A stretch of 64,000 nucleotides of DNA from a virus: the IMG/VR virus record IMGVR_UViG_3300037107_000081, positions 1-64,000 of that record; one strand, written 5' to 3'. Both the position numbers and the translations under genes were made by a program. Shown in pieces: positions 1-64,000 of the stretch. How positions within the stretch are numbered: position 1 is the stretch's first letter; each line of letters starts with the position of its first letter. The notes below the pieces were generated by a model, which was given only the letters and a program-made list of their open reading frames with translations, did no database searches and was not told where the DNA came from.

Positions 1-1
1 T

Positions 2-451
2 AGCGGAATTCCAAACTTTATTATACAAACAATCTTAGATGATTTACAGATAGAGGCAAATATAGCTTTAAAGGAATTGCGCCCAGAGCTTGATGTGCAA
101 ATTGATGCTGATTTGAATTTTGAATATAGGCGTAATGGTGTTGTTAAGGATTATTCTCAACTATCTCATGGTCAACACGTTTATATTGCATTGGCTTTTA
201 AACGTGGCTTGGCTAATGTTATACAGAGAAGAATTGGTATTAAGATTAATTTCTTAATATTTGATGAGGTTGATGCACATCTTGATTCGGCCGGTGTAGA
301 TGCGTTTAGCGATTGTGTAAAGAAGTGGCAGAAAGATTATGTTATATTTGTCATTACACATAATAATGATTTGAAGGATAAGTTCTCTCACGCCATTCTT
401 GTTGAAGAAGGTGACGATGGGGCTGAGGCAAGGGTAGTGACGGCTTGGTGA
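2..451 (+). CDS. SbcC/Rad50-like (T4 gp46-like) recombination ATPase, C-terminal part
   Basis: The frame is open from the window edge, so only the last ~149 codons are present. The visible part is the C-terminal half of an ABC/SMC-type ATPase head. It has a degenerate signature motif (LSHGQ, about residue 54 of the fragment), a strong Walker B (FLIFDEVDAHLD, about residues 84-95) and an H-loop (FVITHN). Enzymes of this family work with an Mre11-type nuclease to process DNA ends in recombination-dependent replication. The nuclease partner would be expected upstream, outside the window. Histidine replaces the usual Gly in S-G-G-Q/E, which also occurs in phage homologues. An SMC-like protein is the alternative. 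Confidence 0.85.
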   Translation, partial: SGIPNFIIQTILDDLQIEANIALKELRPELDVQIDADLNFEYRRNGVVKDYSQLSHGQHVYIALAFKRGLANVIQRRIGIKINFLIFDEVDAHLDSAGVDAFSDCVKKWQKDYVIFVITHNNDLKDKFSHAILVEEGDDGAEARVVTAW

Positions 452-509
452 TTTATTTTAGTCGAGCACATCAGGGGTTTAGCAATAGTATTATGAAAGG
501 AAGTTATTT

Positions 510-773
510 ATGAAAGTTACAATTCAAACCGAACCAAAAGACATACTAGAACCATCTGCTTATTTGGAAATGGAGCCTTTAGAGTTTAATTGCGCTATTG
601 GTAAAATGCAAGTTGATATAAAGCTACGGATGCCACCTAAAATGTGTAAAGATCATTATATGGAAACAGCTGTAGAAAATGTAAAAAATTTAACATCTCA
701 AGTAAGTGATGCTTTGATTGCAATATTATCAAGTCCAGATCTCTCTGAAACAATTATTCAAAGCATTAAATAA
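510..773 (+). CDS. small hypothetical protein (87 aa)
   Basis: A GAAAGGAAG Shine-Dalgarno lies 6-8 nt before the ATG, and the next gene starts 3 nt after the stop, so this is a convincing gene. The protein is mildly acidic, with a beta-rich first half and an amphipathic helix at the end. No family is recognised. It sits between the SbcC-like ATPase and the MazG-like gene, which suggests an early or nucleotide-metabolism context but does not show a function. Confidence 0.7.
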   Translation: MKVTIQTEPKDILEPSAYLEMEPLEFNCAIGKMQVDIKLRMPPKMCKDHYMETAVENVKNLTSQVSDALIAILSSPDLSETIIQSIK

Positions 774-776
774 TAT

Positions 777-1178
777 ATGTCTCCAAATAATAAATCAACT
801 AGACAAGTAACAAAGATCAAGAAATCTCAAGCTAAAGCAATTAATGAGATTACTCAGCACGTATATGGTGTTGCTAGTGAATCTGGTTTCCATGAAAATG
901 ATGAGGGTTTACTAGAAGGTGGCGGAAGGTTTGCTGAGCTCTGTGCGAATTTACATGGGGAAATCAGCGAATTATTCGAGGCCTACCGTAAAGGAAATCT
1001 ATTAAAACAATGTGATAAACCAATTAATTTGTCATGTGCTGCTGAAGAATTAGCTGATGTGTGTATAAGGGCTATGGACACTGCACAGACGCTTGGAATA
1101 GATTTAGGACAAGCAATTATTGTGAAAGATTCATATAACCAAACAAGACCTTATAAGCATGGGAATAAACTAGCCTAA
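777..1178 (+). CDS. MazG-like nucleotide pyrophosphohydrolase
   Basis: This 133-residue protein matches the all-alpha NTP pyrophosphohydrolase (MazG-like) pattern. It has a first acidic helix HGEISELFEAYRKGN (ExxE, about residues 60-74) and a second, EELADVCIRAMD (ExxxD, about 90-101). The C-terminal tail NQTRPYKHGNKLA is typical of phage MazG-like proteins. Such enzymes hydrolyse (d)NTPs to (d)NMPs and pyrophosphate with Mg2+. In phages they are thought to adjust nucleotide pools or (p)ppGpp levels. The position beside a dNMP-kinase-like gene fits nucleotide metabolism. The N-terminal ~25 residues are a basic extension. Confidence 0.85.
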   Translation: MSPNNKSTRQVTKIKKSQAKAINEITQHVYGVASESGFHENDEGLLEGGGRFAELCANLHGEISELFEAYRKGNLLKQCDKPINLSCAAEELADVCIRAMDTAQTLGIDLGQAIIVKDSYNQTRPYKHGNKLA

Positions 1179-1209
1179 TAAGAGCGTCAGGACTTTAGCT
1201 GAGGATAAA

Positions 1210-1872
1210 ATGAATAGAGAATTATATTGTATAGCTGGAATGAAGAAGCATGGCAAAGATACGTTGGCTAGATTTATTCAGGAAGCCAATCCAAAGTTTT
1301 ATATTACGCACTTTGCTGATAGGTTGAAGGAAATTGCTGGGAAAGTCTTTGGGCTAACTAACGAGCAATTCAACGACCAGGATCTTAAGGAGGTCTTGTT
1401 TGATACGCCTATTGTTATGGATTTGTCTTTGGATGCATTGAGAATTGAAACTGGACTAGATTTGCAAAAACAAGATAAGGTAGCAAATAATCCAAGAGAA
1501 ATTTTACAATATTTTGGTACGGAATATACGCGCAAAGTACAGGATGATTATTGGGTTCAATGTGTGTTGGATGATGTAAAGGATCGTAATAATGTTTTGA
1601 TTCCTGATACAAGATTCCCAAATGAGGCAAAGGCTATTCGTTCAGTTGGTGGTTTAGTAATTAAGGTTGTTCGGGTTGATATGCCAGTTTCTACTGATGG
1701 GCATGCTTCTGAGACTCAGGTGGCAGCAATTGAACCAGATCTATTAATCGGGGCTACTACAGGGGATTTTGATACTTTAAAGAAAATTGCTGGATATATT
1801 GCCAAAAATGACTTTAATACCGCCTTACAATTTGATTATAGGCGTGATGGATTAATAATGAGCAAATACTGA
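1210..1872 (+). CDS. deoxynucleoside monophosphate kinase-like P-loop protein
   Basis: The protein (220 aa) starts with a P-loop, IAGMKKHGKDT (residues 8-18). It also carries the PDTRFPNEA segment (about 132-140) that is typical of phage dNMP kinases related to T4 gp1, and a DGHASE element near residue 163. The expected reaction is ATP-dependent phosphorylation of dNMPs to dNDPs in the cytoplasm. A GAGGAT ribosome site precedes the ATG. Together with the upstream MazG-like gene it forms a small nucleotide-pool cluster. Substrate range cannot be read from sequence. Confidence 0.8.
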   Translation: MNRELYCIAGMKKHGKDTLARFIQEANPKFYITHFADRLKEIAGKVFGLTNEQFNDQDLKEVLFDTPIVMDLSLDALRIETGLDLQKQDKVANNPREILQYFGTEYTRKVQDDYWVQCVLDDVKDRNNVLIPDTRFPNEAKAIRSVGGLVIKVVRVDMPVSTDGHASETQVAAIEPDLLIGATTGDFDTLKKIAGYIAKNDFNTALQFDYRRDGLIMSKY

Positions 1873-1898
1873 TATACCATTAATAATGCATGTAATTG

Positions 1899-2207
1899 AT
1901 GCCTGCAAAAGTTACAAAGCGTGTTCAAACGGAATATGAAGGCCTCCTTAAGCAGGTTGGTGAAAATAGTTTTTTTAATCATGTGCTAGAGAATGCCGCT
2001 GCTGCTCGTAAACATTTTGAATATCCTGAATGTGTTTTACTCGATCAATCAGATTCATTTTTTTCATTATATAGAACAACTGGAAATGAAAATTACTTCA
2101 TAATTGGAAGGGTATTGAGACGGGTTGCACACAAAATATATAATGATAACAAGAAGAAAGGCCAGGTATCATTTAATAATAAATTTCTACAATTAATTAA
2201 AGCATGA
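1899..2207 (+). CDS. small hypothetical protein (102 aa)
   Basis: The frame is open from a TTG at 1896, but the ATG at 1899 is the more natural start. No clear Shine-Dalgarno is seen. The protein is basic, with two helical halves around a hydrophobic centre. No family is recognised. It lies between the dNMP-kinase-like gene and a virion-like gene, with 17 nt before the next ATG. Confidence 0.6.
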   Translation: MPAKVTKRVQTEYEGLLKQVGENSFFNHVLENAAAARKHFEYPECVLLDQSDSFFSLYRTTGNENYFIIGRVLRRVAHKIYNDNKKKGQVSFNNKFLQLIKA

Positions 2208-2224
2208 TTATTATTTGAGATTAT

Positions 2225-3274
2225 ATGGCCGTATTAACAATAAGCATAACCAATTCTCCGCTTGAATATGTTGCGGGCATTCCATCAAATATTACCCTGA
2301 GCACTAATATTCCTGCCACAATTTTTTATTCATTGGATGGCAGTACTCCTGATATTAATAGTCAGGTAGCGATTGGTTTTATAGAATTACCGACCGATGT
2401 AGATTATGTTGAATTAAAGGTTTTTGCTACAAACGGATCCGACAGTTCACCTATAATTACACAAGAATACAAGACTAATATTGTCGGATCAAGAAGACCA
2501 AGAAGTACTATTAAGAACCGTCATGGTTATAGTGGGGCTACGTTTCCATTTGGATCTCAGGTTGGTAATCTTGCTGAATTGGCTGAATATGGAAATACTG
2601 GTGGGGTAATAGTTGATGAGCAAGATAATCCTCATAGACACCCTGATGGATATACAGTCCAACAAACACCTGATATTAATGGAAATTATGCTCCTGGTGG
2701 TGGTGCTGGGTATTTTGTTCATTCTAAGTCTAAATATGAAAACTTATTCTCTGAGACGGATAGTATTGGGCAGACTGGACGAGGTGTTGGTACTATGCCA
2801 GGCCGAGTACTATGGGTAAAGCCGCGTAATGATAATACTCAAGTAGAAAGTACCAATGCTTCTGATCCGCATGTAGGCAAGGGTGGTAAGTGGCCAACAA
2901 TGCCTTTGTTTAATCCTCGTGCTTTGGTTATTTTCCAAGATTCCAGTGATGAGCCTGAATTTTCTACTCCATTAATCAACAGATCTCATTTCGATTTAGA
3001 GGATCAGACTAAAAGTAGAGACGGATCAATGCTTACTATTAATGATGCAATTACGACATCGGGTTCATTTGTCCGAGCTCATTATAACCCTACTCACAAC
3101 ACGATGACTTATTATTATTATGACAATAGGGTGGGGCGTTGGATTATATCGAAGGAGCCATATAACAGTTCACAAAACCCTACATCTAATTTATCTAATA
3201 TGGTAACAGCTAGGGGTGATGGTATGGGTAAGGTATTTAAGTGGATTCCGTTTAAATATAGGTCATTAGTATAG
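2225..3274 (+). CDS. virion-type protein with N-terminal CHB_HEX_C/Fn3-like domain
   Basis: Residues ~5-85 resemble the chitobiase/beta-hexosaminidase C-terminal or Fn3-like fold seen in many phage tail and baseplate proteins. The pattern is ATIFYSLDGSTPD, then a hydrophobic beta strand, then VELKVFATNGSD. The remaining ~260 residues are Gly-, Asn- and aromatic-rich, with HRHPDGYT and a GTMPGRVLWVKPR segment, and match no family I recognise. The composition suggests a secreted or virion-surface fibre or baseplate protein. A pair of dispersed motifs in opposite orientation follows the stop codon. Confidence 0.6.
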   Translation: MAVLTISITNSPLEYVAGIPSNITLSTNIPATIFYSLDGSTPDINSQVAIGFIELPTDVDYVELKVFATNGSDSSPIITQEYKTNIVGSRRPRSTIKNRHGYSGATFPFGSQVGNLAELAEYGNTGGVIVDEQDNPHRHPDGYTVQQTPDINGNYAPGGGAGYFVHSKSKYENLFSETDSIGQTGRGVGTMPGRVLWVKPRNDNTQVESTNASDPHVGKGGKWPTMPLFNPRALVIFQDSSDEPEFSTPLINRSHFDLEDQTKSRDGSMLTINDAITTSGSFVRAHYNPTHNTMTYYYYDNRVGRWIISKEPYNSSQNPTSNLSNMVTARGDGMGKVFKWIPFKYRSLV

Positions 3275-3283
3275 TTTGATGAT

Positions 3284-3322
3284 TATACATTGATTGTTTA
3301 TTAATATTTTTACCAGAAAGTA
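3284..3322 (-). repeat. dispersed motif, reverse copy (with 3357-3391 forms an inverted pair)
   Basis: On the minus strand it reads CTTTCTGGTAAAAAT, then AATAAACAATCAATGTATA. This is the same order as the forward copies elsewhere in the window. With the forward copy at 3357-3391 it gives TTTTTACCAGA ... TCTGGTAAAAA, able to pair across a ~38-nt loop. It lies in the 166-bp gap before the PD-(D/E)XK nuclease gene. No gene is visible in that gap. Confidence 0.75.
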
Positions 3323-3356
3323 GGTTTTTATATTTGCCGGTTTAAACAAATAAATA

Positions 3357-3391
3357 TCTCTGGTAAAAATAAAGGCTAATAAATAATGTAT
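3357..3391 (+). repeat. dispersed motif, forward copy
   Basis: The sequence is TCTCTGGTAAAAATAA, then a variable middle, then AATAAATAATGTAT. It matches the copies at 7990, 14351, 20831, 33522, 37761 and 58474. It is 50 bp upstream of the nuclease ATG at 3441. The start-proximal location is shared by most copies, so a promoter or regulator-binding role is plausible but unproven. Confidence 0.75.
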
Positions 3392-3440
3392 CATAAAGTT
3401 ATTTTTGTGTCGAGGGCTGGTAAAATTTAAGTTATAAGCA

Positions 3441-4307
3441 ATGCAAATTAAAATAAAGATCTTCTCATTAAGGGAAGATGCTGAGTCTTATTTAAATAGT
3501 CTAAATCATTGTAAAGGGCAAATTAAATTATCAGTAAGCAAGGCCAAGACATTTGATGATTGTGCGGCTAAATATAAGTTTTGTTATATAGATAAGTTGC
3601 CAAGGATTGATAGGGATTTTCATATATTCGGGAAGTATCTACATTTGGTTCTTGAGACTTTTCATCGTTATTTATTAGAAAATCCAGGAAGCGAATGGCG
3701 AGCTAAAATTGAGGAAGCTTGGACTTTTGCTTATAATGAGTACAGCGAGTTGATGACTGGCTTTCAATATAAGGAGGCCAAGGAAATAATCGATGAGTAT
3801 AAGGCAATTATTGTAAAAGATGGATTGCCTAATATAATTGAGGTTGAAGCGCCATTCTATATAGTAATTAATGACAAAGTATTATTGAATGGATTTATTG
3901 ATCGGATCCAAAGAGATCCTGATGGAATGATTCACGTAATAGATTATAAGACAACAAAAGATCCAAAATATCTTAAAGACTTTTTCCAGCTGATAACATA
4001 TTGCTATGCTTTATGTTTGGAAGATGAAAGCATTGAAAGAATCAGAGGATCATTTGTTTTGCTCAGACATAACTTTGATTATATTACACATGAATTTACT
4101 AGAGAAGAGGTAATAAAAGTAGCCGAGAAGTTCCTGCGGTATGCTTTTAATATCGAAGAAGAGAAATTGTGGAGACCTAATCCTCAGTTTCTTTGTAAAT
4201 ACTGTGATTATTTGGATCATTGTAAAGCTGGAAAAGATTATTTGACTGCTAAAGGTCTTCTTAAGAAAGTAAAGAGCAAACCTGTTGTAGGTATAAGGAA
4301 ATGGTAA
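3441..4307 (+). CDS. Cas4/AddB-like PD-(D/E)XK nuclease with Fe-S cluster cysteines
   Basis: This 288-residue protein has the RecB/Cas4 nuclease core. GFIDRIQRD (about 153-161) supplies the metal-binding Asp, and VIDYKTTK (about 168-175) supplies the D-x-K part. One N-terminal Cys (DDCAAKYKF, C41) and a C-terminal trio (LCKYCDYLDHC, about 252-262) match the four-cysteine 4Fe-4S staple of AddB/Cas4 proteins. It is likely a DNA exonuclease for end processing in recombination. No CRISPR genes are nearby, so an adaptation role is not indicated. The next gene begins at the end of this one. Confidence 0.85.
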   Translation: MQIKIKIFSLREDAESYLNSLNHCKGQIKLSVSKAKTFDDCAAKYKFCYIDKLPRIDRDFHIFGKYLHLVLETFHRYLLENPGSEWRAKIEEAWTFAYNEYSELMTGFQYKEAKEIIDEYKAIIVKDGLPNIIEVEAPFYIVINDKVLLNGFIDRIQRDPDGMIHVIDYKTTKDPKYLKDFFQLITYCYALCLEDESIERIRGSFVLLRHNFDYITHEFTREEVIKVAEKFLRYAFNIEEEKLWRPNPQFLCKYCDYLDHCKAGKDYLTAKGLLKKVKSKPVVGIRKW

Positions 4308-4309
4308 AT

Positions 4310-5809
4310 ATGGAAGAAGCAACTATTAATACTAATGAAATTCACACACCAGATCATAATACGTATGATTTAGCTTTGCCAGGAGAATTATCTCAAAGAC
4401 AAATTGATGAGATTCATAAGCGCTCTCAAATTACTTATTCAGAGGCTTTGGTACGTATTACTGGCAATCTTCCTGTTGAAATAAATGATGGGAGCGGCTG
4501 GAGTCTAAGCAGCGATTTTGAGAAGAAACCATATAGAAAATATCGTGTAGGTCCATCAGCCGATACTAAATACCCAATAGTAAATATTCTAGAAGAGCCT
4601 GAATATTGCAAGATCAAGGTACATTACGAGGCCGATCCTGATGTGGTTGTTGGTAAGGTTGATGGGGCTGTAGAACTTTGTCGAAAACTTCAGGTGCCAG
4701 GATTCAGGAAAGGAAAAGCACCTGATCATATTATTAAGGTAAGACTTCGTTCTCAAATTAATCAGTATGTTGTTCGTGAAATGGCAACTCAAGCAATAGA
4801 TGATATTGTCTTTGATCAGAATATCAAGGTAATTGGTCAGCCTAATTTCAGTAACTTTGTAATTGAGAAGAATAAGTTTTCATGTGATGTTGATCTGTCT
4901 AAGAAACCAGAATTTACATTAAGTGATATTAAGTTTGATGTTAATAAGACAAAACATGATCTGACTGATGATATTCTTGTTGAGAAATCTTTGCTTGATT
5001 TGCAACTTCGTCTTGGTGAAACAGAGCCATATGAAGAGAATGATGTTGTAGAAATTGGAGATCAAGTAACATTTTCTTTCACAGCTACAATTGACGGAGA
5101 ATCATTTGACGGAAGTGTAGCTGAAGGAGAAATGTATCAAATCGGATCAGATCGTTGGGTTGGATTTGATAATAATCTATTGGGAATGAAGGCAGATGAA
5201 ACTAAGGAGTTTGAATTTAAGTTCGATAGTGGGTCTGAATCTATTCTAGGTAAGACAGCTAAATTTTCTGTGACTGTTCATATGGGAGTAAAGAAGAAGC
5301 CGCACGAGATTGATGAAGAGTTCTTTAAGCAATTGGGAGTTCAAAATCTTGAGGAGCTTAATGGTAAATTGCTTAGTATATCCAAGGCTTCAATAACACG
5401 AACTGAGCAAAATGATATTAGATCTCAGGTTGCAGAGAAGCTTATTGAGAATAATAAGTTTGAGATACCGAAATTCCTTATCGAACAAGAAGCTAAGTAT
5501 ATCGCTGCTCAGTCTGGTGTTGATTTTGATAAGATTGAGGTCGAGGACGAGAAAAAGAAGTACATAGAGCAAGCAGAGAGAAATTCTCGTTTGTCATTGG
5601 TATTGGATTCTGTTCGTGAGAGCGAGCCTGATTCTGTACTAAATGATGTTGAGGCACATAATTATCTTGAGCAGCATGTTAGAGCTACTGGAAGAGATCC
5701 GAAAGAAATTCTAAAGAACCAGGCTCAAACCATGATGTTGCTTAGTTCGATTAAGGATGAATTTACGCTACAATGGGTCGCTGATAAAGCAAATATTATA
5801 GAAAGTTAA
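4310..5809 (+). CDS. tig: trigger factor (ribosome-associated peptidyl-prolyl isomerase/chaperone)
   Basis: All three trigger-factor domains are present. A ~55-residue extension leads into the ribosome-binding domain with its signature GFRKGKAP (about residues 130-137). An FKBP-like PPIase domain follows (about 245-330, GDQVTFSFTATIDGESFDGS and GFDNNLLGMKADE). The C-terminal SurA-like helical chaperone domain covers about 330-499. The ATG at 4310 is preferred over 4301 because AAGGAAA is well spaced only for it. The family binds ribosomal protein L23 at the exit tunnel and shields nascent chains. A full-length copy in a phage is unusual. The length (~500 aa) slightly exceeds the bacterial ~430 aa because of the N-terminal extension. 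Confidence 0.93.
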   Translation: MEEATINTNEIHTPDHNTYDLALPGELSQRQIDEIHKRSQITYSEALVRITGNLPVEINDGSGWSLSSDFEKKPYRKYRVGPSADTKYPIVNILEEPEYCKIKVHYEADPDVVVGKVDGAVELCRKLQVPGFRKGKAPDHIIKVRLRSQINQYVVREMATQAIDDIVFDQNIKVIGQPNFSNFVIEKNKFSCDVDLSKKPEFTLSDIKFDVNKTKHDLTDDILVEKSLLDLQLRLGETEPYEENDVVEIGDQVTFSFTATIDGESFDGSVAEGEMYQIGSDRWVGFDNNLLGMKADETKEFEFKFDSGSESILGKTAKFSVTVHMGVKKKPHEIDEEFFKQLGVQNLEELNGKLLSISKASITRTEQNDIRSQVAEKLIENNKFEIPKFLIEQEAKYIAAQSGVDFDKIEVEDEKKKYIEQAERNSRLSLVLDSVRESEPDSVLNDVEAHNYLEQHVRATGRDPKEILKNQAQTMMLLSSIKDEFTLQWVADKANIIES

Positions 5810-5820
5810 GGAGAAATATA

Positions 5821-6150
5821 ATGGCAAAACCGAAGAAGAATAAGAAGGTTAGTACAGCTCCGGATGGGTTTCCAGAGAAGACTTGGAATAAATTGGGTGA
5901 TGATTGGAGAACCGCAGCACAATCAAAGCAAACTGATGAGCTTGAAAGGGATATAATTAAGGCTGTTAGAAATATATCCAATACAGCTTTTGATATGAAG
6001 AATGATGATAAGCTTAAGGCGGCACAAGACTTAGCAAAGGAGCTTAAGTCTTATTATACTGGTGAAATTGATCTTGAGAAGGCTAAGGTTGATTTTTGTG
6101 TATATCTATTCAATTCTCGTGGTGGGCCTGTTACTAAGGATAATGATTAA
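5821..6150 (+). CDS. hypothetical protein (109 aa)
   Basis: The ATG follows AAGGAGAAATATA, a strong ribosome site, 11 nt after the trigger-factor stop. The protein has a Lys-rich N terminus (KPKKNKK) and then two predicted amphipathic helices, and is soluble. It overlaps the next ATG by one base. No family is recognised. Its tight linkage to the trigger factor implies co-expression only. Confidence 0.7.
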   Translation: MAKPKKNKKVSTAPDGFPEKTWNKLGDDWRTAAQSKQTDELERDIIKAVRNISNTAFDMKNDDKLKAAQDLAKELKSYYTGEIDLEKAKVDFCVYLFNSRGGPVTKDND

Positions 6151-6377
6151 TGAAAACGGCAGTATATAATAAGCTAAAGAAATTGTTTGCGGCAGGTCAT
6201 TCATCTAAACAAGAGGCTAAGGAAGCGGGTAAACTTAGGAAGAAGGCCGGTCGAAAAGAAAATGAACGAAGAACTGCAGCCCAAGAAAAAGATTCAGAGT
6301 TTTATAGATTAAAGCTTGAGTCTGCTCTTAATGACCTTATGGTAAAAAAGGATACAAATGAAACTATCAACATTTAA
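6150..6377 (+). CDS. small basic protein (75 aa), paralog of the next gene
   Basis: This highly charged Lys/Arg/Glu-rich helical protein has an N terminus (MKTAVYNKLKKLFAAGHSSK) that resembles the following gene (MKLSTFKRLTEAGYSNRRTK). The shared layout is MK-x(3)-[FY]-x-[KR]-L, then AGxS, then a basic helix. It overlaps both neighbours (1 nt and 20 nt), suggesting translational coupling. Nucleic-acid binding is possible from charge alone. No family is recognised. Confidence 0.6.
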   Translation: MKTAVYNKLKKLFAAGHSSKQEAKEAGKLRKKAGRKENERRTAAQEKDSEFYRLKLESALNDLMVKKDTNETINI

Positions 6378-6576
6378 AAGACTTACTGAAGCTGGGTATT
6401 CAAACCGCCGCACTAAGCGAATGACCGCGGCAATAAATAAGAAGTCTGAGCGTAAGGAAATAAAGAGAAAGATGATAGCCGAACATCATGCAAAGTTGTT
6501 GGCTGGTGTTAAACAAGGCTATGAAAAATTGGTATATAAAGGTCGTTCTGTTGGTCATACAACTGGCGTAATCTAG
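6358..6576 (+). CDS. small basic protein (72 aa), paralog of the previous gene
   Basis: It starts inside the end of the preceding gene and shares its N-terminal pattern (K-R-L-x-E-A-G-Y-S, then a run of Lys/Arg). The C-terminal third (KGRSVGHTTGVI) differs. Both genes look like a recent tandem duplication. Function is unknown. Confidence 0.6.
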   Translation: MKLSTFKRLTEAGYSNRRTKRMTAAINKKSERKEIKRKMIAEHHAKLLAGVKQGYEKLVYKGRSVGHTTGVI

Positions 6577-6577
6577 A

Positions 6578-6742
6578 ATGAAAACGGAAATATATAGCGA
6601 AAGTCCTGGGTTATTATTATCACAGTTAGCCCGCGTAATATCACTATCAGCAGGCGGCGACACTAAATATATGTTCGATAAAACAATTAAAGAATATAAA
6701 CTTCTAAACAAGAACAAACAGATCTTTCTAAATTACTTTTAG
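6578..6742 (+). CDS. possible small protein (54 aa)
   Basis: An ATG lies 1 nt after the preceding stop and opens a 54-codon frame ending in TAG. It begins MKTEIYSESPG, echoing the MK(T/L) starts of the two preceding small genes. The protein has a hydrophobic middle and a Lys-rich end. The tight spacing supports it, but no Shine-Dalgarno is obvious. Bases 6743-6810 hold nothing recognisable. Confidence 0.4.
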   Translation: MKTEIYSESPGLLLSQLARVISLSAGGDTKYMFDKTIKEYKLLNKNKQIFLNYF

Positions 6743-6810
6743 ATAGATTTGGATTATCGATTACTAGTTAAGACAAAGAAATCTATTAGGAATAACGAAA
6801 GAAAAAGATA

Positions 6811-7506
6811 ATGAATACTTTAAAATACGAAGATGGTTTGCATACCTCCAACCCTGATATGGAAGGTATGTTCGAAAATATAGACAGAATAAATAAAAAA
6901 ATCCAAGAGAATAAATATAAAAGAAGCAATATTCATTGGGATATTATAGATACGACTAATAGACCACATGTTGTTGAAATTGTAGGTTTTGATGCTGTAT
7001 TAAATATTAATGCACATCCTGTTGACTGTTTGTTCACTAACCCTACTATTGATCCGCCTGTTATGTCTGGAAGCATAATTAAACCTGATTATAAATTTGG
7101 AAAATCTTATTCTGTACTTGGTAATTATAAAAGTTGTGCCACAAGCCTCAAAATTTTAGGGATAAAGATACCTCCTGAGCTTCCGTCTTTTTGTCCACCT
7201 TTTAATTTGGGAGATGAAACCTTAAAGGGACCATTTGATCAGATTCCACACCGTGAGCTTTTCGAAAAATTGGTAGATATATACTGGACTAAAAATACTT
7301 GTGACATCAAAGAATATGTACAGCTTATACGTGAAAGACTCGTGCATATGTTTTTGTTGGTATATTACGCTAGATGGAGTTGTAAGGAAAGAAATGGGCA
7401 AAATTTCATTGGGCCAATAGGTATTAGTTCAGTCCCAGGAGTAGATAGCATGAAAATAATCAATTCTAAAGAGGCCTCAGCTTTTCTTAAACAAATAAGG
7501 CATTGA
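6811..7506 (+). CDS. hypothetical protein (231 aa)
   Basis: The sequence suggests a soluble globular protein with six cysteines and a Pro-rich middle (IPPELPSFCPPF, about residues 122-133). The start is the first ATG, and an A-rich GAAAGAAAAAG upstream is only a weak ribosome site. The next ATG follows the TGA directly. No family is recognised. Confidence 0.65.
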   Translation: MNTLKYEDGLHTSNPDMEGMFENIDRINKKIQENKYKRSNIHWDIIDTTNRPHVVEIVGFDAVLNINAHPVDCLFTNPTIDPPVMSGSIIKPDYKFGKSYSVLGNYKSCATSLKILGIKIPPELPSFCPPFNLGDETLKGPFDQIPHRELFEKLVDIYWTKNTCDIKEYVQLIRERLVHMFLLVYYARWSCKERNGQNFIGPIGISSVPGVDSMKIINSKEASAFLKQIRH

Positions 7507-7797
7507 ATGAAGCGAACATTAGTCAAAGCTTGTTGTGGTGGCCGTGGGTATATTTTTGAGCTTGATGCCCCCCTTGCACGTTCTTGTTTAGCTACTTTTA
7601 AACAGGAAGGTTACATTACTTCAGATGTTTATTCTAGAGTTGGTGTATTTCACATAGAAAAGAATGGACTAACCGCATCAGCTCCTTTTGGAGGCACTAA
7701 GGTCCAGGTTAGATGTGGTGGTTCCAGTAATTGCCATATTTTATTAGATAATTTGGAGAATACCTTTAAAATGCTGGTTGATATTCCTGCAGGTTAA
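7507..7797 (+). CDS. hypothetical protein (96 aa)
   Basis: The start directly abuts the upstream stop. The short beta-rich protein has cysteine-glycine clusters at both ends (ACCGGRGYIF near the N terminus, VRCGGSSNC at about residues 67-75). These could form a small metal or disulfide site, but the spacing does not match a standard zinc ribbon. It may be coupled to the 231-aa gene. No family is recognised. Confidence 0.6.
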   Translation: MKRTLVKACCGGRGYIFELDAPLARSCLATFKQEGYITSDVYSRVGVFHIEKNGLTASAPFGGTKVQVRCGGSSNCHILLDNLENTFKMLVDIPAG

Positions 7798-7798
7798 T

Positions 7799-7987
7799 AT
7801 GGAAAACAAATCCGAATATACTAAAACATTAATAGAGAGACTTGATAATAAACTTGCCGAAATCCAAAACGCCGGTAGGTATGATTTAATAGAACGTCTA
7901 ATCAATTCTGTCTTTAATGAGATTAGATTCTGGGACACTGAAAGCAAGATTAACCAACCATTTTCAAGCCTCCCACAAAATAAATAA
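7799..7987 (+). CDS. small hypothetical protein (62 aa)
   Basis: The ATG at 7799 overlaps the TAA of the previous gene region and is preferred over an upstream TTG at 7778. The protein is mostly one amphipathic helix (KTLIERLDNKLAEIQNAG). A forward copy of the dispersed motif begins right after its stop codon. Function is unknown. Confidence 0.5.
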   Translation: MENKSEYTKTLIERLDNKLAEIQNAGRYDLIERLINSVFNEIRFWDTESKINQPFSSLPQNK

Positions 7988-7989
7988 AC

Positions 7990-8023
7990 TCTCTGGTAAA
8001 ATAATAAAAAACCAATAAATGTA
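7990..8023 (+). repeat. dispersed motif, forward copy that contains the next start codon
   Basis: The sequence is TCTCTGGTAAAATAATAA, then AAACCAATAAATGTAT. The ATG inside the 3' half of the motif (8019) is the first candidate start of the following gene, as also seen at 58502. No other ribosome site is visible between the motif and that ATG. Confidence 0.75.
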
Positions 8024-8213
8024 TATGTCTAAAACGGAAATTGTTATTTTGATGTTGTCTTATGGAATGCAAGAGGCAGAAGTTGGGGAATGGATAGGCG
8101 GCAAAGAAGAAGATATAAAGTTTGTTTGGGATGAAATACAGAGAATACGCAATTTAGCTCCAAAATCAAAGCAAGGTATTTTAATGATACCAGATGTAAC
8201 TTATGAAAATTAA
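8019..8213 (+). CDS. small hypothetical protein (62-64 aa), possible HTH
   Basis: The start is ATG 8019 inside the dispersed motif, or ATG 8025 two codons later. The sequence YGMQEAEVGEWIGGKEEDIKF reads like a compact helix-turn-helix, but this is weak. It overlaps the next gene by 11 nt. Confidence 0.5.
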   Translation: MYMSKTEIVILMLSYGMQEAEVGEWIGGKEEDIKFVWDEIQRIRNLAPKSKQGILMIPDVTYEN

Positions 8214-8583
8214 ATTCTATATAAGCAGATTACTAGGAGATCTACAAACCCTAGAACCAGAGAGCCTTAGTAATATTGTTCGCTATGTCAGAAATCATAT
8301 CACATTTACAACAATAACCCTACTAACCCGTAATACCAAATCAGCAGCAAATTATATCCTTGATCAATGTCTAGATTTATTTGATGAAAAAGATCCTGTG
8401 TCAGATATTCAGCTGGCAGGCCTAATGGTTGTTGTAGCTGATGTATATGGTGACAAGTATTCAGATCTGGTGTCGAGAACCTCTAGCGCAACAGGTAATT
8501 ACTACTGGGCCTCAGCAATGGCTACCAGTTTAATTATCAATAAAGAGGTTCTAGAAAATGAGGAATTACGTATCACTGCATAA
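8203..8583 (+). CDS. hypothetical helical protein (126 aa)
   Basis: This alpha-helical soluble protein overlaps both the gene before it (11 nt) and dnaE after it (26 nt), so the three are likely translated from one message. Ser/Thr- and Ala-rich helices near the end (TSSATGNYYWASAMATSL) have no recognised family. Coupling to the polymerase gene is the main contextual clue. Confidence 0.6.
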   Translation: MKIKFYISRLLGDLQTLEPESLSNIVRYVRNHITFTTITLLTRNTKSAANYILDQCLDLFDEKDPVSDIQLAGLMVVVADVYGDKYSDLVSRTSSATGNYYWASAMATSLIINKEVLENEELRITA

Positions 8584-11500
8584 TCATACCACAGGATCAA
8601 TTGGCGATTCATTAATTGAGCCAAAACAACTTATCTCCGCCACAAAAGAAGCCGGACAATCAGCTGTTGCAGTAACCGATCATGGATCCTTATCTGCTTT
8701 ATGGGATACTTATCAGGCAGCTAAGAAATCAGACATTAAGCTTATTGCCGGTCTTGAGGCTTATTTTGTTGACGATTCTAGCAATGATGAAGATACAACC
8801 CTTCGTCATCTTGTTTTATTAGCTAAGAATGGAATTGGCTACAAAAACTTACTAACAATCAATAAACGTGGCTTTGATAAGTTTACACTAGCTTTCAAAC
8901 GAGCTGTCCCACGAGTTGATTGGAGTTTGCTTGAGGAATATAAAGAAGGCATAATCTGCACCTCAGCCTGTGGAAATGGTGTGGTTGGTCAATTTATTAT
9001 GGCCGATCAATATAATGAAGCCAAAGCAGCAGCTAAGCGTTTGCAGGATATTTTTGGCGATGATTTTACACTAGAGCTGCAACCACATAATTTACAGCGC
9101 CGGCCATCTCCTTACTCAGGTCCAATTAATCAGCAGAAGATTAATATGGCACTTAAGAGGATTGGTCAGGAATTGGGGATTCGTTGTATTGTAGCCACCG
9201 ATGCTCATTATGTGAAGAAGGAACATCACTCAGCTCATGATGTTTATATTTGTAATGCATCTGGACAACCAATTAGTTCTGGTAATAGATTGATTTATGA
9301 TAAGCATGATTTCTATATTAAGGATTCGGATCAGATTTTTGAGCATTTTTCTAGACACATAAAGCTTTGGGGAGAAGAATTTGTAGAGTCTTTGTTCGAG
9401 AATACGGTTTATTATGCGGATAAGTGTGAGGCTTCTGATTGGATTGATCCTGCGGTCTCTACTGGTGAAAAGAATCAATTGCCAGATTTTCCTTATAAAG
9501 ATGAGTCGGATTATAATGAGTTTTGTGAGTGGAAGAAGACAAGTAAGCTATATGATGAGAAGGTACCTGATGATGCATTATTCTATAGGTATCGTAGTGA
9601 GATTGGTTTAGAGCAGAAAATAAATGATGGAAAGATACCTGCTGAAGATAAAGATGAGTGTTATGTAAATATGCAGGAGGAATTTGATGTATTAGAGTTT
9701 AGAAAATTCTCCGGTTACATGCTTATTGTTGCTGAGTTTTTACGGTGGGGAAGAGCAAATAATATACCGATTAATTTTGGAAGAGGATCGGCTGGAGGAT
9801 CTTTATCTGCCTTTTGTAATTATATTCATATGGCTTATCCAAAAAGGTATGGATTATTATTTGCCAGATTCATTAATAAATATAAGGAATCGTTTCCAGA
9901 TATAGACTCGGACGTTTCTCCACTTGGTCGTGATAAGTTATATGATCATTTATGTGATAAGTATGGAAAAGATAATGTTTGTAATATATCAAATATAAAT
10001 ACTATAACCCCAAAGGTTTATGCTAAAGATATTGCTAGGGTATTTGAGTTTGGTGGTCAGGGTAGAAGCGCGGCTGCTGAGATTGGTGAAAATATTGCTG
10101 ATTCTATTCCCGCAGAAATACATACAATAAAAAAGGCTTTAGAGGACGCTCCATTATTTGCTGAATATGCTAAGCAATATCCAGAATTAGTTGAATATGG
10201 TGATTTGTTGTGTGGAAAACCAAGAGCTTTATCAATGCATGCTGGTGGAATTATTGTTTCCAAAAAACCACTTGTTGGATTGGTTCCACTTAGACGTGAT
10301 GCTTCAGGGGCACTTGTTCTTGAGTATGACAAGGATGTAGCTGAACAAAATGGTTTGGTTAAGATAGATCTTTTACGAGTAGAAACATTAGATATAGTTG
10401 GTGAAACATATAGGCTGATTCGCGAAAATGGTAAAGTTATTGAGGATGATTTTGATTATGAGGGTTATGATGAAAAAACATATAATCTTCTTGGTGAAGG
10501 CGATACTTTTGGTGTATTTCAACTAGGAGCAACAGCGGTACATGTTTGTAAAAAGCTAAAGCCAAAAAATGTAGCTGATATTGCTTTGATTACTGCGCTT
10601 GTTCGTCCAGCGGCTAAAGATATTATTCCCGAGTTTATAAAGGTTAGGAATGGTGACGAAAAAATGTCTCTTTTCCATCCAAAATTACACAGAGCATTTT
10701 CTTATACATATGGATTTGGATTATTTGAAGAATCGTTATTTTATTTAGCCCAGGATATAGCTGCTTGGGACCTTCATGATGCTGATCGACTCCGGAAGCT
10801 TACAAAAGAAAAAGGAAAGAATCCTGAGAAGGTTAAAAAGTGGAGACAAGAATTTATTGAAGATTCTATTAAAAACAAAATACCAGAAGATATTGCTACA
10901 AAGATCTGGGATGAGACAATAGCTCAGTTTGGTGGATATGGTTTTAATATTTCCCATGCTGTTTTATATAGTATGTTATCTTATCAAACCGCATATCTTA
11001 AAGCTAATTATCCTATTGAGTTTTTAGTTGCCAACTTAATGTCACAGGTAAGTTCAAATGCTAAATCAACTAAAGATAATATCAATAAAATCAAGACTGA
11101 AATTCGTAATCATAATGTAAAGATCGTTCCTCCCGAAGTTAATACATCGCAATTATCCTGGAAGATTATTGATGATAAGACATTGATAACCGGGTTGGAT
11201 TCATTGAAATATATGGGCAAGGATGCAATTCCGGAGTTAATTTCAAAGCGTCCATTCACAAGTTTTCAGGATTTAATCTACCGAACAGATGCTTCCAAGG
11301 TTCGTTCGCCAAGTATTCAGGCAATGGCAGCCTCAGGTAGTTTGGATTCGTTTGGTATGGATCGAAAATTAATGTTCCTATATGCATCAGATTATAGGGC
11401 AAAGCTTCGTTCTCATATGGATAAATTGGATAAGATTTGGGCTAAGGCTGGGAATGAAGATGTAGCGATATCACCTGAGCGTGTGCAAAAACATTTATCT

Positions 11501-12199
11501 GAGTTCAATTATCCATTTCCAGAAGAAGCGCCATGGACAATTCAGGAGTTATTTGCTCTAGAAGAATTTTACATGGGTGAGGGTATTAGTGGGGATACTT
11601 TCGATCGGTATCCTGGATTCTTTGATAGGAAGAAGACGGTTCCATTTACAGCCATGCAACAAATGTTTCCATGGCATCTTGAGTATGAGGATGATGAGCG
11701 GGCGAATAGAAAGGCTAATACACATTTTCTAGCCAATTTAAAAATAAGGCCAATGGAAGCTGTGATAACTGGATTATTTGTTTTTACAGTTAAGAAGGAA
11801 GATTCTAAGATATTTGGCAAAGAGATGGCTAGATTATCAATTAAGGATCCATGGGGTGATGAATCTACTTTGCTATGTTTTCCTGAGGCATGGGAAGGGA
11901 TGAAGGAGCGGGTTGCTGAATTAAAGAAGAATATTGAGATTGGGTTAGCTATTAGGTTTTTGGGACAATTTCAATGGGAGAATGAGCATAGTACAAGTTT
12001 TATATTGAGTGATATATTAGATTGTAAGGCTCCACCAAGTCTACCTGAGGATCGCAAGTCTAAGAAGGTAAAGATGCCCCGGTCCAAGAAGATTAAGAAG
12101 GAGGAGGCTGATTTGATGACAGGTGAGGAGCTTTGCGAAGAATTGGAAAGTGAGTTGTTGGATGAAGGGATGGCTACGGTTGATGATGAGGAAGAATAA
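8558..12199 (+). CDS. dnaE: DNA polymerase III alpha subunit (C-family, DnaE type)
   Basis: The protein has 1213 residues, close to bacterial DnaE. An N-terminal PHP domain keeps its metal motifs (LHNHT at 7-11, TDHGS near 41). The palm carries GRGSAGGSLSAF (about 408) and PDIDSDV (about 447), which holds two catalytic Asp. The third is in GLVKIDLL (about 599). The fingers/YGFNISHAVLYS region (about 793) is conserved, and an OB-like domain precedes an acidic tail. It is the replicative DNA polymerase of the phage. No separate epsilon-type exonuclease is seen in the window, so the intact PHP domain may proofread. An AGAGG site lies within the upstream gene. Confidence 0.96.
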   Translation: MRNYVSLHNHTTGSIGDSLIEPKQLISATKEAGQSAVAVTDHGSLSALWDTYQAAKKSDIKLIAGLEAYFVDDSSNDEDTTLRHLVLLAKNGIGYKNLLTINKRGFDKFTLAFKRAVPRVDWSLLEEYKEGIICTSACGNGVVGQFIMADQYNEAKAAAKRLQDIFGDDFTLELQPHNLQRRPSPYSGPINQQKINMALKRIGQELGIRCIVATDAHYVKKEHHSAHDVYICNASGQPISSGNRLIYDKHDFYIKDSDQIFEHFSRHIKLWGEEFVESLFENTVYYADKCEASDWIDPAVSTGEKNQLPDFPYKDESDYNEFCEWKKTSKLYDEKVPDDALFYRYRSEIGLEQKINDGKIPAEDKDECYVNMQEEFDVLEFRKFSGYMLIVAEFLRWGRANNIPINFGRGSAGGSLSAFCNYIHMAYPKRYGLLFARFINKYKESFPDIDSDVSPLGRDKLYDHLCDKYGKDNVCNISNINTITPKVYAKDIARVFEFGGQGRSAAAEIGENIADSIPAEIHTIKKALEDAPLFAEYAKQYPELVEYGDLLCGKPRALSMHAGGIIVSKKPLVGLVPLRRDASGALVLEYDKDVAEQNGLVKIDLLRVETLDIVGETYRLIRENGKVIEDDFDYEGYDEKTYNLLGEGDTFGVFQLGATAVHVCKKLKPKNVADIALITALVRPAAKDIIPEFIKVRNGDEKMSLFHPKLHRAFSYTYGFGLFEESLFYLAQDIAAWDLHDADRLRKLTKEKGKNPEKVKKWRQEFIEDSIKNKIPEDIATKIWDETIAQFGGYGFNISHAVLYSMLSYQTAYLKANYPIEFLVANLMSQVSSNAKSTKDNINKIKTEIRNHNVKIVPPEVNTSQLSWKIIDDKTLITGLDSLKYMGKDAIPELISKRPFTSFQDLIYRTDASKVRSPSIQAMAASGSLDSFGMDRKLMFLYASDYRAKLRSHMDKLDKIWAKAGNEDVAISPERVQKHLSEFNYPFPEEAPWTIQELFALEEFYMGEGISGDTFDRYPGFFDRKKTVPFTAMQQMFPWHLEYEDDERANRKANTHFLANLKIRPMEAVITGLFVFTVKKEDSKIFGKEMARLSIKDPWGDESTLLCFPEAWEGMKERVAELKKNIEIGLAIRFLGQFQWENEHSTSFILSDILDCKAPPSLPEDRKSKKVKMPRSKKIKKEEADLMTGEELCEELESELLDEGMATVDDEEE

Positions 12200-12209
12200 T
12201 TTGATGATG

Positions 12210-12249
12210 ATACGTTGATTGTTTATTATTGATTTTACCAGAGAGTAGG
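12210..12249 (-). repeat. dispersed motif, reverse copy before a 28-codon ORF
   Basis: On the minus strand it reads CTCTCTGGTAAAATC, then AATAATAAACAATCAACGTAT. On the plus strand its end (ACCAGAGAGTAGGA) supplies a Shine-Dalgarno-like AGTAGGA seven bases before the ATG at 12257. Confidence 0.75.
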
Positions 12250-12256
12250 AATTTAT

Positions 12257-12343
12257 ATGCAAATAGAAACTGTAGAATTTGATAATTTAGATTTATTATT
12301 TGAAGATATGATTAAATTTAAAGAAACCAATAATGTTTGTTGA
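12257..12343 (+). CDS. possible leader peptide or micro-ORF (28 aa)
   Basis: This short frame begins MQIETVEFDNLDLL and is acidic. It sits exactly between two reverse-oriented motif copies and has an AGTAGGA ribosome site. It could be a real micro-protein or part of a duplicated leader-ORF cassette, because the second motif copy leads in the same way into the 121-aa gene. Length alone gives little coding evidence. Confidence 0.35.
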   Translation: MQIETVEFDNLDLLFEDMIKFKETNNVC

Positions 12344-12345
12344 TG

Positions 12346-12387
12346 ATACATTGTTTTGATTGATTATTTTTACTAGAGAGTTAGGAG
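12346..12387 (-). repeat. dispersed motif, reverse copy before the 121-aa gene
   Basis: On the minus strand it reads CTCTCTAGTAAAAATAA, then TCAATCAAAACAATGTAT. One G-to-A change separates its core from the others. The plus-strand end carries GTTAGGAG, the ribosome site for the ATG at 12394. The spacing from motif to start codon is nearly the same as at 12210. Confidence 0.7.
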
Positions 12388-12393
12388 TTTATT

Positions 12394-12759
12394 ATGGAAA
12401 AAAGAATATTGTGGGATGAATATAATTCTAATACTCAATACCCAATGTACAAATGTGATGATATAAAAGCGCGCGTAAGAGTTTTTAATGGTAAAGAATT
12501 TGTTTGGTTAGATTGTTTTGAGAGTAATGGTATAATTCGTGGTTCTTGGATTACAAAACAATTCACACATAAAGAAGCAAATTTACAGATTAAAAAATGT
12601 TTATCTGAATTTGATTGTGTTGTATGTTGGAAAATTGGGTTTTTATTTAGTGAGCTTGGAGATGAATATAAAAATAAGCATGTAATGTTATCTATAATTG
12701 GTATAGATAAGTTATTAAAAAACAATATTTCAAATGCTCCTGAGTGGTATATAAAATAA
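12394..12759 (+). CDS. hypothetical protein (121 aa)
   Basis: The mixed alpha/beta protein is rich in Trp and Cys (for example FDCVVCWKIGF, about residues 71-81). The start is set by GTTAGGAG 7 nt upstream, within the dispersed motif. No family is recognised. Confidence 0.65.
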   Translation: MEKRILWDEYNSNTQYPMYKCDDIKARVRVFNGKEFVWLDCFESNGIIRGSWITKQFTHKEANLQIKKCLSEFDCVVCWKIGFLFSELGDEYKNKHVMLSIIGIDKLLKNNISNAPEWYIK

Positions 12760-12769
12760 TAGGATAATT

Positions 12770-13525
12770 ATGAGATGTATTAGTTGTGGTGTTGATGTTC
12801 CGCCTATTTGGGTTAAGGCAATTGAGTTAAATTCTTGTCCGTCGTGTGGTTCTGCTATAATGAATGAAGCCACCCAAGATCTATTGAAAGAGTTGTCTGA
12901 TGCATTAACTCGCATGCCTAATAATCCTCAGGGAGTAGCTGGTTGGCTTTTGTCTAATTATCGTTTTCAGAAGATGGGTGATGCTGTTCCTGTTGAGAAA
13001 TTTCATAATAAGGGTAGTGCTGTGGGTAGTGTGCCTGGTGAAATTAATGATAGCCAGTTAAAGATTGCGCCTAGAGTCAATGATTTTGTAAAGCGCAATG
13101 ATGCCGAGAAATATGTAGCAAGGACCCAAGAGCTTGCTGAGAAGGCTAAGGGTTTAAAGAATAAGCAGATGGCGGAGTTTGCTTCTTTAATTAATGGGGT
13201 AAAGGATCCGTATGAAGATCCTGATCTGGTTGAGACGGTTGCTGATGCGTCTTCTGATGTTGAGGATCAAATGACATATGCATTATTAAAGTCTCAGGGA
13301 ATTGATCCATTTGCTGAGTCTGGTAGTAATAATGCTCCTACAGGTCCAATGAATGTAAGCCAGATAATTGATCAAGAAATTAAAGGGGCTAGTAAGATAA
13401 GTGAGTATGAACAGATAATGATGCAGAGTGATAGGGGTAGGGAGCAATTGCAAAATGAGCTGCACAAGAAGATTAAGGCTCAGGATGCGATAAATGGGGT
13501 TGGCAAGGGTGTGTTTAGGAGATGA
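12770..13525 (+). CDS. zinc-ribbon hypothetical protein (251 aa)
   Basis: Residues 1-28 form a four-cysteine zinc ribbon (CISCG ... CPSCGS). The remainder is helical and polar, with a long charged stretch and a Gln/Lys-rich C terminus, and is probably DNA- or protein-binding. No catalytic motif is seen. An AGGAT ribosome site precedes the ATG, and the stop lies 5 nt before the next start. No family is recognised beyond the ribbon. Confidence 0.65.
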   Translation: MRCISCGVDVPPIWVKAIELNSCPSCGSAIMNEATQDLLKELSDALTRMPNNPQGVAGWLLSNYRFQKMGDAVPVEKFHNKGSAVGSVPGEINDSQLKIAPRVNDFVKRNDAEKYVARTQELAEKAKGLKNKQMAEFASLINGVKDPYEDPDLVETVADASSDVEDQMTYALLKSQGIDPFAESGSNNAPTGPMNVSQIIDQEIKGASKISEYEQIMMQSDRGREQLQNELHKKIKAQDAINGVGKGVFRR

Positions 13526-13529
13526 TAGT

Positions 13530-14282
13530 ATGGTAGATGATATTAATTATTTTATTGGAAAGGTTAAGAATATTGTAGAGAAGTATGATTCTGAAGATAT
13601 TAGGAACCATATTACTGATGAGGATTTTGATACATTTTCAATTTCTATTATTAATTTATTGGATCTTATTAAAAGGGCAAGGGTAGAAAAGACATTAAAT
13701 GATGAAAAATATCCAATATCTAATAAAGATTCGTATAACCTTACATTTGATGAGTTAAAGGCTAGAAATGAAATAAAACTAGATAAGTTCATTAAAGACA
13801 ATAATAAATCAAAGAGCCAATACGAAGAGCCAACTGAAGAAGAAATTGATAAGATGAGGGAAGATGGAATTTATTATGTTAAATCAGGTTCAATATCCGA
13901 TGAACCTTTCTTTTTAACTACTAATTTGAAAGATATTATTGATTTTTGTATAACTGATAAGGTCAATTATTCACATGAAGAGCGGTTATCTAAAAGTGAA
14001 GGTGGTAGAGAGTATTTAGCATTGTGTAGGCAGAAGAAAGATAAGGGTAAGGCTGCTCTTTTAGCTGGTGAAGGCGGGTGTTTTAGTAGGGGTGTGCCTA
14101 GTCGTGTAAGTGAAAAATCAAAAGCAATAAGAAGGCATTTTGAGGAAGAGTCTGAGCGTAGGTGTAATGATCCTAATGTATTATCTAAATATATGGATGA
14201 TGATACTAAATCTAAAATGAAAGATGCGCTTGATGAAATAAAAAAGTTTAGTAGTGAATTTATTAAAGATCAAAAAGAATAA
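13530..14282 (+). CDS. hypothetical protein (250 aa)
   Basis: The ATG at 13530 is chosen because TTTAGGAG lies 8 nt before it; a longer frame from 13494 would overlap the previous gene. The protein is highly charged and helical, with a Gly-rich stretch (AGEGGCFSRGVPSR, about residues 181-194) between helices. Function is unknown. Confidence 0.65.
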   Translation: MVDDINYFIGKVKNIVEKYDSEDIRNHITDEDFDTFSISIINLLDLIKRARVEKTLNDEKYPISNKDSYNLTFDELKARNEIKLDKFIKDNNKSKSQYEEPTEEEIDKMREDGIYYVKSGSISDEPFFLTTNLKDIIDFCITDKVNYSHEERLSKSEGGREYLALCRQKKDKGKAALLAGEGGCFSRGVPSRVSEKSKAIRRHFEEESERRCNDPNVLSKYMDDDTKSKMKDALDEIKKFSSEFIKDQKE

Positions 14283-14283
14283 T

Positions 14284-14319
14284 ATACATTTCGGTCACTT
14301 TATTGATTTTACCAGAAAG
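14284..14319 (-). repeat. dispersed motif, reverse copy of an inverted pair
   Basis: On the minus strand it reads CTTTCTGGTAAAATC, then AATAAAGTGACC, then GAAATGTAT. With the forward copy at 14351 it repeats the arrangement at 3284/3357: a reverse copy, then ~31-38 bp, then a forward copy, then a gene. Confidence 0.7.
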
Positions 14320-14350
14320 ATATTTGTATTTTCCGTCCCAAATAAATAAA

Positions 14351-14386
14351 CTCTCTGGTAAAAATATAAAAACTAATAAATGTAAC
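14351..14386 (+). repeat. dispersed motif, forward copy before the 72-aa gene
   Basis: The sequence is CTCTCTGGTAAAAATA, then TAAAAACTAATAAATGTAAC. The gene start at 14399 follows 12 bp later with an AAAGGA ribosome site. Together with the reverse copy it makes a potential large stem-loop in the 116-bp gap. Confidence 0.75.
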
Positions 14387-14398
14387 AAAAGGATTAAT

Positions 14399-14617
14399 AT
14401 GATTATCAGAAAAGATTTAGAAATTGCTGAATTAATAAAGCTAGGAGAAAAAGGAATTACTCAGGATGAACTTGAAGATGTTGTTTCTGAATATAAAGAA
14501 GAGCGTGAAAGGGTTGATGTAAGAAAATCATTTGAGGCTATGAAGGAAGAATATAAAAAAGAGAAATCCAAGAATAATTTTGAAGAGGGTGCTGGTGGTT
14601 TTAGGAGGACAAAATGA
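14399..14617 (+). CDS. small coiled-coil-like protein (72 aa)
   Basis: The ATG at 14399 with AAAGGA upstream is preferred over a longer frame that would run through the dispersed motif. The protein is almost entirely charged helix (DELEDVVSEYKEERERVD), ending in a Gly-rich basic tail. It overlaps the next gene by 4 nt (ATGA). Function is unknown. Confidence 0.6.
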   Translation: MIIRKDLEIAELIKLGEKGITQDELEDVVSEYKEERERVDVRKSFEAMKEEYKKEKSKNNFEEGAGGFRRTK

Positions 14618-14889
14618 ATTTGGAAGATGAAGAAAAATCTAATAAAGAATTTAGTAAGTTTCTTTATTCTAATGGTGATGAAATTGTTGAGACTAATAAT
14701 CATCTTTTATATTTTGATGTAGATAACCCAAACTATGGAAATATTAGTTTTAATACACCCAAATATGGAGAGGTTATTAAGGTGTGTAATAATGGTGATA
14801 TTTTTATTAAGGGTCGATTAGTTACCAACGATATGGAAGTTGTTGATGGCATTAAAGAATTTTTCTTTATGGCAAGAGCGGAAAAATAA
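14614..14889 (+). CDS. small hypothetical protein (91 aa)
   Basis: The gene is coupled to its neighbours by overlaps of 4 nt and 1 nt. An acidic N terminus is followed by a beta-rich domain (FNTPKYGEVIKVCNNGDIFI, about residues 46-65) that looks like a small beta barrel. No family is recognised. Confidence 0.6.
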   Translation: MNLEDEEKSNKEFSKFLYSNGDEIVETNNHLLYFDVDNPNYGNISFNTPKYGEVIKVCNNGDIFIKGRLVTNDMEVVDGIKEFFFMARAEK

Positions 14890-15068
14890 TGGATGAAGAA
14901 AGAGATTCATGTGGCCGTCCAGTAGAATGGATTAAAGAACAAACTCTAAGGTATATGAATAGGCGTGGATGTCGAGAAGATTATGCCAGATCTGTTGTAG
15001 AGGCACAGTATGATTGTGATGTGGAAATTTTTAGAGACATAGACGCACAAATAGCAAAAGATAAATAA
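14889..15068 (+). CDS. small hypothetical protein (59 aa)
   Basis: The frame begins at a TAATG overlap with the preceding stop and ends directly before the next ATG, so it fills the gap exactly. That is good evidence for a gene despite its length. The product contains GRPVEWIKEQTLRYMNRRGC and acidic C-terminal helices. No family is recognised. Confidence 0.6.
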   Translation: MDEERDSCGRPVEWIKEQTLRYMNRRGCREDYARSVVEAQYDCDVEIFRDIDAQIAKDK

Positions 15069-15479
15069 ATGGCCAAAGAATTAACCCAAATAAGAATCAT
15101 AGACAATAAGAAAGTCCGCCTTACTAATGACGAATTTTCTTTTTATGAGGAAATTTGCAAGGCTTATGACCGCCCAAACTTCAAAGGAAAAGATTTGTTC
15201 CAGGATCATTTTGAAGTAAATGATGACGGTATTATTATATTTGTTAAGCCTCCATACAAGAAATATTCATCAATGGAAGTCTTTACTTTCTTGGTTAGCC
15301 TAATGGTAAATCAACAACTAAGGATTTCTCAAGATCAAGTTGCTGCATTTATAACCGAAGGAAAAGCTAAATTTAAAGAACAACTTGATGAAATTAATGT
15401 ACTAAAAGAAGATATTAGTTCCTTAAAAGTTGAGGTCGAGCAGCAGAAGGTGTCACCCATAAAAGCAGATGACAACTGA
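15069..15479 (+). CDS. hypothetical protein with C-terminal coiled coil (136 aa)
   Basis: An N-terminal mixed domain (~90 residues) is followed by a coiled-coil segment (KEQLDEINVLKEDISSLKVE, about residues 101-120). The next gene begins 11 nt before its stop. Its place two genes before recA suggests a role in the recombination operon, but there is no recognised family. Confidence 0.6.
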   Translation: MAKELTQIRIIDNKKVRLTNDEFSFYEEICKAYDRPNFKGKDLFQDHFEVNDDGIIIFVKPPYKKYSSMEVFTFLVSLMVNQQLRISQDQVAAFITEGKAKFKEQLDEINVLKEDISSLKVEVEQQKVSPIKADDN

Positions 15480-15906
15480 TACTGATGTAAATGATCTCAT
15501 AACTGGATTTGAAGAAAAATATCACAAGGTTCTATTAAAGCTAGATTCCTTGTCTCGCGGCACATTCGATGAGGATGATGCTACTGCAATGGCTGCTTTG
15601 TGTTTAATTGCTCAAGCTGCCTTACTATCTGATTTAGCTGCTTTTGATTTGCGGTCAAGATCCTTAAAGCGTGACATTGATTTTGCTAAAGCTACCGCAT
15701 ACGCAAAGCTGAGGAAAGATCCAATTGTTGATGGTAAAAAAGTTACAGAGAGCGCATTATCTCAACTAATTATAATTGATCCAGATGTAAAGCGTATTTC
15801 TGATGAGCAAAATATAGCTGAGCGAGATTATAAGAATTTGTCAAATATTCAATCATTGCTCAAAGAAGCTCATCTTACATTTAGATCTATAAAGAAACCG
15901 GTATAA
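15469..15906 (+). CDS. helical protein upstream of recA (145 aa); possible recombination mediator
   Basis: This all-helical protein has two helical blocks separated by VDGKKVTESALSQL (about residues 86-99). This layout is seen in small phage proteins next to recombinases. By position it could be a UvsY-type mediator that loads RecA/UvsX onto SSB-coated DNA. No direct sequence match to UvsY is evident, so this is inference. The recA start follows 12 nt after the stop. Confidence 0.6.
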   Translation: MTTDTDVNDLITGFEEKYHKVLLKLDSLSRGTFDEDDATAMAALCLIAQAALLSDLAAFDLRSRSLKRDIDFAKATAYAKLRKDPIVDGKKVTESALSQLIIIDPDVKRISDEQNIAERDYKNLSNIQSLLKEAHLTFRSIKKPV

Positions 15907-15917
15907 TAAAAGGAAAA

Positions 15918-16907
15918 ATGGCTGCGAAAAAGATAAATACTGACGAAAAACCAACAATGGGATCAAAGCTTAATATTAATGATCTTGTTGCTAAGGCTAA
16001 GGGGCGTTTTGATAAGAAGAAGTCACCACTTACTACACGCATGAAGACTGGTGATATGATTGTTTTATCAACAGATCCTAGTGATTACATAACATCATCA
16101 GACCTAAATAAGTTTTGGAAGCCTTTGACTGGTCTTCTTGGTCTTGCTTATGGGCGTATTTTTCAAATTGCAGGCAGACCAGATTCAGGAAAAAGCACAG
16201 CCGCAATGTTATTTATGAAGGCTGCCCAAGAACAGGGAGCTTTGGTTGTACTCTGGGATGCCGAGGGTAAGTTTGATTCAGTACGCTACAAGGATAGGAT
16301 TGGTGGTGATCCTTCTCAGATTGTAGTGGCACCAAGCAGAAATATTCTAGAGGGTGTTCAACAGGTGGTTGCTTATGTAAAGGCAGCTAAAGAAATGGAT
16401 CCTGATTGTAAGATCTTGATTAATTGGGATTCTGTTGGAGCATCAATTAACTCTGCCGAAGATGAAGAGAATGATGATTATAGCAAGCAACCAGGCGTTA
16501 CAGCAAAGGAAGTTTCTTGGGCAATCAGACGATTCAATCAGCTAATTGAGAAGTTCCGTGATGAAGATGGAAATTATACAATAGCTATTCTTTGTATCAA
16601 TCAGGTTTATGCAAAGATTGGTTTCATGCAATCTGGTTATCAACAAAAGGGCGGGGCAGAACTGGAATATCTTAGTTCCCTTATTCTAGAAATGTCGAGG
16701 AAGAAAACGCTCACCCGTACTAAGAATAAGCAAAAGGTAAAATACGGAATTGTAACATCTGCAAAGGTAAAGAAGAATCATTTGTTTGGTGGTGAAGATT
16801 GTATTGCCGAGCTTGATCTTTGTGTTTCTGCATCTGGAATTGATTTGATGGAAGAAGTAAAGAGTAAGATACCAGATGTAGATGATTTGAACGAGGATGA
16901 TGAATAA
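15918..16907 (+). CDS. recA: RecA/UvsX-family recombinase
   Basis: The protein has 329 residues with a Walker A box GRPDSGKST (about 86-94), a DAEGK segment that replaces the usual DAE motif (about 115), and a Walker B strand ILINWDS (about 164-170). QQKGGAELEYLSS (about 243-255) corresponds to the L2 and core region. The acidic C terminus resembles RecA. It forms ATP-dependent filaments on ssDNA for strand exchange and recombination-dependent replication. An AAAGGAAAA ribosome site precedes the ATG. The stop overlaps the start of an unrelated decoration-like gene (TAATG), which is odd. Confidence 0.92.
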   Translation: MAAKKINTDEKPTMGSKLNINDLVAKAKGRFDKKKSPLTTRMKTGDMIVLSTDPSDYITSSDLNKFWKPLTGLLGLAYGRIFQIAGRPDSGKSTAAMLFMKAAQEQGALVVLWDAEGKFDSVRYKDRIGGDPSQIVVAPSRNILEGVQQVVAYVKAAKEMDPDCKILINWDSVGASINSAEDEENDDYSKQPGVTAKEVSWAIRRFNQLIEKFRDEDGNYTIAILCINQVYAKIGFMQSGYQQKGGAELEYLSSLILEMSRKKTLTRTKNKQKVKYGIVTSAKVKKNHLFGGEDCIAELDLCVSASGIDLMEEVKSKIPDVDDLNEDDE

Positions 16908-17611
16908 TGTTAAGAATAATTAGATTAGGAAACTCAATATCTAATTTATATGATGTTGATACTGATTGTGAATTTGAACCAGGAATGATTGCACAACATT
17001 ATAAAAGAGGAGATAAATCTGTTTGTGGTGTTAGTGATGGTAGTTTGCCATTTGGAATTATTGATGATTTTAGGAAAAATAATTTTATAACCACAGAATC
17101 TAATGAACATGTTGTTGCTGACGCATCTGTTGTTGATGTAAAAGATGGTAAATTAATAACTCCTGTAGATATTAAATTTCAGCTTAAGCAATCAGATATT
17201 ATCGCATCTACTTTTGAGGTTGTTACAAAACCTATAAATGTAAGCCTTATTCAAAAAACTGGTGTTGTTATATTTCCAGCAGGAACACAATTAAATTTTG
17301 ATGCTAATAAAGATGGTTTTATTGATTCTATATCAATGTATGTTAGATATTTTTATAAAAAACAAATTCCTAATTATTATACTTCTGTAACAAATGGCAA
17401 GATAACTGTTTGGTCTTCTAACCATGGTATGTTTGAAACAGATCAGTTCGAGACAAATGTAGATTATGAATTACACAAACATATTAATCTTTTTGTGTCG
17501 AGTAATGGAAAGCTTACTTCGTTTCAATTACACAGTTCCCAGCAACCTTTTGGAAAAATAATATATCCACCAACAAATAATAGACCAATCTTAACTTTTC
17601 TTATGTTTTAG
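16907..17611 (+). CDS. capsid-decoration-like protein, paralog of 50873-51568
   Basis: The 234-residue protein aligns along its whole length with the gene at 50873. Shared blocks are EFEPGMIAQ, VCGVSDG, GIIDDF, LITP(V/I)D, FPAGTxLNFD, G(K/H)ITVW and NGKLT near the end. The 50873 and 59136 relatives lie in the capsid module, so a virion-surface or decoration role is inferred. This copy overlaps the recA stop by one base and so is co-translated with recombination genes. The high Phe/Lys content compared with the virion copies suggests divergence. Confidence 0.7.
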   Translation: MLRIIRLGNSISNLYDVDTDCEFEPGMIAQHYKRGDKSVCGVSDGSLPFGIIDDFRKNNFITTESNEHVVADASVVDVKDGKLITPVDIKFQLKQSDIIASTFEVVTKPINVSLIQKTGVVIFPAGTQLNFDANKDGFIDSISMYVRYFYKKQIPNYYTSVTNGKITVWSSNHGMFETDQFETNVDYELHKHINLFVSSNGKLTSFQLHSSQQPFGKIIYPPTNNRPILTFLMF

Positions 17612-17630
17612 CTTAAAATACCGAGGATTA

Positions 17631-17939
17631 ATGACATCTTTTAATGCACAACCAGTAGATAGATCTGCTATTAAACCGATATATATTATAGTGGCAGAAG
17701 ACCCGTCCGAACCCGAAGGAATTGCTTATTATAAGTCGCAAGATTTAAATGAAAACTCAGCATTTCTAGAGATAAGAATTGGTTACCTGCTAAATAAAAC
17801 ACAAGCGGTAAAACTAGTTAAAGATCCTCATGCATCAATAAATGGCAAAACGGAACCAAAAGCAATTAATCGCAAAATTCCGTGGAGCAGAATAATTCGC
17901 ATAGATCACATAACGTACAACAAAAAATCGCAAGATTAA
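17631..17939 (+). CDS. hypothetical protein (102 aa)
   Basis: CCGAGGAT provides a ribosome site. The protein appears globular and beta-rich, with a basic C terminus (AINRKIPWSRIIRID, about residues 78-92). No family is recognised. It is the last gene of the recA group before a perfect palindrome at 17944. Confidence 0.6.
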   Translation: MTSFNAQPVDRSAIKPIYIIVAEDPSEPEGIAYYKSQDLNENSAFLEIRIGYLLNKTQAVKLVKDPHASINGKTEPKAINRKIPWSRIIRIDHITYNKKSQD

Positions 17940-17943
17940 TTAT

Positions 17944-17959
17944 CCATATTAAAATATGG
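17944..17959. promoter_or_regulatory. perfect 16-bp palindrome CCATATTAAAATATGG
   Basis: The sequence is a perfect inverted repeat with 7-bp arms around AA. It lies between the stop at 17939 and a small basic gene. A dimeric repressor site is possible; there is no T-run to make it a terminator. Confidence 0.4.
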
Positions 17960-17976
17960 ACTTGAGTAAGTAGGAA

Positions 17977-18162
17977 ATGCCAATTTCGAAAGAACAAGTT
18001 AAACAAGAGATTAGAGTGCCCAAGATCATTGGACGCAAGCGTAAGTCTGCGTCCAAGGGTCGTTTGAAGGAAACTGAACTAACTAACCGTGGCAGGTTGA
18101 ACAATATGCAGGATGCTTCTCAGGGGCGAGAGTTTATGCTAATATTAAACCACTTGAAGTAG
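17977..18162 (+). CDS. small basic protein (61 aa)
   Basis: The basic protein (IIGRKRKSASKGRLKE) has little hydrophobic core and ends LILNHLK. AGTAGGAA precedes the ATG closely. It might bind nucleic acid by charge, but no family is recognised and it could be a small regulator. Confidence 0.5.
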   Translation: MPISKEQVKQEIRVPKIIGRKRKSASKGRLKETELTNRGRLNNMQDASQGREFMLILNHLK

Positions 18163-18318
18163 ATATACTATATATGATTAAGTGGAGGTTTTTGATTAGT
18201 CTAAATTCTTAACATTTATAAATTTCTTATTAAATCTTAACTTATTAAATGTAAATTAAAAGTAAACCAAAACTGTAAACCAATCAAGGTAAACAAAATA
18301 ACAAATAAGGTAAACAAA
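18163..18318 (+). promoter_or_regulatory. SSB leader: GATATA box, then four GTAAAC repeats before the ATG
   Basis: This 156-bp A/T-rich leader has a TAGATATACTATATATG segment at its upstream edge (18160-18175), a possible promoter. It then has four copies of GTAAAC(C/A)AA starting at 18262, 18275, 18289 and 18310. The last copy overlaps the AAGG ribosome site and touches the start codon. Two TCTTAAC words lie further upstream. T4 gene 32 protein represses its own message by binding an unstructured A/U-rich leader, and this leader has the right layout for the same control. Confidence 0.5.
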
Positions 18319-19101
18319 ATGACTGAAAATACAAACGTAAATACAAGCAAGCCGTCCGTAGGAATTCGACCATGGGGCACTCCACAAAAACAACAACGCA
18401 GATTCGATGATGAAGATCTTCCGCGTTTGAATTATATGAAGTTGCTACCAGGACTTAATACTGTAAGAGCTGTTTCTGATATGGGTGTTTATTATCAAGC
18501 ACGCGTTAAGCTTCCAAACAGTAAGAGTTCATTCGGTGATCGTATTCGCACATCATATCCAACGTATGATGACTGTCCAATAATTGAGTTCTTTGGTATG
18601 GAAGGTAAAGAGCGCTACTATGTTGTAGTTATCGACCGTGCAGATCCTACTGAACTAAAGCTATTGGATATGGGTCAGTTGGTTCAGGAACAAATTGATA
18701 ATAATCTTGAGGTTATTAATTCAATGCGTAAGAGTGGAGATAAAGTTAACCCACGTGACTTTGATATTTCCATTAAGTTTAATCCAAAGAGCAAGAAGCC
18801 AGCAGGTTATCACAGTGTTGTTTGTGGACAGGTAGATCCGATGTCAGCAGAAGATCTAAAGCTTATTTCTGATATTGGTGGTGAGGAAGTGATTATTAAG
18901 ATCATTAATCGTCAGCTTATTTGCCCGAAGCGTGAGACTGTTATCAAGAACCTAAAGAAGCTTGGTTGGGATGGTAGTGTTGTGCCCAAGGAAGAGAAAA
19001 AGGCCAAAGGAGCAAAGTTGGAAGAGGCTACGGAAGACGATTATAGTTTTCAAGCGCCTTCTACCAGTGAAACAGAAACGGACGAAGCAGTTAACGCCTG
19101 A
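18319..19101 (+). CDS. single-stranded DNA-binding protein, T4 gp32-like
   Basis: This 260-residue protein sits in the recombination/replication cluster. An N-terminal basic segment (TPQKQQRRFDDED) leads into an OB-type core with the phage SSB-like run YDDCPIIEFFG, then RYYVVVIDRADP (about residues 76-104). It ends in a flexible acidic tail (EEATEDDYSF ... ETETDEAVNA), the usual partner-binding tail of SSBs. It would coat ssDNA and interact with the polymerase, recombinase and primase. No gp32 zinc finger is visible. The repeated leader suggests autoregulation. Confidence 0.75.
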   Translation: MTENTNVNTSKPSVGIRPWGTPQKQQRRFDDEDLPRLNYMKLLPGLNTVRAVSDMGVYYQARVKLPNSKSSFGDRIRTSYPTYDDCPIIEFFGMEGKERYYVVVIDRADPTELKLLDMGQLVQEQIDNNLEVINSMRKSGDKVNPRDFDISIKFNPKSKKPAGYHSVVCGQVDPMSAEDLKLISDIGGEEVIIKIINRQLICPKRETVIKNLKKLGWDGSVVPKEEKKAKGAKLEEATEDDYSFQAPSTSETETDEAVNA

Positions 19102-19183
19102 TCTTGTTTTCGACTTACTTAGTAGTGAAGAAGAATATTAACTTGGCTTAACTTATTGTTACTGTCCATAGGCGTTCGTGAAT

Positions 19184-19232
19184 TGGGAAAGGATGATTCT
19201 TCAATGGGTCCTCCTTTTCTTTTGATATATAC
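19184..19232 (+). promoter_or_regulatory. weak terminator followed by GATATAT promoter-like box
   Basis: GAAAGGA and TCCTTTTC can pair across a loop and end in T-rich sequence. TTTGATATATA (19221-19231) follows at once. The gene start at 19239 is only 8 nt beyond the box and has no ribosome site. If transcription starts about 7 nt past the box, the message would be leaderless. The same architecture recurs at 63082-63139. The stem here is poor. Confidence 0.45.
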
Positions 19233-19238
19233 ACTTAC

Positions 19239-19850
19239 ATGAAAAGAGTAATTGGGCTTGACGCATCGACCTCAGTAATAGGGATTGGAATTATTGATTA
19301 TGATGGTTATAATACAATCCTAGTCCATTGTGAATATTATAAACCAGACAAAACTAATGGTATTTTGGAAATGTTGCGTCAGGCAAGAGATTATATATTA
19401 AGTATAGCTATAAAATATAATATTGATGAGTTTGTTATTGAAGATTATATTAGATTTATGAAGGGTAGTTCTTCGGCGGCTACTACAATTCCTCTTGCAA
19501 TATTAAATATGACTCTTAGATTAGCTATTCTTGATAATTTAAATATTAATCCTGAATGTCTTAATGTTTTAAAAATTCGTCACACACTAAAATTATCCAA
19601 ACAATTACCAGCCAAAGAGGATATGCCGGATCTTGTAGCTCATCATTTAAATATTGATTATCCATGGTTATATAAAATAAACAAGCGCACAAAACAACAA
19701 GTAATTATGGAAGAATCTCGGGATGTGGCTGATGCAATTTCTGTCGCACTAGCTTATATAAAACTTCAACAAAAACCACCAAAGAAATCCAAACCGGTAA
19801 AAATAAAATCCAAAACAAATGTAAAATCAAAATCTTCTGGTAAAAAATAA
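19239..19850 (+). CDS. RuvC-like Holliday junction resolvase (RNase H fold)
   Basis: The 203-residue protein carries the RuvC acidic residues: D8 in VIGLDAST, E68 in FVIEDYIRF, and D162/D165 in SRDVADAISVAL. These coordinate Mg2+ for symmetric cleavage of four-way junctions before packaging. The C-terminal ~30 residues are a Lys-rich tail that ends in SSGKK. That end is encoded by a partial copy of the dispersed motif (19833-19855). The stop overlaps the dnaJ start (TAATG). Confidence 0.88.
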   Translation: MKRVIGLDASTSVIGIGIIDYDGYNTILVHCEYYKPDKTNGILEMLRQARDYILSIAIKYNIDEFVIEDYIRFMKGSSSAATTIPLAILNMTLRLAILDNLNINPECLNVLKIRHTLKLSKQLPAKEDMPDLVAHHLNIDYPWLYKINKRTKQQVIMEESRDVADAISVALAYIKLQQKPPKKSKPVKIKSKTNVKSKSSGKK

Positions 19851-19855
19851 TGAAT
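19833..19855 (+). repeat. partial dispersed motif overlapping a stop/start junction
   Basis: The sequence TCTTCTGGTAAAAAATAATG covers the last codons of the RuvC-like gene (SSGKK-stop) and the dnaJ start codon. The distal CAATAAATGTAT half is missing. Other in-gene copies also encode SGKK. Confidence 0.55.
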
Positions 19856-20830
19856 ACGCACGAAGCTTGTCAATTATTAGGAATACCCGTAAATTCCCCA
19901 ATGGAAGATGCTAAGGCCGCATTTAAAAAACTAGCAATACAATATCACCCAGATCGAAATAAAGATCCAGGCGCAGAGGATAAGTTTAAGGAAATTAATA
20001 CAGCTTTCCAGTTCCTTGAGAAATATGGAACCAATCCTCAAAACAATATTAATACGGGAGGTTTTGGTTTTAATATTGATTTCGGTGACCTTAATCAACG
20101 TATGGCCCAGATGTTTCACCAGAATTTTGTCATTAATCATCCAGGCCCTCCAATTGTAATAACCATATCAATTCCTTTCGAGATGTCTGTCCTTGGTGGA
20201 AATAAAGAAATTACATATAATAGATTAGTGAAATGTGCCAATTGTATAGATGGAAAAACTAAAGTGCCTTGTAAGAAATGTAATGGTACAGGTAAACGAA
20301 AATATGGCGGTGATTTTAATGGGGGATTCAAACCAGCTGATGATAGAGAACTTCCCTGTAATGGATGTACAGCTACCGGATCCACTACCTATGGAATATG
20401 TAAAGCCTGTAATGGATCATCTAAAACACAAACTTCAGAGACATTTTCAATCCAAATCCCACCAGGTGTTCAAAATGGTAACAACTTAATAATGAATGGT
20501 AGAGGAAATTATCGGATTATGGATTTGTATGATGCACTTGTTATTGTTATAAACGTTGAAAAAGACCCTGATTTTATCCTTGTTGGAAATGATGTTATAT
20601 CTAATGTTGAGCTTAGTTTGTTGGAAGCCCTCAAAGGAACAAAGAAAAGCTTAAGAACTATAAAAGGTGAGAAAACATTACAATTCAATCCAAAGATAAA
20701 AAACGGTGATAAAATAAAGGTATCAGGATTCGGAGTACCACCAAACGGCCATCATGTATACGAAATTACTGTAAACTATCCAGAAGATGTGTCAGAATTA
20801 ATTAATGTACTGGAAAAAGATATTATATAA
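19850..20830 (+). CDS. dnaJ: DnaJ (Hsp40) co-chaperone with zinc-binding domain
   Basis: The J domain (residues 1-70) keeps the essential HPD (33-35, QYHPDRN). A short Gly/Phe-containing linker follows. The cysteine-rich zinc domain (about 125-190) has four Cys pairs (CANC, CKKCNGTG, CNGC, CKACNGS). The C-terminal substrate domain (about 190-320) is shorter than in E. coli DnaJ (326 versus 376 aa). It should stimulate the ATPase of host DnaK and deliver substrates. No phage DnaK or GrpE is in the window. Confidence 0.95.
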   Translation: MNTHEACQLLGIPVNSPMEDAKAAFKKLAIQYHPDRNKDPGAEDKFKEINTAFQFLEKYGTNPQNNINTGGFGFNIDFGDLNQRMAQMFHQNFVINHPGPPIVITISIPFEMSVLGGNKEITYNRLVKCANCIDGKTKVPCKKCNGTGKRKYGGDFNGGFKPADDRELPCNGCTATGSTTYGICKACNGSSKTQTSETFSIQIPPGVQNGNNLIMNGRGNYRIMDLYDALVIVINVEKDPDFILVGNDVISNVELSLLEALKGTKKSLRTIKGEKTLQFNPKIKNGDKIKVSGFGVPPNGHHVYEITVNYPEDVSELINVLEKDII

Positions 20831-20869
20831 ATTCTCTGGTAAAAATAAAGTAAATGACCAAAATGTAAC
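20831..20869 (+). repeat. dispersed motif, forward copy before the zinc-ribbon gene
   Basis: The sequence is ATTCTCTGGTAAAAATAA, then AGTAAATGACCAAAATGTAAC. It directly follows the dnaJ stop. The middle word AAATGACCAAAATG is shared with the copy at 33522. The next gene begins 27 bp later with AAAGGA. Confidence 0.75.
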
Positions 20870-20896
20870 AAATGGATAATATTATAAAGGAAAACA

Positions 20897-21253
20897 ATGG
20901 ATTATAGATCATTCTGCGACAACAAAGACTGCCATAAAGAAATGAGACCGGTAGTTGATAAGGAAACTTTAATTGCTTATTGTACCGAATGTGGAAAGCA
21001 AGTTAACAACATTTCTCCATTCATGCGCCGACAAATGATGTCCTTCGATCAAATAAGGCGTAATGAAAAAAAGAAATTACCATGGGCTATAAAATGTAAC
21101 GGCGAGAAGTGTAAGAAGGAAGGCCCACCTGAATTGAAGGAAGGTAAGTTGGTGTGCTCATTCTGTGGAAAAGAATTAGATCATGTCGCTAAGCCTTTTG
21201 CCGAAATGATTAAAGTTAACCTTACTGCACAGAATAGGGCCGATGGAAAGTGA
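20897..21253 (+). CDS. double zinc-ribbon protein (118 aa), possible primase zinc-binding partner
   Basis: Two four-cysteine ribbons are visible: CDNKDC with CTECGK (about residues 7-34) and CNGEKC with CSFCGK (about 68-95). The stop overlaps the GTG start of the TOPRIM primase. DnaG-type primases normally have an N-terminal zinc-binding domain, and the primase here lacks one. This separate protein could supply it. That link is inference from context. Confidence 0.65.
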   Translation: MDYRSFCDNKDCHKEMRPVVDKETLIAYCTECGKQVNNISPFMRRQMMSFDQIRRNEKKKLPWAIKCNGEKCKKEGPPELKEGKLVCSFCGKELDHVAKPFAEMIKVNLTAQNRADGK

Positions 21254-22050
21254 CCGCCATTGCTCAACATAAATCAAAACAAAAAATATTGAATAAAGTT
21301 GTCTTGGCGTGTAGGCACTTACTTACATCAGAACAAGCTAAGAAGGCCAGGATTTGTCTTAATTCCAGGCTTTCTAAGGAACATCAGCAGGCTTGGCAAT
21401 TCGGATACTTCCCAACCGATGATCATTTAAGTGATTTGACAGATTTGGTTGATAAAAAAGATCTTGAACAACTAAATATATATTATCCAAAGTATATTTC
21501 AGGTGGTCAGATGGCGCATGGTCATTTTAGTGAACATAATTTATTAATGCCTTTTTATAATGTACATGGGGAAATAGTAAGCTTAGTAGGAAGATGTTTA
21601 TTATCTGAGGAAGAAAGACAAGAAGCTAAGCTGAATAAATATAAGTATAGCGCCGGTTGTAAAAAAGATCTGTTTGTCTATGGATTAAATAAGGCTAAAC
21701 AATCAATTATAGAGAAAAATTGTGTGATTGTAACGGAAGGCCAGTTTGACGCGATCTCATTGAATATAATGGGGATTGAGAATGTAGTGGCGTTGGGGTG
21801 GGCAAACATTTCTAGATATCAAATGTTTCAGCTTCATAGGTATACTAATAATATTATACTGATGCTTGATAATGATGAGGCTGGTCAAAAGGGTAAGGTT
21901 AAGATAAAAGAGAAATATAAAGATGTGTGTAATATTAAATTATTAAGTCCTCCGAAAGGATTTAAAGATATAGATGAGTTTTTTAGGAGCTCGAAAGATA
22001 TTGATATGGTTAATCGTGTTATATGTATGTTAAATGGCTTCGCGTATTAA
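21250..22050 (+). CDS. DnaG-type primase catalytic core (TOPRIM)
   Basis: Translation starts at a GTG overlapping the upstream stop. The 266-residue protein has the primase N-subdomain pattern (FGYFPTDDHLSDL, then LLMPFYNVHGEIVSLVGR, about 97-114). A TOPRIM fold follows, with VTEGQFDAISL (about 161-171) and LMLDNDEAGQKG (about 205-216). It synthesises RNA primers for the DnaE-type polymerase. No helicase domain is attached, and the N-terminal zinc ribbon is absent but encoded just upstream. Confidence 0.87.
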   Translation: MTAIAQHKSKQKILNKVVLACRHLLTSEQAKKARICLNSRLSKEHQQAWQFGYFPTDDHLSDLTDLVDKKDLEQLNIYYPKYISGGQMAHGHFSEHNLLMPFYNVHGEIVSLVGRCLLSEEERQEAKLNKYKYSAGCKKDLFVYGLNKAKQSIIEKNCVIVTEGQFDAISLNIMGIENVVALGWANISRYQMFQLHRYTNNIILMLDNDEAGQKGKVKIKEKYKDVCNIKLLSPPKGFKDIDEFFRSSKDIDMVNRVICMLNGFAY

Positions 22051-22071
22051 TGGCTTCTTCTAAGGAAATGA

Positions 22072-22548
22072 ATGGGTAAAAAAAATAATAGATCGAATGG
22101 GTATCAACATCTTTTTGCAGAACAAAGTTATCCGATTGAGATTTTGTCGGAATTTAGCGAGAGTCAAGGATTAGTTGAGAATTACAATCCAGATGATAAA
22201 GAAGAATTGTTGATATTAAAAGAAAGGCTTATTGAAGAATTTTGGAGAATTGCTAAGGAAAATTTAACCAAAAGACAATTAGAAGTAATTACACTGATGT
22301 CGAAGAATTACACCCAGATCGAGATCGCGAAAATTTTGCGCGTGAACCAATCTTCGATCACGAAGAGCCTGAACGGAAATTCAGATTATCGCGGTACTGT
22401 AAAAGGAGATGGAGACAAGAAATCAAGATCTACAAAGATCAGGGTGTACGGAGGCATCCGCCGTAAAATGAAAAAGATTGCTGACAAAGATCCTAGAGTG
22501 ATTGAAATCCTTGAACAAATGGCTGATATTCATTCACAATATTCTTAG
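22072..22548 (+). CDS. sigma-70 region-4-like helix-turn-helix protein
   Basis: Residues ~65-102 read LTKRQLEVITLMSKNYTQ, then EIAKILRVNQSSITKSLNG. This is a region-4/LuxR-type HTH of the kind that contacts a -35 element. No region 2 is visible in the 158-residue protein, so it is not a complete sigma factor. It may be an appropriated region-4 module, as with T4 gp55-type late factors, or a DNA-binding regulator. It is a good candidate reader of one of the recurrent promoter-like motifs, though this is inference. Confidence 0.7.
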   Translation: MGKKNNRSNGYQHLFAEQSYPIEILSEFSESQGLVENYNPDDKEELLILKERLIEEFWRIAKENLTKRQLEVITLMSKNYTQIEIAKILRVNQSSITKSLNGNSDYRGTVKGDGDKKSRSTKIRVYGGIRRKMKKIADKDPRVIEILEQMADIHSQYS

Positions 22549-22862
22549 ATTATTCCTTGTTCAGCCAGTATTTGTTGAATATGGTTTCTGATCTCTTCTT
22601 CTGTTTGATTATAATAAGTACAAATAAGAAGACAATTATTTTCTTTGCATAATCTATATTTATCTGCATCTTTATATAATTGATAGAAAAAATCTTTTAT
22701 TCCATTACGATGAAAACTATTGTAAATATAACAGTGTTGTGGACCTTGATGTTCTAGTATTATATTTAATTCTTCGCAGTAACAGTCGGCTTCATATGGG
22801 TATTTTGTTTTTTCATTAAATTTAAAAAAGAATTCTTCACTAAAAATTTGTTGATAGATTGA
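22545..22862 (-). pseudogene. headless remnant of a PD-(D/E)XK (EDxHD/Vsr-like) endonuclease
   Basis: The minus strand has 105 open codons with no ATG, GTG or TTG. The sequence is clearly protein-like. YPYEADCYCEELNIILEHQG, then PQHCYIY, then FFYQLYKDADKYRL, then NNCLLICTYY match a phage homing-endonuclease core (D...E.QG.QH...D..K...C...LI.I.Y). The frame is closed by a stop at 22863-22865, exactly where a plus-strand remnant begins. The N-terminal DNA-binding part appears lost. Convergent overlap with the plus gene ending at 22548 is 4 nt. Confidence 0.6.
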
Positions 22863-23054
22863 TTATTACTTTTAACGAATCTTTGAATAAATACAAAGAT
22901 AATTTGTCAGAGACGGAATTAGAGGATATAATTCAGCAATCACTAATGGAATTTTGGATAAGCGCTAGTACTGTTGGTTTCAGAAAAACAAAAAGAAAAA
23001 TTAAGTGAAATACCTTTTATAGATATGATTATGTCATTTGGTGAGGTGAATTAA
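22859..23054 (+). pseudogene. possible frameshifted small gene
   Basis: From a TTG at 22859 the frame reads 49 codons (SLNKYKDNLSETELEDIIQQ in part). A +1 shift near 22975 then continues as KEKLSEIPFIDMIMSFGEVN to a stop at 23054. Both halves look like ordinary soluble protein. No ATG start is present. A decayed gene next to the endonuclease remnant is the simplest reading; a chance frame cannot be excluded. Confidence 0.35.
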
Positions 23055-23367
23055 TAGCCAATGTCTTAAACCTCATCAGCTGTCTTTTAATATCCAGCTC
23101 CAGCATTTGTATATTATCACCTTTTGCTTCGGCTATCTTTAATTTATTTTCTATCCACCATTTTTCAGGAAATCCGCACAGATCCACATAAACAATATAG
23201 TTAAACTTATTATTTCGCGTTTTCTTAGCTGATATTGTAATAAGAATATCTCCAATGACTCCCTCCCAATTGAGGTTGCCATTGCCCGAAGTTGTTCTTT
23301 CTTCGAGTGGTATTCCAATAAAAGTCTGCATGAGAAGATGCAAGATTATTCTAATGATTATTGCCAT
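23029..23367 (-). CDS. minus-strand hypothetical protein (112 aa)
   Basis: This is one of the few leftward genes. It starts MAIIIRIILHLLM, a hydrophobic N terminus, or at a later Met (MQTFIGIPLEERTTSG, about residue 13). A mixed domain (FNYIVYVDLCGFPEKWW) and a charged helix follow. It lies in a 0.9-kb patch that also holds the endonuclease and frameshifted remnants, consistent with an inserted accessory segment. No family is recognised. Confidence 0.5.
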   Translation of the reverse strand: MAIIIRIILHLLMQTFIGIPLEERTTSGNGNLNWEGVIGDILITISAKKTRNNKFNYIVYVDLCGFPEKWWIENKLKIAEAKGDNIQMLELDIKRQLMRFKTLAINSPHQMT

Positions 23368-23463
23368 GATATATTTGTAGGGTAATAATATAGCAATATC
23401 TTGTGGGTATATTTTCGCATTGATTTAGCGAATTTGCCCAACGCCGTTATTATTGGAGAACCC

Positions 23464-23970
23464 ATGGATGATAAGTTTGCAGTTGATTTTGATAACCTAA
23501 CCCAAAAATTACTACCCAAGCGCGCTTATCGTTTGTCAGATGTAGCCGATCGTGTTGAAAAGGTTGGTTTTGATTTGGTTCGTTTCCGAGATAATGAGGA
23601 TACAGAACAATTATGGCAGGTACAAAAGAATCCTGATGGTGATGAAGTAATTGTTGCTCTTTACAATGATAACGGTGAAGAAATAAAGGCTGAGTCAAGC
23701 ATCAAGAAGAATTGGGAAGCAATACCTGACAAGAAGGCAGTTCATGTTTTTTACAAAGGTGAGGCATTGCTTTCATTGTCTAGTCAGGATCTTGGGGTTC
23801 CTGCCGACGAGTTTAATATTGTTCGCAGATGGTTGCCAAGAAAGCTTGAGACTGACCAAAACTTCCAGAGAATATTACTCAGCAAGGTAGCTAATGATGG
23901 TCGAAAGCTAATTGCTCAGAGATTTCCAGAACTCACAAAGGTTGCCAATATTTCAACTGAGACGGTATAA
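23464..23970 (+). CDS. hypothetical virion-module protein (168 aa)
   Basis: The ATG at 23464 with GGAG 7 nt upstream is preferred over a TTG start at 23401. The first gene of the rightward virion module is acidic and mixed alpha/beta. It contains WQVQKNPDGDEVIVALYND, about residues 50-68. The following genes are spaced by 2-10 nt, indicating one operon. No family is recognised. Confidence 0.65.
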   Translation: MDDKFAVDFDNLTQKLLPKRAYRLSDVADRVEKVGFDLVRFRDNEDTEQLWQVQKNPDGDEVIVALYNDNGEEIKAESSIKKNWEAIPDKKAVHVFYKGEALLSLSSQDLGVPADEFNIVRRWLPRKLETDQNFQRILLSKVANDGRKLIAQRFPELTKVANISTETV

Positions 23971-23979
23971 CGAGGAATT

Positions 23980-25515
23980 ATGTTGAATTTACAAGAACTT
24001 TCATCTTTAATAAAAAAAGCCGCAGATACAATTGAGGCTAATGAAAAATTTCCCGTTGCTATTTTGGCAGCAAAAGCAAGGCGAGAGGCAAGTGCAAGGC
24101 CAACAGATACTCATCTAATAAATGCGTCGCAGGTTCTTACTAAAATAGCATCTTCTGACAAAATGTTTATTAGTAAGAGTGAACTTGCTAATATAGTCGA
24201 ACGTTTTGGAGCAACCCACTCTAAGCTATCTTCGGTTTTTTCTGAGGAACTTGGCAAGCGTGCAGAACCAAAGCCGCAGACGTTCGCTCGAGAAGCTAAT
24301 GAGGGCATTTCTCTGGACCGTGACTATCAAAGATTTTCGGATCCGGTTCTAGCTAATGCATTGAGTGGTGCTTTTGATGCCAAGCCTGTTGAGAAGATTT
24401 ATTCGCCGGCTGATGCACAGAGAGCTCATCGTGCGGCTTATGCTCAATTGCTTAGTATTGGTGTTGTTCCTAAGGAAGTTGTTACATTCGCTGGTCGTAA
24501 GGATATAATTATCTGCCAGGCTAATTACGAAACACAAATGGGTCAAGCTAATGTATTGATTCCGGTTGAGTTGATTGAGGGTAGAGCCGTTCTTCCATCA
24601 ATGTTTTTTAGTCTAAATGGTTTTGAAGATTTGGAAAAGACCGCTTATCTAGACCACATTAAGGCAGTGGTAGGTAAAGGGTTTAGAGTTGATGGTTCTA
24701 AGCTTCTTGATGTTCTTGAGCAGGTGAAGCGTGGCAGTTCAACTCTGTGCAATGATGTAGAATTGGCTGCAATAAAGGTAGCCTCAGAGCAAAACTCGCC
24801 GGCCATGCTAGATCAAAACGGTATTTATTATACAGAAGTTCTTGATACAAAGGCTGATGTTGAGCTTCCAAAGATGGCCGAGACTAAGGAGAGTAAGTTT
24901 GCCGAGACACTAAGCTCTGCAAACGGAATTGCTAACTTCATTCATAGTGATCGTGTTGTAGAAGCAGGCCGGTCCATGCTCAGTAGGAAATTTGCTGAGA
25001 TTGGTTACAAGAGTGTTCAGATTAAGGTAGCCGAAGTTGAGAAGGATAAGATTTTTTATGCTGTGGCTATTGGAACTGGTACTGGATTTAAGGTTCCGAT
25101 TGAAGTAACTGGAACAAACGTATTCCCTCCAAAGATTATATTTGCTGATGGCATTGTTACAGCTTTTAGTAAGGAAGCAATAACAGAGGCAGTTAAGGCT
25201 GGTATTGGGGGTAACAAACAAGCATTATCGATTGCTAGTAACTGTTCTGGAATGAAACCAACTGAACTTCTTGATATTGTAAAGAAGGCTGTTCATGATG
25301 GTAATTATGCTAGGGCCGAAGATGCAATAAATGTTTTAGGTGAGATCGATCCAAGCGCACAGAAGGTTGCTATTGCGCACATGATGTTGAATATTTCTGA
25401 GTCTGGTAAAGATCCTAGTGGTGATATTTCCGAGATGCAGAAATTAGCAAACAAGCCAGTACAAGACACTCCGATGTTTATGAGTTATAAGATTTTCTTT
25501 CCGGAAGGAGCTTAA
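23980..25515 (+). CDS. large hypothetical virion-module protein (511 aa)
   Basis: The protein is Ala-rich and mainly helical at both ends. It begins LQELSSLIKKAADTIEANEK, followed by a central beta-containing region. An AGGAATT ribosome site precedes the ATG. It is co-transcribed with the 1118-residue protein that follows 2 nt later. Composition and position suggest a virion structural or internal protein. No family is recognised. Confidence 0.65.
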   Translation: MLNLQELSSLIKKAADTIEANEKFPVAILAAKARREASARPTDTHLINASQVLTKIASSDKMFISKSELANIVERFGATHSKLSSVFSEELGKRAEPKPQTFAREANEGISLDRDYQRFSDPVLANALSGAFDAKPVEKIYSPADAQRAHRAAYAQLLSIGVVPKEVVTFAGRKDIIICQANYETQMGQANVLIPVELIEGRAVLPSMFFSLNGFEDLEKTAYLDHIKAVVGKGFRVDGSKLLDVLEQVKRGSSTLCNDVELAAIKVASEQNSPAMLDQNGIYYTEVLDTKADVELPKMAETKESKFAETLSSANGIANFIHSDRVVEAGRSMLSRKFAEIGYKSVQIKVAEVEKDKIFYAVAIGTGTGFKVPIEVTGTNVFPPKIIFADGIVTAFSKEAITEAVKAGIGGNKQALSIASNCSGMKPTELLDIVKKAVHDGNYARAEDAINVLGEIDPSAQKVAIAHMMLNISESGKDPSGDISEMQKLANKPVQDTPMFMSYKIFFPEGA

Positions 25516-25517
25516 TC

Positions 25518-28500
25518 ATGCCAGTTTCAATGGACCTAAGACTTCTAGCCAAAAAGCTGGAAAAAAGCAGTGATGATGTTTTGGTCAATGCTTCCTTAAA
25601 AAGCCCTAAGGAATTCGAAAGAGTTTCAATGGCCGTTGCTGCTGCATCTACTTTGCTAGAAGAAGTTGCAAATGACATGGATAATCAAGCTTCTTTTAGT
25701 ATTACAGAACAACAGCTCGATGAATTGGCCGCTCTCGCAAGTTCGTTTGATGAGAGCAATGATCCACTATTGAGAAAACAAGCTTCTGTTATTGATGAGT
25801 TATTACTTAGCATTGCGGCTCCAAAAAATGCCATTGCTGCTGCTAATAAAGCTACTGCCGACGAGATTAAGAGATTGCGTGAACAGCATAGCAAGGGTCG
25901 TCGTGAAGAAGCTTATGATGCGCCAAGGGAAGCTCTGCACAAGATGGAAAATGCAGCTGGCCAAGCCAAAGCAGTTGAGCAGCAGGTAAAGCGATTTGTG
26001 CCTATGGAAGCTCCTTTGCAAACTCGTTATCCCCCGGATCGTCCTGGTGGGCAGATGACTCGCATTACTGACCATGTTTATCAGGATATAGTTACTGGAA
26101 TTATCTATGACTATAAAGCCGGATACAAGACTCAGAAGGGCAATGAGGTTCCTGGTGGATCTGTTGAGAATCAAACTCGTGAACTGGGTGATTCTCGTAA
26201 CCAAGGCACATCTATGTTTGAGAGTCGTCAGTCTTTGATGGGGCGCTATGCCGAGGACAATTCTGATCTAAAAAAAAATTCAGCAATAGATAAAATTGCA
26301 ATAGCGCTGAAATCTATTCGTGATTTTGCGCCTAAATTATTAAATGCTGCTATTGATAATGCTCGGGATGATGGTCTTTCAACATCTCAGATTGCCGATA
26401 TTCTTGCTTCAGATATTTCCAGCAAAAGGGGATTAGAAGCCATAGCTCAATATGAAGGAGACGATGAATATCAAGTAAACCCTTTAGCCGATGAACTTGA
26501 TGACATTTCTGAAGAGGAGAGGGATTATCAAGGGGCTAGGAGATTATTTAAAGCAATTTCAGATTCAGGTTGGAAAAATAGTCCAGCTTTAATTGCTCAT
26601 CATATCGCAGCGTTATCAGAACACGGTGCATCTCCATTGACAATAGACTTGCTTCAAAGAGAATTTTTATTTGGAGAATCATTAGATGAACCAAATGATG
26701 ATGGTCCAATAACTGTACGACCACATGCTGAAATAGAAAGCGCACCAACTGTATTCTCACCATTAAGTGCTTCATCAAAACAAAGCTTAATGGCTCTTGC
26801 ATTGAGTGCGATCCAAGAATTAGCACCGCATCTTCTAAAATCGGCTGTTGCAAAATCAAAAGAATTATTAACTGATCAACAAATAAAATCAGTTTTATCA
26901 TCTAATTTTGTTAACAAGTTCGATAAACAAGCTGATGAAATAAAGATTGCTGAATCTCTGTTCCCGCATTTAAAAGATTTGGGCTGGAATGATTTAATAG
27001 AACAGCACACAAAAGTAATGTCGGCTCTAGGAATCAGCCAAGATAAAATACAAAAACTCTCTGGTAAAAAAACTAATAGAATTAATGTATTATCAAATAT
27101 TTTAAAATCAGCTGGTGTAAGAGAGATTGAATTTACAGATGAGCTGCCAGATTTAGAATTAGATAAAGAACCAGAGTTTGTTAATGTATTAGATCCAAAT
27201 GCTGAGGAAGAAGAGGTTCCTACTGAGCTACCAAGAGATACTATTCCATCTCCACCTCCAGCAAATAAACCAACATTACCGCCATGGAATCCAAAGGTAA
27301 AAGAGCATGTGTTGACAGAAAGGGATAAAGAAAGGCAAGTTAAACCATTTACAGAAAAGCACAATGATATATTAAAGGGTGTTGTTAGTTCTTTATCTTT
27401 ACCTTGGGGTGAATATATAAGCAAGCACCCAGAAACAAAACTAAGCTCTGAAAAAGTTAGACAATTAGAAACAGAAATTGGAAATCTTGTTCAGGCAGCT
27501 AAGACAGGAAGAGGTAATGATACTCCTGGTTTTGAAAAAATATTTGGAAGCTTTAAGTTCAAGGGCGAAACAATGCCTGTTGCTGTAGATAAACTTCCTA
27601 AAGATGTTAAAGATGCCATGAAAGATATGTTTATGGCAAAGGAAACTACTGAATCTGTTGCTAAATATCTTATGAAGCTTATTAGGGCTGGCGCAGATTT
27701 TGAGATTATTCCGCTCAAAGAATTGCAAAAGGCTCGTGTAGCAATGCTTGGGCCGCAAAATAAAAGACAAGCTGAAGAATTAAGACAGAAAGTTTTTGGT
27801 GGAATTTTAAGAAAAGCAACTAATTATATCCTGGCTGGTAAAAATCTTCCTGCGATGTTTGATTCTCAAGAAGGCGATAACGAAATTACAGCGCTTAAGT
27901 TTACAAAAATGCTTGAGGATATTGTGGGTGAAGTAACTACAACTAGAAGGAAGAAGGGGTTGGTTGCTGAGTTGCCAGAGGATAAGATTTCTTTATTTAG
28001 TGATCCTCAAGAATATATACAGATGTTTAGGGAAGCTCAAGAAAAGTTTCCAACAATATCTCAAAAATCAATGGCTGATAAACTTCACAATGCAGAAATG
28101 AGAAAGCAGCAGAGCCAATATATGGAAGAGAAGGGGTATATTTCTCCGGATGAAAAATTAATTGGTGGTGCTAGTGCTCGTTTCATGTTGCCCTGGCAGT
28201 TGGAGGGTGATTATGGTGGAGAGTGGACCGAAGATTTCCAGGGTATGAAGAATCTTTTCGAAAACCCAAAGGAATATGAGCATAAATATATTGAGGCCAA
28301 ACACAAGTTTCCATATAAGAGACAAGAAGTTCCCAAGGAAGTTTATCAGATTAGGGCTGCAGAACCAGAAAATGTAGCAAATATTCCGAGAGAAATTAAG
28401 GATAAGATATTTAATTTGATGAATTCAGGAATAACAAATGATGAGCTTATTGAAACCATGAAACAGGATAATGTTAGTCCAGAAACCGTTACAAAATACA

Positions 28501-28874
28501 AAGACTTCCTAAAGAACAGTGGTGGCGGAATTCGTGGATTGGTTAGTAGAATGGCTAATGCTAAGAATGGTCCAGTAGATATATCAAAAGTAAAAGCTAT
28601 GATTAAGAAGAGATGGCCTAATGCTGATGCTTCTGATGATATTATAGATCATTTGTATTCTATTGAGTTGGCTAATGCTAAAGATAAGGAAAAGAAAGAT
28701 TCTGAAATTGATAGGTGGATGGCTGAGCAGGGTTTCTTCCCGCCCAATCAACCGGCTACAATTGGTGGTAGGTCATTCGCTAAAATCCTAAGTGGAAATG
28801 GGTTTTTCAATCCTCTTGGAGCTGATCCGATTAATGCTCGCAAAAAGGAAGACATTAAACATGGGCGAGCGTAA
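25518..28874 (+). CDS. very large helical virion-module protein (1118 aa) with internal duplication
   Basis: This is mostly charged helix with Pro-rich linkers (PSPPPANKPTLPPW, about residues 577-590). A ~150-residue unit occurs twice. FAPKLLNAAIDNARDDGLS (about 273) is echoed by LAPHLLKSAVAKSKELL (about 434), and LFKAISDSGWKNSPALI by LFPHLKDLGWNDLIEQH. A copy of the dispersed DNA motif lies in frame at 27057 and encodes LSGKK. AAGGAG precedes the start. It is probably a virion internal or tail-associated protein. No enzyme motif is seen. Confidence 0.65.
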   Translation: MPVSMDLRLLAKKLEKSSDDVLVNASLKSPKEFERVSMAVAAASTLLEEVANDMDNQASFSITEQQLDELAALASSFDESNDPLLRKQASVIDELLLSIAAPKNAIAAANKATADEIKRLREQHSKGRREEAYDAPREALHKMENAAGQAKAVEQQVKRFVPMEAPLQTRYPPDRPGGQMTRITDHVYQDIVTGIIYDYKAGYKTQKGNEVPGGSVENQTRELGDSRNQGTSMFESRQSLMGRYAEDNSDLKKNSAIDKIAIALKSIRDFAPKLLNAAIDNARDDGLSTSQIADILASDISSKRGLEAIAQYEGDDEYQVNPLADELDDISEEERDYQGARRLFKAISDSGWKNSPALIAHHIAALSEHGASPLTIDLLQREFLFGESLDEPNDDGPITVRPHAEIESAPTVFSPLSASSKQSLMALALSAIQELAPHLLKSAVAKSKELLTDQQIKSVLSSNFVNKFDKQADEIKIAESLFPHLKDLGWNDLIEQHTKVMSALGISQDKIQKLSGKKTNRINVLSNILKSAGVREIEFTDELPDLELDKEPEFVNVLDPNAEEEEVPTELPRDTIPSPPPANKPTLPPWNPKVKEHVLTERDKERQVKPFTEKHNDILKGVVSSLSLPWGEYISKHPETKLSSEKVRQLETEIGNLVQAAKTGRGNDTPGFEKIFGSFKFKGETMPVAVDKLPKDVKDAMKDMFMAKETTESVAKYLMKLIRAGADFEIIPLKELQKARVAMLGPQNKRQAEELRQKVFGGILRKATNYILAGKNLPAMFDSQEGDNEITALKFTKMLEDIVGEVTTTRRKKGLVAELPEDKISLFSDPQEYIQMFREAQEKFPTISQKSMADKLHNAEMRKQQSQYMEEKGYISPDEKLIGGASARFMLPWQLEGDYGGEWTEDFQGMKNLFENPKEYEHKYIEAKHKFPYKRQEVPKEVYQIRAAEPENVANIPREIKDKIFNLMNSGITNDELIETMKQDNVSPETVTKYKDFLKNSGGGIRGLVSRMANAKNGPVDISKVKAMIKKRWPNADASDDIIDHLYSIELANAKDKEKKDSEIDRWMAEQGFFPPNQPATIGGRSFAKILSGNGFFNPLGADPINARKKEDIKHGRA
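27057..27090 (+). repeat. dispersed motif, in-frame copy inside a gene
   Basis: The sequence is CTCTCTGGTAAAAAAACTAA, then TAGAATTAATGTAT, a near-complete copy inside the 1118-residue gene. It translates as LSGKKTNRINV between the duplicated helical unit and the acidic linker, so it is tolerated in a likely flexible region. Confidence 0.65.
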
Positions 28875-28882
28875 GGAATGAA

Positions 28883-29680
28883 ATGCCAGCTGATTTTACA
28901 AAGATTATTGATCATCCCGAGAAGCAAAATATAATCTCGAAGCTTGTTAGCGGTGAGAATTCTAAAGTTGTATCTAATTACCTAAAAGATAAATATTCAA
29001 AAGCCGATGAAGCACACCTAAGAATTCCGGCAACAACTCTACAGGAATTTTTGGATACGTATGCCGATCATCATGGGTTTGTAAAAAAGATAATTCAGAG
29101 GGATGCTGATAGTAAAATAGATAGGAAGATTGCAGAATCACTAATGGATACGCGTGCTTGGAGGGAGCGTGTTCAAGATGGTGTTGATAAGCAATTAAAT
29201 TATATAGAGAAGCTTGATCATTTAACAACTATTATGGAGGCTCGCGCTGAACAATTATTTGATTTGATTCAGAGTGATCCGGAAAATAGTAAAGTTGACT
29301 ATATTTTTACTAAGTACGCAGAAATATTAATGCAGATAATTGAAAAGGCTGACAAAATTCGTAATGATAAACCAGATGTGCGTGTTGAGCATACCTATAC
29401 TTTACAGATGGTAGAACAGCAATCATTTGCATTTCAGGAAACAATTCGTGAGTTTCTTCCGCGTCTTGGTCCAGATCAGGTTTCTATATTTTTTGATTTG
29501 TTAAATGAGAATCTATCCAAGATGAAGCCTAAAGAAATAGGGCCAGCTCCAGTTACAACAAGAGATATTGAAAAAGAAAGACAATCACTGGATAAGTTGG
29601 ATGCTAATGTTCAGGAATTTGATCAGAAATTTTTAGAAGAATATAAAGATGAAGAGGAGGATGAAGATGAGTCTGAATAA
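28883..29680 (+). CDS. HTH-containing packaging/virion-module protein (265 aa)
   Basis: Residues ~8-62 (IIDHPEKQNIISKLVSGENS, then VSNYLKDKY, then RIPATTLQEFLDTYADHHG) resemble the HTH of phage proteins that precede terminase or portal genes. Long helices and a strongly acidic tail (EEYKDEEEDEDESE) follow. A small-terminase role is possible, but TerL is 6 kb away, so this is weak. The ribosome site AGGAGG for the next gene is embedded in its acidic tail codons. Confidence 0.6.
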   Translation: MPADFTKIIDHPEKQNIISKLVSGENSKVVSNYLKDKYSKADEAHLRIPATTLQEFLDTYADHHGFVKKIIQRDADSKIDRKIAESLMDTRAWRERVQDGVDKQLNYIEKLDHLTTIMEARAEQLFDLIQSDPENSKVDYIFTKYAEILMQIIEKADKIRNDKPDVRVEHTYTLQMVEQQSFAFQETIREFLPRLGPDQVSIFFDLLNENLSKMKPKEIGPAPVTTRDIEKERQSLDKLDANVQEFDQKFLEEYKDEEEDEDESE

Positions 29681-31610
29681 ACATTTTCAAAATCAGCTAG
29701 ATTCTTCTAATTGTGAATTTTTACCAGAGGATATAAAAAATAATGTACTCTCTGATTTTCACACAATGTCACAGCTTGATATAGATAACAATGCTGATCA
29801 GAACCAATTCTTTATGGTGAGAAATCATGTGCAAGAGATTGTTAATTTAGTATTCAATAGAAAATTAAATGACAACACATCTAGGGCAATTGCTGCGGAA
29901 GTTTTCAGGAATAGGGAAAATGCACCTATTGGAACGCTTTTGGAGTTAATACAAGCCACTGAACTCGCATTAAAGAAGATGATACCTGATTACATTAGAC
30001 CCAAGATTGCCTATCCTCAACCAATGGCAATTGAGGAGCGTCCTGAATATGATATTGGTCGTTGGGTAATGGCTACACGAGAGATATATAATTTGATGAA
30101 TAAAGGATATTCTCAAGATCAGGCTGAAAAAAATATAACTGGCAATTGGGAAGTAAGGGAAAAAATGGATTATGAACAATGGTTAAAATTCTATAAGGAC
30201 AAAACTCCGGAGAAATATCCCAAACTCGCAGCAGAAGATCATGGCGAAAATTTATTCTTGGCCAATCTTCCTCTTGGTGTTGGGGCTTTGCGTGCTCGTA
30301 CCAATAACAGCGGAAAGTTCCCTAATCCTATCTCAAGCGATCAATATAATTCAAAGGTGTCTCCTGGGTTGACGCAGAATTTACCAGAATCAGATGTAGC
30401 TTCTGCTCGTGATAAAATTGAAGGCCAGCGCAAGAAGCTTATTAGTCGTTTGAATTCTGCTGAAAAAATGTTGGCTTCGCTTGATGGTCAATTATTTGCT
30501 GGAGATGATCAAGAATTAATGTTGAAACTTCTTCAGGATTTGAAACGAAGAATTCAAATAGCCAATAAACTTACGGCAAAATCATCATTGTTTGAAGATT
30601 ATATTTATCGTACAGCAAATTTCTTGAAGGTTAAAGGTAAGGATGATGCTGCTAATTTCTTTTATAAGATAGCACAATTTGGTGAAGGGCCTGCTGATGG
30701 AGGGCTTGATCTTGGTGAGTCTGAGGTTCCTGGAGAAGAAGCTGCACCACAAGCAGTATCAGACGATGGTAATAAACAAGAGACTTATGAATGTTTGAAG
30801 GAGTTTTTCGCCAACTTGAAAGAGGGAATTGATGATGAAAATTCTCCTGAAGAAAAAAAGCCTGAGGAGTTAAAGCCAAATCCAACTGCTTTAAATATTC
30901 CACCACCAGCTGTTCCTGCACCTCCTGCCAAAGCCACAGCATCAATTGAAGATAATATCAAGCTTGGTATGGGTTACTGGCACAAGAATGCACAGATGGC
31001 TCCAGCAGCACCAGCGCCAAAACAATTACGCACAGCACCACCCAAGCGTCCTAATAATGAACTTGAGGCTGTAGAGGGTGTTGTGCCGGAAGATAATACC
31101 GAAGATGTAATTGATGCGGCTCTCAAGAATGTTTCAATTAATGATGTTATTAGCCGATTGGAAATGCTTGTTTCAATTTATAATAAGAGAGAAATTGCTC
31201 GTCAGTTAGCCATTCTTGATATTATGATGGATCGCATTGGTTTATCTTCATTCTTCCCAGCTTTAGGTGAGGCAATGAGTAAGGCTCTTGAATCTAATCA
31301 GTACATTGGAAGTCGTCTTGAAGGTGTGTTGACTAAGCTAAAAGGATCTCTTGAGGTTGCTGGTGCCTCTGAATGGATGGAAGTAAAGCAACAGAACAAT
31401 CCAGAGACAGCAAATATTAGGCGCAATCTTCAAGAAAAAGAAGATGAAGAGAAAAGGCGCAAGGAAATGAGGAAGCAACAAGATATAGCAAAGATGGAGG
31501 GTGGTGCAGCGGGTCCTGATGTGGGTCCGGCAGCAGTTCCAGTTGGAGAATCGGTTGATTTGCAGAGACCAGCTAAAGTCGAAAGGGCACCAAGAATAGA
31601 TGTGCGCTAA
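29667..31610 (+). CDS. large virion-module protein with Pro/Ala linkers (647 aa)
   Basis: ATG 29667 is chosen because AGGAGG lies 6-7 nt before it; upstream ATGs at 29649 and 29661 lack that spacing. An N-terminal helical region is followed by a Pro/Ala-rich linker (about residues 395-450, PPPAVPAPPAKATAS). A helical C-terminal domain ends in a charged coiled coil (QEKEDEEKRRKEMRKQQD). It includes a helix-G-helix element (ANFLKVKGKDDAANFFYKIA) shared with other virion genes. No family is recognised. Confidence 0.65.
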   Translation: MSLNKHFQNQLDSSNCEFLPEDIKNNVLSDFHTMSQLDIDNNADQNQFFMVRNHVQEIVNLVFNRKLNDNTSRAIAAEVFRNRENAPIGTLLELIQATELALKKMIPDYIRPKIAYPQPMAIEERPEYDIGRWVMATREIYNLMNKGYSQDQAEKNITGNWEVREKMDYEQWLKFYKDKTPEKYPKLAAEDHGENLFLANLPLGVGALRARTNNSGKFPNPISSDQYNSKVSPGLTQNLPESDVASARDKIEGQRKKLISRLNSAEKMLASLDGQLFAGDDQELMLKLLQDLKRRIQIANKLTAKSSLFEDYIYRTANFLKVKGKDDAANFFYKIAQFGEGPADGGLDLGESEVPGEEAAPQAVSDDGNKQETYECLKEFFANLKEGIDDENSPEEKKPEELKPNPTALNIPPPAVPAPPAKATASIEDNIKLGMGYWHKNAQMAPAAPAPKQLRTAPPKRPNNELEAVEGVVPEDNTEDVIDAALKNVSINDVISRLEMLVSIYNKREIARQLAILDIMMDRIGLSSFFPALGEAMSKALESNQYIGSRLEGVLTKLKGSLEVAGASEWMEVKQQNNPETANIRRNLQEKEDEEKRRKEMRKQQDIAKMEGGAAGPDVGPAAVPVGESVDLQRPAKVERAPRIDVR

Positions 31611-31619
31611 GAGGATAAA

Positions 31620-32360
31620 ATGGCTGGACTTAGGGATACTCTACTGGAAATAAAACGCCTAGCAAAAGATAATGGTTTGTCTGAGCCATATATCGTAGGC
31701 GGTCTTCCACGTGATAAAATCCTTAATCGTTCTCGTAAAATAGAAGATGTAGACTTAACTTCTGGTGATGAGTCTATTCATAAATTGGCAGAAATTACAG
31801 CTAATAATTTCAAAGTTGTACCAATGAGATTTCCAGATGGTCATTATCAAGTTTATATTGATGGCGTTAAGTATGATTTCTCTTCAAACTATAACTCACC
31901 AGATGCTAAATATTTTTTGGAAAAGGTTGGTATTAAAAACCCTACCAATATGCAATTAGAATTATTTAGTCGTGATTTTACTTGCAATACACTTATTTTA
32001 TCATTGGCACTAAGAAAGATTATAGATCCAATTGGTTTGGCATTGGATGATATTAGGAAAAAGATTATCAAGACTCCGCTTCCGCCAAGAATAACTTTGA
32101 GGGATGATACCAAGCGAGTGATTCGTGCAATTTATTTGGCAGCTAAGCTTGGATTTTCTGTAGAAGAAGATATTATTGTATGGGCTCAGAATCATCATGA
32201 GAAAATTAATTCTGAGGTATCTGTGGGATTTGCAAAGAGAAAACTTGCTGATGCTACTCGTGCTGATATAAAAAAGACTACTGAATTACTTAATGCTATG
32301 GGTCTTTGGAATGTGGTGGGGATTCCTAGGATATTAATAGAGCAAAGGAGTGTGTTGTGA
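31620..32360 (+). CDS. class II CCA-adding/poly(A) polymerase-like nucleotidyltransferase
   Basis: The head domain is intact. YIVGGLPRD (24-32) has the GG motif, and EDVDL (42-46) holds the catalytic D43 and D45. SRDFTCNTL (about 117) corresponds to the RRDFTINAL motif and RDDTKRVIRAIYLAAKLGF (about 161) to the RDDPxRxxRAxRFAxxL motif. The 246-residue length lacks most of the body and tail of bacterial enzymes (~400 aa). The family adds CCA to tRNA 3' ends. It sits between virion genes, so it may be a late-expressed or repurposed enzyme. Confidence 0.88.
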   Translation: MAGLRDTLLEIKRLAKDNGLSEPYIVGGLPRDKILNRSRKIEDVDLTSGDESIHKLAEITANNFKVVPMRFPDGHYQVYIDGVKYDFSSNYNSPDAKYFLEKVGIKNPTNMQLELFSRDFTCNTLILSLALRKIIDPIGLALDDIRKKIIKTPLPPRITLRDDTKRVIRAIYLAAKLGFSVEEDIIVWAQNHHEKINSEVSVGFAKRKLADATRADIKKTTELLNAMGLWNVVGIPRILIEQRSVL

Positions 32361-32851
32361 AATTGCGTCTAAAAATAGCTGAGGTTCGCAAAAATAATGA
32401 AGATCCTTGTCCATTTGGGTTGCCGATTCCTTTTGGATGTAAATATGCGGGTAAGAATGTAGAAAATATGGCTCCTTTTAATGTAATGGGTAAAGAAGCA
32501 AGCGAAGATGAAAAGGAAATGTTGGCCGCTGCTAATACTAAATTGTTGGCTTGGAATTTGTTGAGAAGTTCTGAGAAGCCTGAGCAGTGTCCTTATGTTG
32601 GTCATATATTAGAACACAATGATGCAGTTGAGTGTAATCATGACGATACAGCACCAGGACAGGGACCAGCTCAAGCATTAACGGCCGCTCCTTTTTATTC
32701 TAAGATGTTTAATGGAGTAATTACAGGATTGAGTACTTACCCCAGCGGATACCTTGCGGATTACAATGTTAGCAGAAATATGTACTTTGGAAGTTATTCT
32801 TTAAGTGGGAATTTTATAGGTTTTTCTTATACTAAACTAGGCAATGTATAG
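32357..32851 (+). CDS. cysteine-containing hypothetical protein (164 aa)
   Basis: The gene starts at a GTG that overlaps the stop of the nucleotidyltransferase gene (GTGA). Two similar Cys/Pro elements are present, NNEDPCPFGLPIPFGCKYAG and PEQCPYVGHILEHNDAVEC, and might bind a metal. The Gly/Tyr/Ser-rich C terminus (SGYLADYNVSRNMYFGSYSL) is beta-like. No family is recognised. It is probably translationally coupled. Confidence 0.6.
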   Translation: MKLRLKIAEVRKNNEDPCPFGLPIPFGCKYAGKNVENMAPFNVMGKEASEDEKEMLAAANTKLLAWNLLRSSEKPEQCPYVGHILEHNDAVECNHDDTAPGQGPAQALTAAPFYSKMFNGVITGLSTYPSGYLADYNVSRNMYFGSYSLSGNFIGFSYTKLGNV

Positions 32852-33095
32852 GTTTTACTTTAACATAATCATATCTAATTGATTGATCTGTGTTTGATAT
32901 TTTATACATTTTACCAGTATGTGAAGTAGGATCTTTGGTAACCTCAGAATGAATTAAGTATCCAAATTTTTCAGCGTATTTGTATGCCGCCTGCAGAGAG
33001 TTGATTGCCTTAACATTAAATTCATTATACCACTCTGCTTTTTGTGGGTCAGTGTTTTTTGGATCGAAACTCGAAGATATTGAATACATTTTCAT
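32832..33095 (-). CDS. minus-strand hypothetical protein (87 aa)
   Basis: A good ribosome site (TTTTTAGGAGCAATT on the minus strand) precedes the ATG, so this leftward gene is likely real. It is a small basic soluble protein containing WYNEFNVKAINSLQAAYKYA. The 3' end overlaps the convergent plus gene by 20 nt, and a divergent plus gene begins 50 bp away. No family is recognised. Confidence 0.65.
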   Translation of the reverse strand: MKMYSISSSFDPKNTDPQKAEWYNEFNVKAINSLQAAYKYAEKFGYLIHSEVTKDPTSHTGKMYKISNTDQSIRYDYVKVKPIHCLV

Positions 33096-33144
33096 AATTG
33101 CTCCTAAAAATAGGTAGTTGTTAAGTTTGTGTTATATAAGTAAT

Positions 33145-33405
33145 ATGAAGAATTGTTTTAAGGTAGATTTTTATTCACGCGATATTGATCATGGATGGGA
33201 TTATCAAATTGAAGGTGAGGATCTGAAAAATATAAATGATTTGCGTTCAGAAATTAAAAACCTTATATCACGTGCTTATTATGATGATATTGAAGAGCGA
33301 TTATATTATTTACGAATGATTGAGTGGAATATTATAAACATGCATCTTTGGAGTGGTTTTGCTGGAGAATCACAAGCGCCCGAAAGTCCCCTTCTTCTTT
33401 TTTGA
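33145..33405 (+). CDS. small hypothetical protein (86 aa)
   Basis: ATG 33145 is the likely start; a TTG at 33118 would lengthen it by nine residues. It is divergent from the minus gene at 32832-33095, and the shared ~50-bp gap holds a TTATATAAG promoter-like stretch. The protein has many aromatic and acidic residues (YYDDIEERLYYLRMIEWNII). No family is recognised. Confidence 0.5.
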   Translation: MKNCFKVDFYSRDIDHGWDYQIEGEDLKNINDLRSEIKNLISRAYYDDIEERLYYLRMIEWNIINMHLWSGFAGESQAPESPLLLF

Positions 33406-33440
33406 TTTATTGTATCCATCTAAAATAATACTTTCCATAA

Positions 33441-33520
33441 ATCACCACCTATATCAACCAAATTTCTATATATCACCACCTATATCAACCAAATTTCTAT
33501 ATATCAACCAAGTCAACTAA
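33441..33520 (+). repeat. 31-bp tandem direct repeats (two full, one degenerate)
   Basis: Two identical 31-bp units (33441-33471 and 33472-33502) start ATCACCACCTATATCAACCA and end in ATTTCTATAT. A third partial unit follows. TATATCAACCAA appears three times. The array stands in a 220-bp intergenic region without a gene, just before a dispersed motif and a GATATAT box. It could be an iteron-like protein-binding array. There are too few units, and no spacers, for CRISPR. Confidence 0.7.
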
Positions 33521-33521
33521 T

Positions 33522-33561
33522 TTCTTCTGGTAAAAAATAATAAATGACCAAAATGTATAAT
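33522..33561 (+). repeat. dispersed motif, forward copy
   Basis: The sequence is TTCTTCTGGTAAAAAATAA, then TAAATGACCAAAATG, then TATAAT. The TGTATAAT end resembles a bacterial -10 element. It follows the 31-bp repeats and precedes the GATATAT box at 33569. Confidence 0.75.
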
Positions 33562-33567
33562 AAGCAA

Positions 33568-33613
33568 CTGATATATATCCTAGTGTGCCGGCCTCTCAAA
33601 ACAGCAACCGGTA
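33568..33613 (+). promoter_or_regulatory. GATATAT box and 7-bp hairpin leader before 33626
   Basis: CTGATATATATCC (33569-33580) is followed by a hairpin with arms GTGCCGG and CCGGTAC (one G-T pair) at 33585-33613. CTAGGAG and the ATG come next. A 5' hairpin just above the ribosome site may stabilise the message. Confidence 0.5.
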
Positions 33614-33625
33614 CTAGGAGAAAAT

Positions 33626-34039
33626 ATGAAAAATAAAATAGAAACAGTTGATTTTTTAAAAGACATTATTGATTCCGCTAGTAAGCAAGATATTAAAACA
33701 ATGTATGAGTATTTAAACGATAAATTTGAATCAGTACAAAAATTAAAAATGATTGTTGAATTAAATGATGAAAAAATCAACCTATATAAAGAACAAGAAG
33801 CTTTACCTACTACACAGGATATTATTAAGCAATTGATTTGTTGTTTGCAATTTCAAATCAGAGTTCAAGAGTTGTGTTCACTTTACCCTCTAGACTCAAC
33901 TAATAATAATTATTCTCAGTATGTTTCTAAAGCAAGAGAAACTGCGGGATATATAGGAACAGCAATATCAGCACTTTCTCGTATTAATTTAGATTTAGGG
34001 TTCAACGAGGATTCTACACCATTAATTTTCAAACAATAA
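33626..34039 (+). CDS. hypothetical helical protein (137 aa)
   Basis: This is a strong single-gene unit: promoter-like box, hairpin, AGGAG ribosome site, gene, then an intrinsic terminator at 34041. The protein is all-helical, with a Cys pair (LICCLQF) and IGTAISALSRINLDLG near the end. No family is recognised. The isolated, well-bounded unit suggests separate regulation from the neighbouring operon. Confidence 0.7.
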   Translation: MKNKIETVDFLKDIIDSASKQDIKTMYEYLNDKFESVQKLKMIVELNDEKINLYKEQEALPTTQDIIKQLICCLQFQIRVQELCSLYPLDSTNNNYSQYVSKARETAGYIGTAISALSRINLDLGFNEDSTPLIFKQ

Positions 34040-34040
34040 T

Positions 34041-34070
34041 AAAGCCTCATGAATTATTGTGGGGCTTTTC
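34041..34070 (+). terminator. intrinsic terminator
   Basis: AAAGCC-TCA and TG-GGGCTTT pair around a short AT-rich loop and are followed by TTTTC. It lies directly after the stop at 34039. The trailing TATTTAAA resembles the downstream sequence of terminators at 60978 and 63082. Confidence 0.7.
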
Positions 34071-34129
34071 TATTTAAACCCGTAATAACCCAATATACCA
34101 ATAATCCAGAATAATACAGAGGTTCTAAA

Positions 34130-34960
34130 ATGGTAGAAAAACGCGCACAACAATTGGGAGAGTTCATTGCTCCATTAATGGGCAGTGGGGATTTTCCGCC
34201 TCTTGAAGTTGAAGACACCATAGAGGTTTCAGAAGATCCAGATAAGGATATTTTCTTCATTGATAAGGTTCCTGGTGCTCCCGATGCCCAAGAAATTATG
34301 GTCAAGGAAGATGATGGGGATAAGGACATTGAAGTAGAAGCCGATCCACAAGATAACGATCCGTGGCATTGGACCCATTCAACATTTATTCCTTGGGTAT
34401 CTAAAATGATTGATAACTGTCCAAAGCATTCAGGATATGATGTTTCTGGTCTTGAAAAGTGTATTGGTTATTTTGGAGCCATACTAAGAGAATTTCCAAA
34501 AGCATTGCGTACAGACTTTAAGAACGAGATCGATATTGATAAAGCAGAAAAAGCTCGTGAACAAATCATAAAAGCAATAGAACGTTTAGAAGATCGTCTT
34601 GAGCGTGTTAGTGCTGATAAATATGGTAAGAAAAAGAAGAGTTGGGCTGTCGAAGCTGGTCTAATCAAGGAAGCTGGAACAACAAATATTACAGGTATTA
34701 CAATTACTGTTCCATTGTTAATTTCTACAATTGCTCGTGTGTGTATCAATGGTATGGTTTCGGCCGGTCATGATATGGAAGATATGTTTAAGCGTCAGGC
34801 AGAGGAATATTCGCTTGATAAAAGAGAACAGGCTGAATTATCGCAATTGCTAAGCGATATGGGTTATAGCATGATTCGTGATCGTGGATATCCTGCTGGC
34901 ACTTCTGTTAAAACTTGGAAGAATGATAATTTTGATTTCAGTGCACAATATAATGATTAA
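34130..34960 (+). CDS. hypothetical packaging/virion-module protein (276 aa)
   Basis: The acidic N-terminal ~75 residues look disordered. A helical domain follows with a hydrophobic stretch (ITGITITVPLLISTIARV, about residues 185-202) that could be a membrane or core helix. The C terminus is a charged helical domain. It begins the operon that runs into the terminase. No family is recognised. Confidence 0.6.
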   Translation: MVEKRAQQLGEFIAPLMGSGDFPPLEVEDTIEVSEDPDKDIFFIDKVPGAPDAQEIMVKEDDGDKDIEVEADPQDNDPWHWTHSTFIPWVSKMIDNCPKHSGYDVSGLEKCIGYFGAILREFPKALRTDFKNEIDIDKAEKAREQIIKAIERLEDRLERVSADKYGKKKKSWAVEAGLIKEAGTTNITGITITVPLLISTIARVCINGMVSAGHDMEDMFKRQAEEYSLDKREQAELSQLLSDMGYSMIRDRGYPAGTSVKTWKNDNFDFSAQYND

Positions 34961-34969
34961 AGAGATTAT

Positions 34970-35860
34970 ATGAGAAACAATCCTGCTTTTTATAGAACTG
35001 ACGAAATAAGTCGCGAACCAACCAAATGTCCTGATTGGCTAGATCTTCTTGCTACTAAATTTGCTATTGATGAAGAAAGAAAAGGAGAGGTAGCAAAGAC
35101 AGCCGTTGAAGTTGCTCGTGAACGTCAGCAACACCAGCCATCGATATACGAGATGATGAGCGCAATTGTTAGCAACCAGAAGCCAAAATATAGTTCGGTT
35201 GAGGAAGCAGTTAAAGATTATCAGCGTCAGACCGGTTTAGAAGCATATTTAAAGCGTGAGGCTGGCTTTAATCTTGGTGAGCTTGCTAGTCAAATCATTG
35301 CTGCTGCTGAATATGAATTGAGTGGTGAAGATGAGTCTGATGCTAGGGGTGTGTGCCATAAGTGTGGTTGTACTCATGCCGAATGCGAATGCGATAAGGA
35401 TGATGCTGAAGATGGTGGTTTCTTTAGAAGGAATCTTGATTATGGGTGTGCTTCTGACAGCGATGACTCAAGGGATGCTACGGAAGAGGAATTAGAGGCA
35501 TTTCCTGATAAAAAAAAAACACTGATTGCGCAGGGTGAGAAGCCAGAAATATTGGAAAATAATCCAGCAATTGAGCATTTTATAATTAACATGATCGAAA
35601 CAAATCATGGTATTCAAATTCCGGCGCTGCTTCATTCTTTGATGGAGACATTCAATCGTGATGGTGTTAATCAGGATATTTTTTCTGATAGATCGTTGCT
35701 AGATTGGATTAATAATATTTTGATTGAAAAGGGTGTTAAGGGTGAGTCTACTCCTTCGCATCTTGGACGTGGTGTTGGTACCCATGTCGATTACTCAGGC
35801 GAAAAAGATTCTAATAGAGACCCATTTACACTATTAGAACCGGATAAAAGTTCGCTGTAA
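34970..35860 (+). CDS. zinc-motif protein preceding the terminase (296 aa)
   Basis: A compact Cys-rich motif (CHKCGCTHAECECD, about residues 128-141) suggests a zinc knuckle. Helical segments lie before it and a charged C-terminal domain after it. Its position immediately before terL is that of a small terminase in many phages, but no HTH is obvious and the length is high, so that role is not claimed. AGAGATTAT precedes the ATG. Confidence 0.6.
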   Translation: MRNNPAFYRTDEISREPTKCPDWLDLLATKFAIDEERKGEVAKTAVEVARERQQHQPSIYEMMSAIVSNQKPKYSSVEEAVKDYQRQTGLEAYLKREAGFNLGELASQIIAAAEYELSGEDESDARGVCHKCGCTHAECECDKDDAEDGGFFRRNLDYGCASDSDDSRDATEEELEAFPDKKKTLIAQGEKPEILENNPAIEHFIINMIETNHGIQIPALLHSLMETFNRDGVNQDIFSDRSLLDWINNILIEKGVKGESTPSHLGRGVGTHVDYSGEKDSNRDPFTLLEPDKSSL

Positions 35861-35870
35861 TTAGGAAAGG

Positions 35871-37739
35871 ATGAAAGCTGCAGAGGTAGGTTTTTCGGGT
35901 TTATTTAATCAATTTCGTGACAATATACAACGCATTGATCCGGTATATTTTTGTTCAAGATATTTAGCTATAGATGGTAAGCCGTTACAATTAGAGGGAA
36001 CTGGATATAAACCATTCTCTGATATTTATAGATACATAGCTCTTAAAGCAATTGAGCCAAACGCAAAGCCAATTGTATTAGTAAAAGGACGGCAAGTAGG
36101 GGCAACGGTAATGGCTGCTGCTCTTGAATGTTATTTTAGTGCGTGTGGATCTTTTGGTGTAAATGAACGACCACCAGCACGTATGATGCATTTATTTCCT
36201 ACGTTATCACTAGCTGCAGCATATACAAAAGACAAGCTGGATCCAATGATTAGTAGTGCGTTGCCGGTTCCAGGACTTATGAAGAGTAATGGTCTTTTGA
36301 AATCTTATATGGAGGCTAGGTTAGACGCAAGCAGCCCGACTAACAATAACATGCATTTCAAAAAATTCATGTTTGGAAATCAGATTTGGATTGAATCTAC
36401 TGGTTTAGATGGCGACAGAATTCGTGGTCGTACGTGCGATATTAATTTTTTCGACGAGGTTCAGGATATGTCGGACACTGCAATTGGTGCAGCGACTAAA
36501 ATCTTAGCACAGTCACGCTATGGAGCACCAGGCGAAGGTGTTCAGGTTTACTACGGAACCCCTAAAACAAAAGGCGGCTCTTACTGGAATATGTGGCAAA
36601 ACTCATCGCAAAATTACTTTCATTTGCGTTGTGAAAAATGTGGCAAGTATTTTCCATTGTATCATCCCAGCATAAATTGGGAAGAAGTGTGGGTTTATGG
36701 TTTAACTGTTAAGTGCACAGAATGCAGTCATGAACAAGATAAACTTGAAGCTCAGGAACGTGGTAAATGGATCCCGCTTAATGAGCCAGATAAATGCGAT
36801 TTTGTTGGTTATCACATAAATCAATTATACATTCCACATTTCACCAGAGAGACAATAGAAAAAGCCAAGCCGGAACGAAGCCCAATTAATACTGAGCGCG
36901 TTTATATGAATGAAGTTCTTGGTGAGTTTTATGATGGAGAAGGTGGAACAATTACCGCTCAAGAGATTCGGGATAAATGTATTGATAAAGGTCGTAAAAT
37001 GCCCAAGTTTATTTATCCAGAACAGAATAAGAGAGTTTATGCAGGATTCGACTGGGGACAAAGAGGAGCGCTTGAACAAATAGCCGGAAGAGGAAGAAAA
37101 GGCTCTTATAGTTGTGCGGTTATACTTACGGTTTCTGATAATTTATTTAATGTGGAATTTGCTACTAGATTACTCAGACCAGATCCAGAAACTAAAATGG
37201 GTACTGTTGAGGAGATGTTTAGGCGCTACAATATGGCATTATCTGTTGGTGATATTGGTGATGCTTATGATTTAACTCATAAATTGCAAAGGGTTTATGA
37301 CGAGAAGTTTTTGGCATCGCGTTCTTCTCATAAAGTTAATGGCCATATAAAATATTCCAATGATGAATGGCCAAAAACAATTGTATTCGAGAAGGATTAT
37401 TATATTTCAGAGGTATTGGGATTGCTTAAAGAGGGTAGAATTAAATTTCCTGGTGGTAGTTATGACCGTATTGAATGGATGATTGAGCATTGTGCAAGTA
37501 TGGATATTAAGGTTACCAGGGATAAATCAGGCGAACCATTAAAGAAATATGTAAAAGGATCTGGGGCAAACGACGGGTTAATGGCCTTGTTGAATGCTTA
37601 TTTGGCCTGGAAATTCGATGTAACTCAAGGTTTTACGATTGCTAATCCACAACACATGAAATATGACTTGGCCACAAAAGGTAGTCAGGTTCAGGCGGTT
37701 CTTGGCTTTGTTCCTAGAATGTTTGGAGGCCGCGGATAG
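35871..37739 (+). CDS. terL: terminase large subunit (packaging ATPase/nuclease)
   Basis: The 622-residue protein has the N-terminal ATPase with Walker A VKGRQVGAT (71-79), Walker B INFFDEVQD (about 191-199) and a YGTPK motif III. An inserted zinc ribbon (CEKCG ... CTECS, about 255-285) resembles GpA-type terminases. The C-terminal RNase H-like nuclease has Asp residues in GFDWGQ (about 393), SVGDIGDAYD (about 460) and GANDG (about 565). It drives ATP-dependent DNA translocation into proheads and cuts the DNA. AGGAAAGG overlaps the start. Portal follows after a promoter-like gap. Confidence 0.95.
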   Translation: MKAAEVGFSGLFNQFRDNIQRIDPVYFCSRYLAIDGKPLQLEGTGYKPFSDIYRYIALKAIEPNAKPIVLVKGRQVGATVMAAALECYFSACGSFGVNERPPARMMHLFPTLSLAAAYTKDKLDPMISSALPVPGLMKSNGLLKSYMEARLDASSPTNNNMHFKKFMFGNQIWIESTGLDGDRIRGRTCDINFFDEVQDMSDTAIGAATKILAQSRYGAPGEGVQVYYGTPKTKGGSYWNMWQNSSQNYFHLRCEKCGKYFPLYHPSINWEEVWVYGLTVKCTECSHEQDKLEAQERGKWIPLNEPDKCDFVGYHINQLYIPHFTRETIEKAKPERSPINTERVYMNEVLGEFYDGEGGTITAQEIRDKCIDKGRKMPKFIYPEQNKRVYAGFDWGQRGALEQIAGRGRKGSYSCAVILTVSDNLFNVEFATRLLRPDPETKMGTVEEMFRRYNMALSVGDIGDAYDLTHKLQRVYDEKFLASRSSHKVNGHIKYSNDEWPKTIVFEKDYYISEVLGLLKEGRIKFPGGSYDRIEWMIEHCASMDIKVTRDKSGEPLKKYVKGSGANDGLMALLNAYLAWKFDVTQGFTIANPQHMKYDLATKGSQVQAVLGFVPRMFGGRG

Positions 37740-37750
37740 CTGATATATAA
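37740..37750 (+). promoter_or_regulatory. GATATAT box downstream of terL
   Basis: CTGATATATAA lies right after the terL stop and 10 bp before a dispersed motif. Both elements occupy the 85-bp gap ahead of the portal gene, so the two signal types are adjacent here, as they are at 33522-33580. Confidence 0.45.
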
Positions 37751-37760
37751 ACAAATAGAT

Positions 37761-37798
37761 TCTCTGGTAAAAATAATAAAAACCAAAGAGTGTATAAT
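37761..37798 (+). repeat. dispersed motif, forward copy before portal
   Basis: The sequence is TCTCTGGTAAAAATAATAA, then AAACCAAAGAGTGTATAAT. It ends in TGTATAAT, an extended -10-like word. The portal ATG follows 27 bp later with a GTAGG site. Confidence 0.75.
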
Positions 37799-37824
37799 AT
37801 TCTGCAATATAAATGTAGGTTTTA

Positions 37825-39735
37825 ATGATCGATATTAATAATGAAAGAACCAGGGCACAGGAACTAATTGAAAAAAACCGTAAATTAGTATCTAGAGCGG
37901 CAACCATAATGTCAAATAATATGGCATTGTCTGGTATTCCTGAAATTTCTAATCGAATGGCGCGTGGGGTTAGTGAGGAGCGCCGAGAATTGATGGAAAT
38001 GCAACTTGAGGCTGGTGAATTCAGGGAGCAAGGATCTGGTTTTTCAGGAGCATCTAGAGACCGTTCAGTTAAGAAATCACAAACAGAATTAGGCCTTGTA
38101 GCTCATAATGGAAAAAACCTATACAAGATGGCAGCTGATGGAGGTGTTATCTCTGGTAGCGGTGGCGGATGGCGAGGTAGTAATGATTCAGTTAGACAGG
38201 TTCCGGAAGTTTATTCTCCTTTATGGCTTAATTCAAATTTAAACTTACCAAGAGATCGTCCAACAATTAATGCTTGGAGTCGTAGTTTTTTTGCATTAAA
38301 TCCCATTGTTCATAATGCAATAACACTACATTCAACATATCCAATTGCAAAACTAAATATCAAATCAAAGAATCCTAAGGTTGAGAAGTTTTTTTCTCAG
38401 ATGTCAGAAGAAATAGATTTGATGAATATTGCCGTACTAGCCGCTCAGGAATATTGGATTCTTGGAGAGGCTTTTATTTATGGCGAATTAGATGAGAGCA
38501 AGGGTAGTTGGAGTCGGTTGATGATTCTAAACCCTGATTATGTTAATGTTCAGAGAAGTGTAATTGCAGCAGAACCAATTATTAGTTTGCGCCCTGATGA
38601 AAACCTTAGACGTGTAGTAATGGGTAATCAACCATCGGATCTGCAACAACGCAAACAACTTGATCCGTCTATTATTGAGCATGTTCGTCGTAATGAGAAT
38701 ATTCCACTAAATAACTTCTATGTTCATCATATGGCTCGTAGAATTTCGCCTTATGAGATTCGTGGAACGGGCTTGATTGTAAGTTGTTTTAGAGCCTTGA
38801 TGTTATGGGACAAAATTCGCGAATCAAAGTTTGCACAAGCCGACAACATGGTTAATCCGCTGACACTTGTAAAGATTGGTGATGCAGATTTTCGCCCAGG
38901 CCCACAAGATCTTGAAAATTGGCGACATGTGTTCGAGGCGGGACAGTATGATCGCGATTTCAAAATTTTTACACATAATGCTGTAACGGTTGAGCGTATT
39001 GGTTATGGCCAAGGTATTTATGATACTTCAGCTGACATAACACAATTAATTAAAGAAATTTATATTGGTTTGATGGTGCCGTCTGTAATTATGGATGGCA
39101 GTGATACGACTTATGCGACTGGTTCTGTAGCATTGGATGTTTTGCGTCAGAGATATATGCAATTCCGCCAGATGATGACTACTTGGTTGAAGAGAAAGAT
39201 TTTTGCTCCAATTGCTCAGATTCAAGATTTTTATGAATATGTAGATGGTGAAAAAACTTTGATTGTTCCTGAAATTGACTGGAACCATATGTCTTTGTTT
39301 GATATGGATAGTTACATTCAAAACATGGTTAATCTTTCTCAGGGTCAAGGTGAAACTCCAAAGCGCGTTTCATTGCAGACTTTATATAGAAGCTTGGGTC
39401 TTGAATATGAGGAAGAGCAGAGAAAGATTCGTTATGAAGATATTCAAGATGCAATTAGGACCAGAGAGCTTGCTGCTATGGCTAAGTATGATCTTCATGA
39501 ATTGAAATCTCTTAATCCGGGTGATGAAATTGAGGAGCCTTCTGATACACCGGTTCCAGGAGAAAGCCCGTATATAACCCCACAAGGTGATGAGTCAGAA
39601 GGTGGAATGGGTGGTGGAATAGGACCAGGAGCACCAAGCGGACCATCAATGCCAGGATCACCACCTCCATCTCCAATTGGCGGAGGCGGACCAAAACCGG
39701 CAGCTCCAAAGCCAGCAAGCCCACCTTCACCATAA
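37825..39735 (+). CDS. portal protein
   Basis: The 636-residue protein shows portal features: RPTINAWSRSFFALNPIVHN (about residues 150-169), LAAQEYWILGEAFIYGEL, LNPDYVNVQRS, and a DKIRESKFAQADNMVNPLTL crown/wing region. The portal forms the dodecameric vertex ring that binds the terminase during packaging. The gene directly follows terL. The C-terminal ~55 residues are an unusual Gly/Pro/Ser-rich tail (GGMGGGIGPGAPSGPSMPGS), probably disordered. Confidence 0.85.
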   Translation: MIDINNERTRAQELIEKNRKLVSRAATIMSNNMALSGIPEISNRMARGVSEERRELMEMQLEAGEFREQGSGFSGASRDRSVKKSQTELGLVAHNGKNLYKMAADGGVISGSGGGWRGSNDSVRQVPEVYSPLWLNSNLNLPRDRPTINAWSRSFFALNPIVHNAITLHSTYPIAKLNIKSKNPKVEKFFSQMSEEIDLMNIAVLAAQEYWILGEAFIYGELDESKGSWSRLMILNPDYVNVQRSVIAAEPIISLRPDENLRRVVMGNQPSDLQQRKQLDPSIIEHVRRNENIPLNNFYVHHMARRISPYEIRGTGLIVSCFRALMLWDKIRESKFAQADNMVNPLTLVKIGDADFRPGPQDLENWRHVFEAGQYDRDFKIFTHNAVTVERIGYGQGIYDTSADITQLIKEIYIGLMVPSVIMDGSDTTYATGSVALDVLRQRYMQFRQMMTTWLKRKIFAPIAQIQDFYEYVDGEKTLIVPEIDWNHMSLFDMDSYIQNMVNLSQGQGETPKRVSLQTLYRSLGLEYEEEQRKIRYEDIQDAIRTRELAAMAKYDLHELKSLNPGDEIEEPSDTPVPGESPYITPQGDESEGGMGGGIGPGAPSGPSMPGSPPPSPIGGGGPKPAAPKPASPPSP

Positions 39736-39737
39736 TT

Positions 39738-39764
39738 AAGCCCAGCGCATATTCTGGCTTTTAA
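39738..39764 (+). terminator. possible weak terminator after portal
   Basis: AAGCCCAG and CTGGCTT pair with one bulged C around CGCATATT and are followed by TTTT. The next gene has its own ribosome site 10 nt further on, so readthrough is likely. Confidence 0.45.
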
Positions 39765-39776
39765 CTGGAGTGGTTT

Positions 39777-40976
39777 ATGGAAAAGGAAGCGCAAAGAAGA
39801 TCTGTTACTAAATCTATTGGAAGGGCCATAAATCCAGCAGAATGGTTCAGAAATATGTCTGGCGAATACAGGGAAGTATCTCAGTTAATTGATGAGATTG
39901 ATAAAGATATGCGCGATAAGGCTTTGCAAAATGATCCTGGTATGCGTGAAGCTATACATGAAGCTCGTATGGCTATGAAGAATCGCGAGTTTCCTAAGAC
40001 TTTTTATTATGCTTGGCAATTAATAAAAGCAGTTGAAGGGATTTTTACTAAAGATATTCATAAGTTAGAAAGATTAAGTAAAAGAATTATTAATGAATTT
40101 TATGCAGAATCTTTAACGCCAAGCCAATTAAGAGAACTTCATAGAAATTTTGGTCAGGGTAGTAAAGAAATTAAAGTTCCAAAAAATTCTAATCTTGAAG
40201 TTTTATTATATGCAGCAGCGGCACCTGAATTGATTAGTGAGGGTGCTAATCCGGTTCAATGGTTGCAGGAAAACATACCATCATACAGACAATTAAAGGG
40301 CGATTTACTTGATAGAATTTTTCGCAATAGAATGGGTAAACAAAAAGAAGCTGCTCGTTTAGCTTTATCGGTTGCAGAGAAAGCATATAAATCAATAAAA
40401 GAAGTATTTTCAAAGCTTGATTCTGCGCGTAGAGATTTTTCAACTTATATTAGTATTGCTCAAAAATATCAAGAAAGATTTGAAGCACTAAAAGAAGAGC
40501 TTTCGGTTATTTATCAAGAACATTTTTCAGACTTGGTTCCTTCTAATAAACCTGAAAAGAAAGAACAAAAAACTGAGCAATCCAGAAAATGTTGGAATTG
40601 TGGAGCTAATGCTGTTGCTGGTGCTCCTTGTTCTGAATGTGGCGCTGAAGAAATGAGATCTGCAGAAGCGCCACCAGCGGTACCAGTTGTTGAAAGTCCA
40701 CAGCCAGCCGGTACTAAAAATCCAAATCCTGGTCCATTGGTTGATAATGTTACAGTTCCAAATATTACAAACAAAGAAGAGGAAGAAAAAACAAAGGCAG
40801 CTGAACTTATTGTTGAGTTGGTAAGTAAGGCTAGAAATGCGTTAGAGCAGAGCGACAGGGGTTTAGCAGCGGCACTTTTGGCTAAGGCTTCGGAAATTTG
40901 TGATGATTATGGGAACGAGGAAGAGAGTATTGTTTTATTGAAGGCGGCCTCTGATTTAATGCCAATTGGAGAATAA
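39777..40976 (+). CDS. virion-module protein with zinc ribbon (399 aa)
   Basis: Helical N-terminal ~260 residues (WFRNMSGEYREVSQLIDEID) are followed by a short zinc ribbon CWNCGANAV ... CSECGAEE (about residues 278-297). A Pro-rich linker and a C-terminal helical hairpin (RNALEQSDRGLAAALLAKAS) come last. That hairpin type recurs in other virion genes of the window. It overlaps the next gene by 1 nt. A head-internal or adaptor role is possible but unproven. Confidence 0.6.
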   Translation: MEKEAQRRSVTKSIGRAINPAEWFRNMSGEYREVSQLIDEIDKDMRDKALQNDPGMREAIHEARMAMKNREFPKTFYYAWQLIKAVEGIFTKDIHKLERLSKRIINEFYAESLTPSQLRELHRNFGQGSKEIKVPKNSNLEVLLYAAAAPELISEGANPVQWLQENIPSYRQLKGDLLDRIFRNRMGKQKEAARLALSVAEKAYKSIKEVFSKLDSARRDFSTYISIAQKYQERFEALKEELSVIYQEHFSDLVPSNKPEKKEQKTEQSRKCWNCGANAVAGAPCSECGAEEMRSAEAPPAVPVVESPQPAGTKNPNPGPLVDNVTVPNITNKEEEEKTKAAELIVELVSKARNALEQSDRGLAAALLAKASEICDDYGNEEESIVLLKAASDLMPIGE

Positions 40977-42370
40977 TGAACAGAGAGGATCTTCAACTAT
41001 TGCGATATGCAGCTTTAGAGCTTCAGGCTGATAGTACAGATCTGGTTAAAGTAGCCGGTATAATTCAGCGTATTAAGAATTGGTGGAAGGCTAAATTTAA
41101 TCCTGACTTTGCCCAACAACAAGAACAGGTTGAGCAGGCTTATGATGAAATGAAAGGGCCACTTGGAGAGTTAATTGGTCAGTTAAAACAATTGGATAAA
41201 TCATTTCAAGGCCAAGATGTTGATTCTATTGCTAGGCTTGTTGGTGAAGTTCCGGCAATAATTTCTAAGGTTACAAAAGATATGGGTAATCTAAAGCAAA
41301 AGATGTTAGATGCCAATAAAGCTGTTCCTGAAAGTTATGTAAATGAAAAAGGCGAAGAGATTGCGTCTGGAGATTTAAGTAGAGTAATGAAGGGGTTTCA
41401 TAAAGATCCTAGGGTGCTTGGTGGTTCTTGGGATTTGTTACCAGAAGAATTTAGAAATGAGATACCGATTGCGCAAGTTATTGATAAGCCGTTGTCAAGT
41501 TTTTCTTGGTACAAACAATATAGTCCAGAGATTAGAATAAATACCAATGTATATAATAAAACCAAAGATGCCTTAATTAATAATTTATCAAGATTATTCG
41601 ATAAGACTGGAAGGTTTAGTGGTCAAGAATTAATTAGTAAGATTGATTCTGGTTTTGATAAATTTATGGACAATTTGCAAGACGCTATTTTTAATAAAGG
41701 AATTATTCATAAAGTTAATTTTTCAAGACCATCTGAATCTGTCAAGAATAGAATAAATAATCAAATGAAGTTAGAAGTTATTATTCCTGATATACCATTT
41801 CCTTTTGGTGATTCAGAAATATTAATTCATACCAATATTGTTGCGCTTACTGATTTGGGTACTGGAACTGTTGCTAATCCAAGAAAAGTATTATCATTAT
41901 ATTTTGTAGAAAATCCGACATTATCTCTTTCTAGAAGGGAAATATTAAATGATCAAGAAATACATAATGCTGGAATAATTACAAATATAATTAAACGAGC
42001 CATACTTAAAAAATCATTACCAACAACGCATGCAATTGTAAAAGTAAATGGGCAAACATTCCATCATAAAACACAATTTTCCAGGATTTTATCAAGTGCA
42101 TTAAGGCAGGAAATTGATGCGGATTGTTCGGTAAGAAATGATGGTGATGATATAGAGGTTCAGGTGGCTGTGTGTGGAAGTAAGACAGCTTCATTAATGG
42201 CTATTTATGGCATATCTACGTATTTAGCTGATGAGTTCTTAAATACCACAAAGATAGGTGTGGGTGTAGATGTTGTGCCTGGGATATCTAATCTTGATGT
42301 AATTGAATCTGGAGTGTTTGATCAGAGTTTTAGGAAGGTTGCTTTTGATTGCTGGAGAAACAATGAGTAA
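40976..42370 (+). CDS. hypothetical virion-module protein (464 aa)
   Basis: The start overlaps the previous stop (TAATG). The N-terminal ~120 residues are helical (QVEQAYDEMKGPLGELIGQL). The remainder is mixed, with strands around VIIPDIPFPFGDSEILIHTN and a TTHAIVKVNGQTFHHKTQF segment. Encoded between the portal and the phosphatase genes, it is probably structural. No family is recognised. Confidence 0.65.
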   Translation: MNREDLQLLRYAALELQADSTDLVKVAGIIQRIKNWWKAKFNPDFAQQQEQVEQAYDEMKGPLGELIGQLKQLDKSFQGQDVDSIARLVGEVPAIISKVTKDMGNLKQKMLDANKAVPESYVNEKGEEIASGDLSRVMKGFHKDPRVLGGSWDLLPEEFRNEIPIAQVIDKPLSSFSWYKQYSPEIRINTNVYNKTKDALINNLSRLFDKTGRFSGQELISKIDSGFDKFMDNLQDAIFNKGIIHKVNFSRPSESVKNRINNQMKLEVIIPDIPFPFGDSEILIHTNIVALTDLGTGTVANPRKVLSLYFVENPTLSLSRREILNDQEIHNAGIITNIIKRAILKKSLPTTHAIVKVNGQTFHHKTQFSRILSSALRQEIDADCSVRNDGDDIEVQVAVCGSKTASLMAIYGISTYLADEFLNTTKIGVGVDVVPGISNLDVIESGVFDQSFRKVAFDCWRNNE

Positions 42371-42749
42371 TGTTGAAATTGATGTTATTAATAATGAAGT
42401 TATCAACGCTGATTCTGATGATTTTGAGCATATAGATTCTCTTGCCGAAGCAATTGGTCATTTTTATAAAGGAAAAATGATTCAGGTATATTGGTCTGAT
42501 AATGGTGGGTCTACACATTATTCTGATTATGATGTTTCTAATAATGTGTATATTGAGGGTAAGGTTCTTTGGGGAAGGGGTGAGGTATTTGCTTTAGAGT
42601 GTGAAGTGGATACGCCAGCAAAAAAGTTTAAGACGGTTGTTATATTTAATTCATATAATGTTTATTTTGTAACTCCTCTTGATGGTGTTGATGTTATGAC
42701 ACTATTCAAAGGAAGAATGAAGCATATAAAAAGCAAAGGTTTACCGTGA
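42363..42749 (+). CDS. hypothetical protein (128 aa)
   Basis: ATG 42363 with GGAG 6 nt upstream is chosen, overlapping the preceding gene by 8 nt. The beta-rich protein (MIQVYWSDNGGSTHYSDYDV, then KTVVIFNSYNVYFVTPL) looks like a small beta sandwich. The next gene starts at a GTGA overlap. No family is recognised. Confidence 0.6.
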   Translation: MSNVEIDVINNEVINADSDDFEHIDSLAEAIGHFYKGKMIQVYWSDNGGSTHYSDYDVSNNVYIEGKVLWGRGEVFALECEVDTPAKKFKTVVIFNSYNVYFVTPLDGVDVMTLFKGRMKHIKSKGLP

Positions 42750-43054
42750 GCATAGAAAGTGAATTAGCATCTATTTGTAAAGATATTAGGTTACTTGGTG
42801 ATAATAAGTTAACCAATGATGCTATTTGTGCTTACGCTGCCCTAACTGATACTGAAAATCCACGACCAGACCTATCATATTCGTATATTATTAGGAAGTT
42901 GCGTAAAGGTGATGATGATAGACGTTTGAAATTCCAAAAAGCTTTTAAGAAGGCGTTTGATAGTGCTTTATATGAAGATGTTGAAGATCCAGACGCTGTT
43001 GCTTTGATGGTTGCAATGAAGGCTATTGATTTCAAGGATGAGAATGCCAGCTAG
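42746..43054 (+). CDS. small hypothetical protein (102 aa)
   Basis: The gene starts at a GTG overlapping the previous stop, and its end overlaps the phosphatase start by 11 nt. It is a charged helical protein with YIIRKLRKGDDDRRLKFQKA in the middle. No family is recognised. Its position implies tight co-translation with the phosphatase. Confidence 0.55.
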   Translation: MSIESELASICKDIRLLGDNKLTNDAICAYAALTDTENPRPDLSYSYIIRKLRKGDDDRRLKFQKAFKKAFDSALYEDVEDPDAVALMVAMKAIDFKDENAS

Positions 43055-44090
43055 ATTTGCCAAAGTAACCAAAGATTTATTTAGGGGTGGTTGTCCATCG
43101 CTTAAAGATAATGATATTGAATCTTTAAAGCGTATGGGAATAAATAAAATTGTAAGTCTTGATGAAGAGTGTGGTGAGCGTATAAAAGAAAAGTGTAATG
43201 AGCTGGGTATTCATCAAATTATATGGGGATTGGGTGCAGGCAATGATCCTAAAGTTGCTGCATTAAAAAAGAGAATTGTTCCAACGCTTACTCATGGTGG
43301 CCCAACGTATGTTCATTGCTTACATGGAAAAGATCGTACAGGAATGACAGTGGCTATGTATCGTGTTTATTCTGGATGGTCTGTTGATAAAGCATTAAAA
43401 GAAGCAGCACAATTCGGAATGGGAACTCACCTACCACCAGATGTTGCTAAAACTTATTATGATGCTGTAAAAGAATTCGCAAAAGATCTGGAGGAAGATA
43501 AAAGTAATGCGTTAGATGCTGTTTCTTTAACTAGGATGACTAATTCATTTGGCCCAGAAAACCCCGCTGTTGATGATATGACAATTTCCAGACCGGTTAA
43601 TTTTAATCTTCCACCAGGCACAGATATTGAATTTAGTCAGCTTAGTAGAATTGCTTCAGCTAAAATTTATATTAAGTGCAATTCAGGAGATTTATTAAAA
43701 CCAGGATCTTTTTGGTGGGGCTCAAAAGAATTGGCAAACAAAAATCCTATAAATTCTTCTGGTAAATTATTTTCGGCCAATTTAATATCATCATCTAAAT
43801 TTGAAAAGTTCGACGGGAAGGTAAATAAAAATCTAATAAACAATGTATTAACAAGAGATATTGATGTAGCTATTCTTCGTGATAATCAATATTTAATTAT
43901 ATGCCCAAGCTCTTTAATAGATATTCAAGAAGAAAATGATGATATAAATGATTTGGTAGAAGTAGGAATGAGAGATAATTCTACCGATTATACGTATGCT
44001 TATCCTGGAAGTGGAAGTGGTTTAGGTGGAATGCCAGATGGAGCAGCAGGTTTTGTACAATTACCGTTTTCAGGAATAGGTCAGGTTTAG
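43044..44090 (+). CDS. tyrosine/dual-specificity protein phosphatase with C-terminal extension
   Basis: Residues ~1-155 form a compact DSP/PTP domain. The P-loop is VHCLHGKDRTGM, with catalytic C92 and R98 (CX5R), and an upstream LFRGGCPSL entry segment is typical of the PTP-like family. The C-terminal ~190 residues are beta-rich with a Gly/Ser tail (YPGSGSGLGGMPDGAAGF) and unknown. Such enzymes hydrolyse phospho-Tyr/Ser/Thr or other phosphoesters. It lies between portal and scaffold genes, so it may be virion-associated. AAGGA sets ATG 43044 over 43038. Confidence 0.82.
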   Translation: MPARFAKVTKDLFRGGCPSLKDNDIESLKRMGINKIVSLDEECGERIKEKCNELGIHQIIWGLGAGNDPKVAALKKRIVPTLTHGGPTYVHCLHGKDRTGMTVAMYRVYSGWSVDKALKEAAQFGMGTHLPPDVAKTYYDAVKEFAKDLEEDKSNALDAVSLTRMTNSFGPENPAVDDMTISRPVNFNLPPGTDIEFSQLSRIASAKIYIKCNSGDLLKPGSFWWGSKELANKNPINSSGKLFSANLISSSKFEKFDGKVNKNLINNVLTRDIDVAILRDNQYLIICPSSLIDIQEENDDINDLVEVGMRDNSTDYTYAYPGSGSGLGGMPDGAAGFVQLPFSGIGQV

Positions 44091-44097
44091 CTAATAA

Positions 44098-44114
44098 TTC
44101 GATATAATATATAA
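44098..44114 (+). promoter_or_regulatory. GATATAAT promoter-like box before 44120
   Basis: TTCGATATAATATATAAC sits in the only gap of this operon, 6 nt before the ATG at 44120, which has no Shine-Dalgarno. This resembles the short box-to-start distance at 19221 and 63121. Confidence 0.45.
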
Positions 44115-44119
44115 CAACA

Positions 44120-44746
44120 ATGGAAAAAAAAGCATATTCTATCCAAATGCATTTTAATGTTCCTGATTCTGAAAAAAGAATTGCGGAAAAGGCTGAGGAA
44201 TATTTTCAACAGTTAGTTGCACATTTAGATGATATAAAAGGTTATTTAGATTTAATATATACTCCATTTCAAAAGCACCAGAATATTGATATGGATATGA
44301 TTGTAGAATATAGAAAAACTTTCCGTGAATATCGTGATCAGGTCAAGGCAAAATCAGATAAGGTAACAAAAAGAGCATATCAGTGTGTTGCCTTAATGAA
44401 TGAATTTAGCACAGATACGGCCACAGAAGAGATTATGAACTCTTTTATTGGGTCGGTTAGGGAATTAGAGAAATATACCGATACATTTATGTCAATATTC
44501 TCGAATCTTAATAGTCCAGAGTTTAGGGACCATTTGATTTTAACAATTGATTCGATGAAGAAACAAATGAACCAAATCGAGCAATTAATAAAAGATCGAA
44601 TTTTAGAACATATAGATAGTAATATTTTGGCAAAGAATTGGGCGAAGGATCATTGTGATGACGGTAAGCCCATAGAAGAAAGAGTACCGCTAGTAATGCA
44701 GCTCTTCAAAGAAAGACAAGAAGCATTGCAAGGTACAAAGAGTTAA
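44120..44746 (+). CDS. helical/coiled-coil virion-module protein (208 aa)
   Basis: The protein is almost entirely helix (VEYRKTFREYRDQVKAKSDK, then IDSMKKQMNQIEQLIKDRIL) and likely forms coiled coils. It sits between the phosphatase and the protease/scaffold candidate. A scaffold or chaperone role is possible, but no family is recognised. Confidence 0.65.
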   Translation: MEKKAYSIQMHFNVPDSEKRIAEKAEEYFQQLVAHLDDIKGYLDLIYTPFQKHQNIDMDMIVEYRKTFREYRDQVKAKSDKVTKRAYQCVALMNEFSTDTATEEIMNSFIGSVRELEKYTDTFMSIFSNLNSPEFRDHLILTIDSMKKQMNQIEQLIKDRILEHIDSNILAKNWAKDHCDDGKPIEERVPLVMQLFKERQEALQGTKS

Positions 44747-44753
44747 GGGTTAT

Positions 44754-44912
44754 ATGTTAATCAAAACTGGTGATGCAGAAATTATTGGTGTCATTGATTC
44801 GAAGTCGGAAGATATCGAAAGCAAGAATAGCGAAGTTGTAGCGTCAACACTCTTAGATATGGCCAAGAAACGTATTTCTGAATCGGATCAAGATAAAGGC
44901 TTGGAGAACTAA
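44754..44912 (+). CDS. small protein (52 aa) sharing its N terminus with the next gene
   Basis: TTAAGGG precedes the ATG, and the TAA overlaps the next ATG (TAATG). The first residues MLIKTGDAEI resemble the next protein's MLIKLGESVC. The rest is acidic helix (DIESKNSEVVASTLLDMAKK). It may be a duplicated N-terminal fragment or a small coupled partner. Confidence 0.55.
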   Translation: MLIKTGDAEIIGVIDSKSEDIESKNSEVVASTLLDMAKKRISESDQDKGLEN

Positions 44913-47900
44913 TGTTGATAAAACTCGGCGAGTCTGTTTGTATTAGACCTGAAGATATACGACCAGTTGAAAAATTGGTTAGTGATTCTGATTTAGATAT
45001 TGAAAACAGAATGTATAGATTTGCTCAGGAACTTAAAGTTATTGCTCCTAAAGCAAAAGACTTTCTATATTTTACTGCCGTTATGATGCATGCTGCTGAG
45101 GCTGCCTGTGTTAATGATGATGGATCTCCAAAGAAAACAGCATCGGGTGAGGTTGTTTCTGCTACATGGGAAAAGGTTGGAGAGGGCGTCAAGTGGGTTT
45201 GTAATGATCCAAATATCAAATGTTACCGTAACAATAATAGAGATATTTTTCCAGAATATGAATTAAAGTTAGCGTATAAGAAATGGATAGGTCGTCCGTT
45301 ATGCCTCGATCATCAATCACAGTCGGTTGATAAGATTCGAGGCGTTATTGTTGATACTGTATATGATGATCGTAGAAAGAGGTTAATTGCTCTCTGTGCC
45401 CTTGATTCAAAAAATTATAGTGATTTAGCCGATAAGGTTACTAGTGGTGTTGCTAATAACGTATCGATGGGAACCGGGGTTGGCAGGGCTGTGTGTTCAG
45501 AATGCCAACGAGCCGCTAGAACCGAAAAAGACTTTTGCCAGCACATGAAGAATAAGAGTTGTTATGGCGAAATTAACTTGGAACTGTCTCCGTTAGAACT
45601 TTCTTTAGTAGTTGCCGGAGCCGATCCAAAAGCCAAAGTTAAGCATATTATTGCCAGTGATATTGCTAAAGCTGCGGAATTACTTTCTGATTATTTGCAT
45701 GTTAAAGAAGCGGTATCTAGGCAAGATCTAACATCTATACAGGAAGACCTAAAGAGCCTAATGGGTAAGATTGAAGCTATGGCTCATGATAGCGATAAGA
45801 AAGACGAGAGTGATGCGGTTGGTCCGACTCGCTCTAGATGGTCGATGGATGAAGTCAGTAATGAACCATCGACTCAGTTTAATGTTCCTGAGGCATTCCC
45901 AACTTACGCCTCAGAGCTACAAATGGCAATTTTGGGAGCTCAAACAAAACTGGCAAGCTTGCAGGACAATATACTTAGACTATCTAATAATAGTAACGAG
46001 GAATCAATCATGACTACAAAAGAAGCATATTTTCAAGGTACAGAGGAACCAAAACCAGGACAGAAGCAATACGCTGTGGATCCGTTGAATGAGAAAGCCA
46101 GACTATTGGACAAGAATCTACATGGCCCAGCTCCATTTCCAAACACTGGATCTGTAGATGGTATGTATCCTGGTGATGATAAAACCAAGAAAGATTTGCA
46201 GCGCCTAGCGGATGAGCATGAGCGTGCAATGTTCCGTGAAGCTGCTTTGAAGAAGGCCAAGGAACAATTGAAGCAAGGATATTTCCAGGGAACGGAAGAG
46301 CCAACTCCTGGTAAGCCACAATATACAAAAGATCCGCTTAATGAGAAGGATCGTTTATTGGATAAGACCATGGTTGGCGAAAAACCGTTCCCAGGAGTAG
46401 GCAAGGTTGATGGTCTTTATGGTGACGATCTTGCTGAAAAAGAAAAGCTTTCACGAGCATCTTTGAAGGCTAGATTTGAGAAGGTTGCTCTTCCAGATGG
46501 TCGTATTAATAAAGGCGCTTCTAATTGGGTTGTTCTAGCTAATGGAAAACCAATTCTTCAAGCTTCTGTTGCTCAGATCACTCGTGGTAATGAAGAGCAT
46601 TTGTATGATGCGATTGCTACCGAGCGTTTTGGTAGGTCACTATTAAATCGTATTCAGACTGAAGGTTTTGAAGCTACTGCTAATGATTTACTCAAGACTG
46701 CACAAGCTCCAGCCGCTCCTCCTCCAGCCCCAGAAGCTGCGCCAGCCGGTGATATGCCCCCACTTGAGCCACCAAAGGATGTTGCTAGTGAGGGTGGAGA
46801 ACCAGGTGAAATTGTAGATGATATTCAGTCGCTTGTTGATGAAATGGAAGGCAAGATTAGTGATCTTAAGGATAAGGTTAGCGGACCTGTTTCTGAGGAC
46901 GCTGAAGGTCTTGGTGATGTTCCTCCGGCAGGTGATGAGGAATTCGCGGTTCCAGCTGGTGGTGCTCCTGCTCCTAAGAGCGCATCACAGCTTCAATCAA
47001 TGCGTAAACGTGTAAATGTGATGTTGCAGGATGGTATTGATGAGACAATTACTTCTTTATCTAAGCATGTAAATGAACTAAAGACTGCGCAAAAAGTTTA
47101 TAAAGAATCATATGCATCAATGACTGAAGAGCAACGTGATTATATTAACGATCTAACAATTTCGGCCGTGAAAGATGCTAAGGCTCAACTTAATGATACC
47201 AATAGGTTGATGGAAGCTGTTGTTAAGTATGCTACAGGAACAGCTGGTGTTGAAAAGCGCGCACATGAAGAGGGTCTCAATACCGATGAACTTCTTGATG
47301 AAATTGAAGGTGGAAAGGGTGGTGATGACACTTATCTAGACAATGCTGCATTTGAAGATGAGTCACCAGAAGCCACACCAGAAACCGGAAAAATGAAAGA
47401 TTTCTTGTCTGAACTTGGAATTGATTCTGAGAAGGATAATGATGCTGATATGGATGGAACATTAGCTAATGGTACCCCTATTAGTATTAACGATAAGGGA
47501 GAGGCATTACTTGGAAAGAGTACAGGAGGAGCAAAATTGGAATTATCAACTAAACAAGCGCGTGCTGAGGTACGTGTGAAGCTTGCCGAAAAGGGCTTGC
47601 TTGGGTTCAACGAATTGTCTAATGATGCTCATCCAGGTGGCAGTGTAGATGCTGTTTCTGCCGGTAATTTGGATGTAAAACCAAGTGTTCCGGGGTCTGC
47701 ATTCCATGTGGCCAAGGATATTAAAGACGCAATGACCGAATTGGCAAATATGCCTCCTCGTGTTCGTAAGCAGGCTGAGGTTATTAATGAGCTTGTTTCT
47801 TCGGGTAAGATGAGTGCTGAGTCTGTTGATGGTCTTGTGGCTCATGGTATTGATCCTGATGCAGTCAAGTATTGGAAGGAATTGTATGGTCAGGGTGATT

Positions 47901-48274
47901 CGCAGTCGAAGGAATTCGCAACAGAATTAACCAAGGAACATGCCAACGCCAAGAAAGCTGAGGAAATGGAACAATACAAGGGTAAGCTAAAGAGAGCTTA
48001 TCAGGTTGCACAGCAAATGATTGTTAAGGGAATGATTAGTGAAAACCAATTAGATTCCCAGGTTGAAGATATTATGAATTGGAATGATGCTGGTTTTGAA
48101 AGCATCAAGAATATTCTATCAAGACAAGCTTCAATCAGTAAGCAAGCATCCTTACCGGTTGTTGGTCTTTTGGACTCAGGCTCGGTAATTCTTCCAGCGG
48201 CACAAAGCGCAACACAAGAAAGTATAAATATCAAAGGTTTGTTTGATAATCACTTTGCGTCGAGGAAATTCTAA
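44912..48274 (+). CDS. candidate prohead protease-scaffold fusion (1120 aa)
   Basis: Residues ~1-260 resemble phage head-maturation proteins. GRPLCLDHQSQSVDKIRGVI (about 126-145) has a conserved His, and NNVSMGTGVGRAVCSECQ (about 184-201) has a candidate Ser followed by Cys pairs (CSEC ... CQHMKNKSC). The following ~860 residues are Ala/Glu/Lys-rich helix with Pro linkers (PAAPPPAPEAAPAGDMPPLE), like scaffolds. Two ~52-residue repeats lie at about 371 and 456. A protease role is inferred from motif layout and position, and the zinc-like cysteines are unusual for it. Confidence 0.6.
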   Translation: MLIKLGESVCIRPEDIRPVEKLVSDSDLDIENRMYRFAQELKVIAPKAKDFLYFTAVMMHAAEAACVNDDGSPKKTASGEVVSATWEKVGEGVKWVCNDPNIKCYRNNNRDIFPEYELKLAYKKWIGRPLCLDHQSQSVDKIRGVIVDTVYDDRRKRLIALCALDSKNYSDLADKVTSGVANNVSMGTGVGRAVCSECQRAARTEKDFCQHMKNKSCYGEINLELSPLELSLVVAGADPKAKVKHIIASDIAKAAELLSDYLHVKEAVSRQDLTSIQEDLKSLMGKIEAMAHDSDKKDESDAVGPTRSRWSMDEVSNEPSTQFNVPEAFPTYASELQMAILGAQTKLASLQDNILRLSNNSNEESIMTTKEAYFQGTEEPKPGQKQYAVDPLNEKARLLDKNLHGPAPFPNTGSVDGMYPGDDKTKKDLQRLADEHERAMFREAALKKAKEQLKQGYFQGTEEPTPGKPQYTKDPLNEKDRLLDKTMVGEKPFPGVGKVDGLYGDDLAEKEKLSRASLKARFEKVALPDGRINKGASNWVVLANGKPILQASVAQITRGNEEHLYDAIATERFGRSLLNRIQTEGFEATANDLLKTAQAPAAPPPAPEAAPAGDMPPLEPPKDVASEGGEPGEIVDDIQSLVDEMEGKISDLKDKVSGPVSEDAEGLGDVPPAGDEEFAVPAGGAPAPKSASQLQSMRKRVNVMLQDGIDETITSLSKHVNELKTAQKVYKESYASMTEEQRDYINDLTISAVKDAKAQLNDTNRLMEAVVKYATGTAGVEKRAHEEGLNTDELLDEIEGGKGGDDTYLDNAAFEDESPEATPETGKMKDFLSELGIDSEKDNDADMDGTLANGTPISINDKGEALLGKSTGGAKLELSTKQARAEVRVKLAEKGLLGFNELSNDAHPGGSVDAVSAGNLDVKPSVPGSAFHVAKDIKDAMTELANMPPRVRKQAEVINELVSSGKMSAESVDGLVAHGIDPDAVKYWKELYGQGDSQSKEFATELTKEHANAKKAEEMEQYKGKLKRAYQVAQQMIVKGMISENQLDSQVEDIMNWNDAGFESIKNILSRQASISKQASLPVVGLLDSGSVILPAAQSATQESINIKGLFDNHFASRKF
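46024..46440 (+). repeat. duplicated ~52-codon segment in the protease/scaffold candidate
   Basis: The protein segments starting AYFQGTEEPKPGQKQYAVDP (residue ~371) and GYFQGTEEPTPGKPQYTKDP (~456) both continue with LNEK(A/D)RLLDK, a PFP motif and (S/K)VDG(M/L)Y. They are separated by a charged helix. This is an intragenic duplication, perhaps a binding module or processing site. Confidence 0.75.
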
Positions 48275-48285
48275 TATTCTGGGCC

Positions 48286-48311
48286 GGGCGGGGTTATAAA
48301 TGCTCCGCCCA
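48286..48311 (+). other. GC-rich hairpin without T-run
   Basis: GGGCGGGG and CTCCGCCC pair around TTATAAATG. It is unusually GC-rich for this genome and lies in the 54-bp gap after the 1120-codon gene. With no T-run it is not a classic terminator. It could be an RNA-stability or processing element, or slow the ribosome or polymerase. Confidence 0.55.
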
Positions 48312-48328
48312 TCCATAAGAGGTAAAAT

Positions 48329-49252
48329 ATGTCTACTAATAAATATGATATTGCTTCAGCTATGAATGGGATAATAAGCGACCCAGTTAATCAATCAATT
48401 TTCTCAAGGCCACAACCCCTTACCAAGACAGCTGCAAAGAAAGATGATACCGCTGATAAGGCTAAGGCTGAAAAAGAAAAAGCTAAGGAAAAGGCTGCTA
48501 AAGAGAAGGAAAAGGAAAGGGCTGCTAAGGAAAAAGCCAAAGAACAGGCTGCTAAAGCTAAGGCCAAGAAAAAGGCTTCAACTAAATATGAAGCTTGCGT
48601 TATTGGTTTGTGCAAAATTTCTGAAATGCTAGATGAGGCTGGTTTGTCAAAGTCGTCTTCATATGCATTGCTAGCACTTAACGATTTGATTAGTACTGCC
48701 GCAAAGAAGAAGGAAGAAAAAGAGGAAAAGGCTAAGGGAAAGAAAGATGAAAAGGGCAAGGGCAAGAAAGAAGAGCCCAAGGACGAAAAAGCTAAGGGCA
48801 AGAAAGCACCTCCGTTTATGAAGAAGGATGAAAAAGGCGACAAGGATAAGAAGGTAAAGAAGGCAGATTATGGTGTTAAGCATGAGCTAACTCCAGGTTA
48901 TGTAAATCCTTGGAATGACAAATCAACCAAGTCTTTTCCTGGCGATCCTATGAATTTTTCGCTTGCTCCTGAAAAACCAGCTGCGGCTCTAAAATCAATT
49001 ACACACACTGATTCTGCATTTCGTCCAGGTGACCCGCTAAATCAAAATGGTGATTATGTTGCTAGCGCAGATGATTGTGAATACGCTGACGATGAAGAAG
49101 TAAGTAATTGTGATGATTTTGATACTTTGTCAAATCAGATCGATCCTGATTCTTTGTGGGAAACCGAAGTTACAGCTGATGAAGAGAAGACTTCTTTGCA
49201 GAAACTTGCTGAGGAATTGGAGGCAACCAAGAGTTTTTTAGCCGCAAAGTAA
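48329..49252 (+). CDS. Lys/Ala/Glu-rich virion-module protein (307 aa; zero-frame product of a frameshift pair)
   Basis: GAGG 7-10 nt upstream marks the start. Residues ~32-83 and ~125-180 are low-complexity Lys/Ala/Glu runs (AKEKAAKEKEKERAAKEK) around a helical hairpin (CVIGLCKISEMLDEAGLSKS) that recurs in other virion genes. The acidic C-terminal third has repeated FPGDPMNF/RPGDPLNQ motifs. The protein ends 4 codons after a T_TTT_TTA slippery site (49234-49240). A -1 shift there would extend it by 163 residues to 467. Histone-like or DNA-neutralising packaging of head contents is possible from charge only. Confidence 0.75.
   Translation: MSTNKYDIASAMNGIISDPVNQSIFSRPQPLTKTAAKKDDTADKAKAEKEKAKEKAAKEKEKERAAKEKAKEQAAKAKAKKKASTKYEACVIGLCKISEMLDEAGLSKSSSYALLALNDLISTAAKKKEEKEEKAKGKKDEKGKGKKEEPKDEKAKGKKAPPFMKKDEKGDKDKKVKKADYGVKHELTPGYVNPWNDKSTKSFPGDPMNFSLAPEKPAAALKSITHTDSAFRPGDPLNQNGDYVASADDCEYADDEEVSNCDDFDTLSNQIDPDSLWETEVTADEEKTSLQKLAEELEATKSFLAAK
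49219..49240 (+). promoter_or_regulatory. candidate programmed -1 ribosomal frameshift signal
   Basis: The zero-frame codons are AAG AGT TTT TTA GCC. T_TTT_TTA (49234-49240) fits X_XXY_YYZ and is the heptamer used by HIV-1. GGAGG (49219-49223) lies 10 nt upstream, the spacing at which an internal Shine-Dalgarno stimulates -1 shifting in E. coli dnaX. A 6-bp hairpin (TCCTAA ... TTAGGA, 49269-49288) lies downstream, farther than usual. The -1 frame is closed at 49210-49212 and open from 49213, so the window for shifting is short and includes this site. Confidence 0.75.
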
Positions 49253-49731
49253 TAGCCGGTAAAAAAGATCCTAAGGCCAAAGTTAGGAATAGACCGGATC
49301 CAATTTTCAGTAGTAAACATTCTAAAGTAAAAGATGATAAAGATCACTTTCCGATTGATACTATTGAATGCGGCAGAAACGCTCTTGCTCAATGTGAAAA
49401 ATATGACTCGGCCCCTACGTGGTGGAAAGGATCCTTAAAAGAACTTCAAAATTCCGTATCAAGGGCTGTACATAATGAGTATCCAAGTATTAAGAGTGAA
49501 AATAAAAAGAAATCTAGTCACGAGGTATTATTAGAGGTTTTAGGTAGTAGTAAAAAAAGACCGGTTCCATTCTGGGATATAGGAAAAATGACAGATCCAA
49601 TGCTTGATGAATGGGAAGCTATTTTACAAGGACAAAAGGAATTCAGAGACAATCCATTATACGATATTTTCTTAAAAGACATTGCTACTGAAAAAAGAAA
49701 TAGACAAATGGATTTAAAGCGAGCAGTATGA
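49240..49731 (+). CDS. -1-frame C-terminal extension (163 codons) of the 48329 gene
   Basis: The frame from 49213 to 49731 has no ATG, GTG or TTG before codon ATG 49588. Even so, it encodes an ordinary soluble protein: RNRPDPIFSSKHSKVKDDKD, then LAQCEKYDSAPTWWKGSLKE, then RPVPFWDIGKMTDPMLDEWE. It fills an otherwise gene-free 475-bp gap and its stop overlaps the next ATG (ATGA), as neighbouring genes do. Translation by -1 frameshifting from 48329 explains all of this. A sequencing error in the six-T run is the main alternative. Confidence 0.75.
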   Translation, partial: SRKVIAGKKDPKAKVRNRPDPIFSSKHSKVKDDKDHFPIDTIECGRNALAQCEKYDSAPTWWKGSLKELQNSVSRAVHNEYPSIKSENKKKSSHEVLLEVLGSSKKRPVPFWDIGKMTDPMLDEWEAILQGQKEFRDNPLYDIFLKDIATEKRNRQMDLKRAV

Positions 49732-49943
49732 AAAATTTTACTACAGATATTGAAAATAATATGGCCTTTTTTATGGGAGGAGATCTTAAGAAATCTCTAA
49801 ACAAAGATGAGGCCATATGCTCGTTGAATAAAGCACGAAATCTTCTTCAGAATGCCGGATTGGAAACTCTTTGTGTTGCCATTGATGCGATTGTTAAAAA
49901 GGCAGAGTTTATTGACGAAAGTAACATCGAGGTAACCATATGA
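49728..49943 (+). CDS. small helical protein (71 aa)
   Basis: It begins at an ATGA overlap with the stop of the frameshift extension and overlaps the next gene by 4 nt. It contains the recurrent hairpin pattern ICSLNKARNLLQNAGLETLC, then VAIDAIVKKAEFI. It is probably a small virion or assembly protein by context. No family is recognised. Confidence 0.6.
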   Translation: MKNFTTDIENNMAFFMGGDLKKSLNKDEAICSLNKARNLLQNAGLETLCVAIDAIVKKAEFIDESNIEVTI

Positions 49944-50281
49944 TTTTCAAGCAGGGATCTTGTGAGGAAGAGCTTTTTGAGGGTATGCAAAATGCTCAAC
50001 AAGAAGCAATTGTAGCTGAAGATCAACAGTATGAGCGTTTAATTTTGGCAGCAATGGAAGAATTAAATGCTGCGGCTGAATGTTTCGAAAAAGCCGGAAG
50101 AACAGCGAGGGCAGCAGAAGTTACTACCGTTATGATTGCTTTGGCTGACTCAAAAAAGAAAACAAAACCTTCTGGTAAAAAAAGTGAAATGATAAAAATG
50201 TTTAAAAATTTCGGATTCACCCCAAAAGACCTGGGATATGCTTCTGATGAGGATGCTGAAAACGAAAAAGAGTGTGAGTAA
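49940..50281 (+). CDS. small helical protein (113 aa)
   Basis: Coupled to the previous gene by an ATGA overlap. The central helical hairpin (ILAAMEELNAAAECFEKAGR, then TARAAEVTTVMIALAD) has the same layout as in the neighbouring virion genes. A near-complete copy of the dispersed motif lies in frame at 50169 and encodes PSGKKSEM before a Lys/Phe segment. The C terminus is acidic. Function is unknown. Confidence 0.6.
   Translation: MIFKQGSCEEELFEGMQNAQQEAIVAEDQQYERLILAAMEELNAAAECFEKAGRTARAAEVTTVMIALADSKKKTKPSGKKSEMIKMFKNFGFTPKDLGYASDEDAENEKECE
50169..50202 (+). repeat. dispersed motif, in-frame copy inside a gene
   Basis: The sequence is CTTCTGGTAAAAAAAGTG, then AAATGATAAAAATGTTT. It closely matches the 33522 copy and encodes SGKK in the 113-residue protein. 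Confidence 0.6.
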
Positions 50282-50307
50282 TTAAATCTATAAATTGGAG
50301 GAATAAA

Positions 50308-50778
50308 ATGACAAGTAGACAACAAATCGCAAGACAGGCCGCAAAAGCAGCTGCTCTGTCCACATATAATGCAATTCTAAATGCGCCAACACATAAGGTT
50401 GCTGGTACAAATTTTAGATCTGCACCATCTTGGAAGGATATCGCAAAAATTGCAGGGGCTAGCTCTTACGATGCCGTTGCTAAACTTGCTCAGGTTATGC
50501 AGATGCCGACCTCTCAAGTTGTTCCGCTCGACTTTCATAGCATTTCTGATGTTATGCAGCGAGTATCACCTGATTTTTACAAGTGGATTGTTGATGGGGC
50601 AACTACCGAAGTTGTTCCTTATGATGCCAAGGGTTTTGCTGCATATGTAAAGACTCCGGGTGGTAATAAGGAAACTTGGGCTACCCCAGAAACTTGGCCG
50701 GAAGTTGTTAGGGCAATTACCTCTAATGTAGCTCCACAAAGCCAGGAAGGGTTGAAAACATACCTGCTATCCCTGTAA
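50308..50778 (+). CDS. virion-module protein (156 aa)
   Basis: GGAGGAAT gives a strong ribosome site. An Ala-rich helical N terminus (TSRQQIARQAAKAAALSTYN) is followed by a globular part with Trp/Pro-rich segments (ETWATPETWPEVVRAI). The gene ends at a strong terminator at 50814, closing this operon. No family is recognised; a small head protein is plausible. Confidence 0.65.
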   Translation: MTSRQQIARQAAKAAALSTYNAILNAPTHKVAGTNFRSAPSWKDIAKIAGASSYDAVAKLAQVMQMPTSQVVPLDFHSISDVMQRVSPDFYKWIVDGATTEVVPYDAKGFAAYVKTPGGNKETWATPETWPEVVRAITSNVAPQSQEGLKTYLLSL

Positions 50779-50813
50779 TTAATTAAATATTGTTAGATTA
50801 ACTTAGTTAGCTT

Positions 50814-50845
50814 AAGCCCAGTTATGCAAATAGCTGGGCTTTTTC
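50814..50845 (+). terminator. intrinsic terminator
   Basis: AAGCCCAG and CTGGGCTT form a perfect 8-bp stem around a 12-nt loop, followed by TTTTTC. It is immediately followed by a GATATAT box. Confidence 0.85.
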
Positions 50846-50859
50846 TTTGATATATATAG
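50845..50859 (+). promoter_or_regulatory. GATATAT promoter-like box after the terminator
   Basis: CTTTGATATATATAG directly follows the terminator T-run. The next ATG (50873) has an AGGAGAA ribosome site 4-9 nt upstream. This is a clear terminator-then-promoter boundary of the decoration-gene unit. Confidence 0.6.
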
Positions 50860-50872
50860 AAATAGGAGAAAT

Positions 50873-51568
50873 ATGACATTAAGACTTGTTCAGGTAGGAA
50901 ATGCACTACCAGTATCATACCCAGTTGATCCCTCAGCAGAATTTGAACCCGGTATGATTGCTCAGCTTTATTTGCGTGGTAATAATATTGTTTGTGGTGT
51001 TAGTGATGGAAGAGCACCGTTGGGTATTATAGATGATTTTAAAACAAGAGCTTTTACAGCCCCTTCTATTGATGAAACTGTTATAGCAGCAGCTCCGGCA
51101 ATTGATGATGGTAGTGGTCATCTTATTACTCCAATAGATGTAAATATTAATCTTATAAATCCAAATGTTATTCCGGCTAGTTTTATTACGTCGCCTGTTG
51201 ATGTAGCCCTTAATGCTCGAAATGGTATGATTACTTTTCCAGCAGGAACACCATTGAATTTTGATTTGGATGGTGATGGTATTCCAGATTCAATTAGAAC
51301 AATTTGCAGTTATATTTATCAGGTCCCAAACATTTCTGGTGATGATTCTACTGCAGGAAGTGGACATATTACTGTTTGGTTTATGAGAGGAATATATCAG
51401 TGTGATAGCTACGAGACAAACCAACGTTATCCACTTAATGCTATATTATTTGTATCAGAGAATGGAAAATTAACAACTTCTCAGCCAAATGATGACTATC
51501 CAGGTGTTGCAATGGTAACTGGGCCACCCAGCGCTTCAATGTCCAGTTTAGAATTTGAATGGCTTTAA
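50873..51568 (+). CDS. capsid-decoration-like protein (231 aa), paralog of 16907-17611
   Basis: It shares full-length similarity with the gene after recA: AEFEPGMIAQLYLRG, CGVSDGRAPLGIIDDF, LITPIDVN, FPAGTPLNFDLDGDG, GHITVWFMRGIYQC and SENGKLTTSQ. The GxxTxW and NGKL elements also occur in the 59136 gene next to the capsid gene. A DGDGIPDS loop could bind calcium. It is likely a head-surface protein. An HNH gene begins 7 nt after its stop. Confidence 0.7.
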   Translation: MTLRLVQVGNALPVSYPVDPSAEFEPGMIAQLYLRGNNIVCGVSDGRAPLGIIDDFKTRAFTAPSIDETVIAAAPAIDDGSGHLITPIDVNINLINPNVIPASFITSPVDVALNARNGMITFPAGTPLNFDLDGDGIPDSIRTICSYIYQVPNISGDDSTAGSGHITVWFMRGIYQCDSYETNQRYPLNAILFVSENGKLTTSQPNDDYPGVAMVTGPPSASMSSLEFEWL

Positions 51569-51575
51569 AATTATT

Positions 51576-51953
51576 ATGAAAACTATATATAAAACATGTA
51601 GTGGATGTAGAGAAACAAAAATACCCAATGATTTTTATAAAAACTCAAAACAGTTTCATGTTAGTAAAAATTTAGAAAAGGAGATACTTAAGAGGCTACC
51701 ATATACAGCTGATGAATTAAGGTTGCATATAGAATCATTATGGGAGCCGTGGATGAATTGGGATAATTATGGTAAGTTTGATAAAAATAAAAAGACTTGG
51801 CAAATTGATCATATAATTCCACAAAGCAAGTTGCCATTTGATTTTCTTGATCATAAAAATTTCCTCAAACTATGGGCGCTTGAAAATCTACAACCGCTTG
51901 AAACCATTGCCAATATCAAGAAAGGTAATAAAATAATACCCAAAGCAGCCTAA
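51576..51953 (+). CDS. HNH homing endonuclease-like protein (125 aa)
   Basis: The C-terminal half has an HNH core (WQIDHIIPQSKLPFDF, then HKNFLKLWALENLQPL, about residues 78-110), including the DH pair and the Asn. The N terminus begins with CSGCRETKIPNDFYKN, the first half of a zinc-ribbon common in phage HNH proteins. The second Cys pair is missing, suggesting an internal deletion. It is inserted between two decoration paralogs and abuts the next ATG. It probably behaves as a selfish mobile gene. Confidence 0.82.
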   Translation: MKTIYKTCSGCRETKIPNDFYKNSKQFHVSKNLEKEILKRLPYTADELRLHIESLWEPWMNWDNYGKFDKNKKTWQIDHIIPQSKLPFDFLDHKNFLKLWALENLQPLETIANIKKGNKIIPKAA

Positions 51954-52355
51954 ATGTTCAAAATCGTCGAATCAATAACAACGAAACCAATAAAGTTTCC
52001 AGTAAAACCAGGAGTTAAGCTTGTTCCTGGTCAAGTAATAAGTCTTGTTGATTATGGTGATGATTTAGTAGTTGATAAATGTGATGGATATGCTCCTTTT
52101 GGTTTATTAGGTAATCGTTGTATTGGTGGAAATATTGTTAATTTTAAAAAGAGAGCCAATACGTTTCCACAAAGAATGATTGCTGATTTAAATGTATTTG
52201 ATAGAGATAATGAAATAAATGTTGGAAACTCATTATATTGCAACAAAGATGGTGTTTTGAGTAGTAAAAAACCATTCGAAAATTCATATGCTTTGGCTAA
52301 GGTAATTACTCCTGCAGATAAAAATAGGAAGCATATGCAGATTTTGTGGCTGTAA
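51954..52355 (+). CDS. short decoration-like paralog (133 aa)
   Basis: VKLVPGQVISL, VVDKCDGYAPFGLLGN, NSLYCNKDGVLSSKKP and a C-terminal QILWL match blocks of the 231-residue paralog (EPGMIAQ, CGVSDGRAPLGIIDD, ILFVSENGKLTTSQP, FEWL). The central domain with the GxxTVW block is missing, so this is a shortened family member. It starts at the base after the HNH stop. A virion-surface role is inferred. Confidence 0.6.
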   Translation: MFKIVESITTKPIKFPVKPGVKLVPGQVISLVDYGDDLVVDKCDGYAPFGLLGNRCIGGNIVNFKKRANTFPQRMIADLNVFDRDNEINVGNSLYCNKDGVLSSKKPFENSYALAKVITPADKNRKHMQILWL

Positions 52356-52418
52356 TAATAATGCATATCTTAGTATACTATTAGGCCTAAACCCAGCTGT
52401 ATTATATAAGGTGTTGTA

Positions 52419-52742
52419 ATGAACGATGAAGTTTGGAAGGATTTTTTCGCAGATAACCAGACTAAAAGAGTTTTGGATAGCTCAGAGGTGTGGAGGAATT
52501 ATTCTCAGGCTGAGCTAGTACGTGAGCAGCTTAGAGAGGTTAATGCTGCAAACAAAACAATTGATAACGAAAATCAGTTGATGGCTACTTTGGATGAGTT
52601 TCGCCAGAAGATTGCTGAAAACCCTGCTCTCAAGGCAGAATTAAAAAAAGCATCTGATATTTTGGAACAACATCCTGAATTAAAAGAAAAGGTAGACCAA
52701 AATTTTATAAATGGTTTAGAGTTGCTTGACCTTGGGGACTAA
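52419..52742 (+). CDS. helical hypothetical protein (107 aa)
   Basis: AAGGTGTTGTA precedes the ATG. The acidic, all-helical protein (ELVREQLREVNAANKTIDNE, then LKKASDILEQHPELKEKVDQ) probably forms coiled coils. It is followed 2 nt later by a 556-residue protein. No family is recognised. Confidence 0.6.
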   Translation: MNDEVWKDFFADNQTKRVLDSSEVWRNYSQAELVREQLREVNAANKTIDNENQLMATLDEFRQKIAENPALKAELKKASDILEQHPELKEKVDQNFINGLELLDLGD

Positions 52743-52744
52743 TT

Positions 52745-54415
52745 ATGATTTTTGCAAAATATACAGATAACATATATTCGTCTGAAGTTTATCGTGAACT
52801 TGAGCGTCAGGCTGTTAAGAAAGGTTTTTTCAAGCCAACCGAAACTGAATTAGTAAAGTTAGCGGCGGATGAAGTTAATAAGGTTGAAAAAATTAATCAA
52901 GAAGTAGATGTAACTCCTTCTAACGATTTTATTCAGGATGTGGCTTGTTTGGCCTATGCAATGAGGCGCAAGGGATTTGTTACGTTGGCAGAAGATCTTG
53001 AAGAGAAGTTGGTTATTTATAAGAAGGCCGAGAATGAGCTTTATAATGTTAATATGGAAAAGACGAAAGATTTTATTGATTTCGCTCACAGAGATGGTGA
53101 TGTCAATCTTATCGATGGGTCAGGTGAGTTGGGAACTATAGAAACACAACAGGGAATGGCTGATAAGATTTTAGCTGTTGTTAATAAGAATCCTACGGGA
53201 AAGTATCCAACTAATAAAATTGCTGAGTTTGCTGCTGAAATTATGAAGAAAGCACAAGAACAAAACGCTTCTGAGATGCCGGCTGAAAACCAAAGTACTT
53301 ATCAACCTGATTCGTCTGCTCCAAAAAATATAAAAGAATCATTAACAAGGGCCGCAGTTGTTTTGAACGATGTTGAGAGTGTTAAAAATAATCAACCAAT
53401 ACCTGTTAGTTCTTTTTCATTTAATGATCAAATAGAAAAAAAAAATGAAGTTCAGAACGCTTATATATATTTTGCTCGTTTAGCTGGCGTAAATGTAAAT
53501 CAAAGAAATATTCAGGCGTGGTTTATATTAAAGGGAACGGCGGGTGATAAAGGAGTTTTAACTGATGGTGACGTTCCGGTTATTAGTGCGGCCAATCTTC
53601 AATCAGCATATAAAAACGCATATTCATCAAGTTTTACCCCTTCTGCTGCTAATGGTATCTTGCAAAGTATAGCCGCTGCACTTGGTGTTGGTCCTACTTT
53701 TGCTTCTAAATATATTAATGAAACTAGTAAATATGATCTTTTTGCTGGTGGCTTAAATATGGCTCCAAATTGGGATAATGTTAACGCTGCTTGTAAAGAG
53801 TTGGCAGATCAAGCAAGTAAATTATATATAAGTGTTTGGGGCGTAAATAATGATACTATAACCAAAGCAACAGCGATATTACAAAGTATGCCAGATAATT
53901 TATATAAAAAGATTAATACTATTGATACAAAACAAAATTTTCAAAACAATGTAAACAAAGCTTTATCTGATCTAATTAATATTTCAAAAACCATCAGCTT
54001 AGCAAGAAATGATTTTACAAAACAACCGACTTATAATTATATGAAAGCGATTGTTAATGATATAGATCAAATAGTTACATGGGCTGATGGAATTGTAAAA
54101 CACATTTCTGATAGTTATAAGACTGTGGCAACTCCAGAACAACGAAAACCATTTGATATTGATACTCGTGAATTAGATAAAGCATACAATTATTGGTTAA
54201 TTCAAGCGCAAAGTGAAGATGAGGCAACTAAAAATAAAGCCACACATATCGCTGATAGAATACAACAATTAAAAGGAATTTTAGATCAGGGACAGGGTAA
54301 GATTTGGCTTGAAGTAAAGGACGATCTTGAGGCGAATGGTATTAGTGCTCCAACTAAAGAAGCTCTTCAAAATAGCATAAATACAATTGCCAACTCTGCA
54401 AAAGGTGGGAGATAA
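52745..54415 (+). CDS. virion-module protein (556 aa)
   Basis: The N terminus (~110 residues) contains a helical hairpin of the recurrent type (FIQDVACLAYAMRRKGFVTL, then AEDLEEKLVIYKKAE). An Asn/Ser/Pro-rich linker (~175-200) and long helices follow. The C terminus ends NTIANSAKGGR with the next ribosome site (GGTGGGAG). It is the first of four consecutive large genes likely to encode internal or tail proteins. No enzyme motif is seen. Confidence 0.6.
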   Translation: MIFAKYTDNIYSSEVYRELERQAVKKGFFKPTETELVKLAADEVNKVEKINQEVDVTPSNDFIQDVACLAYAMRRKGFVTLAEDLEEKLVIYKKAENELYNVNMEKTKDFIDFAHRDGDVNLIDGSGELGTIETQQGMADKILAVVNKNPTGKYPTNKIAEFAAEIMKKAQEQNASEMPAENQSTYQPDSSAPKNIKESLTRAAVVLNDVESVKNNQPIPVSSFSFNDQIEKKNEVQNAYIYFARLAGVNVNQRNIQAWFILKGTAGDKGVLTDGDVPVISAANLQSAYKNAYSSSFTPSAANGILQSIAAALGVGPTFASKYINETSKYDLFAGGLNMAPNWDNVNAACKELADQASKLYISVWGVNNDTITKATAILQSMPDNLYKKINTIDTKQNFQNNVNKALSDLINISKTISLARNDFTKQPTYNYMKAIVNDIDQIVTWADGIVKHISDSYKTVATPEQRKPFDIDTRELDKAYNYWLIQAQSEDEATKNKATHIADRIQQLKGILDQGQGKIWLEVKDDLEANGISAPTKEALQNSINTIANSAKGGR

Positions 54416-54416
54416 A

Positions 54417-56147
54417 ATGATATCTAAGATTGCTGGACAAGACGCTGCAGCATGGGTCGGATTGACTGGTGGAAAAGGCCCAACTACTGCCCCATCTCAT
54501 TCTGGTGGTGCAGGTCGTGGTGGTGCAGCTGCTCAACCAACAACCGAAAATAAACCTGTATCTGATGCTGTTCGTACAATGCAGGGTCTTATGGGAGACT
54601 TGCGAAATCAATTACAAGATACAAACAAAGCACAAACAGCTCTTGCTCAAATAAATGCAAAAGGACAAAGCGGAATTAAAGATGTTGCAGAATTGGCTGC
54701 CGCCGCTCAAGCATTTGGAACAACTTCGGCAGGTGCAAGATCTTCAACAGATGGTGTCTGGGGCCCGCAAACTAGAAATTCTTTAATAAATATAAAGAAT
54801 TTTGTTGAAAAAGCAAACATTCCAGGAACAATTATTCAAGAAGGAACTGGACCAAGCCCATATAAAGCAACGAAAGAGGACGACCTTCTTCAACTAGCTA
54901 ATGCAAATATTAATAACTTAGTGCGCTTATTTCAAACAGTTGGGCTTTCTTCAACGGTAGCGACACAAAAGGGTAGTTTTATTCAGGTAGATTCGGTTGG
55001 TCCAGAATTAGATCCTTCGGGTTTTTCTGATGATCCATGGCCAACAACATGGGGAAAAAACCCAGTCATGTCTACCGATATACATGATTTCTACAAATTC
55101 TTTAACTTTATACAGAATCTACATTTGGTTGGTGAGTTGTGTAAACCATTAGATGAGCGTGGTAAAGAAGAAACTAATAATCGTAATGATAGAAACAGAA
55201 GAGCTGATGATCAATTGTCTGCTATTGAGAAGTTGGCAAAAGAAATATTAGAATCAACAATTATTAGATTGGGTCAAGAAGGACAACAGGTTGGTGAGTT
55301 TGATCGTGCAAAGGGTCAACCAGCTGTAGAAACAACACCAACGCCAGAACCAAAAGCTCAAGATGATAAGTGGCATTGTTTTTATTCTATAGACGAAATT
55401 ATAGATTGGTTTGTTAGAAGGGCTAATGCTATTTTTGCTCAGCTATATCCGTTATATCGTTCATCAGGAGAAAATCCAAGACCAGATAAGAAAGGCACAG
55501 TTGTTACAGAAAATGATATGCAGCTTGCTAATGATTATAAAAAGAGCATGGATACAATTCGTGCTCAATGGTATGGAATTAGAAACGATGTAATAAATGC
55601 GCTAAAAGAACAGGATAAGCAAGATCATCCTGTTGTTACTCTTGGTACTATTATTGGTGTTGCAAGTGGTAATGCTGGTGGATCTGGTGGTGCTGGTCGT
55701 GGTGAAAGAGCTAGTGGTACTGGTGGTAGTGGTTACACTTTAAGTGGTGAAGAAGAGCAGGCTAAAAAAGCACCTATAGCAGATTTTATGAAACTTAGGG
55801 TTCTAGCAAGAGGTTTGCGCACTAAGGCCGTTGATGAGCTTGAAGTATTAAGTGATGATGGACTTCCAAACGTAGATTTAAATGATTGGTTAAATGGTAA
55901 TTGGCAAAATCTAGCTGAAGACGTTAAGGGAGATACACCAGCTCAAAAACTTAATGGTTTTAGAAATTGGGCATTAGCAGTTAAAAACGTTATAACAGAT
56001 ATATTTCGTAACTGGAATAACCGAGATCAAGATCATGATGATTCAGTTACCAAACAACAAACACATCTATGGCAGCGATGGTTAGATGCTATTGATAGTC
56101 AAATTGGTACTGCTGGTAGAATGTTACAAAGAACAACGGGAAGATAA
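54417..56147 (+). CDS. Gly-linker virion protein with peptidoglycan-binding-like segment (576 aa)
   Basis: ATG 54417 follows GGTGGGAG. Two Gly-rich linkers (HSGGAGRGGAAAQ near 27-39; GNAGGSGGAGRGERASGTGG near 418-437) separate helical regions. ELAAAAQAF ... TDGVWGPQTRNSLINIKNF (about 90-130) matches the DGxxGPxT core of PG_binding_1 domains, which bind cell-wall peptidoglycan. Together with the next two membrane-segment proteins it could act in cell-envelope penetration. The domain call is moderate because the segment is short. Confidence 0.6.
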   Translation: MISKIAGQDAAAWVGLTGGKGPTTAPSHSGGAGRGGAAAQPTTENKPVSDAVRTMQGLMGDLRNQLQDTNKAQTALAQINAKGQSGIKDVAELAAAAQAFGTTSAGARSSTDGVWGPQTRNSLINIKNFVEKANIPGTIIQEGTGPSPYKATKEDDLLQLANANINNLVRLFQTVGLSSTVATQKGSFIQVDSVGPELDPSGFSDDPWPTTWGKNPVMSTDIHDFYKFFNFIQNLHLVGELCKPLDERGKEETNNRNDRNRRADDQLSAIEKLAKEILESTIIRLGQEGQQVGEFDRAKGQPAVETTPTPEPKAQDDKWHCFYSIDEIIDWFVRRANAIFAQLYPLYRSSGENPRPDKKGTVVTENDMQLANDYKKSMDTIRAQWYGIRNDVINALKEQDKQDHPVVTLGTIIGVASGNAGGSGGAGRGERASGTGGSGYTLSGEEEQAKKAPIADFMKLRVLARGLRTKAVDELEVLSDDGLPNVDLNDWLNGNWQNLAEDVKGDTPAQKLNGFRNWALAVKNVITDIFRNWNNRDQDHDDSVTKQQTHLWQRWLDAIDSQIGTAGRMLQRTTGR

Positions 56148-57238
56148 TGGCTGGTGAGATCCAATATGTTTCCGATACTATATTACTTGAAAAAACATTT
56201 CGGGTTCTCTCGGAATTTAATGATGGCAATATAAATAAATATGCCTTTGATATGGGTTCGCTTTTGAGTGGTATTGGTGAAAACATACATTCATTCATTG
56301 GTAGCCAAATTCATGATAAAGCTTCAGGTGGAATTACCAGAACGATTATAGATTTACTTGCCCCAGCTGTATTTTTTGGGCTTAATCCTGTTCTTGGTTT
56401 TGTAGTTGCTTTTGCTCAGGAAGCTTTTGGTTTTGATATGTATTCTGTGTATCAAAAGATTCATGATGCCATTATACCTGATGTTGAAGCTGAAAAACCA
56501 ATAAGTGCTGATAAAATAAATAATATTGCAAAATCAGCAATTCCAAATACAGACGAAGAAGAAACAGATGAACAACATGCAGATGATCTTTTATATCCAT
56601 TGAGGGCTTTAGAAGAAAATGGACAATTAACAAAAGAAGCGTTGGGTCGTCGTTCTTTCTACAGTTCAAAAGATACAAGATTTAAGCCCTTGCAATCACT
56701 GCTTGAAGTTATTGGTAAAAGAAAGGGAATGTCTTTTATTACCGGAATTATAGCTTGGTTTTTGAAGACTATATTATTATCTGCTGGTTTGTTAATTGTT
56801 GGTGGTGTTGCTGCAAAAGCTCTTGGTTTTGGGGTTAAACAACAAAACACTACGACTACACAACCTGAACAAACAAACACACAACAGCCGCAACAAAACA
56901 CACAACAACCAACACAAATGTCTATTCCGGCTCCTTCTGGTGCTGGTGCTTACGTATATAAAAATAAACCTAATGATATATGGGTTGAGAATTTAAATGG
57001 AAGACAGCCTTATGAAATGATTTTACAATGGGCTCTTGGGTCATATCCTAGCCTTTACCAATATGACAACATTATATTGAATACTCCGTCTTTTTGGAAT
57101 GCAGTTCGTAGCGTTACCGAAAATTGGAGACCTGGACAATCTGATATAGCAATCCCAGATCCATACAAAAAACGGGATGATGTTGTAAGTCTGTTCATAA
57201 ATGACGTTTTTAGAAATATTAATCAAGGGAGTGCATAA
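56147..57238 (+). CDS. membrane-segment virion-module protein (363 aa)
   Basis: Overlaps the previous stop by 1 nt. Two hydrophobic regions are present: LLAPAVFFGLNPVLGFVVAF (about 70-89) and FLKTILLSAGLLIVGGVAAK (about 205-224). A Thr/Gln-rich linker (TTTTQPEQTNTQQPQQNTQQ) and a C-terminal globular domain follow. Virion proteins with membrane helices are known in ejection or injection complexes, which is an inference here. No signal peptide is seen. Confidence 0.6.
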   Translation: MAGEIQYVSDTILLEKTFRVLSEFNDGNINKYAFDMGSLLSGIGENIHSFIGSQIHDKASGGITRTIIDLLAPAVFFGLNPVLGFVVAFAQEAFGFDMYSVYQKIHDAIIPDVEAEKPISADKINNIAKSAIPNTDEEETDEQHADDLLYPLRALEENGQLTKEALGRRSFYSSKDTRFKPLQSLLEVIGKRKGMSFITGIIAWFLKTILLSAGLLIVGGVAAKALGFGVKQQNTTTTQPEQTNTQQPQQNTQQPTQMSIPAPSGAGAYVYKNKPNDIWVENLNGRQPYEMILQWALGSYPSLYQYDNIILNTPSFWNAVRSVTENWRPGQSDIAIPDPYKKRDDVVSLFINDVFRNINQGSA

Positions 57239-58473
57239 TGAATCAAGATATTTGGGATGAATTTGAAAAAATAGCAGTTGCACAAGGATTAATTGCATTG
57301 TCCGAAGATGATTATTCTAAACCGTTGCCTAAGCGTTATGATTCGTTGTCTGATGATGCGATCCGTTTGCTTTATAACATTGAACCGGAACCAGAAAAAG
57401 ACAAGACTATTATAGAAGTAGCACACCCAGAAACCTTTACTGTTGGTACTGCTTATGATGCCATGAACTCGGTTGTTGAAAATGAACACCAACACCAAGA
57501 TATGATGGCCTATATTGCGTTGAAAGTTCCAAACGGCCACCTCACACAAAGACGTTATGTTGCTGCAAAACAAGAACTGTTAAACTCATTAATACGATCA
57601 GCTTTCACTCTCGATAATAAAGATGAAGAAGGCCTGATGGTTCTTGCTGATTCTTGCGCAAAAAGATTGGATGAACGAAGTGAACAAATTACTAAAGAGG
57701 GTATTGCCCCTTTAGCAGTTGCCGGGGTTGCTAGTGCTGCTGCATTACTCGGCATTGCTTACTATTTTATATGGGGAGCTCCAACAGCACAAAATGTATA
57801 CACCAATGCACAAAGGGTTTTAGATGCTCTTGAACCATTATCAGATCAACCATACGCAGATCCTATCAAAAAAGATATGACCACTGTAATGAGTATGGCC
57901 GAACAACTGCATGCAATGAGAACACAACTTGCAACCGTTCATTCTGTTGATGATGTCGTTAATGCCGCACAACAAGCTTCTGAAAATGCAAAAATAGAAG
58001 AGGCAAAAACCAAGAGAGATGCTTACGTTGCTCAGTTAAGGAAAATTTATGCAGCTCTTCCGGAATGGGTTAGAGCAATTAGGTCGGCTCACGTAAATCA
58101 AACAAGCACCAATGATTTCTTCGCTAAACTACAGGAAATTGGCAGCATCTTTACAGAGGGCGGTGCTGATGAAAAATTGGTCCATGAATTAATTGGTAAG
58201 TCTGATTGGTTCGCAAAGATAAAACAATACATTCCGGGTACACAAGATCATTATGCACCAGGCCAAGACAATTCAAAAGAAGCTGTGCATGGCGGCCTAA
58301 AAGAAGCAATCGAAAATGAAATATCGGTTATGAAACAATCTTTTAATAAAGCCCAAGAACAAGTACCAGAAATTCAAAACTCATTGGATATCGCCGCACA
58401 AAAAACCAAACCATCTACCCCAGACGATGCAAAAAATATGTTGGTCAAAGATACAGTCGATAATTTTACATAA
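57238..58473 (+). CDS. membrane-segment virion-module protein (411 aa)
   Basis: It overlaps the previous stop (TAATG). It has helical domains either side of a single hydrophobic helix, PLAVAGVASAAALLGIAYYF (about residues 159-178). The N-terminal region ends KSYK-like charged helices, and the C-terminal half is long amphipathic helix. With its two upstream neighbours it forms a coupled trio. Function is unknown; a role in membrane penetration at infection is possible. Confidence 0.6.
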   Translation: MNQDIWDEFEKIAVAQGLIALSEDDYSKPLPKRYDSLSDDAIRLLYNIEPEPEKDKTIIEVAHPETFTVGTAYDAMNSVVENEHQHQDMMAYIALKVPNGHLTQRRYVAAKQELLNSLIRSAFTLDNKDEEGLMVLADSCAKRLDERSEQITKEGIAPLAVAGVASAAALLGIAYYFIWGAPTAQNVYTNAQRVLDALEPLSDQPYADPIKKDMTTVMSMAEQLHAMRTQLATVHSVDDVVNAAQQASENAKIEEAKTKRDAYVAQLRKIYAALPEWVRAIRSAHVNQTSTNDFFAKLQEIGSIFTEGGADEKLVHELIGKSDWFAKIKQYIPGTQDHYAPGQDNSKEAVHGGLKEAIENEISVMKQSFNKAQEQVPEIQNSLDIAAQKTKPSTPDDAKNMLVKDTVDNFT

Positions 58474-58511
58474 TCTCCTCTGGTAAAAATAATAATAATC
58501 AATGAATGTAC
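58474..58511 (+). repeat. dispersed motif, forward copy containing the next start codon
   Basis: The sequence is TCTCCTCTGGTAAAAATAA, then TAATAATCAATGAATGTACC. It starts at the stop of the previous gene. The ATG at 58502 is inside the motif, as at 8019. No separate ribosome site is visible. Confidence 0.75.
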
Positions 58512-59005
58512 CAAATGAAATAATAGCCTGGAAAAAGTACCTAACTACTAAGGCGCTTTATTCAGGACCTATTAATAAAGATAATAACCTTGAATTCAAA
58601 TCAGCTATCAAAAACCTAGAATCACTCTTAACCAAACATTCCCCATCTATAAAAGGTATGATCTGGAAAAATAATACCGTAAATAAAAATGTTTCTATCG
58701 TCGATGTAAATAATGCCCTAAACCTATTGTCTAAATTCGCCCAAGCCGATCTAGATGCTTTAGGTCCCCCAGATGCAGATCAACGAGGTACCATAATTAA
58801 TCAAATGTTTTTAAGCCAGGATATGAAAAATTCAGACAATTGGAGCGAATCAAATAACCAAAATCAAGGCCGCGAAGGCTCAACTATCCCAAAAAATCTA
58901 AATCCCTCTGGTAAAAAAATAACTCAAGAAATACCGCAAAAACACCAAAATATTGACGATAGAATGAAGGCACTAACTGATTTATTAGAAAATGTGAAAA
59001 AATAA
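58502..59005 (+). CDS. hypothetical protein (167 aa)
   Basis: The start codon is within the dispersed motif. The protein is polar and Asn/Lys-rich, with a central LPP-like stretch (DLDALGPPDADQRGTI). A partial motif copy in frame near 58904 encodes NPSGKKITQE. It is the last gene before the highly expressed decoration/capsid unit. No family is recognised. Confidence 0.6.
   Translation: MNVPNEIIAWKKYLTTKALYSGPINKDNNLEFKSAIKNLESLLTKHSPSIKGMIWKNNTVNKNVSIVDVNNALNLLSKFAQADLDALGPPDADQRGTIINQMFLSQDMKNSDNWSESNNQNQGREGSTIPKNLNPSGKKITQEIPQKHQNIDDRMKALTDLLENVKK
58904..58930 (+). repeat. partial dispersed motif inside a gene
   Basis: CCCTCTGGTAAAAAAATAAC matches the first half of the motif. It encodes PSGKKIT. 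The second half is degenerate. Confidence 0.45.
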
Positions 59006-59048
59006 TTTAATAAACTACTACTACTAATGTATTTAATTTGTAAGGTGT

Positions 59049-59120
59049 CTTGATTACCTAAATATCAAGGGAAAGTAAGACCAAGATGTAAGACAATAAA
59101 AGCACTAAATAAATAAGTGC
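59049..59120 (+). promoter_or_regulatory. leader with two hairpins before the decoration gene
   Basis: CTTGAT ... ATCAAG (59049-59069) and GCACT ... AGTGC (59103-59120) are two short stems. They lie in the 130-bp leader ahead of a gene with strongly biased codons. AGGATATAATATATG after the second stem combines the ribosome site with an AT-rich box. The hairpins may protect the 5' end of an abundant message. No T-run follows, so they are not terminators. Confidence 0.4.
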
Positions 59121-59135
59121 AATAGGATATAATAT

Positions 59136-59843
59136 ATGGCATTAGAACTTGTACAGCCTGGCATTCAACCGCTAGGTCAATTTGATGGCGCGGATGCTAT
59201 CTATCTAACTGTAAAAGGTGGAGAAGTTGCAACAATCAAAGCCGCAGTAGCTACCTCCGCTACCGACGAAGCCGCAGCAGATGTTTTCAATGATGGCTAT
59301 GTGCTTGCTTCCGGCGTAAAACAACGTCCAGTCGCAACAACCGTCCTCGCAAACGGTAACCGTCCCCTTATGTTGGTGGATGACGGTATCTTTGGTTACG
59401 GAACTTTGTTTGGTTCAGTGATCGGTGGAATTGCTGGTCAGATTGCTTACGGCGTCAACCAGGCATCTGCTACTCAACTAGGCCCACACACTGCAGCAGG
59501 ATCGGGTAAGCTTACTCTGTGGGATAAGTCAGGTACATATGCTGTGACATTGGATGCGGTTCATACAGACGTGACTGCTGGTTTGGTTCCTACTAACCCA
59601 ACATTGACGATTGGTGCTGCTCTTTATGCAACAACTAAAGGCCTCTTAACTCCAACTAGCGGAAATGCCTTCGAAGCAATTCGTCTTGGCTCTTTCCTTA
59701 ACTTCGAAGCTTATAAGGGCGGAAGCTTGGTTACGACTCCGGTCAGCCTTGTCTCTGCTTCTAAGAGCCCAGTTGGCGTTGGTCAGCCTCAGACTAGTGC
59801 AATGGCCCGTGCGTTGATTTACTTCGCTCCTCCAACCACATAA
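59136..59843 (+). CDS. head decoration/capsid-associated protein (235 aa)
   Basis: Directly upstream of the capsid gene. Its beta-rich sequence includes IYLTVKGGEVATIKAA, a Gly-rich loop (GSVIGGIAGQIAYGVNQ) and GKLTLWDKSGTYAV, a block shared with the decoration-like paralogs at 16907 and 50873. Codon use shifts to C-ending codons (GCC, ACC, TAC, AAC), unlike the upstream genes, indicating very high expression. It is likely a capsid-surface decoration or stabilising protein. Confidence 0.72.
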   Translation: MALELVQPGIQPLGQFDGADAIYLTVKGGEVATIKAAVATSATDEAAADVFNDGYVLASGVKQRPVATTVLANGNRPLMLVDDGIFGYGTLFGSVIGGIAGQIAYGVNQASATQLGPHTAAGSGKLTLWDKSGTYAVTLDAVHTDVTAGLVPTNPTLTIGAALYATTKGLLTPTSGNAFEAIRLGSFLNFEAYKGGSLVTTPVSLVSASKSPVGVGQPQTSAMARALIYFAPPTT

Positions 59844-59941
59844 TCGTGAATATAGATTCTGGAGATGCTTTCGTGTCTCCAGATTCACTAGCTGTTGATG
59901 GATTTTGGCAGCTTATAAACAGTAAACCTTAGGAGATATTT

Positions 59942-60952
59942 ATGTCTTTATTTGATACCCATGGTGGTATGAATGCTTCGTCTGTAAGAGACGCATTGAA
60001 TACGTTAGTTAAATACGCAGCGATCATAGAAGAAGGTCAGCCCTCGAATATGGCGCTATCAGGTCAACCAAGCCTGAATGATGAGAAACGAGATGAGCTT
60101 ATCGCCAGAGCAATTATGACCCAGGAAGGGAAGCTTGCTCTTGCTCAGGCTATGGCAAACCCAATTCGTAGAAACCTTGATTATCAGGGAATTGCACGTC
60201 GTCTGTTGGTCGTAGATCCACTTCCACAAGGAGTAGATCCGAAGTATGAGCGTGATATCGATGTCGCAGCTACCGTTATTTCCAGCAATGGTACCGGTGG
60301 TGAAAGCCGCGTGTTCGGTGATCGTATCGTAATTCCTACCTTCGAACTTTACTCGAACCCAACCGTTCGCATTTCAGAAGTTCGTCGTCGTAGATTCAAC
60401 GTGATTGATCGTGCGGTCCAGAAGGCACGTCAAGAAATAATGGCCCAGGAAGATGCCAACATTTTCGCAGCCATTGATGCAGCTTCAACTGTTGAGAATG
60501 CCGCTCAGGATATTACTGATGGTGGAATGCTTAAGAGAGACTTGGTCGATATTAAGGTCCAGATTGATCGTTGGGACCTGGTAACGACAAAGTATTTCAT
60601 GAATATCAATGAGTTTACTGATATTCTTAACTGGGCATCCGGCGGTGGCCAGGGCGCAGGTGGTGGAGAAATTGATCCAGTTACACAGCGCGAAATTCTC
60701 CAGACCGGTCTCTATGCTCACATTTGGGGCGCGGACATTATGGTGTCAAAGATTGTTCCACCAGGAACCGTTTATGGAGCGGCCGATCCAGAGTTTGTAG
60801 GTGTTTTGCCCATAAGACAAGACATCGAGGTAATTCCGGCCGATGAGCCGAAGCAACTCAAATTGGGTTGGGTTGTGAGTGAAGAAATCGGCATTGGTAT
60901 CGTGAATCCACGAGCCGTTGCTGTATCGCGCAAGTCAACGATTGTTCAATAA
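59942..60952 (+). CDS. major capsid protein (HK97 fold)
   Basis: The 336-residue protein lies after the decoration gene and before a strong terminator. RRNLDYQGIARRLLVVDPLP (about residues 77-96) and VRRRRFNVIDRAVQKARQEI (about 154-173) are helical E-loop and spine-like regions. RWDLVTTKYFMNINEFTDIL, then TGLYAHIWGADIMVSKIVPP is the P/A-domain pattern of T4-like capsid proteins. Codon usage is biased as in its neighbour, fitting the most abundant virion protein. AGGAG precedes the ATG. An N-terminal segment may be cleaved by the phage protease. Confidence 0.85.
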   Translation: MSLFDTHGGMNASSVRDALNTLVKYAAIIEEGQPSNMALSGQPSLNDEKRDELIARAIMTQEGKLALAQAMANPIRRNLDYQGIARRLLVVDPLPQGVDPKYERDIDVAATVISSNGTGGESRVFGDRIVIPTFELYSNPTVRISEVRRRRFNVIDRAVQKARQEIMAQEDANIFAAIDAASTVENAAQDITDGGMLKRDLVDIKVQIDRWDLVTTKYFMNINEFTDILNWASGGGQGAGGGEIDPVTQREILQTGLYAHIWGADIMVSKIVPPGTVYGAADPEFVGVLPIRQDIEVIPADEPKQLKLGWVVSEEIGIGIVNPRAVAVSRKSTIVQ

Positions 60953-60977
60953 TAGCTAAAAAACAGCTAGTTTTGAT

Positions 60978-61010
60978 AAAGGTCAGGTATTCGGTTACCT
61001 GGCCTTTTTC
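60978..61010 (+). terminator. intrinsic terminator after the capsid gene
   Basis: AAGGTCAGGTA and TACCTGGCCTT pair (one mismatch) around TTCGGT and are followed by TTTTTC. It ends the highly expressed capsid unit. Confidence 0.85.
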
Positions 61011-61022
61011 ATTTAAACATAA

Positions 61023-61035
61023 TTTTCGATATATT
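61023..61035 (+). promoter_or_regulatory. GATATAT box after terminator
   Basis: TTTTCGATATATTA follows the capsid terminator by 13 bp. A second box (ACCGATATATTAA, 61075-61087) lies 52 bp further on. Either could start the fusion-gene message. Confidence 0.5.
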
Positions 61036-61074
61036 ATTTCATAATTAAAGTTTTTGTCGAGAACCTGCTACTGA

Positions 61075-61119
61075 ACCGATATATTAATTAGTACATGCAA
61101 TGAGCCTGTACATTAATAT
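61075..61119 (+). promoter_or_regulatory. GATATAT box overlapping a stem-loop before the fusion gene
   Basis: ACCGATATATTAA is followed by a stem TTAATTAGTACA ... TGTACATTAA (61084-61119, with one asymmetric base) around TGCAATGAGCC. The ribosome site TAGGAG and GTG start follow. The stem could regulate transcription or translation of the endonuclease-methyltransferase gene. Confidence 0.4.
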
Positions 61120-61131
61120 TAGGAGTTAGTT

Positions 61132-63060
61132 GTGAATAATAAAATAATAGAGTTATATGAATCTGGAAAATCAAGTTATGAGGTTAGCAAATTAACTGGT
61201 GTTTCTGCTACTCAAGTGCGTCGAATATTAAATAAATATTCTGTAAAAATGAAAGATAATAAGACGCCAGATAAAATTGAAGATCAAATAATTGAGAGAT
61301 ATACAAACGGAGAATCATCAGAAAAAATATCTGCTGATCTTGGGATTAATGGAACAACCGTTTGTAGAATATTAAAAAGACGTGGTATTGATCTTAGGTC
61401 TCCAAGTCAAAGGCATCGTATATTACCATTATTTGAAGATTACCTTGATAATATGGATACTGAGGAAAAAGCATATTTTCTTGGGTTTATGTATGCTGAT
61501 GGAAATGTTAGCTCTTCAATGGGAGCCTTTTCGTTAACTTTACATAATAAAGATATAGAAATATTACAAAGGTTTTCTAATTTGTTTTATGGTGAAGATA
61601 GAACTGTTTCAAGAAAAGAGCCATATGTTACATTATCTATTTATAGTCTTCATATGAAAGAAAAACTTATTAGTTATGGTTGTATGCCAAATAAAACATT
61701 TAAAACAAAGATGCCTACGTTTTTGCGACAAGATTTAGTTAGGCATTTTATTCGTGGTTTATATGATGGTGATGGTTGTATTTCTACGTCAAGTAATATG
61801 ATTAGGGTAATATTAACTGGAAGCTTAACATTTCTTGAAGAAGTTAAAGATGCTATATTGTCTTATAAACCAAGTATACAACCCATTATAAGATTAACCA
61901 AACATAAAACAAATGTTGCAGATATGGTTATGGGAAAACAAGCTGATTGTGTTGATTTTCTTAATTGGATTTATCAAGATGCAACAATATATCTTAGTAG
62001 AAAGTATATATCATATCATAGCGTTTTGGAATTGTGTAAGCCTCCAAAAAATTACGGATCAACAAATATAGTATCATATAATGGACAAAAACTAACTAGT
62101 GAGTTTGTATCATCTATACCTGTTGCTGAACGTGAAAATATAGCACAATATTTACTAAGTTATTTTAGACGTCAAGGTTTTCCATATCAAACATTTTATA
62201 AAGTAGAAATGGAAGAAGATTTTAATAAGCTATGTAATCTTGAAATTAAAATAGAAAGTGAAATAAAAACACTACCAGAATGTGGACTTAAAGCATTCAA
62301 ACATTTTTGCCCACATTTTCATGAAGTTAAAAATAATAAAATGTTAAGTATGGTTGAAGTATTTAATGATGATGGTTTGTTAATGGATGTGATTAGAAAT
62401 CGTTTAGGAATTACTTATAAAGAAACGTTTAATATTACGGGAAATATGATTAGGCAGGGCATTAGAAATTCTAGAAGTGGTTTTGCAGCCAGTCTATTTA
62501 AACCATCTTTAGCTAAGGGTGTATATGATAAATTTGTACCTGATAATGGTGTTGTATTAGATATATCTGCTGGGTTTGGGCAAAGAATGTTAGGGGCAAT
62601 GGCTAGTAAAAAGGTTAGTAAATATATTGGTATTGATCCTTGGGATAAGCAAATAGAGGCACTTTCTAAAATAAAAGAATTCTTTAATTCTGATAAGGTA
62701 GAGTTGCACTGTGCTGGTTCTGAGAATTTTTATTTGCCAGAAAACTCTATTGATTTTTGTTTTTCATCACCACCATTCTTTGATAAGGAAATTTATACCG
62801 GTGATGTAAATCAAGCATGTCATAATCGTAGTTTTTCTGAATTTATTGAGGATTGGTGGGTTCCAACTGCTACCATGGTATATAAATCATTAAAGCCAAA
62901 TTCATTATTTGTATTAAATATGAATTTATCAATGGCTAAAATAATGATTGAAAGAGTAGAAAAGTTATTTAAGGAAATTGATCAGTTTTATATTTCTTAT
63001 TTAAGGAATTATATTTCTTCAGAAGGTAAAGATACTTTTTTTGTTTTGAAGAAGATTTAA
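61132..63060 (+). CDS. fusion: HTH - LAGLIDADG homing endonuclease - DNA methyltransferase (642 aa)
   Basis: Starts at GTG with TAGGAGTT upstream. Two HTH modules (residues ~3-40 and ~50-85, GKSSYEVSKLTGVS and ESSEKISADLGING) precede two LAGLIDADG motifs (KAYFLGFMYADGN near 113; FIRGLYDGDG near 205) that supply the catalytic acidic residues. The C-terminal ~250 residues are an amino-methyltransferase with the SAM motif VLDISAGFGQR (about 475) and the catalytic SPPFF (about 546, in place of DPPY). It may cut or mark specific sites and protect its own DNA. The gene is flanked by terminators on both sides, like a mobile cassette. Confidence 0.85.
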   Translation: MNNKIIELYESGKSSYEVSKLTGVSATQVRRILNKYSVKMKDNKTPDKIEDQIIERYTNGESSEKISADLGINGTTVCRILKRRGIDLRSPSQRHRILPLFEDYLDNMDTEEKAYFLGFMYADGNVSSSMGAFSLTLHNKDIEILQRFSNLFYGEDRTVSRKEPYVTLSIYSLHMKEKLISYGCMPNKTFKTKMPTFLRQDLVRHFIRGLYDGDGCISTSSNMIRVILTGSLTFLEEVKDAILSYKPSIQPIIRLTKHKTNVADMVMGKQADCVDFLNWIYQDATIYLSRKYISYHSVLELCKPPKNYGSTNIVSYNGQKLTSEFVSSIPVAERENIAQYLLSYFRRQGFPYQTFYKVEMEEDFNKLCNLEIKIESEIKTLPECGLKAFKHFCPHFHEVKNNKMLSMVEVFNDDGLLMDVIRNRLGITYKETFNITGNMIRQGIRNSRSGFAASLFKPSLAKGVYDKFVPDNGVVLDISAGFGQRMLGAMASKKVSKYIGIDPWDKQIEALSKIKEFFNSDKVELHCAGSENFYLPENSIDFCFSSPPFFDKEIYTGDVNQACHNRSFSEFIEDWWVPTATMVYKSLKPNSLFVLNMNLSMAKIMIERVEKLFKEIDQFYISYLRNYISSEGKDTFFVLKKI

Positions 63061-63081
63061 TAAAATAATCCTCCAAACAAA

Positions 63082-63112
63082 TAGCCTGGCTTAACCGCCG
63101 GGCTTTTTCATT
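63082..63112 (+). terminator. intrinsic terminator after the fusion gene
   Basis: AGCCTGGC and GCCGGGCT pair (one T-G) around TTAACC and are followed by TTTTTC and ATTTAAA. It resembles the terminator after the capsid gene, which also ends TTTTTCATTTAAA. Confidence 0.85.
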
Positions 63113-63120
63113 TAAAATTG

Positions 63121-63132
63121 CTTGATATATAC
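63121..63132 (+). promoter_or_regulatory. GATATAT box, 6 nt before the next ATG
   Basis: CTTGATATATAC follows the terminator. The ATG at 63139 is so close that transcription would start at or near the start codon. There is no ribosome site, so a leaderless message is likely, as at 19239. Confidence 0.55.
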
Positions 63133-63138
63133 TTATGC

Positions 63139-64000
63139 ATGAAGTTTAGATTCCATATTTTAGGACACCCGCATACCGCAGTAAATGATGATTATTGTGG
63201 TTGTGCCTATACGCAAAAGCACAAAAAATTTATTAAAATGATGGCTTCCCGCGGCCACGAAATAATCCTTTATGCTAACGAAGGGTCTATAGTTCCTCCT
63301 GGTGTGGAATTCGTACAAATATTTACTGAAGCTGAGCGGGCGTCATGGTTTGGTACTCATGATAGGCAAAAGCAATACGATCTTCAATGGGATGGCAACG
63401 TTGATTATTGGCGGCTGTTTAATGAACGGGCGGCACCTGAGGTATTAAAACGTGCTCGTAAGGGTGATTTTATACTCACATTATCTGGTGAAAATTGCAA
63501 TACGTATGTAGGCGATCAATTCCCTGGGTCATATGGAGGGATAGCATCGAAGGTAATGTATGTAGAGTATGGAATTGGGTATTATGGAACTGTTTCAAGG
63601 TATCGTGTGTACGAGAGCAACACACATCGGGAGTGGCAAAAAGGTGCTGTTGATTGTAAGGGTGAAGATAATCTTGATGCTGTTATTTACAATTATTTTG
63701 ATCTTGACGAATTTAAGATGCCCGCTATACGAGATTCGCGAATACCCACTGATCCTTATTATTTATTTATAGGGCGATTGAATACAGATAAAGGATATAA
63801 TATTGCAATTGATGTTACTAGGGATATAGGGGCTAAGCTTATAATAGCGGGGCAGGGTAATATAGGTGAGGTTCCTTCTCATGTAACATTGTGGGGGCAT
63901 GCAACTATCAAGGAGCGGGCTGAATTAATGGGTAATGCGATAGCTACATTTACGCCCACTCATTATAGGGAGCCATTTGGGGGTACGGCTACAGAGACAC
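63139..64000 (+). CDS. GT-B glycosyltransferase (group 1/GT4-like), cut by window end
   Basis: The 287 codons present show a GT4-like fold. An N-terminal MKFRFHILGHPHTAVNDDY with a Gly-rich start is followed by the C-terminal donor domain. YLFIGRLNTDKGYNIAIDVT, AKLIIAGQGN, VTLWGHATIKERAELMGNAI and PTHYREPFGG carry the E(x7)E-type acceptor/donor motif region (EPFG). It transfers a sugar from a nucleotide donor, perhaps to phage DNA or host surface. The frame is intact to the window end. AT-rich usage and no Shine-Dalgarno fit a leaderless start. Confidence 0.85.
   Translation, partial: MKFRFHILGHPHTAVNDDYCGCAYTQKHKKFIKMMASRGHEIILYANEGSIVPPGVEFVQIFTEAERASWFGTHDRQKQYDLQWDGNVDYWRLFNERAAPEVLKRARKGDFILTLSGENCNTYVGDQFPGSYGGIASKVMYVEYGIGYYGTVSRYRVYESNTHREWQKGAVDCKGEDNLDAVIYNYFDLDEFKMPAIRDSRIPTDPYYLFIGRLNTDKGYNIAIDVTRDIGAKLIIAGQGNIGEVPSHVTLWGHATIKERAELMGNAIATFTPTHYREPFGGTATET

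Follow-up and report, generated by a model that had tools for sequence, protein, structure and literature searches.

The window analysed here comprises 64,000 nt of the 75,033-base virus record IMGVR_UViG_3300037107_000081. The genes around the locus of interest include those for terminase (35871), portal (37825), a head protease (44912) and the major head protein (59942-60952). The portal is closest to that of Bacillus phage G (31.6%), and the protease domain is likewise closest to phage G. The gene carrying this domain, which served as the synteny anchor in the comparisons below, specifies a protein for which a search of bacterial genomes gave no relative. It is followed by a Lys/Ala-rich gene and by a second open reading frame that overlaps the end of the latter in the -1 frame. 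The features of the region are as follows:

44912..48274, plus strand: upstream gene, prohead-protease domain and a long additional region (phrog_18299 head maturation protease, E 2.2e-16)
48329..49252, plus strand: zero-frame ORF, specifying the short, Lys/Ala-rich product of 307 aa (read from the sequence, with orthologues aligned)
49213..49731, plus strand: -1 frame ORF, with 163 post-slip codons (49240-49728) and a TGA stop (49729-49731)
49219..49223, plus strand: GGAGG, a Shine-Dalgarno-like candidate stimulator 10 nt upstream of the heptamer
49234..49240, plus strand: predicted slip site T_TTT_TTA (U_UUU_UUA), a heptamer in zero-frame phase and invariant in four lineages
49250..49252, plus strand: zero-frame stop TAA, 9 nt past the heptamer
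49254..49298, plus strand: weak possible stem pairing CCGGT with ACCGG, suggestive
49267..49500 (approximate), plus strand: conserved DUF6582-like domain (DPKAKVRN...KVKDDKDHFPI...ARNALAR...WWxGSLKEL...AV..AVHxKYPSI)
49728..49943, plus strand: next gene, 71 aa, whose ATG overlaps the -1 frame TGA; syntenic in relatives

The zero frame of the window ends in AGT TTT TTA GCC GCA AAG TAA, and contains in phase the heptamer U_UUU_UUA, which is that of HIV. By calculation, the unshifted product has 307 residues, and a product shifted at T_TTT_TTA would have 304 + 163 = 467. An initial annotation, made from the sequence of the window, had read this junction as a programmed -1 ribosomal frameshift. 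Its coordinates for the two frames, the heptamer and GGAGG all match the sequence, recomputation returned the same two product lengths, and the overlap of the -1 frame stop with the next ATG (at 49728) was borne out. The same annotation described the Lys/Ala-rich protein as a virion protein, a label derived solely from gene order. Its position in the gene order suggests a role in the head or in head assembly, and it differs from the major head protein. By eye, four genes (48329-49252, 49728-49943, 49940-50281 and 52745-54415) share a common helical motif, L..A...L..AG....A......I..A, and look as if made of one small module. Two other features of the region may be mentioned. Between the portal and protease genes, nt 43026-44090 specify a tyrosine-phosphatase-family domain (Pfam PF03162, E 6.8e-10), and amid the head-module genes there is a possible HNH-type endonuclease ORF (nt 51555-51953, CSGCRETKIPNDFYKN...WQIDHIIPQSKL), also recognised by eye. 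Near the position of the latter, two relatives (loci L061 and L063) carry a different, GIY-YIG-like-looking ORF.

Relatives were collected from IMG/VR by scans with the -1 protein, the domain alignment and the syntenic upstream protein. The two-frame layout was found in four phage lineages that have diverged from one another (window/L004, L003, L005 and L006/L007), the only four independent ones available. Locus L004 is identical to the window over 550 nt around the slip site, while L006 and L007, each from its own metagenome, differ at a single position over 12,321 bases. The Lys/Ala/Glu repeat region of the zero-frame gene (window 48440-48580) differs from that of L004 by a 33-base insertion, the two phages being otherwise >99% identical, and this repeat is therefore quick to change length.

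In the junction alignment, T_TTT_TTA is identical across the four lineages, phase included, and is among the longest invariant blocks. The sequences that flank it vary in length on either side and also in their codons, but the seven bases are constant. The codon that carries the first T of the heptamer is AGT, GAT, GGT or GGT, specifying three different amino acids, yet the T is kept in all four. The zero-frame stop follows the heptamer at a distance of 9 nt (window and L003) or 3 nt (L005 and L006). The -1 frame of L003 does not open until the heptamer, since the stop before it ends on the base immediately upstream, and in L006 the corresponding stop ends 3 nt ahead of the heptamer; these stops confine the frame change to 16 nt (L003) and 13 nt (L006) of sense sequence. 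The heptamer is rare in this phase, with two occurrences in the 18,257 codons of the window's long plus-strand ORFs, and one each in the loci of L003, L005 and L006, always at the junction. When the rate of the window is applied to all lineages, an in-phase T_TTT_TTA would fall within the overlap by chance with a probability of about 0.0004-0.002 per lineage; all four lineages have one there.

The form of the conserved run also bears on how the two frames are joined. The polymerase could add a U at the T6 run, with normal translation of the altered transcript yielding the fusion. A conserved homopolymer run is present, and such transcriptional slippage is used by bacterial genes and IS elements (PMC5009743), but six T's is short, as the runs on which bacterial polymerase slippage has been described comprise nine A's or T's (PMC5009743). 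In no lineage does the run exceed six T's, and in each it is ended by A and has the form and phase of a tandem-tRNA heptamer, which a slipping polymerase does not need. This route is therefore improbable compared with a shift of the ribosome.

Between lineages, the -1 part shows amino acid identities of 62-86%. Past the slip site, dN is 0.09-0.28 and dS reaches 1.05 or more where it is not too saturated to be computed, with the differences concentrated at third codon positions. The -1 frame is, on this pattern of substitution, under purifying selection, and the initial impression that it reads as a normal protein is upheld by values of dN well below dS across the relatives. It was also said to have no ATG, GTG or TTG codon until near its end, and this is correct for the stretch ahead of the conserved domain, where none is present in any of the four lineages; in L003 the stretch is also without ATT, ATC, ATA and CTG. 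The absence of starts bears on whether the -1 ORF could be a separate gene, translated from a non-standard start or by reinitiation past the zero-frame stop. An ATA does occur downstream of the slip site in the window and in L006, and elsewhere the domain is found as a small gene with its own start codon (L022, L023, L028 and L067). A separate gene would, however, have to do without any of the usual starts in four of four lineages, and in L003 without the less usual ones as well, and it would leave the conserved in-phase heptamer and the fused genes of the sister group (below) unexplained. This makes it very unlikely.

Two relatives with the same gene order as the window, L008 (218 kb contig) and L058 (336 kb contig), encode the N-terminal part and the domain in a single uninterrupted frame, and no in-phase T_TTT_TTA was found in either within the stretch retrieved. 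Four more distant but syntenic loci (L060-L063) have a Lys/Ala-rich gene without the domain. Orthologues of the zero-frame protein that occupy the same position and align from residue 1 are present in L003, L005, L006, L008, L058, L060 and L062, while L061 and L063 carry more divergent genes of the Lys/Ala type at that place. The start of the protein can thus be aligned across the frameshift phages, the fused phages and two of the domain-less phages. In a tree built on the upstream protein, the frameshift, fused and domain-less types separate with two changes, the minimum. Support was 91/94 for the frameshift group and 100/100 for the frameshift and fused groups together, and these two groups are sisters.

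Relatives with both parts in one uninterrupted frame had been named in the initial annotation as evidence that would count against a frameshift. Such relatives do exist, yet because L008 and L058 form a sister group without an in-phase T_TTT_TTA in the stretch retrieved, they are taken to support the reality of the fused product and not to refute the frameshift. Given these fused genes, the frameshift product of the window clade is very likely their functional counterpart. That the T run was misread or misassembled, or that what is truly one frame has been inactivated by mutation, was initially considered the main alternative and might find support in the existence of fused relatives, but it is effectively refuted by conservation across lineages, as the T6A heptamer, its phase, the nearby stop and the two-frame layout are kept in separate assemblies of four divergent lineages, and a broken frame would not hold dN well below dS.

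Homologues of the added domain were found at 37 IMG/VR loci. Five of 20 domain members match Pfam DUF6582 (PF20223), all weakly (best E 1.2e-4), and the copy in the window does not match this family at E<=1. Searches of NCBIfam returned nothing and those of BFVD only insignificant matches; among solved structures there was no sequence match, and no fold match at E<=0.001. The small core of the domain is confidently predicted (pLDDT ~85-96) to consist of short strands and two helices. An Ig-like identity was considered and rejected, as there was no match to an Ig family and the predicted structure is one of short strands plus helices. Neither the junction DNA nor the -1 protein matched any of 50,697 phage records, a divergent copy of the domain gave no match to known phages, and a literature search gave no paper on DUF6582.

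The domain also occurs elsewhere, in many large phages, where it either forms a small gene by itself or belongs to another protein. A pattern scan for additional frameshift-type loci returned the known ones and L067, but the latter was rejected because its domain starts from an ATG of its own, in a separate gene. Similarly, the domain ORF of L028 seemed to lack a start until a GTG, accompanied by a plausible ribosome site, was recognised. At L040:3453 (IMGVR_UViG_3300029967_000162), a DUF6582-like domain follows directly after the in-frame TGA of a long ORF (MSYMWEE*KNKDLNVLLESGRGHCIFPAEHSKVKD) and has no preceding start codon, which could reflect readthrough, recoding of some other kind or an error. 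The window itself specifies about 60 extra residues after the domain (nt 49540-49728, SSKKRPVPFWDIGKM...) that are missing in L003, L005 and L006.

Candidate stimulators of a shift are less well conserved than the heptamer. The GGAGG motif was initially proposed to act as in E. coli dnaX, where the Shine-Dalgarno-like element has the same 10 nt spacing. It is present in the window at this distance, but L003 has no equivalent, and the AGAGGA of L005 (at 6 nt) and AGAGGAG of L006 (at 11 nt) differ in spacing and sit within the codons of a conserved Glu-Glu-Leu. Alignment of relatives had been suggested as a check on the junction, and it shows the T6 run, its phase and the zero-frame stop to be conserved while GGAGG is not. 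Downstream, L003, L005 and L006 can form an 8-9 bp stem beginning 7-8 nt past the heptamer, which is a usual distance. Against synonymous-codon shuffles, which preserve the -1 protein, these stems gave statistically weak values (0.21 for L003, 0.04 for L005 and 0.06 for L006). The window has no stem at this position, only a shorter pairing further off. Folding energies and a dedicated helix test, compared with the same type of shuffles, gave marginal values, and for this reason a stem or pseudoknot is not claimed. As U_UUU_UUA is less shift-prone than A_AAA_AAG in E. coli (PMC5009743), a stimulator is nevertheless to be expected.

Taken together, the locus most probably represents one gene that specifies two proteins, with a ribosomal -1 slip at U_UUU_UUA adding the DUF6582-like domain. 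The programmed frameshift proposed in the initial annotation is supported by the conservation of the heptamer, its phase and the nearby stop, by selection on the -1 frame and by the fused genes of the sister group. Most ribosomes would continue in the zero frame to the stop at 49250-49252 and produce the 307-residue, Lys/Ala-rich head-module protein. In a fraction of ribosomes, the tRNAs for Phe (on UUU) and Leu (on UUA) would slip back by one base (49234-49240), and these ribosomes would then read the -1 frame, adding the 163 residues that include the DUF6582-like domain to give the 467-residue protein. The short form would be the bulk component and the long form would place the domain on a minority of copies, which may be built into the head or an assembly core beside the short form. 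The shift is presumably translational, and its efficiency, its stimulator and the incorporation of a minority of long copies into the head are likewise presumed.

Frameshifts in phage structural proteins that append C-terminal domains are already known; what is new here is the carrier protein and the domain. A literature search found no description of this case, judged by the titles and abstracts of matches. In gene 10 of phage T7 (10A/10B) and in the coat protein gene of T3, a late -1 frameshift produces a C-terminally extended form (PMC5009743). The likeness lies in a head gene with an extended form beside a main form, which in the window is predicted from sequence. The T7 and T3 genes, however, specify the major coat protein whereas the Lys/Ala-rich protein of the window is distinct from its major head protein, the added domains are unrelated, and the T7 slip site is of the G_GU type (PMC5009743) rather than T_TTT_TTA. 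Ig-like domains, as in T3 and Lactobacillus phage A2, are mobile C-terminal additions that are in-frame in some phages and frameshifted in others (PMC5009743), an alternation that parallels L008 and L058 versus the window clade, although the window domain is DUF6582-like and is attached to another carrier protein. The tail assembly chaperones G and GT of phage lambda are also a short and a long form that arise through a -1 shift within a morphogenetic module, but they precede the tape measure gene while the window gene sits downstream of the head protease gene and upstream of that for the major head protein, and no sequence relation between them was seen.

Bacillus phage G, the portal and head protease of which are related to those of the window, also offers a comparison. 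Its record (NC_023719.1, nt 19865-21534; L064:9366-11035) joins the endolysin gp22 to a -1 frame extension (gp22/gp23), and A_AAA_AAG occurs there immediately before a TAG, between the head protease and capsid genes. This is a different protein with a different slip site, and it is not homologous to the window gene.

There is an even chance, in our estimate, that a lineage of giant phages, uncultured and distant relatives of phage G, sets the proportion of domain-bearing copies of the head-module protein by an HIV-type U_UUU_UUA shift, while its sisters hard-wire the domain and the outgroups are without it. The predicted 467-residue protein escapes ordinary gene calling, and the locus would add a conserved recoding site, in an unannotated gene family, to the two-frame morphogenetic genes of phages. 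If the interpretation is true, these phages provide a natural three-state series (none, all and some) for studying the evolution of a domain dose that is set by frameshifting, and because the relatives supply all three states, with no domain, with a fused domain and with a frameshifted one, the role of the product ratio would be directly testable.
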